54,593 bases of DNA from an alpha proteobacterium IMCC14465. Its GTDB lineage: Bacteria > Pseudomonadota > Alphaproteobacteria > RS24. The stretch is from positions 1 to 54,593 of the forward strand of contig ALYF01000008.1 of NCBI GenBank assembly GCA_000293845.2, given 5' to 3'. A program made the position numbers and the translations under genes. Shown here one piece after another: positions 1 through 54,593 of the stretch (positions are counted from its first letter, which is position 1; each line of letters begins with the position of its first letter). The notes under the pieces are model-generated. The model made no database searches, was not told where the DNA came from, and saw nothing but the letters and a program-made list of their open reading frames with translations.

Positions 1-707
1 CCTTCCACAGCCGCATCAACGCCTTCTTCGGTGAGCAGGTTTTTTAAGTCATAAGCAATGCTGTCCAGCATATCGCTGCGCTCATCTTTTAGCGCAACCA
101 GCTTGTCAGAAATCAAACTATAGCCCTGCGGTTTCAGCATTTTAAAAGAAAGGTCTTCCAATTCCTCCCGAAAGGACTGAATACCCATGCGCCCTGCAAG
201 CGGGGCATAAATTTCTAATGTCTCTTGCGCAATACGCTGCTTGCGCTCTGTATCCTGAATATAATGCAATGTCCGCATATTATGCAGACGGTCAGCTAGT
301 TTGACGATAAGGACACGAATATCATTCGCTGTTGCTACCAGTAATTTCCTGAAATTTTCCGCCTGTTTATTCTGGTCTGCCGTCAGCTCTAGCTTGGAAA
401 GCTTAGTGACCCCATCAACCAGTTGAGCAACTTCTTCACCAAAAAGATTTTGAAGCTCCTCAAAGGTTGCATCTGTATCTTCCAGCGTATCATGCAGCAA
501 GCCCGTAACAATGGTCGGCTCATCCAACTTTAATTCAGTTAAAATCCCCGCCACTTCGACAGGGTGAGAAAAATAGGGATCGCCAGAGGCACGCTTCTGG
601 TCGCCATGTTTTTTGACGGTAAAGACATAAGCTTGGTTGAGAAGGTTTTCATCAAGATTACTTAGATAGCCTGAGACTTTGTCTACAAGCTCAAATTGAC
701 GCATCAT
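1..707 (-). CDS. rel: Bifunctional (p)ppGpp synthase/hydrolase, N-terminal part (runs off the window)
   Basis: About 235 codons are present; the gene continues past base 1. The translation shows the N-terminal HD hydrolase domain of RelA/SpoT proteins: HDTLEDT, KLADRLHNMRTL and APLAGRMGIQ are readable in order. The synthetase, TGS and ACT domains would lie outside the window. The family makes and degrades the stringent-response alarmone in the cytoplasm. The start is the first of two adjacent ATGs, chosen because GGAGGA sits seven bases before it. It lies just downstream of rpoZ on the same strand, the usual alphaproteobacterial arrangement. Whether the synthetase half is intact cannot be seen. 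Confidence 0.93.
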   Translation of the reverse strand, partial: MMRQFELVDKVSGYLSNLDENLLNQAYVFTVKKHGDQKRASGDPYFSHPVEVAGILTELKLDEPTIVTGLLHDTLEDTDATFEELQNLFGEEVAQLVDGVTKLSKLELTADQNKQAENFRKLLVATANDIRVLIVKLADRLHNMRTLHYIQDTERKQRIAQETLEIYAPLAGRMGIQSFREELEDLSFKMLKPQGYSLISDKLVALKDERSDMLDSIAYDLKNLLTEEGVDAAVE

Positions 708-740
708 AGCGGCGTCCTCCTAAAATCACATTCAGGAATC

Positions 741-1187
741 TTAGTAATCGTTACCCTTGTCATGATTAGAACTACTGCTGGATCCTTTAGAGGCCATTTG
801 CTCCATTTCCTGGAGGGCAGCAAGAATATCTTCTTCAGCCATTGGCGGCGTACTTACTTCTTGTGAAGCATCTTCACCTGTTTCGGCATCTGGGTCTGTA
901 TTTAGAGCGGGTGCAAGCTGTGGTGTTATAACTTGCATATCAGTTTCAGGCTCATCAACATCTACCTGACGTTGCATAGAGGACACCAGTTGCTCGCGCA
1001 AATCATCTGGCTCGAGTTTCTCATCTGCGATTTCTCTCAGCGCAACAACGGGATTTTTATCATTGTCACGCTCAACAAGAATTTCTGCACCTGCAGACAT
1101 GCCGCGTGCGCGGTGGGCAGAAAACAGAACCAACTCAAAACGATTGGGAATTTTGTCAACACAGTCTTCAACGGTCACACGTGCCAT
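741..1187 (-). CDS. rpoZ: RNA polymerase omega subunit
   Basis: The 148-residue product starts [20 protein letters not shown], and [11 protein letters not shown] and [11 protein letters not shown] follow, the standard omega-subunit core. It is a small cytoplasmic protein that helps assemble RNA polymerase and, in many bacteria, forms part of a ppGpp site, which fits its position directly upstream of rel. After about residue 80 it has an acidic, low-complexity tail ending in a serine run, making it longer than the roughly 90-residue E. coli form; such tails are common in alphaproteobacteria. AGGAG precedes the ATG at good spacing. Confidence 0.96.
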
Positions 1188-1322
1188 ACTTAAACTCCTG
1201 AATATAATTAGCTTGTCTTGTTAAATAGAAAACACATAATCATTGAAACATGATTTACGATATTTAACAATTTGATTGCCGCTTTGTTACTTCTATTTTG
1301 GCCTTTTCGCAAGAAAAAACGC

Positions 1323-1811
1323 TTATAATTTCATTATTTTAAGACGTTCTGTGACAGAAAGGCGATTCCATAAGGCACGAACAGAAAGTCCAGTTTCAGG
1401 GTGCCGCCATTCCGGGGCAACATCCATAAGAGGTCTGAGAACAAATCCACGCCTTGATATTTCAGGATGCGGGAGATTTAACCGCCCATGCACGAGATGC
1501 CCGTGCCAATCCAAAACATCCAAATCCAGCGTCCGCGCCCCCCATTTGACACTTCTTTGCCGCCCAAATTGATTTTCAATAGTTTGAAGCTCGCGCAACA
1601 GGCCATGCGGCCCAATAACACTGCCAAGCCGAACAACCGCATTAACATAATGCCCCTGTCCAGAAGGGCCGACGGGAGGCGTGTCATAAAAATCGGAACA
1701 GGTAAGAATAGTCATGCCGCGTGTTTGCATGGCCCGCAGACTTTCCTTCACCGTTTCAATCGGTGAGCCTGCCTTGCCTGAAAGATTAGACCCAATGCCA
1801 ACAAGTATCAT
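1323..1811 (-). CDS. folK: 2-amino-4-hydroxy-6-hydroxymethyldihydropteridine pyrophosphokinase
   Basis: This is a 162-residue HPPK, which transfers pyrophosphate from ATP to the pterin in folate synthesis. Visible family features are the N-terminal GIGSNL, the NAVVRLGS strand, the WGARTLDLDVL signature and LPHPEISRRGFVLRPL near the end. Length is normal for the family. It lies upstream of rpoZ on the same strand with about 135 bases between, so co-transcription is possible but not shown. No other folate gene is next to it. Confidence 0.95.
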   Translation of the reverse strand: MILVGIGSNLSGKAGSPIETVKESLRAMQTRGMTILTCSDFYDTPPVGPSGQGHYVNAVVRLGSVIGPHGLLRELQTIENQFGRQRSVKWGARTLDLDVLDWHGHLVHGRLNLPHPEISRRGFVLRPLMDVAPEWRHPETGLSVRALWNRLSVTERLKIMKL

Positions 1812-1963
1812 CTTAATATCTCATTTCACACGCAGTTAATGGCCAGTTTTGCCGCCTATTTTGACCCGTCAAAAATACCGCTTACAGCCTCTCAAACACA
1901 AACACAAATCATAAAGCGGAACAGCGCTGTTTTAAAATCGCAATCAGCCTGTTAAAAAGCCTT

Positions 1964-2635
1964 ATGAAAAATTCTTCTTCCAATCCAGAGCCGGAAGCCA
2001 AAAAAGACTGCCCCCTCTGCCCCCGCCTCGTGGATTACCGCCACGCCAATCAAGCCGAACATCCAGACTGGTTTAATGGTGCTGTCCCATCTTTCGGGCA
2101 GGAAGATGCTGAAGTGCTGATTGTCGGCCTCGCTCCAGGTGTAACAGGTGCTAACCGCACGGGGCGCCCTTTTACCGGTGACTGGGCTGGCGATTTACTA
2201 TATGCGACGCTGGCAAAATTCAATTTGTCTGACGGTCAGTATGATTGTCGCCCGGATGACGGCTTAAACCTCAAAAAAGTGATGATTACGAATGCCGTGC
2301 GCTGTGTGCCACCGCAAAATAAGCCGACACCGGCAGAGATTAAAACCTGCCGCCCCTTTTTGACCGCTCGAATAAACGCTCTACCGCAGTTAAAAGTCAT
2401 TCTGGCCTTGGGAAAGATTGCACATGACAGCACAATCGCAACTTTGGGATTACGCTTGAAAGATTTTCCATTCGGTCACGCAAACCGGCATGACATCCCG
2501 CCAGATGATGTGCTGACCCGACCACCCGTTATGTTCGATAGCTATCACTGCTCGCGCTATAATACGAATACACGCAGATTAACGCCTGAAATGTTTGAGG
2601 ATGTATTTGCAAAAATCTGTGCGGAACTTGATTAG
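1964..2635 (+). CDS. Family 5 (UDGb-type) uracil-DNA glycosylase
   Basis: The 223-residue protein has the UDGb layout. Cysteines in CPLCPRL and later CVPPQNKP and CRPFL are the expected Fe-S ligands. The active-site motif reads GLAPGVTGANRTGRPFTGD, and the C-terminal motif reads SYHCSRYNTNTRRLT. In most relatives the last motif begins SYHPS, so the proline is a cysteine here. The family removes uracil and other damaged bases from DNA. Its stop codon overlaps that of the convergent ELM1-like gene by a few bases. The start has only a weak ribosome site, so a few residues of N-terminus are uncertain. Confidence 0.9.
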   Translation: MKNSSSNPEPEAKKDCPLCPRLVDYRHANQAEHPDWFNGAVPSFGQEDAEVLIVGLAPGVTGANRTGRPFTGDWAGDLLYATLAKFNLSDGQYDCRPDDGLNLKKVMITNAVRCVPPQNKPTPAEIKTCRPFLTARINALPQLKVILALGKIAHDSTIATLGLRLKDFPFGHANRHDIPPDDVLTRPPVMFDSYHCSRYNTNTRRLTPEMFEDVFAKICAELD

Positions 2636-3582
2636 GCGCATTGATGGACAAGATACGCATCGCGAATTTTTGCCACAATATCGTCAGTTGAATTTCGCGC
2701 TTCATTCGCCCAGCTTTCAAGATTACCCTCGAAAGGTCTGACATAATCCTGCGCCAGCAACAGCTTATAAAAACGATTAAAACGTCGTGAATGACCTTGT
2801 AGAAAATAAACCTGCACCGGCGCACCCGTGAAACACGCCTCGCCAACCATATTCACGCTATCACCGGTAACAATAAGATGGTCTGCCAGACCGAGAATTG
2901 CCCGATACGGATTGTCCCCCGTTCGGTCCCATAGATAATAATCATGCCCTGAAAGCGTCTCTTTAAGAATATCTGCGTAATCGTCGCGCGAACGGCTTGA
3001 GAGACTAATGACAAGCCGATGTCCCTGTTGCGCAAGGGACAAAAGATTTGCCGCCAGATTTTGCATATCATCTTTATTAAAATCAAAAAACTTATTCGGC
3101 CCACCAATCAAAACCCCGACACATTTGACCTTCATGTCTGGCTTAATCAGTCTACCCCGCCATTTTAAAGCTTCATTTTGCACACTCTCAGACGTTAACC
3201 CGTGAGGCCCCAAAATCGTGGTCATTACATTGTCGCCTGTCACCCCGTCATGTTCTGGCGCCCAGACAAAATCAAACTCTTTCGGGTCAATTTTGGGGTT
3301 TTGAAGAAACACGGTGAAACATTTACCTTCCGAGCGACGCTTTATAAAACGCGCAATGGGAACAGCACGGCGCCCACAGGCAATTACCATATCTGGAAAG
3401 GGAGGGCGAAATCTTGCATCCTTCACAACGCCAAACTCAGCCGGTTTATAAGGGGCGAAGGCACGCCACGGCAGCGACAGATTGGCATGGAAAAAAGTCA
3501 CATCATCGCTTAAGGCCTGACCAACCGCCTCAAGCTGAACATCATTGCCTTTACTCCCACTCGATATGCTCCAAATTTTCAT
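2632..3582 (-). CDS. ELM1-like (DUF1022) protein
   Basis: The translation matches the bacterial branch of the mitochondrial-fission ELM1 family: MKIWSISSGSKGNDVQLEAV at the N-terminus, LIGGPNKFF in the middle, TGDSVNMVGEA and FLQGHSRRFNRFY near the end. The fold is probably glycosyltransferase-B-like; the bacterial function is not established. I start at the ATG at 3582, not further upstream, because this leaves a 22-base gap after smpB and gives the conserved MKIW N-terminus. The gene follows smpB on the same strand, so it may be its downstream operon member. Confidence 0.85.
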   Translation of the reverse strand: MKIWSISSGSKGNDVQLEAVGQALSDDVTFFHANLSLPWRAFAPYKPAEFGVVKDARFRPPFPDMVIACGRRAVPIARFIKRRSEGKCFTVFLQNPKIDPKEFDFVWAPEHDGVTGDNVMTTILGPHGLTSESVQNEALKWRGRLIKPDMKVKCVGVLIGGPNKFFDFNKDDMQNLAANLLSLAQQGHRLVISLSSRSRDDYADILKETLSGHDYYLWDRTGDNPYRAILGLADHLIVTGDSVNMVGEACFTGAPVQVYFLQGHSRRFNRFYKLLLAQDYVRPFEGNLESWANEARNSTDDIVAKIRDAYLVHQCA

Positions 3583-3604
3583 TATTTTATAACCACACCG
3601 AATA

Positions 3605-4099
3605 TTAGCCTTTTTCACGCATTAATCGGGCTTTATCGCGTTGCCAGTCTCGGCGTTTTTCATTATCCCGCTTATCGGCTTTTTTCCGCCCTGTCCCCAG
3701 ACCGATTAAAAGCTTGGCAATACCTTTTTCATTAAAATAAAGCTTTAGCGGCACAATAGTTGCCCCGGCACGTTGTACCGCCGCCGCCAACTTACTGATT
3801 TCACGGCGATGAAGAAGCAATTTTCGCGGTTGAGTGGCCTTATGATTAAATCTGTTACCGGCATGATATTCTGGAATATCGGCATTAATCAGATGCGCCT
3901 CCACCTGATCAATCTGAACATAAGCATGCGCCAGATTGGCCTTGCCCTGACGCAGGCTTTTTACCTCCGTGCCCTGCAAAATAAGGCCAGCCTCAAACGT
4001 ATCTTCTATCTGAAAGTCATAACGCGCCCGCCGATTTTCAGAAATAACCCCTGAAATACCGTCGGCTTTTTTTTTGCGTCCGCCATTTTTTGCAGACAT
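3605..4099 (-). CDS. smpB: SsrA-binding protein SmpB
   Basis: This 164-residue protein binds tmRNA and brings it to stalled ribosomes for trans-translation. It has [19 protein letters not shown], then [19 protein letters not shown], and ends in the basic tail [17 protein letters not shown] that enters the ribosomal decoding path. A lysine-rich N-terminal extension precedes the core. GGGGG sits five bases before the ATG. The gene begins 11 bases after the dapA stop, indicating a dapA-smpB operon as in many alphaproteobacteria. Confidence 0.97.
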
Positions 4100-4110
4100 C
4101 GCAGCCCCCG

Positions 4111-5022
4111 TTATGTCAATCCGGCATGACTAAGCGCCTGCCGGACAGCTTTTTTGGTCGGCTCAGTGATAGGCACAAGCGGCAAGCGCAACTCTTCGGA
4201 ACACAAGCCCAACTCTGCCGCAGCGAATTTAACCGGCGCAGGGCTGGCTTCCAGAAACAATGCATGGTGGAGCGGCATCAAGCGGTCTTGTATCTCAAGT
4301 GCCTGCGCCATATCACCCGCGAGACATGCAGACTGAAATTCCGCACATAAAGCAGGTGCAATGTTAGCCGTCACGGAGATACACCCAACGCCGCCATGCG
4401 CGTTAAACCCTAAAGCCGTCCCATCCTCACCTGAAAGCTGGATAAAATCTGCGCCACACGCCTGTCTTTGCAGGCTGACCCTATTCAGATCTCCGGTGGC
4501 ATCTTTCACACCGACAATATTCGATAATTTTGAGAGCGATGCCATCGTCTCAACAGTCATATCAATGACTGAACGACCAGGGATATTATAGATAAATATT
4601 GGCAAGCTCTCGACGGCGTCATTTATTGCCGTGAAATGCGCGGTAAGCCCGGCTTGTGTTGGCTTATTATAATATGGCGTGACGACAAGCGCCGCATCTG
4701 CTCCTGCTTTTTCAGCATGACAGGTAAAATCCAGCGCTTCAGATGTTGAGTTTGACCCTGTTCCGGCGATAATCGGCACACGCCCCGCAGCCGCTTCAAT
4801 CACAATCTCAATGACCTGAAGATGTTCCTCATGACTTAAGGTCGGCGACTCGCCGGTTGTCCCACATGGCACAAGTCCATGTGTGCCGGCAGAGATTTGA
4901 TGCTCCACCAACTTGACCAATTCGTCAACATCCAGCTTGCCACCCTTGAACGGTGTAATCAAAGCTACGTTGGACCCGTTAAATTTTGCGACCTTACGGT
5001 CTGAAGTCATCATGTCAGACAT
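4111..5022 (-). CDS. dapA: 4-hydroxy-tetrahydrodipicolinate synthase
   Basis: The 303-residue enzyme condenses pyruvate with aspartate semialdehyde, the entry step to lysine and diaminopimelate. Family motifs are present in order: [34 protein letters not shown] with the catalytic Tyr, IPGRSV, and GVKDATGD with the Schiff-base Lys. Length is slightly above the usual 292, from an N-terminal extension that contains further possible ATG starts. smpB follows after 11 bases. No riboswitch-like structure was recognised upstream. Confidence 0.95.
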
Positions 5023-5174
5023 TATATCACGTCTCGATATCAGTGTATGTATACGCGTATTTATTGTCGCGCACCCTAAGTCAAATTACTTTTTTCTTCA
5101 AGCGTTCCAATAGTGCTGACACTAGCTCTGACTGAAGTTCTAAAAGGCGACGCATGATTGCTTGGCAGTTTCAG

Positions 5175-5203
5175 CTTTGCAATTGACCAAACCGCTATGC
5201 TGT
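5175..5203. repeat. Left copy of a 29-bp perfect direct repeat bounding a 1.67-kb island
   Basis: The stretch starting CTTTGCAATTGACC and ending CTATGCTGT is identical, base for base, to 6842-6870. The flanking bases differ on both sides, so the repeat is exactly 29 bp. The right copy forms the -35 region and most of the spacer of the tRNA-Ser promoter. This left copy has no matching -10, so it looks like a duplicated target or attachment sequence. Confidence 0.9.
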
Positions 5204-5281
5204 CATGTCATCCGTTGACGCTACATCAGGCATAGAAAACATAGTCTCTAGCGTCCCACCCAAAGCCTCACCCTTATAGGA

Positions 5282-5620
5282 TTATAAAGCCTCTACTTGG
5301 CTAATCGAAACGCCTGCTTTTTTAATAGCATAAAAGCTTTCCAAATCAGATGGAATTGAATCAAAGCCGCAAGATGGGATTATTCTGACACTCTTTTTAC
5401 TCGCCGCCTCATGGTGTTTTTGAATGAGGCCTTTAACCCAGAAGTTCTCTCCAGAACACCAATTGATTGGACAAGTTTTTCGAGTTTTGAGAAATTGCGA
5501 CCTGCAACAGCCCACTTACTAATATGCTCCGATTTTTTTGCCAGATATTCAGCACAAAGGGTGCCTTTAAATCCAGTAGATTCAAATAAAAACTATGTCT
5601 AAGTCTTTTGAGGTGTTCAC
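5282..5620 (-). pseudogene. Decayed saccharopine-dehydrogenase-like (trans-acting enoyl reductase type) oxidoreductase
   Basis: Remnants of an NAD(P)-binding oxidoreductase are readable across frames. A GTG at 5620 begins VNTSKDLDIVFI; then a frameshift; then ESTGFKGTLCAEYLAKK and KWAVAGRNFSKLEKLV; then a second frame change with loss of a middle section; then GENFWVKGLIQKHHEAA and VRIIPSCGFDSIPSDL, ending at a stop at 5282. Intact relatives are several hundred residues, so the C-terminal part is missing too. The GTG overlaps the stop of the orphan gene 5617-6651 by four bases (GTGA), suggesting the two were once a translationally coupled pair. Confidence 0.75.
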
Positions 5621-6651
5621 TTACCTTTTGCAGGAGGATTAAATGTCGAAGTTTTTTTATCAAAACTCCCTTTAATCCATCGATGAGTAAGGTTTGACCA
5701 GTAACTCAAGCCTCCTTCATCTTCAGGAAGCAACTCTTTTAGATTTTGTTTGCCCTTTTTAGGTCGGGTACGTTTCTTGGTAATTTCATAAAGATTTTTA
5801 ACGGTTTCGTTTTCAAGGTCGGGGTGATCTTCATCAATATCTTCTAAAAATTTACGCATAGCACCTAACGCCATGAGCGCGCGTTTTTGCGGGACATTTT
5901 CAATTTTATCTACCACCCCACCCGGCCACCATAAAAAAACATCAAAATGCGAAGTGGAAGTCTTGTAAGTCTGCTGGAGATTTTTCGGACTGGTTTTTCT
6001 AACACTATACTCTTTGCGGTAACTCGGCACATCTAACTGTTCCAAATATTCAATAGAAAAAGTTAGTTCCTCTTTTGCATTTTGAAGGTCTTTTTTGAAG
6101 ACATTATGTTTCAACCCCGGGTTCTCACCTCGAACACCAGCAAATGGATCAATATGCTTATCACGATTATAGGATAAATCAGAACCGGGAATGAAGGGAT
6201 CGAGATTGTAATGTTCTGCTGTCAGATTGAAACATTTGATAACATCTGGATGAGACAAATCTGGATTAAATGGGTCAATCATTTTGTAAAAAGATTGTAA
6301 TCCAACAAGCGCTACTCGCACCTCGCGTTTGGGGATTTTACAAATAGTATCTATCTTTTTACCAGACCATCTAAAATGGACATCAGCAAAAGATTTATCA
6401 TTAAGCTTAATATAACTCCAATTGGGAGGCTCTTTACCGAGTAATTTTGTTTTTTCTCTAAATCGTTCAAGTAAAGTGGCACGTTCGATTTCTGGAGGCA
6501 TTTTACCATCCCACAAATCAATCGAGGCTTGGATGTCTTTTAAAGCTTGCTGCTTGTCCACTTCCATCGGGGAAAGTTTTTTAGCCGCCTGATCAGCGAT
6601 TACTTTATCGCCTTTTATACCACCAAAAGGATCGTGTGATTTTGAGGACAT
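5617..6651 (-). CDS. Orphan protein with two tandem copies of an unrecognised domain
   Basis: I do not recognise this 344-residue soluble protein. It is built of two similar halves. Each starts with a DPFxG(I/V)(K/R)G motif (HDPFGGIKG near residue 6, IDPFAGVRG near residue 168). Each continues to a strand resembling FADVHFRWSGKKID in copy 1 and FDVFLWWPGGVVDKIE in copy 2. Each then has a helix region with PDLSHPDVIKCFNLT in copy 1 and PDLENETVKNLYEIT in copy 2. No signal peptide or membrane segment is seen. The coding DNA looks more A/T-rich than its neighbours and lies inside the 29-bp direct repeats, so it is probably acquired. It is not identifiable as a nuclease, toxin or integrase by eye. 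Confidence 0.7.
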   Translation of the reverse strand: MSSKSHDPFGGIKGDKVIADQAAKKLSPMEVDKQQALKDIQASIDLWDGKMPPEIERATLLERFREKTKLLGKEPPNWSYIKLNDKSFADVHFRWSGKKIDTICKIPKREVRVALVGLQSFYKMIDPFNPDLSHPDVIKCFNLTAEHYNLDPFIPGSDLSYNRDKHIDPFAGVRGENPGLKHNVFKKDLQNAKEELTFSIEYLEQLDVPSYRKEYSVRKTSPKNLQQTYKTSTSHFDVFLWWPGGVVDKIENVPQKRALMALGAMRKFLEDIDEDHPDLENETVKNLYEITKKRTRPKKGKQNLKELLPEDEGGLSYWSNLTHRWIKGSFDKKTSTFNPPAKGK

Positions 6652-6841
6652 CTAAAACCTCGAACAAAGTTTCTAATTGGATATGTATAATTAATAAGTC
6701 TATACCTATAAATATTTTGATAAGCAAAAAGCAAGCTTAATTTGAACACTGGCTTCATATTGGACCCAGAAGGAACTGACTTTTTTAAACACTCGTAAAC
6801 GCTCAGACTTCAACGCGTTGAATATCTGTGCTACCCCCCCC

Positions 6842-6870
6842 CTTTGCAATTGACCAAACCGCTATGCTGT
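6842..6870. repeat. Right copy of the 29-bp direct repeat
   Basis: Identical to 5175-5203. It directly follows a run of eight or nine C residues and runs into the tRNA-Ser promoter spacer. Placement of one repeat inside a tRNA promoter, and not in the tRNA 3' end, is unusual for an integration site. No integrase or transposase gene lies between the copies. Confidence 0.9.
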
Positions 6871-6878
6871 TCTATTTA
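6850..6878 (+). promoter_or_regulatory. Predicted tRNA-Ser promoter
   Basis: TTGACC (6850-6855), a 17-base spacer and TATTTA (6873-6878) match a vegetative sigma-70-type promoter, with the mature tRNA starting 12 bases after the -10. The -35 and 15 bases of the spacer belong to the 29-bp repeat; the -10 does not. Confidence 0.65.
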
Positions 6879-6890
6879 GATGTTCTGCGT

Positions 6891-6981
6891 AGAGAGGTGG
6901 CCGAGTGGCTGAAGGCGCTCCCCTGCTAAGGGAGTATGGGTTAATAGCCCATCGAGGGTTCGAATCCCTTCCTCTCTGCCA
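6891..6981 (+). tRNA. tRNA-Ser (anticodon GCT)
   Basis: A 91-nt class II tRNA. The acceptor AGAGAGG pairs with CCTCTCT, followed by G73 and an encoded CCA. The anticodon stem CTCCC/GGGAG encloses CTGCTAA, giving GCT, which reads AGC and AGT serine codons. A long variable arm (TATGGG...CCCATC) is present, as expected for serine. The T arm carries GGTTCGAATCC. Confidence 0.95.
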
Positions 6982-7036
6982 GATAATCCAGCGGAAAATC
7001 AATGCTTTAGAGACGCTCATTCCCATAATGAGCTTT

Positions 7037-7086
7037 GGGGAGTCGTGCTTCGGTGCGCTCCCCATTCAATGGGAGCATGCCCTTTT
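7037..7086 (+). terminator. Possible terminator hairpins after tRNA-Ser
   Basis: Two mutually exclusive hairpins share CTCCCC. One pairs GGGGAG (7037-7042) with CTCCCC (7058-7063) around a TTCG-like loop. The other pairs GCTCCC (7057-7062) with GGGAGC (7071-7076) and is followed a few bases later by TTTT. The T run is short and offset, so termination is only suggested. Confidence 0.35.
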
Positions 7087-7127
7087 AATTTTCAGCCAGC
7101 TTATTCGGATATTTTTGAGAGAGAAAA

Positions 7128-7204
7128 TGGTACAGATGCCCCGATTTGAACGGGGGACCTCCTGATCCACAATCAGGCGCTCTAACCTACTGAGCTACAT
7201 CTGC
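7128..7204 (-). tRNA. tRNA-His (anticodon GTG), alphaproteobacterial type
   Basis: A 77-nt tRNA with encoded CCA. The anticodon arm CTGATTGTGGATCAG gives GTG. The acceptor GCAGATG pairs with CATCTGT, starting with a G-T pair, and the discriminator is A73. The base at position -1 on the coding strand is T, so the G-1 that nearly all other tRNA-His species need is not encoded. Absence of G-1 with A73 is a known alphaproteobacterial exception and implies a matching histidyl-tRNA synthetase. Confidence 0.95.
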
Positions 7205-7349
7205 ACGATTTACGCGACTTACTGGAAGTGTGTGGAAATTAATCCTTAAAGCTAGATGTTTCAAGCGGTTAATTTGAATTTCCGATAGAGTTGCCCAAAA
7301 TCGTAAATAAGCCTTATAAAGTGATTAGGAAACCATCAGGAGATGAAGC

Positions 7350-7538
7350 ATGGGTATTAACACGCCTTCAGAGATTATAGCGGATTTGAGCATAGGCCCG
7401 ACCGATCAGGGCATGGTACGCATCTATATAACCTCAGAGGAAATTAATTTGCCGATGGATTTTACTCCCGACGAGGCTGAAGAAATTTCCCGGGAATTAC
7501 TGGCTGCCATTGCCTTGATAAGGGATAAAAGCGGGTGA
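7350..7538 (+). CDS. Small conserved acidic protein (possibly DUF6324)
   Basis: The 62-residue protein contains SEIIADLSIGPTDQGMVRIY and MDFTPDEAEEISRELLAAI. It resembles a short alphaproteobacterial family of unknown role that I believe is DUF6324; that name is from memory. AGGAG lies seven bases before the ATG. Its TGA overlaps the GTG start of the permease gene (GTGA), so the two are probably translationally coupled. No signal peptide, cysteine or membrane segment is visible. Confidence 0.75.
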   Translation: MGINTPSEIIADLSIGPTDQGMVRIYITSEEINLPMDFTPDEAEEISRELLAAIALIRDKSG

Positions 7539-9169
7539 CCCGAAAATCACCCATGCGCTTTTTCGGGCTCGTCATTGTTCTTGCCATGCTGGCACCCGTT
7601 CTGGGCATAGCATGGCTGACCCTATCCCCATCAGAAATACCCAATAATGCGAATGACGGCTTGATGTCGTTTTTGATGACAACTGTTTTGCCTTATCAAT
7701 TTGGGCAAACACTTGGTCTCATGCTGGGTGTTACGGGCCTGACCCTATTAGCTGGTGTACCGGCTGCATGGTTTGTCACCTTTATCGACTTTCCGGGACG
7801 CAAGCAATTACAATGGTTACTCTTATTGCCCCTCGCCATGCCGACCTATATCGCGGCCTATGTGTTTGCCGAATTTCTCGATAAGGCCGGGCCTTTTTAT
7901 CAGTTCTGGATTTCCATTTTTGGCGCGACTGCATGGTACCCCTCGCTTAATAGTCTTGGGGGCGCCATTTTCACACTTTCTGCCGTGCTATATCCTTATG
8001 TTTATATGTCCGCGCGGACCGGCTTCATCAACCAGTCTGCCGAGTTAATGCAGGCAGGTCGCGTTTTGGGGGCCTCACAATGGATGAGTTTTCGCCAGAT
8101 TGCCCTCCCCCTTTCGCGACCCATGATTATTGTCGGCGTCGCACTCGCTCTCATGGAATGTCTGAACGATATCGGCGCTGTCGAGCATCTTGGTGTCAAA
8201 ACCCTCACTGTTGGGGTTTATGAAACATGGCTATCGCGGGGAAGTCTGGAAGGCGCGGCTAGAATTGCCATGCTCCTACTCGGCTTGATGGCGCTTTTAT
8301 TGTTGGTAGAGCGCTATCTTCGCGCCGGGGGCATTGAACAAAAATCCAAAAATGACCTGACCCCAATTTTGCACAAGCCCACCCCTTTGATGCAGGGGGC
8401 TATTCTGGCAATGACCAGCCTGCCATTTTTAATCGGCTTTGTGATACCCGTCCTCCTGCTTATCAGCTTTGCTCTGGGGCGTTTTGAAAACACCTATGGT
8501 CTGCTTGCCGCTGCCAGCAGAAGCATATTGCTCGCCAGCGCGACGGCTTTCATTGTCGTCACGATTGGGCTGTTTTTAGCTTTTCTGACACGTATCAATC
8601 CGCCGGGCTTGTTGAGCAAATCCATTCAAACTGCGTCATTGGGATACGCCATCCCCGGAACAGTTCTTGGGCTGGGGGTTTTGATTGTGTTGTCTCAGTT
8701 TGATAATGCAACATCCGGCTTTTTTAAAGGGGCAATCATACCAATATTGAGCGGCAGTGTGTTTGCGTTAATCTTCGCCTATTCACTGCGCTTTTTATCG
8801 ATTTCGTTTGGTACATTTGAGGCCGAGCTTTCGCGCGTCCCTCATACCATCGATATGGCGGCCAGTAGCCTTGGTGCAAAGACGTTCCAACTTCTCCGCT
8901 TTGTCCATATGCCAATGTTGCGCCCAGCTCTCATAACCGCCTCGGTGCTCGTCTTTGTGGACACAATGAAAGAGCTACCCGCGACACTTATTTTAAGGCC
9001 GTTTAATTTCGAGACATTGGCAACACAGGTTTATAATTACGCCTCTGTCGGACAGATTGAGGATGCGGCTATTCCTGCCTTAGTGATTGTTACAATCGGG
9101 ATACTTCCGGTTTACATAGCAACCAGAAAATTCCACCCAGAAAATTCCATAGGGCTTAGCTCAGCTTAA
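7535..9169 (+). CDS. Iron(III)-type ABC transporter permease, two fused permease domains
   Basis: The 544-residue inner-membrane protein has two binding-protein-dependent permease domains in one chain, as in FbpB/SfuB. Each half has many membrane segments and an EAA-like loop that docks the ATPase: AGRVLGASQWMSFRQIALP in the first and AASSLGAKTFQLLRFVHMP in the second. The family imports ferric iron in many cases, though thiamine or other substrates cannot be excluded. The binding protein and ATPase genes are not in the window, so this permease is a stand-alone gene here, which is a little odd. GTG is chosen as start for the 4-base overlap with the preceding gene; an ATG 18 bases later is an alternative. 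Confidence 0.85.
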   Translation: MTRKSPMRFFGLVIVLAMLAPVLGIAWLTLSPSEIPNNANDGLMSFLMTTVLPYQFGQTLGLMLGVTGLTLLAGVPAAWFVTFIDFPGRKQLQWLLLLPLAMPTYIAAYVFAEFLDKAGPFYQFWISIFGATAWYPSLNSLGGAIFTLSAVLYPYVYMSARTGFINQSAELMQAGRVLGASQWMSFRQIALPLSRPMIIVGVALALMECLNDIGAVEHLGVKTLTVGVYETWLSRGSLEGAARIAMLLLGLMALLLLVERYLRAGGIEQKSKNDLTPILHKPTPLMQGAILAMTSLPFLIGFVIPVLLLISFALGRFENTYGLLAAASRSILLASATAFIVVTIGLFLAFLTRINPPGLLSKSIQTASLGYAIPGTVLGLGVLIVLSQFDNATSGFFKGAIIPILSGSVFALIFAYSLRFLSISFGTFEAELSRVPHTIDMAASSLGAKTFQLLRFVHMPMLRPALITASVLVFVDTMKELPATLILRPFNFETLATQVYNYASVGQIEDAAIPALVIVTIGILPVYIATRKFHPENSIGLSSA

Positions 9170-9185
9170 GTCAGCTTAAGTCCGC

Positions 9186-10607
9186 CTAACTACCAACTAC
9201 CGCTTTGGACTCGAGAAACTCCTCAAGACCATACACGCCCCATTCACGCCCATTACCGGACTGCTTATACCCACCAAACGGGGCAGCAATATCCGAGCTC
9301 GCACCATTCACACTCACATTACCGACACGCAATTGCGCGGCAATTTCATAAGCATGCGCGCTATCGCCAGACTGGATATAAGCCGCAAGACCGTAAATCG
9401 TGTCATTGGCAATCTCGACGGCTTCTTCTTCAGTTTCATAGGGAAGAATAGAAAGCACAGGACCAAAAATTTCCTCACGCGCTATCCGCATTTCATTCGT
9501 GACGTTACCAAAAACAGTCGGTTGAATGTAATACCCCTTATCTACGCCCTCAGGCATATCCGGGCCACCACAAACCAGCTCAGCGCCTTCATCAATTCCT
9601 GCCTGTATCAGTCCCCGTATTTTATCAAACTGAACTTTATTAGAAACCGGCCCAATAGTTGTGCCTTCAGCATCCGGAGCGCCAGCAACAACTTTTTCCG
9701 CCGTTGCTTTAGCAATTTCCAGCGCCTCTGCATGTTTTGAAGCCGGAACCAGCATGCGGGTCGGCGCATTACAGGACTGACCCGTATTGGTGAAGCATGT
9801 CATAACGCCCTGCCTGACAGCGCGTTCTAAATCCGCATCATCAAGAATGATATTGGCAGACTTACCCCCCAGCTCTTGAGATACACGCTTAACGGTATCT
9901 GCAGCAGCTTTCGCAATAAGTACACCAGCGCGAGTTGAGCCGGTAAAGGACATCATATCAATGTCAGGATGAGACGATAAATGCGCCCCCGCAGTCGCGC
10001 CGTCGCCATTAAGCATGTTAAATACACCGCCAGGCACACCGGCCTCATCCATAATTTCTGCAAAAATAATCGCGCTGAGTGGCGACACTTCTGACGGTTT
10101 CAAAACCATCGTACAACCTGCCGCGAGTGCAGGCGCGACTTTACAAGCCACTTGATTAAGCGGCCAGTTCCACGGCGTGATGAGACCGCAGACACCTACT
10201 GGCTCACGAATAATTCTTGCGCCACCAAGTTCTCCCCCAAAGTCAAAACCTTCCAGCACTTTTTTAATTTGAATAAAATGACCGAGGCCGGCAGGCACTT
10301 GAGCTTTTGCTGCCAACATACGCGGCGCGCCCATTTCCATCATCACAGCCGCAATCAGGTCATCCATACGAGATGAATAAACCTCAATGATTTTATCAAT
10401 CAATGTTAACCGCTCTTCACGACTGGTCTTTGAATAAGCAGGAAAAGCATTTTTGGCTGCGGCAACGGCTTTATCTACATCCTCAACACTGGCGAGGGTT
10501 ATCTGTCCGCAGGCTGTCTCAGTAGCCGGATTAATAACATCATGAGACACGCCCTGATGTGAGTCGACCCATTCACCATTAATATAAAATTGTTTGTTAT
10601 GATCCAT
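9186..10607 (-). CDS. NAD(P)-dependent aldehyde dehydrogenase
   Basis: The 473-residue enzyme oxidises an aldehyde to the acid; the substrate cannot be told. Motifs present are TPWNWPLNQ, FTGSTRAGVLIAKAAA for cofactor binding, ELGGKSA with the general-base Glu, NTGQSCNAPTRML with the catalytic Cys, and EEIFGPVLSI. The ATG at 10607 is preceded by GGAGGG at four bases, clearly better than any further upstream start. It converges with the permease gene, separated by a short duplicated 10-mer (TCAGCTTAAG twice) just past the permease stop. Confidence 0.93.
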   Translation of the reverse strand: MDHNKQFYINGEWVDSHQGVSHDVINPATETACGQITLASVEDVDKAVAAAKNAFPAYSKTSREERLTLIDKIIEVYSSRMDDLIAAVMMEMGAPRMLAAKAQVPAGLGHFIQIKKVLEGFDFGGELGGARIIREPVGVCGLITPWNWPLNQVACKVAPALAAGCTMVLKPSEVSPLSAIIFAEIMDEAGVPGGVFNMLNGDGATAGAHLSSHPDIDMMSFTGSTRAGVLIAKAAADTVKRVSQELGGKSANIILDDADLERAVRQGVMTCFTNTGQSCNAPTRMLVPASKHAEALEIAKATAEKVVAGAPDAEGTTIGPVSNKVQFDKIRGLIQAGIDEGAELVCGGPDMPEGVDKGYYIQPTVFGNVTNEMRIAREEIFGPVLSILPYETEEEAVEIANDTIYGLAAYIQSGDSAHAYEIAAQLRVGNVSVNGASSDIAAPFGGYKQSGNGREWGVYGLEEFLESKAVVGS

Positions 10608-10839
10608 ACGACCCTCCTGCAATATGATTAGGATACAATGTGACAACATAAGTCACATCGTGATTGAAAGCATAATTAACAAAATTTAAGCCCCTCTGAC
10701 AACTTATTGATAATAATCACACAACCATAGATAGAAATACCACTATTTTTGTTGTGAAATGACAACTGTTAACTAAAAAACCCATTTAAAATCATAAATT
10801 TAGTTAACCTGTTGCCTAGCTCTCAATACATTGAAATCA

Positions 10840-10964
10840 GCGTGGCTTTGTTGTGTGAAGTAGCAAGTGTCGTAGCGTACTGTGTTAGAGTTCAGTTAGG
10901 CCACGCAGACCGGTTTGATATCCCTCCATAGCCGGTCTGCCACGACTCCCTTTTGGAGTCGTGG
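10840..10964 (+). ncRNA. Candidate structured small RNA or 5' leader with anti-SD loop
   Basis: In a 409-base gap between genes, three stems occur in a row. GCGTGGC (10840-10846) pairs with GCCACGC (10900-10906). GCAGACCGG (10905-10913) pairs with CCGGTCTGC (10932-10940). CCACGACTCC (10940-10949) pairs perfectly with GGAGTCGTGG (10955-10964). Stems 1 and 2 share two bases, so they may compete. The loop of stem 2 contains CCCTCC, complementary to a Shine-Dalgarno sequence, as in several known alphaproteobacterial sRNAs. A U-rich tail is weak. It could instead be the leader of the DUF2256 gene. The rest of the gap (10608-10839) shows nothing I recognise. Confidence 0.35.
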
Positions 10965-11016
10965 CTGAAATTTCTTTCATATTTGACATCTCTGATTTTC
11001 AAGCCACATATATTTT

Positions 11017-11154
11017 ATGAAGATGCGGAAAAAATCTGACCTTCCGGAAAAAACATGCGTTGTTTGCGGACTGCCCTTTGTCTGGCGTAAAAAATGGCTA
11101 AAGGACTGGGAGCAAGTAAAATATTGTTCCGTCAGATGTCGTAACGGCAAATAA
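11017..11154 (+). CDS. DUF2256 zinc-ribbon-like small protein
   Basis: A 45-residue protein with [20 protein letters not shown] followed by [15 protein letters not shown]. The CxxC and CxxxC pairs suggest a small zinc-binding fold. This matches DUF2256, a family I have often seen near cryptochrome/photolyase genes; its role is unknown. Two in-frame ATGs occur at 11017 and 11023; the first is used. It ends 17 bases before the next gene, with AGGAG between them, so the two probably share a transcript. A photolyase with TIGR03643 is elsewhere in this window, at 37.9-40.8 kb. Confidence 0.8.
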
Positions 11155-11171
11155 CTTTTCAGGAGATAATC

Positions 11172-11498
11172 ATGGCACGCCCCTTACCCTTTACCGCTAT
11201 TACAGATACCGGCGACAAATTTGACGTCGACTTTCCTCTGCATGAGGCAACAGAAGCGCCAATGCGGGTGCATCAATTGCTTGAGGATATTCTTACTGTC
11301 GTTAGCCGTGAGGCGCGACGTGATGGCATGGCAAATGGCGATGTCTTGCAGGCCTGTGCAATGGCGTTAGCGATTAGGGCACGCGTGATTGTTGCCGACC
11401 CGGAAGTAACGACCAATCTGGCAAAAGAACTGACACTCGCAGCTTTAGAGGCTGTCCAAGAAGCAGATGTCAGTGCGCCTCCCTCAGGCTTGGCATAA
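11172..11498 (+). CDS. Conserved hypothetical protein, 108 residues
   Basis: I cannot assign a function. The protein begins MARPLPFTAITDTGDKFDVD, followed by a mostly helical region (MRVHQLLEDILTVVSREA, then DVLQACAMALAIRARV) and a short alanine/proline tail. No signal peptide or metal motif is seen. AGGAG precedes the ATG at good spacing. It lies just behind the DUF2256 gene on the same strand and is convergent with the SDR gene. Confidence 0.65.
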   Translation: MARPLPFTAITDTGDKFDVDFPLHEATEAPMRVHQLLEDILTVVSREARRDGMANGDVLQACAMALAIRARVIVADPEVTTNLAKELTLAALEAVQEADVSAPPSGLA

Positions 11499-11532
11499 AC
11501 TTGAAACTTAATTTTCTGAGCAAGACCTGATT

Positions 11533-12306
11533 TTAGGCGGGAATTTCCTGACCGTCCCATGCAAAAACTGACCCGCTTTGCGCGACCGTCAGATTATCCA
11601 TCACATCTAAAAGATAATCGGCGGATTGCGTTGGGGTAAAAAGTTTTTCAGGCGATACATTACCTTTAAAGGGTTCTGAAAGATTTGTCGCTACTGTTCC
11701 AGGATGCAGGCCAATAATGACCGCCTGCTTATACTTCATCCGCGCTTCCAGCGAAGCCGTCTTGATAAGCATATTATGCGCCGCCTTGGAGGCACGATAG
11801 GCATACCACCCCCCAATTTGATTATCTGATATAGACCCGACACGCGCCGAAAGAGAACCAAAGACCGCCCTCTCATGACGCGGCATTAGGGGCAGGAAAT
11901 GCTTAATCAAAAGTGCTGGACCGAAACTATTAATCGCAAAGACCTGTTGAAACGCCTCAACCGATAAATGCCGCATGCTTCTTTCAGGCTGCAGACCCGT
12001 TGCTTCTTCATGTAAAATACCACTGGTATTCACGAAAAGTTGGAGCGGCGCATCGTCATGCAAATGCGCACCAAGTTCCGATGCGGCTTGGGCTATCGAG
12101 GCCTCGTCGCAAATATCTGCTTGCAGCATATGTATATCTGTCGTGTCCGCTGCGGGGCAAGTTTCCTTCATTTTGGCAAGATCTCTACCAAGTAAAGTCA
12201 AGCGCGCACAATTCGGCATTTCTGCCAGTCGCATGGCCATAGCCGCACCGATACCGCCACTGGCACCAAACACAACAGCATGAAAATTGGGTAAAAAACT
12301 TTTCAT
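11533..12306 (-). CDS. SDR-family oxidoreductase
   Basis: The 257-residue protein is a short-chain dehydrogenase: VFGASGGIGAAMA is the nucleotide-binding glycine motif, VNTSGIL replaces the usual NNAG, and YAYRASKAAHNML holds the catalytic YxxxK. LHPGTVATNLSEPF follows, as in the C-factor/CsgA-like subgroup. Substrate is unknown. It is transcribed divergently from the monooxygenase gene, with a palindrome between the two, suggesting common control. The ATG has a weak ribosome site. Confidence 0.87.
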   Translation of the reverse strand: MKSFLPNFHAVVFGASGGIGAAMAMRLAEMPNCARLTLLGRDLAKMKETCPAADTTDIHMLQADICDEASIAQAASELGAHLHDDAPLQLFVNTSGILHEEATGLQPERSMRHLSVEAFQQVFAINSFGPALLIKHFLPLMPRHERAVFGSLSARVGSISDNQIGGWYAYRASKAAHNMLIKTASLEARMKYKQAVIIGLHPGTVATNLSEPFKGNVSPEKLFTPTQSADYLLDVMDNLTVAQSGSVFAWDGQEIPA

Positions 12307-12333
12307 TAGTATTACAGTCTTTAATTGAATATC

Positions 12334-12351
12334 ACCTAGGTAATACTAGGT
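12334..12351. promoter_or_regulatory. Palindromic operator candidate between SDR and monooxygenase genes
   Basis: ACCTAG (12334-12339), six bases, CTAGGT (12346-12351) form a perfect 18-bp inverted repeat in the 81-bp divergent intergenic region. The size and spacing are typical of a dimeric repressor site, for example of the TetR type. No regulator gene is adjacent, so the binder is unknown. Confidence 0.45.
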
Positions 12352-12387
12352 CATTTAAACTTAAATCAAAGCAGATGGAGCGATATT

Positions 12388-13854
12388 GTGACAACCGACA
12401 ACCCACGCATTGCTATTTTAGGTGCCGGCGTATCGGGCATTTGCATGGGTATCAAGCTCAAAGAAGCCGGTTTTACCAATCTGGTTATCTATGAAAAAGC
12501 TGACCGTGTGGGCGGCACTTGGCGCGAAAATACTTATCCGGGCGTCTCCTGTGATGTGCCGACACATTTATATTCATTTTCCTTTGCCCAAAAATCCGAC
12601 TGGCCAAAATTATATTCGGGTGGCGCGGATATTCAGAATTATCTGGAGGATGTATCAGAAAAATCAGGGATCATCTCCTACTGCCAATTCCATACCGAAA
12701 TTATCGGCGCAAGCCATGAAAAGGGTGGATGGATTGTCAGCCTCAAAGATGCATCGGGCAAAAACTCTGAAGAACATTTTGACTTTGTTATTTCAGGGCT
12801 CGGCGGCTTACACAGCCCTGCCTATCCTGATGTCCCTGGCCTCGAAGATTTTAAAGGCGCATCTTTCCATACCGCCAAATGGGATCATAATGTTGACCTC
12901 AATGGGAAAAATGTCGCCATAATCGGCAATGCCGCCAGCGCCGTTCAGGCCGTCCCTGAGATTGACGATAAAGTTGCTTCACTTACCGTATTTCAGCGCA
13001 CCCCAAACTGGATGATGGACAGACAAAACAAAGAATATTCAGACTTCACTTTGAAACTGATGCGTCTCCTGCCCATTATCTCAGTTTTAAACAGATTAAG
13101 AATTTTTCTGTGGTCAGACCTCTTAATGCACGCGGCTTTTCGGGAAAACAGCGTCATGCAAAAACTCGCCCGTATGCGTGCCAAGGCCTATTTGCAGGAA
13201 CAGGTTAAAGACCCAGAACTCTTAAAGAAACTTACGCCTGATTACGCCCTCGGCTGTAAACGGGTGCTATTAGTGGACAGCTATTTGCAATCTTTACAAA
13301 AAGACCATGTCAGTCTCATTGACCGCGCCGTTAAAGCCGTCACGAAGGACGGTATTATTGATGCCGATAATCATAGCCATAATTTTGATGTGATTATTTA
13401 TGCCACGGGTTTTAACCCGTTTAACATTCTCACTAACATGGATGTAAAAGGGCCGGGCGGGATGACACTGTCGGAGTGCTGGCAAGACAATATCCAATCA
13501 CACAAAACAGTCGCAGTGTCTGGCTTTCCAAACTTCTTTATGCTGCTCGGGCCCAACAGCGCCCTAGGACATAATTCGGTCATTTTAATGATTGAGACGC
13601 AAGTCAATTACATTGTTAAATGCCTCAATAAGATGCGCAAAAATGGCTGGACATCGCTGAACCCAAAAGCTGACAGTCAGGACAAATTTAATCGTTTCAT
13701 TCAAGAACGATTGGTTGGCTCTGTCTGGCAAGGGGGCTGTTCTAGCTGGTATAAGGATAGCGAGGGTCAGAACTTCACCATCTGGCCGCTCTCGGTCATG
13801 CGATATATGTTGAGCATGCGCAAGCCTGATTTTTCAGAATACGACGTTAAATAA
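12388..13854 (+). CDS. Flavin-dependent (Baeyer-Villiger-type) monooxygenase
   Basis: The 488-residue flavoprotein has an N-terminal FAD site (ILGAGVSGICMGIKLKEAG), VGGTWRENTYPGVSCDVP, the Baeyer-Villiger fingerprint FKGASFHTAKWDH near residue 155, a second dinucleotide site at IGNAASAVQ, and ATGFNPF near the C-terminus. The family inserts oxygen next to ketones or oxidises soft heteroatoms using NADPH. The start is GTG with GGAG eight bases before it. The divergent SDR could act on the matching alcohol or ketone, but that is inference. Confidence 0.9.
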   Translation: MTTDNPRIAILGAGVSGICMGIKLKEAGFTNLVIYEKADRVGGTWRENTYPGVSCDVPTHLYSFSFAQKSDWPKLYSGGADIQNYLEDVSEKSGIISYCQFHTEIIGASHEKGGWIVSLKDASGKNSEEHFDFVISGLGGLHSPAYPDVPGLEDFKGASFHTAKWDHNVDLNGKNVAIIGNAASAVQAVPEIDDKVASLTVFQRTPNWMMDRQNKEYSDFTLKLMRLLPIISVLNRLRIFLWSDLLMHAAFRENSVMQKLARMRAKAYLQEQVKDPELLKKLTPDYALGCKRVLLVDSYLQSLQKDHVSLIDRAVKAVTKDGIIDADNHSHNFDVIIYATGFNPFNILTNMDVKGPGGMTLSECWQDNIQSHKTVAVSGFPNFFMLLGPNSALGHNSVILMIETQVNYIVKCLNKMRKNGWTSLNPKADSQDKFNRFIQERLVGSVWQGGCSSWYKDSEGQNFTIWPLSVMRYMLSMRKPDFSEYDVK

Positions 13855-13858
13855 ATAT

Positions 13859-14524
13859 TCAGGAAACGTGACCCAGCGCCATATCCGAAACAAATGGGTT
13901 AGAGCGTCTTTCCTCACCAAATGTCGAGGTCGGGCCATGACCCGGCACAAAAGTGACGTCCTGCCCCAGAGGCCAAAGCTTTTGAGTGATGGAGTTAATA
14001 AGTTGTTGGTGATCCCCTTTTGGGAAATCCGTTCGACCGATTGAGCCTTGGAAAATCACATCCCCAACCATGGCAACATTGTCATCAGCTTGGTGGAAAA
14101 TCACATGGCCCGGCGTATGACCGGGGCAATGGATAACATCAAAAGTCGCACCGGCAACGTCGACCTTATCGCCATCATCAAGCCACTGATCCGGCACGAA
14201 TGTTTCGACTTTTTCGAAGCCGAACATCTCAGCAGCTTCAGGTAAGCCTTCAATCCAGAATAAATCATCCTTATGAGGCCCGATAACAGGTAGAGACATT
14301 TCTGTCGCCAGTTCAGATACGCCGCCAACATGATCGAGATGACCATGGGTGCATAATATCTTCTCCAGCTTGATATTATTCTCGTTCAAGAAATTACGGA
14401 TAAGACTTAAATCACCACCCGGGTCAACAATGCCGCCAAGATTAGTCTCCGGCGACCAGAAAACCGTGCAATTTTGCTGAAGCGGTGTTACCGGGATAAT
14501 TTGATAGCGAAGCATTTGGTTCAT
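13859..14524 (-). CDS. Metallo-beta-lactamase-fold hydrolase (glyoxalase II-like)
   Basis: The 221-residue protein shows the metal motif THGHLDHVGG, then HCPGHTPGHVIFH, GDVIFQGSIGRTDFP and VPGHGPTSTFGEE. All ligands of a two-metal glyoxalase II-like hydrolase are present. Likely substrates are thioesters or related compounds; the exact one is not shown. ATG at 14524 is taken as the start, and another in-frame ATG follows nine bases later. It converges with the monooxygenase gene at a gap of only four bases. Confidence 0.9.
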   Translation of the reverse strand: MNQMLRYQIIPVTPLQQNCTVFWSPETNLGGIVDPGGDLSLIRNFLNENNIKLEKILCTHGHLDHVGGVSELATEMSLPVIGPHKDDLFWIEGLPEAAEMFGFEKVETFVPDQWLDDGDKVDVAGATFDVIHCPGHTPGHVIFHQADDNVAMVGDVIFQGSIGRTDFPKGDHQQLINSITQKLWPLGQDVTFVPGHGPTSTFGEERRSNPFVSDMALGHVS

Positions 14525-14556
14525 CAATCGGAATTTTAACCGTAAAAGTTCTCTAA

Positions 14557-15087
14557 TTAATTAGGCAGCACTTTTTCAATAGCTTTGGTGAGTTTTTTAG
14601 ACTCTGGCCCGACCAAGGATGAGAAACCTTTAACCATCTCTCCCTCTGGGGTGATGAGATATTTATGGAAATTCCACATCGGGCCACCCGCAGCATCTTT
14701 CGCCCATTGGTAAAACGGATGCGCTTCCTCGCCTTTGACGACGACTTTAGATGTCATAGGGAAATTAATATTGAAATTAACGGTACAGAATTCCTTGATG
14801 TCTTCTTTGGAGCCCGGTTCCTGACCGCCAAAATCATTTGACGGTACACCGACAACAACAAGCCCCTTATCCTTGTAGCTTTCCCACAAGGACTGCAGCC
14901 CATCATATTGACCCGTAAAACCGCATTTGGACGCTGTATTCACCACCAAAAGTGCTTTGCCCTTATATTGACTAAAGGGCATGGGTTCGCCATCAATATT
15001 GTTGAATGAGAAATCGTGAGCCGAGCCTTCCGCTTTGACTTGATTGGAAAACAAAGCCAGAAAAAAACCTAAAATTACTGAGCGCAT
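14557..15087 (-). CDS. Secreted glutathione peroxidase-family protein
   Basis: The 176-residue protein has a signal peptide (MRSVILGFFLALFSNQVKAE) and the peroxidase core: NTASKCGFTGQY with the peroxidatic Cys, GVPSNDFGGQEPGS, and GGPMWNFHKYLI with the Trp-Asn pair. Such cysteine-type enzymes usually use thioredoxin, not glutathione. The signal peptide places it in the periplasm, which is less common than the cytosolic form. It starts one base after the stop of the renalase-like gene, so the two are surely co-transcribed. Confidence 0.9.
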   Translation of the reverse strand: MRSVILGFFLALFSNQVKAEGSAHDFSFNNIDGEPMPFSQYKGKALLVVNTASKCGFTGQYDGLQSLWESYKDKGLVVVGVPSNDFGGQEPGSKEDIKEFCTVNFNINFPMTSKVVVKGEEAHPFYQWAKDAAGGPMWNFHKYLITPEGEMVKGFSSLVGPESKKLTKAIEKVLPN

Positions 15088-15088
15088 A

Positions 15089-16111
15089 TCATGACCTACT
15101 TAATTTTGTTTCAATTTGCCTTGCTGCTTCAATCCCGCTGGTCAAAGCACCATGTGTATCAGGTAACATAATCCAATCTCCGGCAACAGCAAGGGCAGAT
15201 GTGGTGTCTATTTGCGCCTCTGGGGATAATCCCGCTGACGTTTCAAGGCGTGCATAACGCCATGAATGCGCTGCCAGATAGGCCGGATTATTCAGCATCT
15301 CAGACGTGAAACCATGCGGTGAAAGCGCTTTTTGCATGTCTTCCAGGATAATCTGCGCCACCTCTTCTTTGGGTCTATCGAGGTTTTCAAAACTCCATTC
15401 AGGCGAACAAAAAGCGACAAAAGCCGATTTATCCGGTCTTTCTGGTTTTTTCGCCTGATTAACGATTTTGGCAATTTTAGGTGTCGGATTATGGATAAGT
15501 GCAGGGGCATCGCGCAAAAAATCATATCCGACAAGAACAGAGAATTGTGGTGTGTAAGTCACTTTTCTTGCGGCTTTCAGCAAATCAGCGCCAATAGGTT
15601 GCAGCCCTTCAATTAAATCTGCTGTTTGCGGTCCCGGTGCGGTCAGGAGAACAGCATCATACGGTCCATAAGAGGCATCCCCCGACTCGGCGATAAACAT
15701 ATCATCGTCAAAGCTGAGTTTTTTGATTTGGACATTCTGTTGAATATCCAGCCCACGACCCAATGCTTCAGGAAAACTTCGCATGGCGGGCAGGCTAACA
15801 AGCGCAGCTTCCCCCTCATCTTTTTCAGGCACGTCCTCCGGCCAGTTTTTTAGAAAAGACTCGGTGCGCATATCCTTAAGGGCTTCCGGAATTTGCGATG
15901 GATAAAAATAAGGTGTGCCATGGTCAAAACTGAACGCATCAATGCGGCGCGTAGCAAAGCGCCCCCCGCATCGGAAACCTTTATCAAGAATGGTGACCTG
16001 ATAACCGGACGCGCTCAAAACCCGACCAGCAGACATGCCGGACAGTCCCGAACCGATAATCAAAATTTTTTCTTTTTTTGCCACGCCTGTTCTTCCCTCG
16101 ATTCGTTTCAT
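15089..16111 (-). CDS. Renalase-like FAD-dependent oxidoreductase
   Basis: About 340 residues with an N-terminal FAD site (ILIIGSGLSGMSAGRVL), DKGFRCGGRFATRR, FDHGTPYF and a C-terminal GDWIMLPDTHGALTSG, the pattern of bacterial renalase-like amine oxidase folds. The bacterial enzymes are thought to oxidise aberrant NAD(P)H isomers; the role here is inferred. ATG at 16111 or GTG at 16084 may be the true start; the second has GAGGGA at a plausible distance and removes a nine-residue tail. Glutathione peroxidase follows directly, suggesting redox housekeeping. Confidence 0.82.
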   Translation of the reverse strand: MKRIEGRTGVAKKEKILIIGSGLSGMSAGRVLSASGYQVTILDKGFRCGGRFATRRIDAFSFDHGTPYFYPSQIPEALKDMRTESFLKNWPEDVPEKDEGEAALVSLPAMRSFPEALGRGLDIQQNVQIKKLSFDDDMFIAESGDASYGPYDAVLLTAPGPQTADLIEGLQPIGADLLKAARKVTYTPQFSVLVGYDFLRDAPALIHNPTPKIAKIVNQAKKPERPDKSAFVAFCSPEWSFENLDRPKEEVAQIILEDMQKALSPHGFTSEMLNNPAYLAAHSWRYARLETSAGLSPEAQIDTTSALAVAGDWIMLPDTHGALTSGIEAARQIETKLSRS

Positions 16112-16157
16112 ACTGTAAAATATGATTCGTTATCAACAACTGAAAGGAGGTGGTCCA

Positions 16158-16247
16158 TTGTCTAGTGTAGGATATTTTTCAGGGTATAAAATCCCATCTG
16201 TCACAAAAGCCATGGAGCAGCCTTCATGGCGGCATTTTGTGAAATAA
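16158..16247 (+). CDS. Candidate small protein, TTG start, 29 codons
   Basis: AAAGGAGG (16144-16151), an excellent ribosome site, precedes a TTG at six bases. The ORF reads MSSVGYFSGYKIPS, then VTKAMEQPSWRHFVK and TAA. The unit is followed by a strong intrinsic terminator 32 bases later and is oriented away from the renalase-like gene. I know no family for it. GCCATG/CATGGC (16209-16214 and 16224-16229) could form a hairpin inside the frame, so the unit might act as an RNA as well or instead. Confidence 0.45.
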   Translation: MSSVGYFSGYKIPSVTKAMEQPSWRHFVK

Positions 16248-16278
16248 TAAGAGGGATTTAATCTTGAATTCCATCACG

Positions 16279-16307
16279 GGGGGTTGCTTTTAGCAGCCCC
16301 CTTTTTT
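16279..16307 (+). terminator. Strong Rho-independent terminator
   Basis: GGGGGTTGC pairs with GCAGCCCCC (one G-T pair) around TTTTA, followed by six T residues. It ends the short unit holding the 29-codon ORF and separates it from the sugar kinase gene. Confidence 0.85.
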
Positions 16308-16365
16308 ATTTGTCCTCTTTCTATTTTCTGCTGTGTTCTTGGGGCTGTTTCTTTATGATGCAGCC

Positions 16366-17820
16366 ATGTTATTTCTCGGCATAGATCTGGGCGCCAGCGC
16401 CCTTAAACTTATCATTATCGACGCTAATGGGTCGCCAGTGGCACATATAGCTGCACCTGTTGAAACCCTTAGCCCTGCATTAGGGACATTTGCAACTGCC
16501 GAGCAAGACCCTGCCGCATGGCTCATAACGCTTGAAACCCTGCTGGATAATCTGTTCACAAACAGTTCGGTTAAGCCCGAGGACATCACAGCTCTCAGCA
16601 TCACGGCAGGCACGCATATCGCGGTTTTATGTGACGATAACATGCACCCGATACGCAATGCGATTATGTGGAGCGACCAGCGTGCGGCAAGCATCATGCC
16701 CAAACTCATGGCGTCGCAAGATGAAATTGTGACGCAAAGCCTCCACGCGCCAAACCCGACATGGACGCTTGCACATCTGGCATGGCTCACCGAGAATGAA
16801 GCTGATGCCCTGACCGCAACAAAGATGATTTTGCCTGCCAAGGACTGGTTGCGCTACTGCCTAACCGGACACATCACCACGGATTTATCGGATGCTGTTG
16901 GTCTGCAACTCGTCAATGCACACACGCAAGAATGGAGCGCGACACTTTGCGATTTAGCGGGTGTAAAGATTTCACACTTACCGGACATTACCTCCAGCGT
17001 AAGTTATGCGGGGCAAATCTCCGAAAATGCGGCTCAAAGGTTTAAGCTGTCGCCAAAAACAGCCGTCTATACAGGTGCCATCGACACATCAACCGAACTC
17101 CTTGGACCCTCTGATTACAAATCAGATACCCCCGCATCACTCAAACTTGCGTCTGCCGGTGTTGTTTATATGTCCGTGCCAGACAAGACATCCCTGCCCC
17201 CGCTATCGTGCTATCCACATTGCACCGCGTCAGATGGCTGGTATCTCGCTTCAGGCATGAATAGCTGTACAACTGCGCTGGACTGGCTCCGCAAAGAAAT
17301 GCTGGCAGATATATCCCTACAAGAATTTAATGAATGCGCCGCCGCAGCACCCGCAGGCGCAAAGGGGGTGATGTTCCACCCCTATCTGATGGGCGAACGC
17401 GCCCCGCATTGGAATCCTGACCTAACCGCCAGCCTTTCCGGTATGAGCCGTGAAACTGACACATCCGATATCGCGCGGGCGGGCTTTGAAGGCATTGCAT
17501 TTGCGCTAAGGGACATTAAAGAAAATATGGAAAAGCTGACTGGTAAAATACCCGGTAGTTTCAATCTGCTGGGCGGCGGTGCGAAAAGCCGTTTATGGAG
17601 TCAGATTATCGCGGATATTTTACAAACCCCGTTACATGTTCTTCCCAATTCAGATGCCGCATATGGTGCGAGTCTGTTGGCCTGCCTCGCCCATACAGGC
17701 AAAACACCACCCTCAACACAAGATGATGCCATATTAACATTTGAACCTGACCCATCCCTCGCGACTTTTTACGCCGAGAAACATGCGGAATTTAATTTGT
17801 TGAGAGAAAAATTATCCTGA
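16366..17820 (+). CDS. FGGY-family carbohydrate kinase (xylulokinase-like)
   Basis: The 484-residue protein has the phosphate-1 motif FLGIDLGASALKLIII, AIMWSDQRA, TGAIDTSTELLG in place of the usual GxxD segment, MGERAPHWNPD, and the adenosine motif LLGGGAKSRLWSQIIADIL. These fit XylB-type kinases, which phosphorylate xylulose in the cytoplasm; other pentoses are possible. Start is the ATG directly before LFLGIDLG; an upstream in-frame ATG would add eleven residues. No xylose isomerase or transporter is near, so the sugar is inferred only from the family. Confidence 0.85.
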   Translation: MLFLGIDLGASALKLIIIDANGSPVAHIAAPVETLSPALGTFATAEQDPAAWLITLETLLDNLFTNSSVKPEDITALSITAGTHIAVLCDDNMHPIRNAIMWSDQRAASIMPKLMASQDEIVTQSLHAPNPTWTLAHLAWLTENEADALTATKMILPAKDWLRYCLTGHITTDLSDAVGLQLVNAHTQEWSATLCDLAGVKISHLPDITSSVSYAGQISENAAQRFKLSPKTAVYTGAIDTSTELLGPSDYKSDTPASLKLASAGVVYMSVPDKTSLPPLSCYPHCTASDGWYLASGMNSCTTALDWLRKEMLADISLQEFNECAAAAPAGAKGVMFHPYLMGERAPHWNPDLTASLSGMSRETDTSDIARAGFEGIAFALRDIKENMEKLTGKIPGSFNLLGGGAKSRLWSQIIADILQTPLHVLPNSDAAYGASLLACLAHTGKTPPSTQDDAILTFEPDPSLATFYAEKHAEFNLLREKLS

Positions 17821-17868
17821 GAATATGTATTTTTGATATGTATAGTCAGCAGTTAAACGAGAGATAGT

Positions 17869-18684
17869 ATGATGCAAGATAGAGTTTCCATTACCCGCCA
17901 TAATCATGTGGCGCATGTCGAAATGATACGCGAAGACAAAATGAATGCCCTTGATAAAGGCATGATGGAAGGTCTTGTCGAGGCCGCTGAAACCCTAAGC
18001 CAACAAGACGATGTGCGGGCTGTTGTGCTGTCGGGAAAAGGGCGTGCCTTTTGCGCGGGGTTGGATGTTTCTAATTTTGCCAGCATGATGAGTGGTGAGA
18101 CGTCAAATGTTGAAACCACTCCATTGACAAGACGCACGCATGGCATTGCCAATCTATTCCAAAAATGTAGCTTTGCCTGGCATGAGTTGGAAGTCCCGGT
18201 CATTGCCGCCGCACATAACACTTGTATTGGTGGTGGTTTCCAGATTTACCTCGGCAGTGACATACGCTTTGCCGCACCGGGAACAAAGTTTTCTATAATG
18301 GAAATCAAATGGGGGCTGATACCCGATATGGGCGCAACCCCGATTATGTATCATCTCGCACGGCGTGATGTGATTAACGAACTGACCTATACTGGACGTC
18401 TATTCGAAGCTGAAGAGGCACAGCAAATCGGCTTTGTTTCTCATATTAAAGAAGACCCTGTCGCGGCGGCACTCGAGATGGCTCAGACCATTGCCGACAA
18501 AAACCCTGATGCGATTAGAGCTGCAAAGAAACTTCTGTCGCGGGCCCCTTATCTGACAGAAGCTGAAGGGTTAATGATGGAAGCAGAATTACAGCAAATG
18601 GTTATCGGCGCACCTAATCAGATTGAAGCTGTGATGGCTGAAATGGAAAAACGTCCGGCTAAGTTTTCTGACCCGAAAAAATAA
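17869..18684 (+). CDS. Enoyl-CoA hydratase/isomerase (crotonase) family protein
   Basis: The 271-residue protein has the crotonase core: GKGRAFCAGLDVSNF with the oxyanion-hole region, IGGGFQIYLGSDIRFA with the second oxyanion Gly, and FSIMEIKWGLIPDMG with a catalytic-position Glu. It acts on a fatty acyl-CoA or related thioester in the cytoplasm; the precise reaction is uncertain. It lies 48 bases behind the kinase gene on the same strand. It ends exactly at the base before the convergent pdhC stop. Confidence 0.88.
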   Translation: MMQDRVSITRHNHVAHVEMIREDKMNALDKGMMEGLVEAAETLSQQDDVRAVVLSGKGRAFCAGLDVSNFASMMSGETSNVETTPLTRRTHGIANLFQKCSFAWHELEVPVIAAAHNTCIGGGFQIYLGSDIRFAAPGTKFSIMEIKWGLIPDMGATPIMYHLARRDVINELTYTGRLFEAEEAQQIGFVSHIKEDPVAAALEMAQTIADKNPDAIRAAKKLLSRAPYLTEAEGLMMEAELQQMVIGAPNQIEAVMAEMEKRPAKFSDPKK

Positions 18685-19641
18685 TTATTCGAATAAAAGC
18701 GAGAAAGGTTGCTCGATGATTGACTTAAAGGTCGCCACAAATTTTGCCGCCTCAGCACCGTTAATAACACGGTGATCGCTACTCAGCGTCACCCGCATCA
18801 CTTTTTTAATCTCAGGACCAGAGGCGCCGGGGAGATATTTTTCTTCAGCCCCACCAATCGCTAATATGGCCGATTGCGGTGGATTAATAACAGCGGTGAA
18901 ATCACTAATACCAAACATGCCCAGATTGGAAACAGAGAAAGTCCCCCCCTCATATTCATCGGGCTTAAGTCGCATCTCACTCGCGCGCGCGGCAAGTTCT
19001 TTTACCTCTGCGGCAATTTCTCTGACGGATTTCTCATGCGCTTTTTTGACAATCGGCGTGATTAAGCCACCGCCAGGCAAAGCCACGGCAACAGAAATAT
19101 CCGCATTGTGAAACCGCATCACATGATCGCCAGCAAAAGCGACGTTAACTTCTGGCACTTGGATTAATGCTTCAGCGGCAGCCTTGATGATAAAGTCATT
19201 AAGGGTAAGTTTTTCAGCAATATCTTTATCTTTTAAAGCGGTGTTAATTCTAGCGCGAATTTTCTCAGCCTCATCAACATGGCAATCAATGGAGACATAA
19301 TAATGTGGAATTTCGGATTTAGCCGCTGTCAGTCGTTTGGCAATGGACTGAAGCATTGGCGATATCGGCTCTAATGCAAACTCATCCTCGGTGAAGAATA
19401 ATTTAGGATCCGGTAACTCAGTCGTTTTCTTGGTGACTTGTGCTTCCATTGGCGCTACATTGAGATTTGCCGCAGGGTTGGCCAATACACGTTCAACATC
19501 GCGTTTAATCACCCGCCCTTCAGGTCCTGAACCGGCTATCATCGCCAAATCCAGATTATTCTCACGCGCCATGCGGCGTGCCAACGGGCTGGCGAATATT
19601 CTGGGGGCTGATGAGCTGGGTAAACTTGACATTGCGTTCAC
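18685..19641 (-). CDS. pdhC: Dihydrolipoamide acetyltransferase (E2), no lipoyl domain
   Basis: The 318-residue protein begins almost at once with the peripheral-subunit-binding domain (RIFASPLARRMARENNLDL, GPEGRVIKRDVERVL), then a linker, then the catalytic acetyltransferase domain (IPHYYVSIDCHVDEA, LITPIVKKAHEKS, SVSNLGMFGISDF, SSDHRVINGAEAAKF). The usual N-terminal lipoyl domain is absent, and there is no room for one because the gene starts immediately after the pdhB stop. The catalytic His is kept but the expected DHRxxDG reads DHRVING, with Asn for Asp. The sole lipoyl arm in the operon is on E1-beta. Start may be GTG 19641 or ATG 19632. Confidence 0.9.
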   Translation of the reverse strand: MNAMSSLPSSSAPRIFASPLARRMARENNLDLAMIAGSGPEGRVIKRDVERVLANPAANLNVAPMEAQVTKKTTELPDPKLFFTEDEFALEPISPMLQSIAKRLTAAKSEIPHYYVSIDCHVDEAEKIRARINTALKDKDIAEKLTLNDFIIKAAAEALIQVPEVNVAFAGDHVMRFHNADISVAVALPGGGLITPIVKKAHEKSVREIAAEVKELAARASEMRLKPDEYEGGTFSVSNLGMFGISDFTAVINPPQSAILAIGGAEEKYLPGASGPEIKKVMRVTLSSDHRVINGAEAAKFVATFKSIIEQPFSLLFE

Positions 19642-21036
19642 TTAACCCTGGCGATAGCAAACCGCATTGACGGCCTGAATAACTTTTTCCGTTGAGGGCA
19701 AAGCCATTTTTTCTAAATTATCCGCATAAGGCAAAGGCACATCCAATCCGGTAACACGGGCTATGGGTGCATCGAGATAATCAAAGGCTTCATTCTGAAC
19801 AGCCGCTGTGATTTCCGCACCAATACCAGCTACGGGCCAGCCTTCCTCAACCGTGACAAGGCGGTTTGTTTTTTTCACCGAGGCAATCACCGTCGCCGTA
19901 TCCAGAGGGCGCAGACTGCGCAAATCAATCACTTCGCAATCCACACCTTCAGAAGACAGACTTGCCGCCGCTTCCAGACAGGCATCGAGACTGCGGCTAT
20001 GCGAGACAAGTGTCACATCCGCGCCTGCTTTAAGAATTTTCGCCCGTCCAATAGGAAGCACATAATCATCACTTACCGGCACGTCGGCTTTGACCGCATA
20101 TAAAAGCTCGTTCTCCAACACCAATACGGGGTTCGGGTCTCTAATAGCGGCTTTTAATAACCCTTTAGCATCCGCGGCTGTGTAGGGCGCAACGACTTTC
20201 AGTCCGGGTATATGGGCATACCATGCGGAAAAATCCTGACTGTGTTGAGCTGCTACACGGCGCGCCGCGCCATTTGGCCCTCTGAAAACAATCGGACAGG
20301 TTACTAAACCGCCAGACATATAATGTGTCTTGGCGGCAGAGTTAATAATCTGGTCAATCGCCTGCATGGCAAAGTTAAATGTCATAAATTCTACAACCGG
20401 CCTTAAACCGGCAAAAGCCGCACCAACACCCAAACCGGCAATCCCATGCTCCACAATCGGCGTATCAATCACGCGTTTTGCGCCAAATTCTTCAAGCAGA
20501 CCCTGCGTCACTTTGTAAGCGCCTTCATATTCAGCGACTTCCTCACCAATGACGAAAACCTTTTCATCGCGGCGCATCTCCTCAGCCATCGCATCCCGCA
20601 AGGCTTCGCGCACAGTTTGCTCTTTCATTTCCGCATCGGCAGGTAATTCTGGGTCTTCGGCAATTGTAACCGCAATCGGCGTCGGATTTGTTGGCTGTGT
20701 AGGTGTTGCGCCAGTAGTTTCAGAAGTCTCAGTTTCTTCTGTCGCCTGAGATAATGTTTGCGCTTGTGTGGCTTCAATATCAGACAGAGCTTCCCCATCG
20801 CGGAGCAGATAGGCAATTGGTGTGTTCACGGGAATATCAGACGTACCGGCAGCGATAACAAGCTTCCCGACTTCGCCATCAGCGGCGGCTTCAAGCTCGA
20901 CCAGTGCTTTGTCGGTTTCAATTTCGGCAAGCACATCGCCAGCTTCTACCTTATCGCCTTCTTTGACGGTCCAATTTGCTATTTTGCCTTGCTCCATCGT
21001 TGGCGAGAGAGCTGGCATCACGACCTCAACCGGCAT
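19642..21036 (-). CDS. pdhB: Pyruvate dehydrogenase E1 beta with N-terminal lipoyl domain
   Basis: Residues 1-80 form a lipoyl domain ([29 protein letters not shown] with the lipoylated Lys). An alanine/threonine/proline-rich linker follows, then the transketolase-like E1-beta domain ([67 protein letters not shown]). This fusion is normal in alphaproteobacteria. The ATG at 21036 is chosen for the GGAGG eight bases before it; it overlaps the end of pdhA by 11 bases. With pdhA and pdhC it forms the operon that converts pyruvate to acetyl-CoA. No E3 gene is in the window. Confidence 0.95.
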
Positions 21037-22051
21037 GATTTTCCTCCACATAAATATCCGTCATTAATGCCGAGCTATCCGGCTCACCATTTTCCAGCGC
21101 CTTATTTGCCGCCTGCTCGATGATATCAAAAACGTCATCTTGAATTTTCTTGGCTTCTTCATCCGTCATAAGCTTGCGTTCCAAAAGGCGGTCTTTGAGC
21201 ATATTAATTGGGTCATGGTGCTGGCGCATATCCTTGACCTCCTCGCGTTTTCTGTATTTTGCCGGATCAGACATGGAGTGACCGCTATATCGATAGGTTT
21301 TCATCTCCAAAATGAACGGCCCTTGACCGCTTCTGGCATGTTCCAGTGCTTCTAAAGACGCAGCATAAACAGCCTCGACATCCATACCATCAACCTGACG
21401 GCCTTCTATGCCAAAGCTTCTGCCGCGTTGTGATAAATCTGTCTGGGCGGAGGCGCGCTCAACGCTCGTACCCATCGCATATTGATTATTTTCGATAATA
21501 TAGAGAACAGGTAATTTCCAGAGCGCCGCCATATTAAAGCTCTCATAGACCTGCCCCTGATTAGAGGCACCATCGCCGAAATAGGTAATACTAACTGCCG
21601 GGTTTTTGTCTTCTTTATAGGCATTGGCGAAAGCCAATCCCGTTCCGATTGGCACTTGAGCGCCGACAATGCCATGCCCACCGTAAAAATGCTTCTCCAC
21701 ATCAAACATATGCATAGAGCCACCTTTACCTTTGGACACACCATCGGCACGTCCCAGCAATTCTGCCATGACATAATAAGGGTCAACCCCACAAGCCAGA
21801 ATATGCCCGTGATCGCGGTAAGCCGTAATCATTTGGTCATCCGGCAGTTTAGCTTTGGCGATACCCGTCACAACGGCTTCCTGACCGGAATATAAATGAC
21901 AAAAGCCACCAATTTTTCCAAGACCGTAAAGCTGTCCGGCGCGTTCTTCAAAACGGCGGATAATGAGCATATCGCGATAAGAAGAAACGAGGTCTTCTTC
22001 GCGCATTAATTTGTTGGTTTTTTGTGTCTGCTTGACGGGTTTCTTACCCAT
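21026..22051 (-). CDS. pdhA: Pyruvate dehydrogenase E1 alpha
   Basis: The 341-residue subunit shows [44 protein letters not shown], the thiamine-diphosphate motif [20 protein letters not shown] with NN after it, and the regulatory-loop-like [15 protein letters not shown]. It decarboxylates pyruvate together with PdhB. GGAGA lies before the ATG at good spacing. It is the first gene of pdhABC, and the promoter must lie in the region 22052-22361. Confidence 0.96.
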
Positions 22052-22273
22052 AAAGTCTCCATCCCTTATCGATATTCAGCATCAGCATTTCGTCAAAATT
22101 ATTCAAAATCTGTTTAATTCTGATTGGTGCCGATTTTATTTACAGAACGTCGTGGCTATATCCTGATTTGTTTCGAACATATTATCTAATTCGGCATAGC
22201 AGACACAAGCAAACACTGACATAAAAGTGGCATATTGTAAAAATAGTCAGTTTATTTCGGGGCTTAGCAACTC

Positions 22274-22292
22274 TTGGAAATAAAATTTCCAA
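22274..22292. promoter_or_regulatory. Perfect 19-bp palindrome upstream of the PglL-like gene
   Basis: TTGGAAAT (22274-22281), AAA, ATTTCCAA (22285-22292) is an exact inverted repeat in the 310-bp divergent gap between pdhA and the ligase gene. It may be an operator for either gene or a short hairpin. Nothing else in 22052-22361 was recognised. Confidence 0.4.
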
Positions 22293-22361
22293 TCTCGCGA
22301 TAATTTGTTTCGGATGTAACAGCATGATATGGCAGGCTGGTGTGTAAATGGGGAAAAGTAT

Positions 22362-24161
22362 ATGTATCGCTTACAATCAAGCCAGATATTAATCGGGTTA
22401 ATCGGCTTCACCGCCTTTATTTTAATGTTATGGACGCTCCCGAGCCACGGGAATTATCTGACCCCCAGAAACCTTTTTATGTGGATGATGATATTTTTAA
22501 TATGTGGTGCTGGGTTTCTTCCTGTTGCCATAACCGGCCTCATAAAATTTCAAAAGGTCTGGCTCATTGGGCTTATCCCGCCTGCATATATGCTCATCCG
22601 CATGGTCTTTTTCGGCAGTGACGTGCCGGAATCCACCCTCCTCACCATCACAGCGCTAACGGGGTTCTGGCTTCTGCTCATCGCCTTAATACAAATCGAT
22701 ATCTCAAAAAAGCAATGGGATTTAATTTTTGATATTTTGCTGGTCAGCACTCTCATCGGCTTGAGTGTAAGTTTCATATTGCCCAGCTATTTTAATAATC
22801 ATCTGTCATTTCTCCCTGCAAGTTTACGCGCACCTTTTGCGGGATTTGAGCAACCTAATCTTATGGCCTCTTTTTTAGCCACGCTTGTCACGCTCTCTTT
22901 TGTGCGAAGCCTCAGATCTTCCGCACCCCAAAAAATCATACGCACAATAATCCAATCGGCTTTTACGATAATCTTTGTCGCGGTTATTTTCGCCAGCCAA
23001 AGTCAGGCAGGCATGCTGGGGCTTTTCCTTGCCTGTCTTCTGGTTAGTCTTATTGCGCTTTTCTTTGCCCGCCTAGAAACCACCACATTCAAAAAAATCC
23101 TGTTTTTCTGGGGACTAATCATCGCCGGATATGGCCTAAATATCGCACTTCCTTCTGTTCAATTGCTGCTGGAAACAACAACAGCGGTCGAGGTACTCAA
23201 TAAAGGTTTAGCGGCAGAGTTCTCAAGCAATCTGAACGCGATACAAGGATCGCAAGATTTGCGCATAAAATGCTGGTTGATTACGATTGCTATGATAGCT
23301 GACGCGCCAATTCTTGGTCACGGCTTAGGGCACTTTTCAGAAGGGTTCTATAACACGCTGACCTCAAAGCCTGAATTTCATAACCCCCCCTATTTTTATG
23401 CTTCTTTGAGCCATCCCCATAATGAGATTCTTTATATCCTCGCCGAACATGGGCTAATTGGTTTTCTGCTGATTGCCGTTCCCTTTATTTATATGGCGCA
23501 AAGCATGATGAAACAGGCTGGGGCATCATCACTTTATATTCTGGCTCTGTTGCTTCCAATCGGCTTGCACACAATGGTGGAGTTTCCACTTTATATGTCT
23601 GGTCTTCATTGGCTGCTGCTCGGCTTAATCATTATTTGGGCGCTTAACTTTGAAACAAACGAGACATTGCCAGCGAGCCCCATCTCGACACATGCATTTT
23701 TGCCCATGCTACGCCCCAGCATTCGCATGGCATTAATTGTGGGCCTTACGACGATACCGGCTTTCTATGCCGGTCAGACGGCTGTGACGGCATATCAAGC
23801 TTGGGTTCATAATAATGAGTATCAATATAAGAGCTTCGCCGGATATATTGAACACAGCAAATATCGTCGTGAGTTATGGCACCCAATACTTGGCAGGAGA
23901 TACACCACACTTCACGAAATGGTTGTTGTCTCTGAAGCTTCAAGTTTTGGTTACAAGGAAATTGCTCAAAAATTGTTACCAAGATTAGAAGCCGAACGAC
24001 ATCATTTTGAAAACTACGGCTATTGGGTTGCGCTTGCCAAAGGCTATCACCTGTTAGGCGACACTGAAAATCTTGAACGTCATTTAGAGCGCGCCCAAAA
24101 AATCAATCCTTCTCATTATAAAAATTTGATACGCACGCTTAATCTGGAAAGGCCTGAATAA
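22362..24161 (+). CDS. PglL/Wzy-type O-oligosaccharyltransferase or O-antigen ligase
   Basis: The 599-residue membrane protein has about a dozen hydrophobic segments. FEQPNLMASFLATLVTLSF and ASQSQAGMLGLFL match the PglL/WaaL core, and the periplasmic-loop motif SHPHNEILYILAEHGLIGF carries the expected His. A roughly 120-residue soluble tail after the last membrane segment ends in a helix-repeat-like region (KGYHLLGDTENLERHLERAQ). The family moves a lipid-linked glycan to protein or lipid A in the periplasm. No pilin or polysaccharide genes lie beside it, so acceptor and glycan are unknown. The ATG with GGGGAAAAG before it is used as start. Confidence 0.82.
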   Translation: MYRLQSSQILIGLIGFTAFILMLWTLPSHGNYLTPRNLFMWMMIFLICGAGFLPVAITGLIKFQKVWLIGLIPPAYMLIRMVFFGSDVPESTLLTITALTGFWLLLIALIQIDISKKQWDLIFDILLVSTLIGLSVSFILPSYFNNHLSFLPASLRAPFAGFEQPNLMASFLATLVTLSFVRSLRSSAPQKIIRTIIQSAFTIIFVAVIFASQSQAGMLGLFLACLLVSLIALFFARLETTTFKKILFFWGLIIAGYGLNIALPSVQLLLETTTAVEVLNKGLAAEFSSNLNAIQGSQDLRIKCWLITIAMIADAPILGHGLGHFSEGFYNTLTSKPEFHNPPYFYASLSHPHNEILYILAEHGLIGFLLIAVPFIYMAQSMMKQAGASSLYILALLLPIGLHTMVEFPLYMSGLHWLLLGLIIIWALNFETNETLPASPISTHAFLPMLRPSIRMALIVGLTTIPAFYAGQTAVTAYQAWVHNNEYQYKSFAGYIEHSKYRRELWHPILGRRYTTLHEMVVVSEASSFGYKEIAQKLLPRLEAERHHFENYGYWVALAKGYHLLGDTENLERHLERAQKINPSHYKNLIRTLNLERPE

Positions 24162-24275
24162 AGTCTCAAACTTGATTGAGGCATCTGGATTTATCTCTCT
24201 AGAATTTTCTCTCTATGTTAATCTCTGTGGATTTATTTGTGCGGCATGGTAATCTCCTTTTAAAGGAGTCTGCTT

Positions 24276-25106
24276 ATGTCTGAATATGAATTCATGTCCC
24301 CTGAAGATATTAACAAGGTTATCGAGAACGTCACCGCCCTTGCCAGCATCAAAGATATTAAAAGTCTTAAAGGCGAAGTCAGCGACGAAGAATGGGAACT
24401 GAGAGTCAATCTGGCAGCGCTTTACCGACTTATCGCCATGAATGGTTGGGACGATATGATTTACACGCATATATCTGCGCGTGTCCCCGGCCCTGAGCAT
24501 CATTTTCTGATTAATCCATTTGGTATGTTGTTTGATGAAATCACAGCCTCCAGCCTCGTCAAAGTGGATATGGAAGGCAATGCTGTCACCGAGTCCCCCT
24601 TTATCGTTAATCCTGCCGGGTTCACCATTCACAGTGCGCTTCATATGGCGCGCGAGGATGCCCAATGTGTCATTCATCTTCATACGGATGATGGGGTTGC
24701 CGTTTCAGCCCAGCAAGAAGGGCTGCTTCCCCTCTCCCAGCATGCCATGATTTGCTGGAATCGTTTCGCCTATCATGATTATGAAGGCGTGGCGCTCAAT
24801 CTAGATGAGAGAGAGCGTATTGTTGCTGATTTAGGGGATAAGCAACTCATGATTTTACGCAATCACGGCACGCTCGCCATTGGTCGTGACTGCCAGACAG
24901 CTTATCAGGCTATTTTCTACCTTGAACGTGCTTGTAGCTTTCAGATACGTGCCATGTCCGGCGGGACACTGAACATTCCGACTGAAGGTACACCCGACCT
25001 GTCGTCTAGCCAGAGTGATAGTATTTTTAACGGTCTCGCCGGGGCTTTGGCATGGCCGGGATTGCTGCGTAAATTAGATAAGATTGACCCCTCATTTAGA
25101 GACTAG
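24276..25106 (+). CDS. Class II aldolase/adducin-family protein
   Basis: The 276-residue protein has the zinc-binding pattern of class II aldolases: VIHLHTDDGVAVSAQ, SQHAMICW and LRNHGTLAIG, preceded by MIYTHISARVPG and FLINPFGMLFDEI. The acidic residue and His ligands are present, but the sequence fits the broad adducin-like branch more than fuculose- or ribulose-phosphate aldolases, so the substrate is unclear. AAGGAG precedes the ATG. pgi follows five bases after the stop, so the two are co-transcribed, which suggests sugar-phosphate metabolism. Confidence 0.87.
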   Translation: MSEYEFMSPEDINKVIENVTALASIKDIKSLKGEVSDEEWELRVNLAALYRLIAMNGWDDMIYTHISARVPGPEHHFLINPFGMLFDEITASSLVKVDMEGNAVTESPFIVNPAGFTIHSALHMAREDAQCVIHLHTDDGVAVSAQQEGLLPLSQHAMICWNRFAYHDYEGVALNLDERERIVADLGDKQLMILRNHGTLAIGRDCQTAYQAIFYLERACSFQIRAMSGGTLNIPTEGTPDLSSSQSDSIFNGLAGALAWPGLLRKLDKIDPSFRD

Positions 25107-25111
25107 AAAAT

Positions 25112-26401
25112 ATGGACATTAAGAGTAAGCACATCCGGTTTGATTGCACGGATGCCGTCACAACCGATATTGCGTCAGACCTCGATAAGCTCCTGAGCAA
25201 AACAAACAATATCCGTGAGGCCTATAAACAAAACCCGCTTCCTTTATTTACGCAACTTGACAAGACCGATGATTTAAGCGCCATGCAGGTACTCGGAGAA
25301 ACGATACGGAAAGATGCCCAGCGGATTGTGGTTCTTGGCACAGGCGGATCGAGCCTCGGCGCACAAGTATTGGTTCAGATTAATGGCTGGGGTACGCCTG
25401 CATCTGGCATGGTGCAAGCCGCTGGCCCGGAGATGATTTTTGCCGATAATCTGGACGGTCAGAGCTTTGAACGACTTCTCGATGAAGCCCAGCTGGCTAA
25501 TACCAAATTTATTGTCGTGTCCAAATCAGGGGGCACGGCTGAAACCATGATGCAACTCTCTTGCGTCCTGACCGCACTTGAAAAAGCTGGGCTAAATGCA
25601 CCAGCGCATGTTTCTGGCATTGCTGGCAGTGGGTCCAACACGTTGAGAGATGTTGCCGACCGCGCAGGCTTTCCGCTTTTGCCCCATGCAGATGGCATTG
25701 GCGGGCGCTTTGCTGTCCTCACCAATGTCGGCTTGTTACCCGCATTACTTATGGGCGTTGATCTTGTAAGCGTCCGCGAGGGGGCTTTTGAAGCCCTGAC
25801 CAGCTTTATGGAAGCACCTGTTGACGAAATTCCTGCGGCCATTGGCGCGGCCATGCAAATCGCCCATGCGGGAAAAAACAGAAATATTTCCGTTCTCATG
25901 CCTTATACGGACAGGCTGGAGCGTCTCGGGTTTTGGTACCGTCAATTATGGGCAGAGAGCCTCGGCAAGGACGGGCAAGGCACTTGCCCCGTCAACGCGC
26001 TTGGCCCTGTTGACCAGCACAGTCAAGTTCAGCTTTATCTGGGCGGGCCTGATGACAAAATCTATAATCTCGTGACAGCTAAAAACCAAAGCCTTGGGCC
26101 TAAAGCCCTCGCCGCCGCTTGCGATATTCCCGAACTCTCCTGGCTACAAGGACGACATATTGGCGAACTGGTTGCGGCAGAAGCCACAGCGACTTACACG
26201 GCACTCAAGGAAAATGCACGCCCTGTGCGGCTCATTGAAATGGATGACGTCACCGGACATTCGGTCGGTTACATCCTCATGCATTTCATGCTGGAGACGA
26301 TTATCGCCGCCGGATTAATGGGCATAGATGCCTTTGACCAACCTGCCGTTGAGCAAGGGAAGATAATTGCCAAAAAACTTATGGCTGAAAGCTCAAACTA
26401 G
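25112..26401 (+). CDS. pgi: Glucose-6-phosphate isomerase
   Basis: The 429-residue enzyme interconverts glucose-6-phosphate and fructose-6-phosphate. Motifs are VVLGTGGSSLGAQVLVQI, VSKSGGTAETMMQLS at the phosphate site, GIGGRFAVLTNVGLLPAL, and DQHSQVQLYLGGPDD with the catalytic His. It is shorter than E. coli Pgi (about 549), matching the compact branch seen in many alphaproteobacteria. Its end overlaps the convergent psiE gene by nine bases. The ribosome site is weak, so translation is probably coupled to the aldolase gene. Confidence 0.93.
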   Translation: MDIKSKHIRFDCTDAVTTDIASDLDKLLSKTNNIREAYKQNPLPLFTQLDKTDDLSAMQVLGETIRKDAQRIVVLGTGGSSLGAQVLVQINGWGTPASGMVQAAGPEMIFADNLDGQSFERLLDEAQLANTKFIVVSKSGGTAETMMQLSCVLTALEKAGLNAPAHVSGIAGSGSNTLRDVADRAGFPLLPHADGIGGRFAVLTNVGLLPALLMGVDLVSVREGAFEALTSFMEAPVDEIPAAIGAAMQIAHAGKNRNISVLMPYTDRLERLGFWYRQLWAESLGKDGQGTCPVNALGPVDQHSQVQLYLGGPDDKIYNLVTAKNQSLGPKALAAACDIPELSWLQGRHIGELVAAEATATYTALKENARPVRLIEMDDVTGHSVGYILMHFMLETIIAAGLMGIDAFDQPAVEQGKIIAKKLMAESSN

Positions 26402-26767
26402 CGGCAGATCTTCTTCCTGACTGCTGGGTCTGTAACGGATAATCAAACAAGCAGCAGCAATCAGCACAATCGCGATAGCTTCATAGAGCAAATTTAACGG
26501 TTCCGACTCTTTGCCTTGCAGAATAATCAATCTGCTCAGAGCCGTCATAGCAATGAATAAAGGCAGAGTAATCGGAATTTTCTGGCTTTTATAGAATACA
26601 GCCACCATCCCCAGCACCTCTGTATAGATAAACAAGAGAAGTAAATCAGCAAGTTCAACGTGGCGATTGCTAATCAAGTAAAAAATTTCCTCCAATGTCG
26701 CGTAGAGCGTCGCTAACGCAATAATACAAAGCAGGACTTTTTCGGTAGAAATCAGAATTTTATGCAT
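26393..26767 (-). CDS. psiE: PsiE-like membrane protein
   Basis: The 124-residue protein has four hydrophobic segments and PsiE-family features: LATLYATLEEIFYLISN, LADLLLLFIYTEVLGMV and IPITLPLFIAMTALSRLIIL. In E. coli psiE responds to phosphate starvation and cAMP; its function is unknown. No clear Pho box was found before this copy. The start MHKILISTEK is selected because AAGGA lies seven bases before that ATG; an ATG two codons earlier is possible. Confidence 0.82.
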   Translation of the reverse strand: MHKILISTEKVLLCIIALATLYATLEEIFYLISNRHVELADLLLLFIYTEVLGMVAVFYKSQKIPITLPLFIAMTALSRLIILQGKESEPLNLLYEAIAIVLIAAACLIIRYRPSSQEEDLPLV

Positions 26768-26959
26768 ACTCATATCCTTTACGCAGTCTATCAAACTTAG
26801 AATAAATACTAATAAAAACCATAATAATTTATCCAATCTATCCCCACCATAATCTCAATTTAGCTTCAAGCCATTGTTTTACAGATATTTTCCTGTTTAC
26901 ATGGCATTGGATTAGATAAGGTATTTTTTTAACGAGAGACGGATAAAAAGGGGTTGGAG

Positions 26960-28471
26960 ATGTTGCGGAAGATGATACCGATGATGGTTTTGGCGATTTC
27001 GGGGGTGTTAAGCCTATCTAGCCCCGCCCTTGCAGGTTTTGATGAGACAGTAAACGCCGCCCTCGCGCCAATTTCAAAGGCTGTTTCAAACTTTATTTTC
27101 TTTTCTGTGCCGTTAAATGGCGCCGATATTCCCCTTATTGTGGTGTGGCTGATCGCTTGTAGCGTATTTTTCACCTTCTATCTTGGTGTGCTAACACCGC
27201 GAAATATTAAAACATCCCTGAAAATGGTACGCGGCGATTATACTGACCCCAATGATGAGGGACAAATTTCGCACTTTAAGGCGCTAACCACGGCTCTTTC
27301 CGGCACTGTGGGTGTTGGCAATATCGGCGCGGTTGCATTCGCCATCACCATTGGCGGCCCGGGCGCATTATTTTGGATTATTGTCGGCGGTCTGCTGGGC
27401 GCAAGTCTGAAATGCGCAGAATGCACGCTCGGCGTAAAATACCGCACAAAACATGAGGATGGCTCAGTATCCGGCGGCCCGATGTATTATCTGGAAAAAG
27501 GCCTTAAGGAAAAAAACCTCCCCCGCCTCGGTAAAATAATCGGGATTATGTATGCCATCTTTATTGTTATTGGCTGTCTTGGCATTGGGAATATGTTCCA
27601 GTCCAACCAGGCTTATGAGCAACTTCAGCTTGTGACCGGAGGCGCGGAAGGTTTTCTCTTTGGGAAGGGCTGGCTCGTCGGGGGCATTATGGCTTCTATT
27701 GTCGCGCTTGTGCTGATTGGTGGTATCCAGTCCATTACCCGCGTGACCTCAAAACTCGTACCGGGCATGGCTGGCATTTATTTCATCGCAGCACTTATTG
27801 TTATTGGACTTAACATTGACGCACTTCCTGGCGTTCTTGCTGATGTGGTGTCACAAGCCTTTAACCCTGAAGGCATTACGGGCGGCTTATTCGCCGTCAT
27901 GATTATCGGGTTTCGGCGATCAACTTTTTCTAATGAGGCGGGGCTTGGCTCTTCTTCGATTGCGCATGCGGCAGTCAAAACCAATCAACCTGCTTCTGAA
28001 GGTCTGGTCGGGCTGCTGGAACCACTGATTGACACGGTTATTATTTGTCCGCTGACAGGTCTGGTGATTTTGCTAACCGTCTTCAGCCCCGAAATGGTCG
28101 GTGGTGATGTACAGGGCGTGCAACTGACCTCTGCAGCTTTTGAAACCGTCATTTGGTGGTTTCCCAATGTGCTGGCCATTGTGATTGTTTTATTTGCCTT
28201 TTCCAGCATCATCGCCTGGGGGTATTACGGTCAAAAAGGCTGGGTCTATCTTTTCGGAAACAACCCCGCACAGAACACGGTTTTCTTGCTGATTTACTGT
28301 GTTTTCGTCCTTATCGGCTGCACGCTGGATTTAGGGGTCATTATAGATTTTTCAGATGCGATTGTTTTTTGTATGGCGCTACCAAATGTTTTGGGATTAT
28401 ATTTCCTTGCGCCGGTCGTCAAACGTGAGGTCGGCACTTATCTTGAAAAATTAAGAACCGTGCAAACTTAA
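26960..28471 (+). CDS. Alanine/glycine:cation symporter (AGCS) family transporter
   Basis: The roughly 503-residue inner-membrane carrier has a signal-like first segment ending in ALAGFDETV, then AGCS motifs: LTTALSGTVGVGNIGAVAFA, GGPGALFWIIVGGLLGAS, CLGIGNMFQSNQ, SNEAGLGSSSIAHAAVKT and IIAWGYYGQKGW. The family takes up alanine or glycine with sodium. The cleaved-looking N-terminal peptide is commonly seen in proteobacterial members. Start is the ATG at 26960 with a purine-rich GGGG...GGAG segment upstream. Confidence 0.92.
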   Translation: MLRKMIPMMVLAISGVLSLSSPALAGFDETVNAALAPISKAVSNFIFFSVPLNGADIPLIVVWLIACSVFFTFYLGVLTPRNIKTSLKMVRGDYTDPNDEGQISHFKALTTALSGTVGVGNIGAVAFAITIGGPGALFWIIVGGLLGASLKCAECTLGVKYRTKHEDGSVSGGPMYYLEKGLKEKNLPRLGKIIGIMYAIFIVIGCLGIGNMFQSNQAYEQLQLVTGGAEGFLFGKGWLVGGIMASIVALVLIGGIQSITRVTSKLVPGMAGIYFIAALIVIGLNIDALPGVLADVVSQAFNPEGITGGLFAVMIIGFRRSTFSNEAGLGSSSIAHAAVKTNQPASEGLVGLLEPLIDTVIICPLTGLVILLTVFSPEMVGGDVQGVQLTSAAFETVIWWFPNVLAIVIVLFAFSSIIAWGYYGQKGWVYLFGNNPAQNTVFLLIYCVFVLIGCTLDLGVIIDFSDAIVFCMALPNVLGLYFLAPVVKREVGTYLEKLRTVQT

Positions 28472-28507
28472 ACTTTAAGTCTTTGTGCGTAAGTTGTGAG
28501 AATTCAA

Positions 28508-29365
28508 ATGGTGCATTCATTTTCTACCATTTCAGTTACCCCGCTGAGTAGCGCACTTGGCGCTGAACTAGACGGCATAGATTTGTCTCAACCCCTTGAG
28601 AACACGCAGTTTGAGGACATTCAAAATGCTTTGTTCACCTATGGTGCCATTGGTTTTCGCGATCAGACATTGTCACATCAAAACCAGATAGATTTTGCCA
28701 AACGTTTCGGAACTCTGGAAGTCCATCCCATTGTGAAGGGCATGGAGGCGCATCCTGAGATTATCAGAATGCATAAACCTGCCGGAACACCTGCCAGTTT
28801 CGGTGTGGGCTGGCATTCAGATAATTCATTTTTTGAAAAGCCGAGCCTCGGATCAGTCGTGTATGCTGAAACTGTCCCACCTGTTGGGGGGGATACCTTA
28901 TTCGCTAATCAACAACTGGCTTACGACACCTTATCTGAAGGAATGCAGGAAACATTGGACGGGCTGGTTGCCATCCATTCTGCAAAACAAGCCTATACAT
29001 CTCCAACAGCTTTAGAAAAATACGATTCAGATGGGCCGATTAGTTATCAAAAAAGCGATGTGATTGAAAAATTTGTCGAGCACCCTGTCGTCATCAAGCA
29101 CCCCACAACTGGTAAAAAAGCGCTTTATGTCAATGCCATGTTCACCCATCATTTTAAAGGCTGGACGATGGAAGAAAGCAGACCCTTGCTTGAGTTCTTA
29201 TGCGCGCATGCCACGCGAGAAGATTTCCAATGCAGATTTAAATGGGAAAAAAATTCACTCGTAATGTGGGATAACCGTATCGTTCAGCATGCGGCATTGA
29301 ATGACTATGTCGATTATGACCGCACGCTTTACCGAGTAACCCTCAACGGTACGACGCTAAATTAA
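28508..29365 (+). CDS. TauD/TfdA-family 2OG-Fe(II) dioxygenase
   Basis: The 285-residue enzyme shows GVGWHSDNSF with the iron ligands HxD, TLFANQQLAYDTLSEG, ALYVNAMFTHHFKGW, the distal His in VQHAALNDY, and the 2-oxoglutarate Arg in YRVTLNG. These are the features of taurine/alpha-ketoglutarate dioxygenases, which release sulfite from sulfonates or open other small substrates. The substrate is not shown, and no sulfonate transporter is adjacent. ATG 28508 is used; GTG 28496 would add four residues. Confidence 0.9.
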   Translation: MVHSFSTISVTPLSSALGAELDGIDLSQPLENTQFEDIQNALFTYGAIGFRDQTLSHQNQIDFAKRFGTLEVHPIVKGMEAHPEIIRMHKPAGTPASFGVGWHSDNSFFEKPSLGSVVYAETVPPVGGDTLFANQQLAYDTLSEGMQETLDGLVAIHSAKQAYTSPTALEKYDSDGPISYQKSDVIEKFVEHPVVIKHPTTGKKALYVNAMFTHHFKGWTMEESRPLLEFLCAHATREDFQCRFKWEKNSLVMWDNRIVQHAALNDYVDYDRTLYRVTLNGTTLN

Positions 29366-29386
29366 ACGCTAAAACCAAGCGATATA

Positions 29387-29419
29387 AATAAGCACCCCAC
29401 TGCTCGTGGATTGCTTATT
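29387..29419. terminator. Convergent hairpin, possible bidirectional terminator
   Basis: AATAAGCA (29387-29394) pairs with TGCTTATT (29412-29419), with an inner CCAC/GTGG. It lies between the stops of the convergent dioxygenase and outer-membrane protein genes, overlapping the latter stop. A/T flanks the stem on both sides. Confidence 0.5.
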
Positions 29420-30017
29420 AGAATTTATAAATAACCTTGGTGGCGATAAATTCTGATTTAACTTTCCAGTCATCATCGGTATTTTGCTCTAGATAGACAC
29501 CGACTGACAGCTGGTCAGAAACTTTATAATCGAGGCCATAATTGTTTTGTGCCTCGTAATATTCACCATCTTCATATCCATCTCTATCAATGGCGAGTTT
29601 TGGCTGTAATTTGATATAGGCTTTGAAAGCACCAAATTTCTTTTGATATTGAAAACGAAGCCAGAAATTTGCGAAATCGTCTGTCGATTCTTGGTTGAAA
29701 GCGCGATATTCAAAACGCGGCGCAATAGAGAACCCCTTATAGTCCAGTGCTTTCGGGAAACTTAAGCGAAAGCGATGCTCTACATTGCCTTTAATTTCTT
29801 GATAACGATAGGCGTACCCATAATCTGCAAGCTTCACATCGAACTGCGTCATCCATTTATCAAGGCGCGAGTGATCACGATATTTCAAACTCATATTGCC
29901 TGATTTCACTGTAAAATTATGTTGTGAGTAGTCAAAAGAATCCATCGCAAAGGACGGTGCAACCAATAATGTCGCAAACAGCGTCATAAGGGTTGATGTT
30001 GTTATTATTTTTTTCAT
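29418..30017 (-). CDS. Small outer-membrane beta-barrel-like protein
   Basis: The 199-residue protein has a clear signal peptide (MKKIITTSTLMTLFATLLVA, cleavage after SFA). The mature part alternates polar and aromatic residues in strand-like segments (FRLSFPKALDYKGFSIAPR, FWLRFQYQKKFGAFKAYIKL) and ends IYKF, the aromatic C-terminus of outer-membrane barrels. I do not recognise a named family; oligogalacturonate-porin-like small barrels are one option. The start is the ATG with GGGGAAAATT upstream. A Pho-box-like site lies about 95 bases before the start. Confidence 0.65.
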   Translation of the reverse strand: MKKIITTSTLMTLFATLLVAPSFAMDSFDYSQHNFTVKSGNMSLKYRDHSRLDKWMTQFDVKLADYGYAYRYQEIKGNVEHRFRLSFPKALDYKGFSIAPRFEYRAFNQESTDDFANFWLRFQYQKKFGAFKAYIKLQPKLAIDRDGYEDGEYYEAQNNYGLDYKVSDQLSVGVYLEQNTDDDWKVKSEFIATKVIYKF

Positions 30018-30110
30018 TAGAATTTTCCCCAATTTAACTAACATGTCTTCGAATAATTGATTTAGTAAACTTGTAAAATTCCTCAACAGACTTTCAAATG
30101 CACTTGAAAC

Positions 30111-30128
30111 ATTACAGTTTTGTGACAA
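30111..30128 (-). promoter_or_regulatory. Pho-box-like site upstream of the small barrel protein
   Basis: Read on the minus strand, TTGTCAC-AAAA-CTGTAAT matches the 18-bp PhoB site (CTGTCATAWAWCTGTCAY) at 15 of 18 positions by eye, with correct 11-bp spacing. It lies 94 bases before the ATG. The remainder of the gap 30018-30355 shows no other clear element. Confidence 0.5.
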
Positions 30129-30355
30129 GGTGACAAAAATATTTCAGAGGTATGAATTATTTGTGCATTTATCTCAAATATGTGACGGTTTTATAAAATT
30201 ATTTCAGATTTTGCGCTCTTCACATCTAAAATCACAAACACCGTAAACTTGTGGAAAAATATTGTTTTCGGCCCCTCAGCTTTTTTTAAGTCTTGTTATA
30301 GCCCGCCAAAAATCTCAGTGTAATTTTGCGTAAGTAACATGAGGAGGAGTTTGTT

Positions 30356-31084
30356 ATGAGATCGTTTTTCTTTTTAATCGGATTGCTGGTAATGACCGCC
30401 AGCGCAAACGCACAGGCCGTATGGCTGAGTTACAGCTATGCTGTCGCGCCAGAAAATGAACCAGCATTTGCTGCAACAATTGACCAGTTCACAAAAACTG
30501 AAGCATTCAAAAAATTTAACGGTTCAATGATTTTCACATTGAACGCTTTTAACGGTGCAAATGCCGAAACTCACGGGCTTCAAGTCATCTATAAAAGTAT
30601 GGAAGACTATGAAAAGCTGATGGGTGAAATCAGGAATGACCCTGATTTCACAGCCTTCCGCCAAGGCCTGTCACAAAACAGCACATTTGAAAATGAGTCT
30701 CTCTTTCAATGGGTCACCGGTTTCGGTGAGTCACCATCCACGGGTAACAGAGCCTATCTTGCCCAATTCAATATGGTCACAGACCCTATGGGATATGTTG
30801 GGGCTATTGGCGCCAATATGAGCAAACCCTTCATGAAAGATATGCCGGGTGGTTTTGATATCTGGCAAGTTCTCGTTGGCGGCGCACCGGGCTTAACCCA
30901 TGTGGTTGTCTATAATTATGATGCGCTTTCCGATGGCTTTAATTTTGTGAATACCAGCGTGAAAAACCCAGAATTTACAAAATTTATTGGCTCACTTAAT
31001 AAGTTTAGAAAGCCACTTGGGCAAACAGCCACTTACGGTCTTGCAACCTATGGCCCGATGACACCAGCCGATATGCGCCAATAG
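30356..31084 (+). CDS. Secreted protein with two ferredoxin-like repeats
   Basis: The 242-residue protein starts with a signal peptide (MRSFFFLIGLLVMTASANAQ). The mature part appears to be two copies of an about 100-residue alpha/beta unit: the first begins VWLSYSYAVAPENEPAF and the second begins AYLAQFNMVTDPMGYV. Both contain a late segment with the same pattern (NDPDFTAFRQGL and KNPEFTKFIGSL). This resembles dimeric alpha-beta barrel (NIPSNAP/ABM-like) folds, but no catalytic residues are obvious. GAGGAGG precedes the ATG. A terminator directly follows, so the gene is monocistronic. Confidence 0.65.
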   Translation: MRSFFFLIGLLVMTASANAQAVWLSYSYAVAPENEPAFAATIDQFTKTEAFKKFNGSMIFTLNAFNGANAETHGLQVIYKSMEDYEKLMGEIRNDPDFTAFRQGLSQNSTFENESLFQWVTGFGESPSTGNRAYLAQFNMVTDPMGYVGAIGANMSKPFMKDMPGGFDIWQVLVGGAPGLTHVVVYNYDALSDGFNFVNTSVKNPEFTKFIGSLNKFRKPLGQTATYGLATYGPMTPADMRQ

Positions 31085-31105
31085 GTTTTGCGCAATGAAA
31101 CCATT

Positions 31106-31142
31106 AACTGCCATTCCCTCAAAAAGGAGATGGCAGTTTTTT
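31106..31142 (+). terminator. Rho-independent terminator
   Basis: AACTGCCAT (31106-31114) pairs with ATGGCAGTT (31130-31138), with an additional inner TCC/GGA, followed by a run of six T residues from 31137. It ends the secreted-protein gene and abuts the stop codon of the broken gene on the other strand. Confidence 0.85.
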
Positions 31143-32941
31143 AATCTGTAATATTATCAATCAGACTACCAGTATACGCCGTCGTCGTCTCGCCAGCAAA
31201 GAATGAATAACTCCCTAAGGGATTTGTCGTCGTTGATGACATCCATCCAAAAGTTGATGTCCGAGTTGTGCCGTCCCTGTCATATCTAAATTGCGTCACC
31301 TCGCGCGTGGCGATATTTCTGATAACTAGGCGTTCCCCTAAAACGGTTTCCAGCCTCACCCGCGGGCCTTCCATATCATTATGATGAACTTGGTAAACTT
31401 TTTTCGTCGCACAGTCGGCTGCTTTGGTCACCCAAGCAGAATAATTTGATGAACATGCACCCGAACCACCTGACACAGTCGTCGCGCAGACACCCGTACC
31501 GCCATAATCATCATAATCATCGCGCGACCGGCGACAGGCTTCCCAAACCAACACAATATTGACCGTTGCGTCATTAACCGTACCGACAGAAAACCCGCTA
31601 TTTGCCAGCCATGCATTGTAAGATGTCGTGCCATCTCGGAAACCGACCTGACTGACAGGAAACAACTTAAAGGCATCATCGCTGGATGTTGCCGTAATGC
31701 TGTTTGTGCTGAAATAGCTTGCCAGATTTGTGCGTAGATTGGTGATTGTGTAATCAGGGTTAGCGGCGAGGACATCCGACAAAAAGCCTGATGTGTTCAC
31801 AGCATTATCATATAGCGTGGTCGTTAAATCAGATAGCGGATGTGGGCTTAAATCACCCGATATTGCAATCTGAGCAATCTTCCACTTTGCCGAGACCTGC
31901 TTCGTCGCGGCAGATACACTTGTCTGTAATTCTGAAGCCGAGTCTATCGTTGTCGCGTCAAGTGCCGCAATAAGACTTGCCATATATTCCAATGACGTCG
32001 CATCGGTTAAATCCAGCCCTGTGGTGGATAGTCACTCTACATTATTAATCAATTGCGCCGTGAGCGTATGTGGTGACGTTGCTGCAGCCGTCAGCACAGC
32101 ATCAATATTACTGATTTGCGTTTCAAGCGCATCAACCGAACTCTGAAGATCAGCAGCTGTCGCCGTTGAACTGGCATCCAGCGCGGCAAGTTTGGTCGCG
32201 AGGTAATCAAGCGAAGAACTGACTGTCAAATCTACATCGTCCACATCCAAACCTGTAAGAGCCGTCACCATATTGGCTGTCAAGCTATGTGGGGAAGCTG
32301 AGGCGGCTGTTAACACATTCTGAACATTGCCAACACTTGTGGCTATCGCGTCATAGTCTTCCTTGTCGATACATGCACAGTTTGACAATGCCGCCGCACA
32401 GACCGTATCCGGCGGGTCAGTGGCCAAAGCGCATTGCCCCTGATAAACGGACGTCGCAGTTACAGCATAGTCAAAATTTGTATTTTCAGAAGATGAATAG
32501 CCAAACATATTGGCGTAATTGGCTTGTGTCTGATTAATGTAATTTGTCAGATAATTTCTCTGTTCAGTATAGGAGCTAAAGCCATTACCGCCCGCGCTAA
32601 TTTGCGTGGTTGCTGTTTCGTGGGCGGCTTTAAAATTCGTATATTGCTGATAGGTCAAGCTCGAACATACCTATGTAGAAATCACAGGTGACTGATCCCG
32701 CCCCCAACTCCCGCAATCCGTGTCATATGTTCCAGCTGCATGCTCGGCACATAGAGTCGAGGCGGCATTTGCCGCTGGGAAGCCAAGCGTTATGCAGCTA
32801 TCAGAAATGGTCGAAATAATATCACCATTATATTTCCCATTGCCGGAAGTGCGGACATTAAAACCGGCATGCACAACACTCGACATCAAAAAGATGCAGA
32901 AGAAGGCATTGATGATTTTTTTTTAATCCGAACATACGCAT
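31141..32941 (-). pseudogene. Secreted repeat-containing protein gene with two in-frame stops and a poly-A frameshift
   Basis: One reading frame of about 583 codons runs from 32889 to 31141, interrupted by TAG (32671-32673) and TGA (32032-32034) without any frame change. Upstream, ATG 32941 begins MRMFGLKKK and would continue into the signal-peptide-like IINAFFCIFLMSSVVHA if the run of nine A had one more base (or two fewer). The product has an N-terminal Cys-containing domain, two about 70-residue repeats marked by SPHSLTA and SPHTLTA and by YLATKLAALDAS and YMASLIAALDAT, and a C-terminal Cys-containing domain (RRSRDDYDDYGG). The family is unknown. Three lesions make decay most likely; phase variation or readthrough is less likely. 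Confidence 0.7.
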
Positions 32942-33052
32942 AACCTAAAGGGGTAATTACCAAGACTTACCGAGGCAAAATTTAGCATGAATTAGACGTA
33001 AGTTAGGTAAAAATTTTAACTGGTTTATCTTGATGTGTTATTTAGGAAACTG

Positions 33053-34174
33053 TTATTTCCGCTTTTCAAGACCTTGATAAATAAGCCGCCAAACAAAAAC
33101 TGGGAAAAGTAGGTTTTTCACCCACCAAGGGGAAATCCCGACACGCTCGCCATTGGGTGTAAAAATCGACAATCCTTTTTTCTGGAAGCCAAGGATTGAC
33201 CCCCAACGATAACGCGGCGGCTTGAAAGACTTCAATTTTTCATCTCGCCCCTCCAGAAAAGATTTTACATTATGCGCGAGGACGAGATGTCCAGCATTAC
33301 GAGCCGAACTGCGGTTATCATCTGTTTTTGCAATATCACCAACCGTGAACACATTTTCATAACCCGGCACACGCAAAAAATCATCAGCCCTAACGAACCC
33401 ATCCTCCGCCAGCATATCCGCAGGAATAAACTCATTATTCGGTGATAATTTGCCGATAGCCCAAAGCGTCACATCCGCTTTAAATGGGGGCTGACCCGTC
33501 GACCAGCTAATCGGGTCAGAAGAAAAAGCCTCGACATCCAAATCCGCAGGCACATCTGCCCGGTGCAAGGGGTGCAATACGACCTCTTGTTTCTGCAAAA
33601 ACTTTTCAACCTTACGCCGTGTTCGCGGGTGATAAGTCGGCAGGGGCATCTCCTGACTGAAAAACAAATGCACCTCAGACTCTGGGCGCATTTCTTTTAC
33701 ATTTGATGCCACGCTGACTGCCGTCGGGCCACCGCCAATAATCGCAATCCGTGTGGCAGATAAAATCGCTTCAGATTTTTCTGTTAGATTACGCTGAATA
33801 TCATCGCTATTTTCAAAATGACCATTCCGCCAGAAACCATTTTGCGTGCCGGATGAAATCACCAACACGTCATAAGCAAGCGTGTCTGGTAATCCGTCAT
33901 AGCCAATCAAACTGATTTTATTCTCACGCGCCATAATACCGGAAACTTTCGCATGGCGAATATCGACACCTTTGAGGCCTTTAAACCGGTCATAATCAAT
34001 CAGATAGTTTTCTTCCCAGTCCTTTGGACGCGCAAGGCGCGGGCCAAGCTCCTGACCACTCACCAGACAGGGCTTTGGTGAAATGCCAATCACATCGAAG
34101 TTTTTATTAAGCTGAATAGCCGAGAGAAGACCGGCATCACCCAGACCGGCAATCACAATTCGTTTTTTACCCAT
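33053..34174 (-). CDS. NAD(P)/FAD-dependent oxidoreductase (NDH-2/AIF-like)
   Basis: The 373-residue protein has the FAD motif IVIAGLGDAGLLSAIQL, a second dinucleotide site IAIIGGGPTAVSVASNV, and VFTVGDIA before the C-terminus, which ends in an amphipathic helix (WWVKNLLFPVFVWRLIY) that could attach it to the membrane. This is the plan of type II NADH dehydrogenases and related disulfide reductases, without a redox CxxC. Its ATG directly follows the DUF1295 stop, so both are one transcript. It lies at the 3' end of the run of minus-strand genes that starts with bufA. Confidence 0.85.
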   Translation of the reverse strand: MGKKRIVIAGLGDAGLLSAIQLNKNFDVIGISPKPCLVSGQELGPRLARPKDWEENYLIDYDRFKGLKGVDIRHAKVSGIMARENKISLIGYDGLPDTLAYDVLVISSGTQNGFWRNGHFENSDDIQRNLTEKSEAILSATRIAIIGGGPTAVSVASNVKEMRPESEVHLFFSQEMPLPTYHPRTRRKVEKFLQKQEVVLHPLHRADVPADLDVEAFSSDPISWSTGQPPFKADVTLWAIGKLSPNNEFIPADMLAEDGFVRADDFLRVPGYENVFTVGDIAKTDDNRSSARNAGHLVLAHNVKSFLEGRDEKLKSFKPPRYRWGSILGFQKKGLSIFTPNGERVGISPWWVKNLLFPVFVWRLIYQGLEKRK

Positions 34175-35041
34175 TTATCGCTCTGCCGGAAACCAGGGGA
34201 TAATTGCTGATACTTTTTTCATATGATCTTCATAACCGGGACGGTTTTTCTGACTTCTCTCGTCAATCAAAGGAATGCTGACAAAGAAGAACATCGCTGT
34301 CATGGCAATCCCACCTGGCATAATCCACCACCAACCCTGCGGATGTGCCGCTAGACCAAATAGTATCAGGCCAATCCAGAAGCTCATCTCGCCGAAATAA
34401 TTCGGATGGCGAGAATATTTCCAAACGCCTGTTTGCATAATCTCACCCTCCTTGCGGGTGGGCAAAAAAGCATGCAATTGAAGGTCGGCAATGGTTTCTA
34501 TCAATATCGCCCCTGCCACAACAATGAATGCCACCCAGTCCAGCCAATTCAGCGCATTTTCTCCGACACTCACAGCCGCGAAAATCGGCAGGCAAGCAAA
34601 GAACACAATGAGCGTAGGGAAAAGATGAATACCCGCAAAATCAGCCACGGCCTCAAATTGACCTGCTTTTTCGCGAATTGGCGCATAACGCCAATCTTCA
34701 TGTGTCATCCCGTCCCAATGGGCGGCCCAGTTAGCAGTTAGCCTAATACCCCAAAGCCAGACAAGGATAAGAACCATTGCTTGACGGGTCGGGTCGACCT
34801 CGGGTGAGACATGGAAAACGAGCCAGTAGACGGCCAGTAATGGCGGGATAACGCTCCAATAAGCGTCATAGAAGCTGGCATTTTTGTAATATCGGCCAAA
34901 GGCAAAAATAATGACCGTACCAACCAAATCAGCCCAGAGGGCATTAAGCAAGTATCCACTTTGACAAATATAGAGGGTCAGTGCCGCGCCAATAATTGTG
35001 ACGGCATACGCAATTGAAACAGGAATTAAATCTTTACTCAT
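34175..35041 (-). CDS. DUF1295 / steroid 5-alpha-reductase-like membrane protein
   Basis: The 288-residue protein has seven or so hydrophobic segments and the signature of the isoprenylcysteine methyltransferase/steroid-reductase fold near the C-terminus: GVWKYSRHPNYFGEMSFW, then SIPLIDERSQKNRPGYEDH. Substrate is unknown. It precedes the flavoprotein gene without a gap, which may supply electrons; that is inference. The ATG at 35041 is used since the upstream TTG has no better ribosome site. Confidence 0.87.
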   Translation of the reverse strand: MSKDLIPVSIAYAVTIIGAALTLYICQSGYLLNALWADLVGTVIIFAFGRYYKNASFYDAYWSVIPPLLAVYWLVFHVSPEVDPTRQAMVLILVWLWGIRLTANWAAHWDGMTHEDWRYAPIREKAGQFEAVADFAGIHLFPTLIVFFACLPIFAAVSVGENALNWLDWVAFIVVAGAILIETIADLQLHAFLPTRKEGEIMQTGVWKYSRHPNYFGEMSFWIGLILFGLAAHPQGWWWIMPGGIAMTAMFFFVSIPLIDERSQKNRPGYEDHMKKVSAIIPWFPAER

Positions 35042-35186
35042 AATGCCAAGACTACCCCTCAATCACATAGCATGGCAAGCAAATCCCCACACCATCAAGA
35101 GTAACGCCGAGCATGAGACCTATGGCAAAAAAAGATATTTTTAGGTTACGCACTGATAAACACCCACCCGAAATTTAGATAATTAA

Positions 35187-35750
35187 TCAGATCTTTTTCG
35201 GATGTTTGTCTATCCCCAGCAAATAATCCAGCGAAAATTTGCCCGCCCCTTTAACAATCAAAAGCAAAAGGCACATAACCCAAAATAGGCGTTGATCCAA
35301 AATAAGCCCGTCAGAGTAATTATCAAACCATGCGCCGATATCATCTTTAGGTAGGTTGTGAGCGTAAATATCGACATAGGATTGCACGAAAATAAACCCA
35401 ATCATGCCCAATGCCGCCAGGCGTGTCAGCAAGCCAGCTACTATGAGAACCGGTAAAACAATCTCCGCTGTCGTGCCGAAAATAACGATGAGATGCGCGA
35501 CAAAACTTAGTTGCGAGACATCCCCTGAAACGGCCTCTGTCATTCCTGGTAAGATAGCGGCATATGCCCCTATAGTCGGGTTGAAAATCCCAAACAGTCC
35601 CTCCCCGGCCTTATTCACACCAGAGTTAAAGAAATAGAAAAAAAGAACTGCCGCAAAAGTAAAACGGGCGAATAGCTGAAAAAACCAGCCATCAAGGTGA
35701 CGCTCCAACAGGGCGCCACTAAGACGATAAAGTGCGCGTATATTTATCAT
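35187..35750 (-). CDS. DoxX-family membrane protein (BufD-like position)
   Basis: The 187-residue protein has four membrane segments typical of DoxX (ARFTFAAVLFFYFFNSGVNK, TTAEIVLPVLIVAGLLTRLA) and a soluble stretch before the last helix. DoxX proteins are often the last gene of DUF2282-DUF692-DUF2063 operons, as here, and may pass electrons or support the peptide's membrane step. It starts two bases after the bufC stop with GAAGGG upstream, so it belongs to the operon. Confidence 0.85.
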   Translation of the reverse strand: MINIRALYRLSGALLERHLDGWFFQLFARFTFAAVLFFYFFNSGVNKAGEGLFGIFNPTIGAYAAILPGMTEAVSGDVSQLSFVAHLIVIFGTTAEIVLPVLIVAGLLTRLAALGMIGFIFVQSYVDIYAHNLPKDDIGAWFDNYSDGLILDQRLFWVMCLLLLIVKGAGKFSLDYLLGIDKHPKKI

Positions 35751-35752
35751 TT

Positions 35753-36517
35753 TTATTTTCCCTTCATTGTTACAGATTTCACAAGCGCATATTGCATGAC
35801 ATCATTAAATATCGTTTGAACCGTCTCAGCTGACAGAGCCGCATCAGATGCCTCGGCGATAGTCATGGCTTCACCCAGAGGCTCACCGCCTTTTACGGCC
35901 TCTAAAAACGCATAGCCCCCTGGCGGCAACAGCCTGATAATGGGAGAAAATTCATGGCGAAAAACCATCACCTCTTGCGGCTTCATATCGGGCGCATCCC
36001 CCTTATCGGTGAGAAACGCCCAAAGCATATATATCGGCCAAGGCGACCCCAGAATTCTCACACTAGGTGCAAGTTCGAGAGACAGTTCATTAATGTCTGT
36101 TTCGGTTAATCCGGTTAAATTTTGGGCTGGATAAGGTGTGTGGTCTGGCGCATCGCAAACCTCAGAAATTGCAAGCTCCAAACGCGCTAAATCCGGCAAA
36201 TAGCCAAGATGTGCCAGCGGCGCATAATCGGACAAGAAATCAGGCAATGCCTGCCCATTGCGATAAAGCACCGGATGAGATGGCAGATGCGCCTTGATGA
36301 AATCTTTTGCCAAAATCTGAAACCCCGGCGCTCCCAATGTTTTCTCAATAAGAGGAAAGGCGGCTTGCAATGCCTCAATCAGATTATGAAACACATTATT
36401 GCGATAAACATTAAATCTTTGGCCTACAGACACGCCATCTGAATGCCCTATTAATCCGTCAGGCGGGGTCATATCGGCAGTCATAAGCGCTTCGAAGAAG
36501 GCGTTTTGATGGGTCAT
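35753..36517 (-). CDS. bufC: DUF2063 protein, bufferin partner BufC
   Basis: The 254-residue protein fits DUF2063: HSDGVSVGQRFNVYRNNVFH with the RxxVYxNN-like motif, LIEALQAAFPLIEKTLG, PDLARLELAISEV. In bufferin and related systems this partner helps the DUF692 enzyme recognise its peptide. The ATG overlaps the bufB stop by four bases (ATGA) and has GGAG upstream, so translation is coupled. The gene appears intact although bufB upstream carries a stop. Confidence 0.88.
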   Translation of the reverse strand: MTHQNAFFEALMTADMTPPDGLIGHSDGVSVGQRFNVYRNNVFHNLIEALQAAFPLIEKTLGAPGFQILAKDFIKAHLPSHPVLYRNGQALPDFLSDYAPLAHLGYLPDLARLELAISEVCDAPDHTPYPAQNLTGLTETDINELSLELAPSVRILGSPWPIYMLWAFLTDKGDAPDMKPQEVMVFRHEFSPIIRLLPPGGYAFLEAVKGGEPLGEAMTIAEASDAALSAETVQTIFNDVMQYALVKSVTMKGK

Positions 36518-37395
36518 CCGGCTTTCTCCAACCCTGAAGCCTGAAACGCATCCGCCATGACCTGCCGCGCCTTCACCACCTCAGCATAGAGCGTATCCCA
36601 ATCAGGAATATTCGCATCCCATTCAATCAGCGTGGGGTGATGACCCGTTTTCTCAATCAGACGGTGGAATAAATCCCAAACCGGGGGCTGCACAGGCCCA
36701 CCATGATTATCAATCAATAATGTTCCCTCTGACGTTATATCCTCGGCATATCCGGCAAGATGAATTTCACCAATATAGTGATGAGGAAATTGTTCGAGAT
36801 AGTCTTCAGCATTCTTCCCGCTGTTAAAGCAGGAGACATAAATATTATTCACATCCAGCAACAAGCCACATCCGGTTTGCTTCGCCATGGCCTCAAGAAA
36901 GGCTGGCTCAGGCATGAGGCTTTCCGCATAATTCAAATAGGTGGAAGGGTTTTCAACCAATATCTGACGACCCAGCGCCGTTTGCACCTCATCTACATGG
37001 CGGCACACGCGCGCCAGCACTTCATCAGTATAGGGCAAAGGGAGGAGATCATTTAAAAAATGCCCCCCATGAGACTACCAAGCCAAATGCTCAGACACCA
37101 AGAAGGGTTTGTAATCCGACACCAGCTCTGCAAGTCGAGTAAGATGGTCTTTATCTAAACCGTCCTCAGAACCAAGCGATAAGCCAACCCCGTGAAGACT
37201 TAATGGATAGGTCTCTTGTAAAGCGCGAAGTCGCGCCGGAAGCAGACCGCCACGACCCATATAATTCTCAGCATGGACTTCTATCCAGCCGACAGGTCGC
37301 GCCTCTTCATGCGCTCTGGCGTCATAAAGCGCAGAGAAATGCGCCGGCTTATAGCCGACTCCCAAATTTTTGGAAGATTGAGGCAGGTTAAGCAT
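36514..37395 (-). pseudogene. bufB: DUF692 (MNIO) enzyme BufB with one in-frame amber codon
   Basis: The frame encodes a full-length, about 293-residue multinuclear non-heme iron oxidase, which modifies cysteines of a precursor peptide. Ligand-type motifs are all present: [47 protein letters not shown] and TLIEWDANIPD. Codon 107 is TAG (37075-37077), at the place where relatives have Ser in EHLxWSS; one C-to-A change from TCG explains it. Reading continues perfectly on both sides. A true nonsense mutation, a suppressed amber or a sequence error are all possible. Start ATG 37395 has GGGAGGAG upstream. Confidence 0.85.
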
Positions 37396-37442
37396 AATCT
37401 CCTCCCTCAAAACGCATTTTGATAACGCTAAACGTTAAAATT

Positions 37443-37745
37443 TTATGCAGGATCGCGGCTCAACGGTTTCAACGACCCGTTGCGGCGCATACCGTCAGAT
37501 TGTGCGGGTAATTTAATTTTCTTACACGTTCCAGCATCAACATAAGTCCATGCATCGCCCTGATAATCAACCTTAGATGACCCAGCACAGGTCGTGCCAG
37601 CGCCTGCTTTGCAGTCATTCTGGCCTTTAAGCGATACACCATAGCATCTTTCTTTTTTTGCCGCCTCAGCAGGCAAAGTTAAAACAGTGCTAATGGAAAG
37701 AGCAAAAGCGCCCGCGAGTGATAGTGCGTGAATAGATTTTGTCAT
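37443..37745 (-). CDS. bufA: DUF2282 bufferin-type precursor peptide
   Basis: The 100-residue protein has a long signal-type N-terminus ([20 protein letters not shown], ending PAEAA) and the DUF2282 core [22 protein letters not shown] and [10 protein letters not shown] with four cysteines. Members of this group, recently named bufferins, are exported copper-binding peptides whose cysteines are modified by the DUF692 enzyme encoded next. The tail [13 protein letters not shown] is basic and cysteine-free. GAGG lies before the ATG at good spacing. It is the first gene of the operon, 47 bases upstream of bufB. Confidence 0.9.
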
Positions 37746-37800
37746 TATTATTACCTCAATTATTATCAGCAAAAGCTAACATCTAAATTAAAGCCTAATC

Positions 37801-37815
37801 AACTTAAATTAAGTT
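37801..37815. promoter_or_regulatory. 15-bp perfect palindrome upstream of bufA
   Basis: AACTTAAATTAAGTT is an exact inverted repeat around a central A, 56 bases before the bufA start. It may be a regulator site or a chance A/T-rich symmetry. Bufferin operons are often metal-controlled, but no known copper-box consensus is claimed here. Confidence 0.3.
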
Positions 37816-37890
37816 AACATTAAGACAGAAATATCCGAGCCGGCATATTTAAGCCAACATATACAAAGAAGACTTAACAACCCATATCAA

Positions 37891-39441
37891 TCAGTCAAAG
37901 AAGCTAAGTTGAGCCTTTGACTGCATAGCCTGCTTAACTTTTTTAGTCCGAGCTGTTCTTTTTGGCTGCCGGCGGCGACTACCCAGCGTGTCATAAACAA
38001 CCTTGGAGTCTTCGCGAAAACCCTCACGGCGAAACACATCAGCCATCTTTGCACGCGCGGATTTAACCGCGGTCGCGTGTTCGTTCAAAGGTGCCGGATA
38101 GCTATCGCCAATTTTGACCTGCGCTTTTTGTTGCTGAGCAGCATCCATTTTCCAAGGCTCATGTATCCAGTCTGACCCGACATGCTGAAGTTCCGGCACC
38201 CAACGCCGGATAAACGCACCGGTAGAATCGTGATCCATGGATTGCTTAATAGGGTTATAAATCCGCACTGTATTAATACCGGTCACGCCTGATTGCATCT
38301 GCAACTGACTGTAATGAATCCCCGGCTCATAATCCGTAAACACTTGCGCGAGGTGATAGCCCGTCTTGCGCCAATCAAGCCAGAGATTGTAACTTGCAAA
38401 GCTCACCAGCATGGCGCGCATACGAAACGTAATCCACCCATTATGATTAAGGTTCCGCATACAGGCATCAATAAACGGATAACCTGTCATTCCATTTTTC
38501 CAAGCATCATAAAAGGCCTGATTATGCTCACCTTCACGCATGCCTTCAAAAAACTTATGCATACAGCTCGTTTCAATAGATGGCTGGTCTTCAAGCTTTT
38601 GTATAAAATGACAGCGCCAAGACAGGCGAGACTGAAACGCAGACAGACTCCGGCGGGACGCAGATAATTCGCGCGGATCAGCCTTATTCTTATAATGCGC
38701 CAGCGTTTTTACGACCTCTTTTACAGACAAGGTTCCCCAAGTCAGATGCGGCGATAGACGCGACGCATACTGCTCAGACAGGCCGGGCGCAGATAGGCAT
38801 GTCAAATATCGGCTGACACGGGACTCGACAAAACTCTTCACCACGCCCTGACCTGCCTTGCGCCCACCTTGTTGCACCTCGTGAACAGCTTGCGGGTTTT
38901 TAAAAACATGTTTCACATCAGGAATAATACCGAGTTCTATCCCGTCCACCGGACGAATCCCGTTTGGCACTGAAACAACATCCTGCGCCATACGACGATT
39001 GCGCTCCAACGACCACTTATCCCGATTGGCTAGACGCCTGACGACGCCATTAGAAGGAAACTCATTAAACTGAATATTATTGTCGCGGCACCAGCGCAGG
39101 ACCCGCTTATCCCTCTCATACGTCCACCCATTACCGGTTTCCTCATGAGCATAAACAGCTTGCAGATCAAATGTCTGTTTCAAATCTGCCAGAACTGCAC
39201 ACACATCACCCGCACGCACTATCAGGGGCATGCCCAAAGACGCGCAATCTTTTCTCAGTTCTGCAAGGCTGGTTTCAAGAAAAAACCAATGGCGTTCAGA
39301 CGCAAAAGGTTGCGCCCAATAATCATCCTCGACAACATATAACGGCAACACACCATTTCCGGACATGCTCGCGGCTTTTAAAGGCGCATGATCCTGCACC
39401 CGCAAATCGCGTTTAAACCAAACAATATCAACTTTCGGCAT
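37891..39441 (-). CDS. Photolyase/cryptochrome-family flavoprotein, atypical FAD pocket
   Basis: The protein, about 516 residues from MPKVDIVWFKRDLRV, has the N-terminal photolyase antenna domain (WFKRDLRVQDHAPLKAA) and C-terminal FAD domain (MTGYPFIDACMRNLNHNGW, RMRAMLVSFASYNLWLDWR, TVRIYNPIKQSMDHDS, FIRRWVPELQ). The pocket segment reads DYEPGIHYSQLQMQSGVTGI, where E. coli photolyase has NNGGWQWAAS. By my alignment the FAD-contact Asn and two tryptophans are replaced. A basic tail (SRRRQPKRTARTKKVK) may bind DNA. ATG 39483 is an alternative start, adding 14 residues. Function could be repair or light sensing. Confidence 0.85.
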   Translation of the reverse strand: MPKVDIVWFKRDLRVQDHAPLKAASMSGNGVLPLYVVEDDYWAQPFASERHWFFLETSLAELRKDCASLGMPLIVRAGDVCAVLADLKQTFDLQAVYAHEETGNGWTYERDKRVLRWCRDNNIQFNEFPSNGVVRRLANRDKWSLERNRRMAQDVVSVPNGIRPVDGIELGIIPDVKHVFKNPQAVHEVQQGGRKAGQGVVKSFVESRVSRYLTCLSAPGLSEQYASRLSPHLTWGTLSVKEVVKTLAHYKNKADPRELSASRRSLSAFQSRLSWRCHFIQKLEDQPSIETSCMHKFFEGMREGEHNQAFYDAWKNGMTGYPFIDACMRNLNHNGWITFRMRAMLVSFASYNLWLDWRKTGYHLAQVFTDYEPGIHYSQLQMQSGVTGINTVRIYNPIKQSMDHDSTGAFIRRWVPELQHVGSDWIHEPWKMDAAQQQKAQVKIGDSYPAPLNEHATAVKSARAKMADVFRREGFREDSKVVYDTLGSRRRQPKRTARTKKVKQAMQSKAQLSFFD

Positions 39442-39549
39442 AGCTTCCAGACGCCTAACAAATCTCATTAAACCGTATGACATTATGTAATCTGGATTTA
39501 CAGAATGACCATCTCGCGCGCCAGCGACACTTTCACAAAAACCTCCGGC

Positions 39550-39897
39550 CTAAAACAGCCGAAAGCCGTAAAATTTATAAATCTCGTTGAATAAATAGAC
39601 GAGCCCGACCAGCAATATCGTACTGGCGACAAATGCCGTCATAAACCCATATTTATTTATAATGATCGGAAAAACAAAAAAAACCGGTAATGTTGGCAAA
39701 ACGAAAAACAAGTTAAACCGCATATGTTGCGCGATTTTATCATTATCGACGCCTTCAAAATACATCCATAAAATAGCAAAAATAGTAATCAAAGGCATGG
39801 CAGCAATCAGGCCACCAAACTTGTCGCTTCTTTTAGCAATTTCGGTGATGAGGACAATTATCCCCGCTGTCAGGAAGACCTTTAGAATAATAAACAT
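39550..39897 (-). CDS. DUF3147-like small membrane protein
   Basis: The 115-residue protein has three or four membrane segments with a KRSDKFGGLIAAMPLITIFA loop and an EIYKFYGF end. It fits DUF3147, a family of unknown role. Its ATG overlaps the TAA of the upstream DUF998-like gene by one base (TAATG), so translation is coupled. The photolyase gene follows after about 108 bases on the same strand. Confidence 0.75.
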   Translation of the reverse strand: MFIILKVFLTAGIIVLITEIAKRSDKFGGLIAAMPLITIFAILWMYFEGVDNDKIAQHMRFNLFFVLPTLPVFFVFPIIINKYGFMTAFVASTILLVGLVYLFNEIYKFYGFRLF

Positions 39898-40583
39898 TAT
39901 TCACGAACCCTATTCTGTTTCTCGCCTAAAAGCCGCGCAAAAGCATAGCTGAAAGAAAAAATATTCAGCATGCATAGCGTGATGATTAATTTTTGAAAAA
40001 TAACGGCTTCAATAAGGGAGGACTCTCCAGCACGCGGATTTTCAAATTGCCATTGATAAATGACATATAAAATATTGCTCATCAGAAAAACCACGCCAAT
40101 AACCAAATATATACGCGGTATATTCACAAGAGAAAACGCGACGATGAAAAATAATGTCGCCGGGACAATTAATCGAAATGCCGTCAAAACAACAAATAAA
40201 TGCGCATCGAAATAGAGATCATGAGGGGTGAGCCCGACCGCAGCGAAAAGAAAACACCCCACCACCATAAGACTGGAACCAATCGAAGCGCTGATAAAGG
40301 CAATATGGTGATGAGCGAATAGCCGCGGGATAAACAAAAACGCCACCCCGACAAGACTGAAAGCGAAAACACCCATATTAAAGAAAAAGGCGGAAAAGAA
40401 ATTCGTCTCCCCCGATTGCGCATTATACCCCCCGAGTTCACTCAGAAAATTGCGGCTCAAATCATAACCAGATTGGGTCGGGTCCAACATATTGCCGCCG
40501 GGATAAAGCGGTATCGCAATCATCACGCAAGCAAGGAAAAAAATCGGCACAATTCTTAATATCGTGACAGTCCAAAAGTTCAT
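39897..40583 (-). CDS. DUF998-like integral membrane protein
   Basis: The 228-residue protein has six hydrophobic segments, beginning ILRIVPIFFLACVMIAIPLY. A conserved-looking loop (GYDLSRNFLSELGGYNA) and GLTPHDLYFDAH lie between membrane spans; both resemble DUF998, of unknown function. It starts nine bases after the TIGR03643 gene stop and is coupled to the DUF3147 gene, making a TIGR03643-DUF998-DUF3147 unit upstream of the photolyase. Confidence 0.7.
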   Translation of the reverse strand: MNFWTVTILRIVPIFFLACVMIAIPLYPGGNMLDPTQSGYDLSRNFLSELGGYNAQSGETNFFSAFFFNMGVFAFSLVGVAFLFIPRLFAHHHIAFISASIGSSLMVVGCFLFAAVGLTPHDLYFDAHLFVVLTAFRLIVPATLFFIVAFSLVNIPRIYLVIGVVFLMSNILYVIYQWQFENPRAGESSLIEAVIFQKLIITLCMLNIFSFSYAFARLLGEKQNRVRE

Positions 40584-40592
40584 TTAAAGCCT

Positions 40593-40796
40593 CTATTTTT
40601 TTCTTAATTCTTGATGCTTCGTCACACGCCCACTGACCCGTTTACGCCACATTCTAAAACTCGATGGCTTAAGCTCACGACGCATGAGCTTAATCACATC
40701 TTTTTCAGACAGCCCGTGCAACATCTTAATCTGGTCGAAAGATGTTTCATCATCCCACGCCATTTCGATGATTTCTGACACAATTTCTTGTTCCAT
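40593..40796 (-). CDS. TIGR03643/DUF2805 small protein
   Basis: The 67-residue basic protein reads IIEMAWDDETSFDQIKMLHG, SEKDVIKLMRRELKPSSF and RMWRKRVSGR. This is the TIGR03643 (DUF2805) family, which looks like a small helix-turn-helix nucleic-acid binder and is commonly found beside cryptochrome/photolyase genes. Here it heads the minus-strand unit that ends with the photolyase. Its role is unknown; a regulator of the unit is an inference. No strong ribosome site is seen. Confidence 0.85.
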   Translation of the reverse strand: MEQEIVSEIIEMAWDDETSFDQIKMLHGLSEKDVIKLMRRELKPSSFRMWRKRVSGRVTKHQELRKK

Positions 40797-40815
40797 GAAA
40801 ATCCGGATTAAACCC

Positions 40816-42030
40816 TTATTTTAAATCTGTAAGCTTGACCAATTTGGCTGTTGGTACGTCATCGCCCTTATATAGTTGATATCTGAATGTCACCAGCCCA
40901 TGTTTCAATCCGCCTGTCTCTAGCCAGTTTTCAGTGCTGGTTTCTGGGAAAGGATTTTGATGCGCGACGATGATTTTAAACCGTCCATCCTCAACTTTAA
41001 TTCGGCTATTATTTAAATCTGTCTGATAGGTCTCATAGTCAAAGCTACGCATCCACCTGTTCATCATAACAACAGACCAATAATCAACATCCGGCGCAGC
41101 CCCCTCCAGCACTAAAGCCTCATCCTCTTCGATTAAAAAATTTGTGCCAAAATAAGCATTGTCATCTGTGGGATAGAAGATACCGACAAAATCGGGGTCT
41201 ACAGAGTCCGGCAAGTCAATGCTGTTAAGTGTTTTGGATTGCATACGGTCAAGCGCCAGCGTGCCGCGAAAAGCCTCATTGAAAAAATGTGTCGCCGCAC
41301 GCAACCCGTCTGCCGTTTTCAGCAATTCATCTTCATCTTCATCCACATCCGATGCATTTAAATTTCGAATTTGAAAAAACGCTTTCTGACTATTGGGGCG
41401 GTCATGAAAATACTGCCGCACCATAACCATATGCACATCGCGCTTGAGCTTTAGCCAGTCCGCTTCCGTGTCAGACGGCTCATCTTGGCTTAATATGATG
41501 CGGAAATTTCCCTGCGCATCGAAGCGTAAATTATCGCTGGATATATTCCCCGCCGGACGGTTCCACCCATTGGGAAGCCGCCCATAAAGCATAATGCCGA
41601 GATAATGCACATCAGCCTTATTACCTGTGATTTCATAATCAATATCACCAGAGATTTCTGCCGTAAGATAAATCGCATCGGGTGAATCTCCCAGAAACTT
41701 CCTGTGATCCGACATCCAGTCCGTAAAAGCTGGCCGTAACGGATCGCCCTTGGTCAGTTTCATCTCAAGAGCCGCAGAAAGCAGGCTGCTCAGTGCCTCA
41801 AAGCCTTCTTTTTTATCATGCTCATCCCACGCGGTTGCCATGAGCTCTGCACCTGCGGCTTCCATGCTGACAGATAGCTCATGCCACGCAGCTGCAATGT
41901 CATCATTTTCAGACCACGCGGCTGGCGGTGCGCTGATGGTTGTGTGAGACCGCATCCAGCCCATTAAATAAGCGCTACCAATGCCAACAAGAATAAAAGC
42001 CAGCACTAGAATTCTTTTTATTATTTTCAT
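40816..42030 (-). CDS. DUF1214-domain protein, membrane-anchored
   Basis: The 404-residue protein has one N-terminal membrane segment (MKIIKRILVLAFILVGIGSA) and a large soluble part. The C-terminal region (FLIEEDEALVLEG, DYWSVVMMNRWMRSFDYE, NWLETGGLKHGLVTFRYQLY) fits DUF1214. Relatives occur near lipid or steroid metabolism genes, but no activity is established. An acidic DEDEDE-like stretch occurs mid-protein. The ATG at 42030 removes an unlikely ten-residue extension. It ends 19 bases before the TIGR03643 gene, so all could be one transcript. Confidence 0.75.
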   Translation of the reverse strand: MKIIKRILVLAFILVGIGSAYLMGWMRSHTTISAPPAAWSENDDIAAAWHELSVSMEAAGAELMATAWDEHDKKEGFEALSSLLSAALEMKLTKGDPLRPAFTDWMSDHRKFLGDSPDAIYLTAEISGDIDYEITGNKADVHYLGIMLYGRLPNGWNRPAGNISSDNLRFDAQGNFRIILSQDEPSDTEADWLKLKRDVHMVMVRQYFHDRPNSQKAFFQIRNLNASDVDEDEDELLKTADGLRAATHFFNEAFRGTLALDRMQSKTLNSIDLPDSVDPDFVGIFYPTDDNAYFGTNFLIEEDEALVLEGAAPDVDYWSVVMMNRWMRSFDYETYQTDLNNSRIKVEDGRFKIIVAHQNPFPETSTENWLETGGLKHGLVTFRYQLYKGDDVPTAKLVKLTDLK

Positions 42031-42101
42031 GAAATCCCCCCTCAATATACTGTTCCACAATATGAAATTTAAGAGAGGGATGACCAGCTAAATTTTATAA
42101 A

Positions 42102-42734
42102 TTAATGTTGATATCCAGCGATTGACTTTGCCGTTGGCGAGCGCGGAACATCATCAATATCTTTCCATGTACCAAGCACCCTATCGCCAAGGCCATTGGT
42201 GATGCCCCAATTATAATTTTCATTATGGAAATGATGCCGCATATGCGCCTCACGCATGCGACGCCCCCAGGCCGTCAACGGTTTATAGCTTGAGGTGTGA
42301 TGCGCCAAGTGAATCCACTCATAGGCCAGATAGTAAACAAATGACGCAAGGCACGGAACGAACGCAACCTTCCAGCCATTGGCGTCAAACAGCCAAGCGA
42401 ATAAGGCATAAGATAAATAAAACTGCACAAACATCAAAAATATCGCGCTGGCTGGCGCAAATTGTAAGTCGCGGCGTTCAGGCTCTGCATGATGACCATG
42501 ATGAAGCCGTATCTGGTAGTTTTGGATAAAACCCGCCTCCTGTTTGAGCGGGAGGTGCAATGTGTATTTATGCGCAACCCATTCATAAAAAGGCGCAATC
42601 CCAACCACCATCAACGAAAGCGGCCAATAGGACCACACATCCAGCACAGACACGGCTAGCGCACATAAAACTGTCGAAACCATCAATAACTGAACGCTAC
42701 TATGCGTTAAATAAGTGTACCAGATATTACGCAT
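42102..42734 (-). CDS. Fatty acid hydroxylase/sterol desaturase-family membrane protein
   Basis: The 210-residue protein has four membrane spans and the histidine clusters that hold a di-iron site: HKYTLH, HHGHHAEP, HLAHH and HMRHHFHNEN. This is the fatty acid hydroxylase superfamily, which hydroxylates or desaturates lipids or carotenoids at the cytoplasmic membrane face. Substrate is unknown. The start is ATG 42734; a GTG immediately before it is an alternative. DUF1214 follows 71 bases later on the same strand. Confidence 0.88.
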   Translation of the reverse strand: MRNIWYTYLTHSSVQLLMVSTVLCALAVSVLDVWSYWPLSLMVVGIAPFYEWVAHKYTLHLPLKQEAGFIQNYQIRLHHGHHAEPERRDLQFAPASAIFLMFVQFYLSYALFAWLFDANGWKVAFVPCLASFVYYLAYEWIHLAHHTSSYKPLTAWGRRMREAHMRHHFHNENYNWGITNGLGDRVLGTWKDIDDVPRSPTAKSIAGYQH

Positions 42735-42831
42735 CACATAATCTTACGAAAGCTCGGATTTTTTCACCGGCATATTAAAAAATGATTAGACTAAACTACA
42801 TCACGCGCAGGAGAGAGAAAAGCGGCTAAAT

Positions 42832-43368
42832 ATGATTTTTCAATCTGAAAAACCGATTATTCAAATCGCCTATGCCGTCCAAGATGTGCGTCAGGCCGCG
42901 CAATTATGGTCAGACAAATTCGATATTGGACCGTTTTATGTGAATGAGCATATCCCTTTGGCAAATAGCTTTGTTCGTGGGTCACCAGAAAACTTCGACC
43001 ATTCCTCAGCCTATGGGTGGCAGGAAAATATGATGATTGAACTGATTTGTGACCACGCCCAAAAATTATCGCCTTCTGCTGTATCTGCTGAAAAGCCATT
43101 TAGCGGCGTTCATCATGTTGCTTGGATCGCGCCGGATTTTGAAGCTGAATGCCTGACACTCGAAAGCCAAGACTGCGTTCAAATATTGTGGGCGCAAAAT
43201 GGTAGTGATACCGGCATGAAACTCGCCTGGTTTGACCCGCAAAACGCCATGAACCATTTTTATGAAATCTACGAAGATACAGACGACATAAAGCAGTTTT
43301 ATGAATTCTTATCGGGCAAAGCCAAGAACTGGGATGGCCGCAACCCGGTTCGGGATATGTCGGGATAA
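42832..43368 (+). CDS. VOC-family (glyoxalase-like) protein
   Basis: The 178-residue protein contains a vicinal-oxygen-chelate pattern: QIAYAVQDVRQAAQLWSDKF at the start, MIELICDH near residue 67, GVHHVAWIAPDFEAE at about 92 and HFYEIYED at about 143. The metal-ligand His/Glu positions are plausible. It resembles the Glyoxalase_4 group that includes methylmalonyl-CoA epimerase-like and steroid-isomerase-associated proteins; reaction unknown. It is divergent from the fatty acid hydroxylase gene. Confidence 0.82.
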   Translation: MIFQSEKPIIQIAYAVQDVRQAAQLWSDKFDIGPFYVNEHIPLANSFVRGSPENFDHSSAYGWQENMMIELICDHAQKLSPSAVSAEKPFSGVHHVAWIAPDFEAECLTLESQDCVQILWAQNGSDTGMKLAWFDPQNAMNHFYEIYEDTDDIKQFYEFLSGKAKNWDGRNPVRDMSG

Positions 43369-43517
43369 TCACCGGGCTTTTGTCCATTCAAGCCGAAACA
43401 AAAATTCCCGCTTAATATGAAGCACATCAAACGACTATCTTGGATGTTTGCTTTATGGTGATACTTAATTTATCCTTTTTCAAACAAGCCATCACTTAAG
43501 AATGGATAAGGTCAATA

Positions 43518-44003
43518 ATGAGACAATTTTTTGCGAAACATCCCTATTTCATTACATCCGTAATTGCGGGTCTCCTGCTCTTTGTTTTTTCGTCTTTCGA
43601 TCATATAAAACTCAAAACCCCGCAGGGATATGAAGTAGAATTAGACCGTCTCAAACAAAAAGAGGCGATTGAAAAAGATAAACTCGACGCAGATTATCAC
43701 GGCGAGCAAATAAAGTTTTCAAAATTATATACGCTCAAAGATGTAAGTCTTGGAAATCCGACTGCTGCTGATGAGAAAGCTACAGTTTATCTCCATTTTG
43801 AAGAAACGCTTGAAGCAAAAAAAATGCGCCTTTATCAGCTTGAAAGGGACATTATGAAAGCTGAAAAAGCAAAAAAACTCATTGGTAAAAAGGTTTTCAC
43901 AACAGTCTGGAACTCAGATGAAGAACCGAATAAATACTCAGAAAATGAGTGGTTTAATAATATTTACGAACACGACACCCAAATTAATAATGCTGCCAAG
44001 TAA
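43518..44003 (+). CDS. Hypothetical membrane-anchored coiled-coil protein
   Basis: The 161-residue protein has one N-terminal membrane segment (PYFITSVIAGLLLFVFSSF) and then a charged helical region (YEVELDRLKQKEAIEKDKLD, LEAKKMRLYQLERDIMKAEK) likely to form a coiled coil. No family was recognised. AAGG precedes the ATG at six bases. A weak inverted repeat (ACTTAAA/TTTAAGT, 44014-44032) follows the stop. The remaining gap to 44196 holds only a ribosome site for the next gene. Confidence 0.6.
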   Translation: MRQFFAKHPYFITSVIAGLLLFVFSSFDHIKLKTPQGYEVELDRLKQKEAIEKDKLDADYHGEQIKFSKLYTLKDVSLGNPTAADEKATVYLHFEETLEAKKMRLYQLERDIMKAEKAKKLIGKKVFTTVWNSDEEPNKYSENEWFNNIYEHDTQINNAAK

Positions 44004-44196
44004 AGCGCAACAGACTTAAACGATTTTTAAGTTGGTAAAAAACCTTTGCCTAAGCCAGTTTGAGCACCTTGCTTTATATCTCATTAAAACCACCCCCATA
44101 CCTAGCCCCAAACTGTGCATTCTTGCTAATAGCGGCACATATCTTATAGTGAAATCTGGTTATTGCGTCAGTATCACCACTTGGGGAGGGAATGTT

Positions 44197-45042
44197 ATGG
44201 ATGCCGCCAATCTTACAGGAAAAATTGCACTTATCACCGGCGGCGCCGCGGGCATTGGGCGCGCCATTGCTGAGGCTTATGCGGTGCATGGCGCCAAAAT
44301 CGTCATTGCCGACAAAAATAAAGAGCGATGTGACGCTGTTCAAAGCGACTTCGCGGAAAAAGGCTATGACGCGCTGGTGAGCCATACAGATGTCACCAAT
44401 ACCGCGCAAGTTCAATCCATGATGGTCGCTGTCAATGAGCGGTTCGGGAAACTGAATATTTTGGTCAATAATGTTGGCGACTTTCTGGAATTGATTAAGC
44501 CGTTTCAAGACTTCACCGATGATGAGATTGACGCCTTGTTCAACGCCAATCTGAATTCCATGTTCAAAGTCACGCGCGGGGCTATCCCCCTGCTCGAAAA
44601 AGGTGGCGCAGGTGGCAGTATCATTAACATCTCATCCATCGAGGCCTTTCGCGGCATTCCGACGGCGGTAGTCTATTCGGCGTTCAAGCATGCCATTACC
44701 GGCTTCACCCGAAGCCTGTCACTGGACCTCGGGCCTTCGGGCATTCGGGTCAATGCTATCGCGCCTGAGACAACAGAAACCGAACAAGTGTCACCCGTCG
44801 ATATGACGCCAGAAAAATATAAGGATCACATTCCGCGCTGGAATCCATCCGGACGGTTTGGCAAACCTTCAGATGCCGCCGGTTGCGCCCTTTTTCTGGG
44901 CTCTGATATGTCTGCATGGGTGAATGGAGCTACAATTAACCTTGATGGTGGCGCGCTCGCCGCTGCTGGCTGGTACAGAACACCAAGCAATAATTGGACC
45001 GTCGCGCCGGTGGTTATCGGAGACGGGTTCGGCTATTCTTGA
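44197..45042 (+). CDS. SDR-family dehydrogenase
   Basis: The 281-residue protein is a classical SDR: LITGGAAGIGRAIAEAYAV for NAD(P), LVNNVGDFLEL, INISSIEAFRG with the catalytic Ser, YSAFKHAITGFTRSLSLDLG with YxxxK, and IRVNAIAPETTETE. C-terminal NGATINLDGG is the usual 3-oxoacyl-reductase-like ending. Substrate is unknown. ATG 44197 has GGGAGGG before it; an open frame continues 55 codons upstream but lacks any start with a ribosome site and family similarity. Confidence 0.9.
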   Translation: MDAANLTGKIALITGGAAGIGRAIAEAYAVHGAKIVIADKNKERCDAVQSDFAEKGYDALVSHTDVTNTAQVQSMMVAVNERFGKLNILVNNVGDFLELIKPFQDFTDDEIDALFNANLNSMFKVTRGAIPLLEKGGAGGSIINISSIEAFRGIPTAVVYSAFKHAITGFTRSLSLDLGPSGIRVNAIAPETTETEQVSPVDMTPEKYKDHIPRWNPSGRFGKPSDAAGCALFLGSDMSAWVNGATINLDGGALAAAGWYRTPSNNWTVAPVVIGDGFGYS

Positions 45043-45083
45043 TGATAATCAACGATTTGGAACAATCACCGTATCGTAGAAAC

Positions 45084-45455
45084 CTACATGTCCATCTTAT
45101 AGAAACAAATTTTATTATTATCTAAATCTCGGACATAAACCCCGTAAAACCCCGCAGAAGCTTCTTGATTTATGTCGCTAACATAAGAAGCATTTATTTT
45201 TTTTGCATGGTTTTTCATAAAATCCACCTTGTCAGAAGATGAAACATTAATGGCTATCATCGTCCCGTTACCATTTGTAGCCACTCCACCATCTGCAGGG
45301 GTGCATATCCCAAACATTGACCCATTGCCATCAGTATAAAGCTGGACCCTGTCTGTGTGAGGGCCACGCTTAAAGTCTATCGGTTCTAATAGCTGGTCAT
45401 AAAACGCCAAGGATTTCTCTAAATCATTAGTTCCGAATAAAACATATCCAATCAT
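45084..45455 (-). CDS. VOC-family (glyoxalase/dioxygenase fold) protein
   Basis: The 123-residue protein has one VOC module: MIGYVLFGTNDLEKSLAFYD at the N-terminus, MFGICTPADGG in the middle and FYGVYVRDLDNNKICFY at the end. It resembles small glyoxalase-like proteins of unknown substrate; first-position His of the usual metal site is absent (GYVLF), so it may not be a metalloenzyme. Its ATG overlaps the TGA of the 2OG oxygenase gene by four bases, so the two are translated together. Confidence 0.8.
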   Translation of the reverse strand: MIGYVLFGTNDLEKSLAFYDQLLEPIDFKRGPHTDRVQLYTDGNGSMFGICTPADGGVATNGNGTMIAINVSSSDKVDFMKNHAKKINASYVSDINQEASAGFYGVYVRDLDNNKICFYKMDM

Positions 45456-46303
45456 TTTTTTTCACCTAATCCTATTTCTGTTAGCCGTTCGCGAAGATAA
45501 GTTTTCGCTGTATGAGTTTCAGATAGCCTAACATCGGGCCTTGGATGAAGAAAGAAAGGAACCGAATATCTGGAGTTGTTTTGACCATGCTCAGGATTGA
45601 TAACCCTGTGTGTCGCAGACGGATAATAATTATGCGTCGCCAGTTGCAGCATATCAGCCGAATTTACCGTAATCATATCATCTTGACATGGAACATTAAT
45701 CCACTCGCCTTGCAATGTTTTTGTTTGAAGCCCCGGCTCCGAACCAGCCAATAAAATCGTAATGAGATTTATATCCTCATGAGCCGCCGCACGCTCTGCT
45801 AGTAGGGCTTCTTTTTCTTCTATGGGAGGGTAATGCAACACGCGCATTAGATTTTCTTCACTATCAGTCAGCATATCAGATAAGTGATGCGTCATTGTTT
45901 CTTTCACGCCATCCGGCAATCCAATTTCTAACCACTGGAGGAGTTGCGTTCCTAAATCGAGTAACTCTGAATAAAGTTTTCGCGTTATTATCTCACATTC
46001 AGCTGGCAATGGAGAAAATGGATATACATGAAAGAATTCTTTTAAATCTTTCTCGGAATTGCCCTTAGCGTTTTCAGATTGATAAGGGAAATATCCAGAA
46101 TGTGTTAGAGGGTCTCTTAACCAAGTATTTTTATGTTTTTCCTCGGTATTAAAAAAGTCTGTCCATACCTGATAGAATGAAGATATGAGGTCTTTATTAA
46201 CCGGGTGATCTTTGAGAACGGCAAAGCCTGTCTCATGTAAACTTTCATGAAATTGCTCCTTAGCATCAGGAACATGAAACCCTATCACCTTAATATCCGT
46301 CAT
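45452..46303 (-). CDS. Isopenicillin N synthase-like 2OG-Fe(II) oxygenase
   Basis: The 283-residue enzyme has the DIOX_N-like start (ETGFAVLKDHPVNKDLI) and the catalytic domain: MRVLHYPPIE, AAHEDINLITILL with HxD, ATHNYYPSATHRVINPE with the distal His, and SRYSVPFFLHP with the RxS 2-oxoglutarate motif. Family members oxidise small molecules or act in secondary metabolism; substrate is not known. Coupled to a VOC gene downstream, and begins eight bases after the CNT stop, so it may share that transcript. ATG 46303 is used. Confidence 0.88.
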   Translation of the reverse strand: MTDIKVIGFHVPDAKEQFHESLHETGFAVLKDHPVNKDLISSFYQVWTDFFNTEEKHKNTWLRDPLTHSGYFPYQSENAKGNSEKDLKEFFHVYPFSPLPAECEIITRKLYSELLDLGTQLLQWLEIGLPDGVKETMTHHLSDMLTDSEENLMRVLHYPPIEEKEALLAERAAAHEDINLITILLAGSEPGLQTKTLQGEWINVPCQDDMITVNSADMLQLATHNYYPSATHRVINPEHGQNNSRYSVPFFLHPRPDVRLSETHTAKTYLRERLTEIGLGEKK

Positions 46304-46311
46304 CAATCAAC

Positions 46312-47586
46312 TCATAAACAAATACTGATAACGCTCGCGGTTATTAATGTTGCAAGTGTTCCAGCGATTATTGATCTAAAGCCAAGCTGCAGAATGTCTG
46401 TTTTTCTCTCCGGCGCAAGAATAAATAGCCCGGACAGCATAATTCCAAGACTACTGAGATTTGCAAAACCGTTAACGGCATAAAAGGTTACGATGCGTGA
46501 TCTGGGTGACAAATCCCCATCTTCAAGTTTACCCATTTCAATGAAAGCGAGAAGTTCATTAAAGACCGTTTTTACGCCCATTATCTGCCCTGCCGTCAAA
46601 GCATCCTGCCAGCTCATGCCAGTCACCCACATGAGAGGCGCCATGAATAAGCCTAATATATATTGGAGGGTAATTTCTTCCCCTCTTAGGTCGGGGAGAA
46701 AACTCAAAAAGCCGTTTAACAAATAAACCAAGGCAAGCATTACGACGATACTGGCCAATACATTTAAAAATATAATTAACCCTTGATTGGTCCCGGATGT
46801 CAGAGCATCCATAAAACCTTCATAATTATTCTCGTCTTCCTCTGCGGCATTTATCTCATTTTGTGAAGTTGAGTTTTGAGAGCTTTCTGGAGGAACCATA
46901 ATCGTCGCCACTAAAACACCTGCAAAAGCACTCAATACAGAAGAAATCAAAATATGACCGGAAACATTTTCAACATAATTGTTAAGCACAACCACATAAA
47001 CCGCAAAAACCGTCCCTGCGACTGTACACATGCCGGTCGTCATGATGATGAACAAATCTCCACGGCTCATTTTTGCTAAATAGGGTTTAATAAGCATTGG
47101 TGATTCAACCATGCCAATAAAAATATTTGCCGCTGACCCCAGCGCAGATGCTTCGCTGATATTGGATATATTTCTTATTAATTTGCCAATTTTTGAAATT
47201 ATGAACGGCAATACACCTATATAAAAGAGCAAAGCGGTGAGCGAGCTAAAAACGATAATTAAGGGTAAACCGCGGAAAGCAAAAATATACGCATCGCTTT
47301 CATCAACTAATTCAAACGGTAGGGGTGCCCCTCCCAAATATCCAAAAACGAAACTCGTACCAAACTCTGTAGCCTCTTGGAGCGTGATAATAGCTTTATT
47401 AACTGACCCGAAAAAAAATTCAGCGATTGGTGTTTTTAAAATAGCGGAAGCAAAAACTGCTTGTGTCAAAAGCAAAATAACAACCGTTTTGAGGTTAAAT
47501 TTACGTCGGTTTTCACTCAGTAATAAGGCTATGGATACAAAGATAACCAGCCCCAAAACACTTTGCAATTTTAAACCAAATTCCAT
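46312..47586 (-). CDS. Concentrative nucleoside transporter (CNT/NupC family)
   Basis: The 424-residue membrane carrier shows CNT features: FVFGYLGG, FRGLPLIIVFSSLTALLFYIG-like segments, SALGSAANIFIGMVESPMLI with the substrate-site Glu, MTTGMCTVAGTVFAVYV, GVKTVFNELLAFIEM and TFYAVNGFANLSSLGIMLSG. It imports nucleosides with sodium or protons. ATG 47586 is used because AAGGGCG lies upstream. It is divergent from the PhoX-like gene, with a multi-unit PhoB-like site between them, so nucleoside uptake may be linked to phosphate shortage. Confidence 0.9.
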   Translation of the reverse strand: MEFGLKLQSVLGLVIFVSIALLLSENRRKFNLKTVVILLLTQAVFASAILKTPIAEFFFGSVNKAIITLQEATEFGTSFVFGYLGGAPLPFELVDESDAYIFAFRGLPLIIVFSSLTALLFYIGVLPFIISKIGKLIRNISNISEASALGSAANIFIGMVESPMLIKPYLAKMSRGDLFIIMTTGMCTVAGTVFAVYVVVLNNYVENVSGHILISSVLSAFAGVLVATIMVPPESSQNSTSQNEINAAEEDENNYEGFMDALTSGTNQGLIIFLNVLASIVVMLALVYLLNGFLSFLPDLRGEEITLQYILGLFMAPLMWVTGMSWQDALTAGQIMGVKTVFNELLAFIEMGKLEDGDLSPRSRIVTFYAVNGFANLSSLGIMLSGLFILAPERKTDILQLGFRSIIAGTLATLITASVISICL

Positions 47587-47755
47587 CAAAAACGCCCTTG
47601 TAAAAAACAATCCATAACATTCTATAAGGATAGCTGTGAATTTTTTTCTCTAAGATACAAACATTGGCGTCTCAAGCTCTTAAGATTTGCGCCGGCATTC
47701 GACATAATCTGTATGATGAAAATACAAAACCATGTATTGAAAATGAGTTATGGAA

Positions 47756-47799
47756 ATTTCATTTTTTTGTCATCAAAAATTCATTTTACGGTCATCATC
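47756..47799 (+). promoter_or_regulatory. Four tandem 11-bp PhoB-like half-sites
   Basis: Four consecutive 11-mers share xxxTCAT at positions 1-7: ATTTCAT-TTTT, TTGTCAT-CAAA, AATTCAT-TTTA, CGGTCAT-CATC. PhoB binds CTGTCAT-N4 direct repeats with exactly this period. The array ends 30 bases before the PhoX-like ATG, and TTAATT at 47804 may be the -10. It may also influence the divergent CNT gene. Confidence 0.65.
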
Positions 47800-47829
47800 T
47801 GCGTTAATTAAGGTTAAAAGGAAATAAAA

Positions 47830-49884
47830 ATGAATTTAAAATTAAAAACCACACTGCTATCGGCATTATATTTCGCCACTATAGATGTTTCTTATGCAAC
47901 TGAAGCGGCGCAATCCCAAAAAACTATTGGGCAGACTACAGCTCTTATTGCTGAGGCGGGTCTCTCGGATGAATACCTAAAAGACGGTGAAAGCGGTAAT
48001 GTTAATTTTCCGTTTGCTTCTTTTAAAGCCATTGCCACCATTGGCGAAGTCGATGCCAAATCCGGTTTGGCGCTAACCGGGTATCCTGATGGTCATGCCG
48101 TGTGGTTGAAAGATAATAATACTATTCGTGTCGTCTATCAAAGTGAGTCATATGCCACTTTAGGGCGCTCCCCTGCTCCAGAAACATACCCTTGGGAGAT
48201 GGAAACCGGCGTGACTTTTACCGGCTCGCATGTCCACACAATTGACTATGACCGAGAGGCTTTTGCCGAATTTTTGGATAATGATAAAGCCGCCAACACA
48301 ATGGTCAAAACGTCAGGCAAGCTATTTAATAAGATATATAACGGCTTCGGCAATTTAGTGACCCCCTCCTCCCCTGACACAACAAATTTGTCTGGTAAGT
48401 GGGGCAATCAGACACGTCCTGATGGCACAGTCATCCAATTCAAACCGAAATACGCTCTGAGTGAAGCAGACTTTTTCTTCCAGAGTTTTTGTGGCGCTTG
48501 GTATGAGCCCGCCAATAAATATGGCGAAGGTATGGGCTTCTCTGATGATGTATGGCTGGCCGCTGAAGAATGGGAAATCAGCCCTATGTTTCCATCCGAT
48601 GATAAAGACGCAAACGCCACACTCGGACTTGCGAGCATTGTGGTGGATATCGCCAATAAAACAGCCTACACCGCCCCTGCACTAGGGCAGACGGGTTATG
48701 AAAAACTGATGCCTATTCATTCAGGCCATAAGGATTATGTGGTTATTGTTGCTGCCGGCTATAATCATGGCTATGAACCCGCCCCGAACCGCATTTATAT
48801 AGGCATGAAAAATCGTGCGGCCAATGGCAGACAGATTGATTATCAAACCGCCTCACCACGCGATGCCTTTCTCGCGCGCAATGGTTTATTGTACGGAAAA
48901 ATCTATGGCCTGGCACTGACTCCTGAGACTTTTGCCGCATTAGGTCTGGAAGTTAACCCTCAGGACAAAATGGTTGATAGCTATCTGAAAAATGCTGACG
49001 CACCGGATAGATTTCAGGGGCGCTTCTATCCCACCTCATATCAATGGACCGGTTTCGACAATCCTGTTGCGGTTAAGAACACAGAAATGATGCTTTGGGA
49101 CAGTGAAGAAGAACAACCGGAAGGCTACACATTTTTCAATGGTGACACCAAAACAGAACATCCAGCCGTCGACCCCTCTGGCAAGGCGAGATATTTCCAA
49201 AACATGACGGATGAGGGTGCCTTAATGGGTTTTGATCTCGGCAATCTCGGGGAGGTGTTCGCCACCGCCAATAATGAACTACCACCTCATCTTGATGTAT
49301 CCGTTATTCGCTCGGTTGCAGCAATTGACGGGGCACTGACTGTTAAAACGGGAGGTGAATTCAAAACTGTCAAGGGTGATGCATCAATTCATCGGGATAA
49401 AGGGGTCGCTAAAATGGTGTCCCCGGACGGGCTTTATTGGTCAAAAACAGCTGATGGTGATTATTTGATTGTCGAGGAGGACTCGGGCAATGATTACGGC
49501 GAACGGAAATATGTGCTGACAATTGACGAACAAATGAATGTGGTCGACGCGCATCTTCTGGCTATCGCCGGTGGCAAATATAGTTCACGTTATCAAAAAG
49601 GTGTTTCGGCTCTTGGTGGCACATTTGTGAAAGCCGGCAGTAATGAGTTCTCCGGCAACTGGCCTGTCACAGCCCTCATTAAACGCAAATCGAATGGTGC
49701 CTTTTATTCGATGGACGAGTTGAAAGGCACGGCACGTCAAGAAATACGAAACCAAGTTCCCACCAATCGCCAGGCTTATATAGGTGCAGTCCAAGCGCGA
49801 CCGGAATCTGGAGGTGCTGTTGTCAAAAACCGTGCCGATTCAGGTGGACAACTATTTTTATATAGAATGAATCTTTCGGATTAA
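47830..49884 (+). CDS. Secreted PhoX-like (DUF839-type) beta-propeller protein
   Basis: The 684-residue protein has a signal peptide (MNLKLKTTLLSALYFATIDV, ending SYA) and mainly beta-rich sequence. SFCGAWYEPANKYGEGMG, WLAAEEWEISPMF, MVSPDGLYWSKTADGDYLIV and EEDSGNDYGERKYVL recall the acidic calcium/iron motifs of PhoX phosphatases, but the classic PhoX sequence is not reproduced, so this is a tentative family call. The PhoB-like array directly upstream and the PhoD-like gene downstream support a phosphoesterase role. AAAAGGAA precedes the ATG. Expected location is periplasm or surface. Confidence 0.5.
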   Translation: MNLKLKTTLLSALYFATIDVSYATEAAQSQKTIGQTTALIAEAGLSDEYLKDGESGNVNFPFASFKAIATIGEVDAKSGLALTGYPDGHAVWLKDNNTIRVVYQSESYATLGRSPAPETYPWEMETGVTFTGSHVHTIDYDREAFAEFLDNDKAANTMVKTSGKLFNKIYNGFGNLVTPSSPDTTNLSGKWGNQTRPDGTVIQFKPKYALSEADFFFQSFCGAWYEPANKYGEGMGFSDDVWLAAEEWEISPMFPSDDKDANATLGLASIVVDIANKTAYTAPALGQTGYEKLMPIHSGHKDYVVIVAAGYNHGYEPAPNRIYIGMKNRAANGRQIDYQTASPRDAFLARNGLLYGKIYGLALTPETFAALGLEVNPQDKMVDSYLKNADAPDRFQGRFYPTSYQWTGFDNPVAVKNTEMMLWDSEEEQPEGYTFFNGDTKTEHPAVDPSGKARYFQNMTDEGALMGFDLGNLGEVFATANNELPPHLDVSVIRSVAAIDGALTVKTGGEFKTVKGDASIHRDKGVAKMVSPDGLYWSKTADGDYLIVEEDSGNDYGERKYVLTIDEQMNVVDAHLLAIAGGKYSSRYQKGVSALGGTFVKAGSNEFSGNWPVTALIKRKSNGAFYSMDELKGTARQEIRNQVPTNRQAYIGAVQARPESGGAVVKNRADSGGQLFLYRMNLSD

Positions 49885-49964
49885 TTTCTTACTCTTTCGC
49901 CTGAGCAAGAATTCAGTCAGTATTTTATCCGAGTGTTCAATGTAAACGGTTTTCGTAGGTTGCA

Positions 49965-50987
49965 ATGTATAAGTCGCGTTTTCTTCAAGTCTTAGTATTT
50001 CTGACGTTTTTTTCCTGTGCTTCTAACGTTTTTGCAGAACCGTATAAAATTTTATTTGGGTCATGCTTAAAGCAAGATAAGCCCCTTAATATTCTTGACC
50101 AGATTTACCGTGAACAGCCGGATGCTTTTATTTTTCTCGGAGACAATGTTTACGGAGATACTGAGGCAGAAACAATGGACGCCTTAAAACAAGCCTATGC
50201 TGCCGCAGATAAATTTCTGGATAGAGACAGTCTTGGGGAAATACACGCCATTTGGGACGACCATGATTATGGCCGCAATGATGGAGGGGGGGATTATCCA
50301 TTAAAGAAACAATCAGAGGCTCTATTTCTCGATTTTTGGAAAGTGTCAACCAATGATGTCCGCCGACAGAGAGAAGGCATTTACTATGCGACGTTCCACC
50401 AAATCGGCGATATCAAAATCCAGATGATTTTTCTAGATACGCGTTATTTTCGTTCAAAACTAAAAAAATCACCTCTTAAATTCACAAAACGCTTCACGCA
50501 ATATATGCCAACTCAAGATAAAGAGGCGACCTTACTGGGGGATGCTCAATGGCTTTGGCTAGAGCAAGAATTGGCTAAATCTGCGGATATTCGAATCATT
50601 GCATCATCTATTCAGGTGCTTGCAAGCAATCATGGCTGGGAAAAATGGAGCAATTTTCCTGCTGAACGCAAAAAACTCCTTTCGGCACTAAAAACCCGTA
50701 AGGGAGGTGATATTTTGTTAATTTCAGGTGATCGACATTTCAGCGCCTTATATGAGATGCCCGGCGCTTCCATAAATTCAAAAAACAGCCTTCTCGAATT
50801 CACATCTAGTTCACTTAATAATAGCTGGAAGGGCGCAAAAGAGACTGACGAATTGATGGTGGAAGAGCCCTTTGGGCGATTGGGAAGCTACGGCAAAATC
50901 ACACTTTACCCAGAAAAACGAGAGCTTCAGCTAGACCTTATAGATGAAGACGGTAACAGAGTTTTTCACCAAAATAGAAAATTCTGA
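49965..50987 (+). CDS. PhoD-like secreted metallophosphatase
   Basis: The 340-residue protein has a signal peptide (MYKSRFLQVLVFLTFFSCAS, ending VFA) and the PhoD-like metal-binding motifs: ILFGSCLKQDKPLN, AFIFLGDNVYGD, HAIWDDHDYGRNDGGGDYP and LLISGDRHFSALYEM. These supply the Asp, Asn and His ligands of a calcium/iron phosphodiesterase or phosphomonoesterase. It is smaller than Bacillus PhoD, like many single-domain marine homologs. It follows the PhoX-like gene by 80 bases on the same strand and precedes the TonB receptor by 89. Confidence 0.88.
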   Translation: MYKSRFLQVLVFLTFFSCASNVFAEPYKILFGSCLKQDKPLNILDQIYREQPDAFIFLGDNVYGDTEAETMDALKQAYAAADKFLDRDSLGEIHAIWDDHDYGRNDGGGDYPLKKQSEALFLDFWKVSTNDVRRQREGIYYATFHQIGDIKIQMIFLDTRYFRSKLKKSPLKFTKRFTQYMPTQDKEATLLGDAQWLWLEQELAKSADIRIIASSIQVLASNHGWEKWSNFPAERKKLLSALKTRKGGDILLISGDRHFSALYEMPGASINSKNSLLEFTSSSLNNSWKGAKETDELMVEEPFGRLGSYGKITLYPEKRELQLDLIDEDGNRVFHQNRKF

Positions 50988-51076
50988 GTACAGTATTACA
51001 TTAGTCATCTTTGTTTTAACATTTTGTAATATTTCAGCCTCATACGAAGCTAGTTCTATCTTTTTAGGGGGCTTAA

Positions 51077-54000
51077 ATGCGCAAGATATTATTAGTTTTC
51101 CTTTTTACATTTTCCTTTATTTTTACATCCCAAGCTCAAGTGACGACCGCCAGCATCAAAGGTGTTGTCGGAGATATTGGAGCTGGTGTTAATAATGTAT
51201 CTGTCACAGTGACTGATACCCGAACCAACACATCTGCAACGACTAAAACTGGTGCAAATGGTGAATATTACATTCCTAATTTGAAAATTGGCGGCCCTTA
51301 TAAGGTCACCATTTCAGGTGATGGCGTCGATGAAGAGACTATTGGTGACGTGTTTCTTGAAATTGGCAAGACACAGAAAGTAGACTTCTCCTCTGAACCA
51401 GCTGCTGATGAAGTAATTGTAATGGGTCAAATGCAGAAGACTATGGACATTGCCATAGGTCCAGCATCATCCTACTCAACTGAAGATTTGAGAAACTTAC
51501 CGGGCATAAACAAGGATATTAAAGACCTTGCCCAGATAGACTCACGCCTTTTTTACGATAAGCAGAACGACTCGCTTTCTTGCATGGGCATGAATAACCG
51601 CTTTAATAGCCTTACCGTTGACGGCGTGCGCATGAATGATGGTTTCGGTCTCAAAAGTGGTGGTTACCCAACTGAGGGCATGCCATTCGCTTATGAAGCG
51701 ATTGAACAGTTCGCTGTTGAGTTCGCACCCTATGATGTCGAGTATAACGGCTTTACCTCATGCAACATTAATGCAGTCTCTAAATCCGGTAAAAACGAAT
51801 TTTTTGGAACACTCCGTTATGATTATACGGACGACAGCCTGAAAGGTGATACTCTCGAGGGAGAGTCTGTAAGCGTTCCATCTTTTGAAGAAAAAACGAT
51901 GCAGATCACGATTGGCGGACCAATTGTTGAAGATAAGCTTTTCTTCTTCGCTGCTTACGAAAAAGATGAAGGTATCGATACTTTCGAACGTGGGTATGAG
52001 GGTTCTGGTGCCATTAATGAGCTGCAAGGCTTCACTGAGGCACAATTCAATCGTGTCAGAGATGCTGCAATCAACACTTACGGTTACAATCCAGGCAGCC
52101 TGCCTTCAGGCATTGATTACGACGTTGAGAAAATTCTTCTGAAATTTGATGCAAATTTATCTGATAATCATCGGGCAACTTTGACATATAATTTCACCGA
52201 TGACGCTCATACTTATGAGTCTGATAGTGACCCTGATGAATTTGAATTTAGCCGCCATCTCTATGAAATTGGAGATGAGTTGGAAAGCGTTAATCTGGCA
52301 CTCTTCTCAGACTGGACAGATAATTTCTCCACAGAGTTCCGTTATGGCACTCTTGAACTGAATAACAGTCAAGAATGTTTGGATGGCAAAACCTTTGGTG
52401 AAATGGACATCCAAATTGGCAACAACTCTATCTATATCGGCTGTGATGACAGCCGCCATGCCAACGCAATGGACTATGAAATTGAGACCCTAAAAATCAA
52501 AGGTGAGCTTTCAGTGGGTGGCCATGTTATTACTGCTGGCTATGAAGTTGAGGATTATCAAGCTTCTAACCTTTTTGTTCAAAGTTTCTTGGGTGAGTAT
52601 GAGTTTACGTCTCTAGAAAATTTTGAAAACCAAATTGCCGATGAAATCGTTTACGGAAACGCACCAACCGGCACGCTGGGCGATGCTGAAGTGAATTTTG
52701 GTTATAAAATCTCCTCAGTATATCTTCAGGATGAGTTTTCACTCTTAGAAGGCAAACTCGATGTTACTGCCGGCTTAAGATACGATTATTACGAGTCAGG
52801 TGATTTACCGACACTTAATCCCGATTATGTTGACACATTCGGTCGGAGCAATGCGATTAACCTTGACGGCAAAGATATAATGTTACCCCGTCTTGGTCTT
52901 AACTATGAGCATGATGAGAGAACCTCACTTCGCGGCGGTATTGGCGTCTTTTCAGGCGGTAATCCAAATGTGTGGTTGGCCAACATCTACTCCGGCGACC
53001 ACATGTCAAAAGTTGAGCTAGCGCTTGATGATGACAGTCTGGTATATGGTACTAATGGTATTGATTTAACTTCATTGAACTATCAAGGCACCTGCCCTGC
53101 CGATCTTGGAACGGCGTGTCCAGGTTATTTGGTACCATCACTCCTTGCAAATGACCTTGCTTCAGGCGCCCCTAAATTTGAAATGGTAGCGCTTGATCCT
53201 AACTACGAAATTCCTTCAGAATTGAAATTTTCCTTTGGGATTTCACATATTGCCGAACTTCCGGGTGATAACTTCTTCGCGGGTGATTATGAGTTGTCTT
53301 TTGATTACATCAAATCAAAAGGTGAAGACTCAGTCGGATATATCCGTAAAGACCTGACCCTCGGCACTGACCGTGTTGCTGGTATCATCCCTCAATTGGA
53401 AGAGATTACCCCTGCAGTCGGAGACGACCCAAAAGGGACCTTGATGCTCACCAATCTACAGGGCAATGAAACGGAAACGATGACATTCGGTGTTGCCAAA
53501 GATCACGGCAATGGTTTCGACTGGAAGTTCTCATACACACATATGGACTCCCAAGATACCGGACCAATGTTGAGCAGTGTTGGTTTCACAAACTTTGACC
53601 GCAGAACATATACGCATGCGAATGAGGATGTCTTATCCAGGTCAAACTTTGAAATCGAAGACAGGTTTACGCTTGTTGCAAATTACGAGAAAGAATTTGC
53701 CCCAGATTATCTGACCAAATTCTCACTCCTCGCAACATACCAGTCAGGTCGCCCTTATAGCTTGGTTTTTGAAAATAATAACATGACGGGCTTTACACCG
53801 TATCAGGATGAGGCAGCTACACTGCTTTACATCCCGACCGGTGCTAATGATCCTAATGTTGTCTTTGATCCGGGCTTCGACCAGACAGGTTTCTTCAACT
53901 TCCTAGCTGCAACAGGTGCAAATCAATTTGCAGGTGGTCTGGCACCAAGAAACGCATTTGATGACTCGCCTGATTGGGCCAAGATCGATATCAAAATCGA

Positions 54001-54256
54001 GCAAGAACTTCCAGGTCTGAGACCAGGTGACAAATCTGCTGTGTTCTTGGTTGTTGATAATCTGGGTAACTTGATTAATGACGAGTGGGGTATCTTCTCA
54101 CGTCCTTCCGAACGTGCGACCCTCTACACAGTCGACGCATCAACCAATAGTGACGGACAATTTGTTTTTGAAGAGTTCAATAACCCCAACCGCTTCTCCA
54201 GAGACGGTAATGCATCCCTCTGGAGCATTCGCGTTGGTATTCGTTACGACTTCTAA
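51077..54256 (+). CDS. TonB-dependent receptor with N-terminal carboxypeptidase-like domain (Oar type)
   Basis: The 1059-residue outer-membrane receptor has a signal peptide ending SQAQ, then a carboxypeptidase-regulatory-like beta sandwich at about 25-105 (IKGVVGDIGAGVNNVSVTV, TGANGEYYIPNLKIGGPYKV). The plug comes next at about 115-235 (LTVDGVRMNDGFGLKSGG). A beta barrel follows and ends in IRVGIRYDF with C-terminal Phe. No clear TonB box is assigned. Receptors of this type import or bind large or polymeric ligands; with the adjacent phosphatases the ligand may be an organophosphate or nucleic acid fragment. GGGGG lies before the ATG, and a terminator follows. Confidence 0.92.
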   Translation: MRKILLVFLFTFSFIFTSQAQVTTASIKGVVGDIGAGVNNVSVTVTDTRTNTSATTKTGANGEYYIPNLKIGGPYKVTISGDGVDEETIGDVFLEIGKTQKVDFSSEPAADEVIVMGQMQKTMDIAIGPASSYSTEDLRNLPGINKDIKDLAQIDSRLFYDKQNDSLSCMGMNNRFNSLTVDGVRMNDGFGLKSGGYPTEGMPFAYEAIEQFAVEFAPYDVEYNGFTSCNINAVSKSGKNEFFGTLRYDYTDDSLKGDTLEGESVSVPSFEEKTMQITIGGPIVEDKLFFFAAYEKDEGIDTFERGYEGSGAINELQGFTEAQFNRVRDAAINTYGYNPGSLPSGIDYDVEKILLKFDANLSDNHRATLTYNFTDDAHTYESDSDPDEFEFSRHLYEIGDELESVNLALFSDWTDNFSTEFRYGTLELNNSQECLDGKTFGEMDIQIGNNSIYIGCDDSRHANAMDYEIETLKIKGELSVGGHVITAGYEVEDYQASNLFVQSFLGEYEFTSLENFENQIADEIVYGNAPTGTLGDAEVNFGYKISSVYLQDEFSLLEGKLDVTAGLRYDYYESGDLPTLNPDYVDTFGRSNAINLDGKDIMLPRLGLNYEHDERTSLRGGIGVFSGGNPNVWLANIYSGDHMSKVELALDDDSLVYGTNGIDLTSLNYQGTCPADLGTACPGYLVPSLLANDLASGAPKFEMVALDPNYEIPSELKFSFGISHIAELPGDNFFAGDYELSFDYIKSKGEDSVGYIRKDLTLGTDRVAGIIPQLEEITPAVGDDPKGTLMLTNLQGNETETMTFGVAKDHGNGFDWKFSYTHMDSQDTGPMLSSVGFTNFDRRTYTHANEDVLSRSNFEIEDRFTLVANYEKEFAPDYLTKFSLLATYQSGRPYSLVFENNNMTGFTPYQDEAATLLYIPTGANDPNVVFDPGFDQTGFFNFLAATGANQFAGGLAPRNAFDDSPDWAKIDIKIEQELPGLRPGDKSAVFLVVDNLGNLINDEWGIFSRPSERATLYTVDASTNSDGQFVFEEFNNPNRFSRDGNASLWSIRVGIRYDF

Positions 54257-54282
54257 TCCATCCCCCCTAATGGTTAGAGAAA

Positions 54283-54308
54283 GGGCGGCTTTCGAGCCGC
54301 CCTTTTTT
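54283..54308 (+). terminator. Strong Rho-independent terminator
   Basis: GGGCGGCT (54283-54290), loop TTCG, AGCCGCCC (54295-54302) and six T residues. It ends the TonB receptor transcript. Confidence 0.92.
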
Positions 54309-54426
54309 AATTCCCTGAAAGAATTATGGCGCAAGGCGAACCTATCTTTCGCGACGCTCAACAAGTGCTTTTAGCGTGAACCGTTCGACGGGCTGAAGAC
54401 TTCATCTTCCGCTTATCCGCCTCACC

Positions 54427-54449
54427 CTTCAGCTTATGAGCCTGACGAG
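54427..54449. repeat. 23-nt copy of the tRNA-fMet anticodon arm in the flank
   Basis: CTTCAG-C-TTATGAGCCTGACGAG matches 54546-54568 inside the tRNA gene with one mismatch (C for G), 119 bases away in the same orientation. The region 54370-54470 also has partly complementary ends (CGTTCGAC...GTCAACG), so it may be a degenerate hairpin repeat as well. Confidence 0.6.
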
Positions 54450-54514
54450 GTGAGCGGGTCAACGAAAGTGGCATAGTTTCGGCCGCGAACGGGCTGCTTC
54501 TAAGAGAAAAATTT

Positions 54515-54591
<77 letters not shown>

Positions 54592-54593
54592 CC

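Follow-up and report, generated by a model that had tools for sequence, protein, structure and literature searches.

Mapped PhoB sites of Escherichia coli are direct repeats such as TGTCATAAAACTGTCATA, with cores 11 bp apart (PMC10294691). Psip1, the Prochlorococcus MED4 alkaline phosphatase PMM1416 described by Torcello-Requena et al. 2024, is phosphate-starvation-inducible, stands under PhoBR and PtrA in picocyanobacteria, requires iron and calcium, has a Km of 0.35 micromolar for MUF-P and accepts AMP among its substrates (PMC11098088). It carries no known domains, is like PhoX in predicted structure only, has K432 in the place of PhoX Arg385 and has already been reported from some alphaproteobacteria; the main text of that paper leaves TonB unmentioned and phages aside bar one reference (PMC11098088). 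TonB receptors are already placed in the Caulobacter PhoB regulon, where they have been proposed as importers of alternative phosphate donors (PMC11208175).

We compared these systems with a locus of the alpha proteobacterium IMCC14465 (GCA_000293845.2). The window, by which we mean the whole stretch of DNA analysed, comprises 54,593 nt and corresponds to positions 1-54,593 of contig ALYF01000008.1, forward strand. Its relevant features are as follows.

45452..46306, minus strand: 2OG-Fe(II) oxygenase of the DIOX_N type (Pfam)
46312..47610, minus strand: NupC/CNT-type nucleoside transporter, divergent from the array (Pfam Nucleos_tra2_C, 2e-61)
47748..47799, plus strand: candidate operator array of the PhoB type, with four TCAT cores and one further, degenerate unit (sequence, rarity, likeness to the pstS box)
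47830..49884, plus strand: psip1 homologue, 684 aa, predicted to be a likely exported high-affinity alkaline phosphatase (homology, K441)
49965..50987, plus strand: PhoD-like phosphatase, 340 aa (Pfam PhoD, 2.4e-21)
51077..54256, plus strand: Oar-type TonB-dependent outer-membrane receptor, 1059 aa (Pfam OMP_b-brl_4, 6.8e-30; CarboxypepD_reg, 1e-14)
54277..54308, plus strand: intrinsic terminator, GC-rich hairpin and T run (fold of -24.2 kcal/mol for 54271-54320)

A preliminary description of this DNA had reported four TCAT units at an exact 11-base period, and we located them at 47759-47762, 47770-47773, 47781-47784 and 47792-47795. Their heptads (ATTTCAT, TTGTCAT, AATTCAT and CGGTCAT) all point towards the gene at 47830, the start codon of which follows the 3' end of the array by about 35 bp. 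The period extends to a fifth, degenerate unit (TTAT, 47748). The 11-mers themselves are non-identical, exact repetition being confined to TCAT in units that are otherwise AT-rich and degenerate; the canonical G at position 3 is missing from two of the four heptads (ATTTCAT and AATTCAT), and TRF called the stretch as a 22-bp unit repeated 2.0 times at 81%. The array nonetheless has the 11-bp direct repeats with a TCA[TC]-type core by which a Pho box is recognised.

When the genome of 1,923,658 bases was searched for TCAT-N7-TCAT-N7-TCAT-N7-TCAT, the array was the sole match with zero mismatches; with up to three mismatches allowed, the real pattern had 27 matches genome-wide and a reversed-pattern control 12. 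No other non-homopolymer 4-mer of the window recurs four times with an 11-base period. Among 100 dinucleotide shuffles of the window we observed one four-fold period-11 match of any word and none with TCAT, and when the 219-bp intergenic region was shuffled 20,000 times, such a match arose for any word in 0.02% and for TCAT in none. Scored with a Pho-box matrix that was made by hand from general Pho-box knowledge and not fitted to the present data, the array had the highest four-unit score of the window. A pattern search for three copies of CTTTCAT returned no match, and two near-arrays with two mismatches each (C3:625093 and C3:908118) were rejected as unconvincing, lying within or beside apparent cytochrome-oxidase assembly and glycerol-kinase genes.

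The genome holds phoR-pstSCAB-phoU-phoB genes, all in one locus on contig C3. PhoB exceeds its curated cut-off (308 against 296 bits), as do PhoU, PstC, PstA and PstB, while PstS and PhoR match below theirs, the PhoR-like kinase only slightly so (304 against 334 bits). About 50 bp upstream of pstS lies a box, TTGTCACACTTCTGTAAT, which the array resembles. Because the genome has both this gene set and the similar box ahead of pstS, the array looks like a double PhoB operator. The claim that a PhoB-type array heads a phosphorus-scavenging unit, likewise made in the preliminary description, thereby gains computational support from the uniqueness of the array, the shuffles, the PhoB and Pst genes and the pstS box, and would appear sound. 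Elsewhere in the window, a second Pho-box-like site, TTGTCACAAAACTGTAAT (30111-30128, minus strand), near-identical to the pstS box, lies upstream of ORF 29418-30128, about 95 bp from where a small exported protein with no Pfam match likely starts.

Behind the array, the psip1 homologue, the phoD-like gene and the receptor gene are separated by gaps of 80 and 89 bp that contain no terminator-like sites, and a terminator, overlooked by a simple terminator scan, follows only after the receptor. Given these short gaps and the strong hairpin with T run at the end, the three genes likely form one transcription unit. The receptor has no Pho box directly upstream (best rank 157 in the window), the array heading the three-gene unit instead, so its control would rest on co-transcription. 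Of the neighbours named in the preliminary description, the NupC-type transporter and the PhoD-like protein are borne out by Pfam and the TonB receptor by its OMP_b-brl_4 barrel and CarboxypepD_reg domain, both above gathering score; only the "PhoX-like" protein had to be renamed, as a Psip1 homologue. The NCBIfam nupC match of the transporter falls under the curated cut-off. The PhoD-like protein scores 76.7 bits against a Pfam gathering score of 27, and since its score for NCBIfam AlkPhosPhoDBac (22.6 bits) is far under the cut-off of 1000, we call it PhoD-like rather than an equivalog; it is 40-44% identical to a PhoD-like gene product encoded next to the related receptor in genomes of family f129.

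The psip1 homologue, the Oar-type receptor and NupC were not found in five sampled congeners, two of them less than 80% complete, and the unit ends close to a tRNA-Met gene at the contig edge; for these reasons the psip1-phoD-receptor unit may have been acquired. Fifteen bases of the tRNA-Met anticodon region, TATGAGCCTGACGAG, recur about 120 bp away (54435-54449 and 54554-54568), in the stretch that separates the receptor terminator from this gene, possibly as a trace of insertion next to a tRNA.

ORF 47830-49884 had no match in Pfam, NCBIfam or PDB, and, with no match to the Pfam or NCBIfam model of the PhoX family, it is not a PhoX by sequence. Scanning 84,980 species genomes by pattern, a method that detects close relatives only, we recovered proteins 61-65% identical to it from two single cells of Prochlorococcus and a gammaproteobacterial MAG; identity to the two Prochlorococcus proteins (L038 and L039) is 61-62% over residues 2-684, and K432 of Psip1 corresponds to K432 in both and to K441 in the window protein. 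From the genus of its relatives, the absence of domains and this lysine, we infer that the ORF encodes a Psip1 homologue, a comparison made through these Prochlorococcus relatives of the MED4 protein. AlphaFold models built from 5 and 9 sequences were unusable for judging a beta-propeller fold with a PhoX-like metal site (mean pLDDT 28.8 and 32.9). No further copy of psip1 was present in 61 relatives or 398 phylum genomes. Upstream of psip1 in the two Prochlorococcus sequences, at about 7900-7970, we noted TTTAA-type repeats spaced by roughly 11 bases, perhaps a Pho box of cyanobacterial type. Annotated phage genomes contained no homologue, and psip1 homologues do occur on IMG/VR viral contigs (L040/L209, L208, L210, L211, L212, L213 and L214), in several of which the gene adjoins pstS. 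Genes for a transaldolase and an outer-membrane protein of cyanophage type lie close by, and psip1 thus looks like a phage auxiliary metabolic gene.

We then turned to the receptor, homologues of which were present in 19 of 385 genomes of a class sample and, at a stricter threshold, in 48 of 398 genomes of a phylum sample, IMCC14465 itself being counted in both. Up to 20 kb was taken around 56 homologues from Alpha- and Gammaproteobacteria, and 23 loci of other TonB receptors in genomes of the same set served as controls. A nucleotide, nucleoside or phosphatase gene lay within 5 kb of the receptor in 41 of the 56 homologous loci compared to 1 of the 23 controls (Fisher p 8e-9), which supports the tie to nucleotides or nucleosides suggested in the preliminary description. 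The panel of neighbours was partly built from genes seen in receptor loci, making the enrichment somewhat circular; the near-empty controls argue that circularity alone does not account for it. By Pfam, the neighbours include phosphatases and nucleases (5'-nucleotidase, PhoD, PhoA-type alkaline phosphatase, nucleotide pyrophosphatase, S1/P1 nuclease and EEP-family nucleases) and enzymes of nucleoside metabolism (adenosine and cytidine deaminases, thymidine phosphorylase, thymidine kinase and AMP nucleosidase), and they further include PpnN, nucleoside deoxyribosyltransferase, a nucleoside-binding Bmp protein and NupC.

As in the window, homologues of NupC and of the 2OG-oxygenase type stand beside the receptor at nine loci (L173, L174, L175, L177, L178, L181, L182, L083 and L086). 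In a maximum-likelihood tree the window receptor groups with two of these, L173 and L175, and with L075 and L172 at 99% support, whereas L088, L089 and L090, three further Oar receptors from these genomes without the nucleotide or phosphorus linkage, form a separate branch outside the clade. What emerges is a receptor clade with conserved nucleotide and phosphorus neighbours, as a nucleotide-linked Oar subfamily, proposed here, would have. The receptor is not grouped with unrelated transport in all relatives, the outcome that the preliminary description had named as a refutation, and its inclusion in the system gains computational support. Variations on the neighbourhood were also seen: in families f37 and f43 (L074, L075, L172, L199 and L200) the receptor adjoins a carbon-nitrogen hydrolase instead, with a near-perfect Pho box in three of the five loci, and in families f76 and f97 (L190-L192, L194-L196, L198, L206 and L207) it adjoins PpnN, a nucleotide 5'-monophosphate nucleosidase.

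The same hand-made matrix was used to rank Pho-box dimers on both strands across the entire locus, about 20 kb, of each of 55 complete homologues. In 17 of the 55, spread over 15 genera, the top-ranked box of the locus lay on the same strand and at most 350 bp upstream of the receptor, compared to none of the 23 controls, and a box of rank five or better was found in 30 of the 55 homologues and 2 of the 23 controls. The chance expectation is about 1% per locus, which gives a binomial probability of 2e-21 if relatedness is ignored. These 17 boxes lie 77-220 bp from the receptor start, 14 of them within 125 bp, and, having been picked by the matrix, read CTGTCA[CT]NNNN[CT]TGTCAT. The statement that a large Oar-type receptor is "not usually tied to phosphate" consequently fails for this subfamily, homologues in many genera having a Pho box of their own. 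The matrix scan found no recognisable Pho box at the receptor homologues of family f129 or of the purine-salvage loci L076 and L077, and for that reason some members of the subfamily may serve carbon or nitrogen supply.

We consider it probable that the array is a tandem PhoB operator that switches on the psip1-phoD-like-receptor unit at low phosphate for the use of nucleotide phosphorus. Four 11-bp half-sites would leave room for two PhoB dimers, and at low phosphate PhoB phosphorylated by PhoR would bind the array in pairs and turn on psip1, the phoD-like gene and the receptor. Nucleosides, nucleotides or short fragments of nucleic acid would then cross the outer membrane through the Oar-type TonB receptor. 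Phosphate freed by the two phosphatases, Psip1-type and PhoD-like, would be imported by PstSCAB, and NupC could take up the leftover nucleosides. What the sequence itself shows is a rare array, the identities of the genes, PhoR, PhoB and Pst encoded in the genome, and a receptor subfamily with a conserved association to Pho boxes and nucleotide genes; from these we infer that PhoB binds, that the three genes are co-transcribed, in which direction regulation runs and what is imported. The earlier interpretation thus seems right in outline and is partly supported, with "controlling" a prediction for the array.

Other explanations bear on different parts of this scheme. The repeat might be the site of another regulator or a chance AT-rich repeat, as units that are AT-rich and degenerate beyond TCAT would allow, but we regard this as highly improbable: the array is unique in the genome and a TCAT array was absent from the shuffles, its direct-repeat geometry and TCAT/TCAC core are those of mapped PhoB sites, PhoB, PhoR and Pst are encoded, and phosphatases lie directly downstream. 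It also seems distinctly unlikely that the array serves psip1 (and phoD) only while the receptor, with its own promoter and an unrelated import function, is there by chance or gene transfer. The missing box directly ahead of the window receptor, at rank 157, and the 89-bp gap preceding it would fit such an arrangement, as would a recent assembly of genes that are missing from the sampled congeners; yet the subfamily stands beside nucleotide and phosphorus genes in 41 of 56 loci and, in 15 genera, has a Pho box that ranks first in its locus, the window receptor groups at 99% with loci carrying NupC and the 2OG-oxygenase, and the terminator comes solely after the receptor.

The purpose of the import is a separate matter, since the receptor could take up nucleosides as carbon or nitrogen sources or for salvage, with phosphate a by-product and the Pho array recruiting the receptor secondarily. 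NupC, thymidine kinase, deaminases, phosphorylases and PpnN among the neighbours are what one would expect of such a role, and the L076 and L077 loci combine purine salvage genes with the absence of a Pho box. Secreted phosphatases, nucleases and Pho boxes, however, recur at the receptor in many genera, and we think this account rather unlikely. A PhoB-controlled unit for nucleotide phosphorus remains our preferred reading, and the neighbours and Pho boxes of the receptor subfamily point to a widespread system that may take phosphorus from nucleotides. We further propose, tentatively and as a possibility, that the Oar subfamily of Alpha- and Gammaproteobacteria is a dedicated PhoB-controlled outer-membrane importer of nucleotides or nucleic-acid fragments, around which NupC, phosphatases and secreted nucleases are grouped into "nucleotide utilisation loci", and that the IMCC14465 locus gained a high-affinity Psip1-type phosphatase.

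Pho boxes, PhoD, Psip1 and PhoB-controlled TonB receptors are all of kinds already known, and the main new result is the tie of the receptor subfamily to nucleotide and phosphorus genes and to Pho boxes. We found no report of this link and no transport substrate for the subfamily in the literature searched, an absence that is weak evidence because subscription literature mostly fell outside the search. To our knowledge, the passage of organic phosphorus such as nucleotides and DNA fragments over the Gram-negative outer membrane is poorly known, and porins are usually assumed to provide it. With its conserved Pho boxes and the nucleotide-degrading genes beside it across many genera, the receptor subfamily is a concrete, testable candidate for this passage. 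In the ocean, psip1 is a marker of severe phosphate stress, and the locus gives it a defined gene context outside cyanobacteria.

Set against the systems described at the outset, the array shares with the Pho boxes of E. coli pstS, phoA and phoH and of alphaproteobacteria its direct repeats, its TCAT/TCAC cores 11 bp apart and its place ahead of phosphate-scavenging genes, and the genome encodes PhoB and PhoR as the hosts of known Pho boxes do. It differs from them in having four (five) consecutive units, two without the G at position 3, and is a candidate site predicted from its sequence. The Psip1 homologue, like Psip1 of MED4, has no known domain, a phosphate-linked context and the conserved lysine; unlike the Psip1 of PMC11098088, it is encoded in a unit that also holds a TonB receptor and a PhoD-like phosphatase and is headed by a Pho array, and its relation to PhoX is confined to the structural resemblance reported for Psip1, as the window protein has no sequence match to PhoX. 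The Caulobacter receptors offer the parallel of TonB receptors under PhoB, with no Oar subfamily or nucleotide link named for them in the portion of PMC11208175 cited here. Finally, the window receptor is like other Oar-type receptors (OMP_b-brl_4 and CarboxypepD_reg) in domain architecture and length, and it is set apart from them by a subfamily that is tied to nucleotide and phosphorus genes and to Pho boxes.
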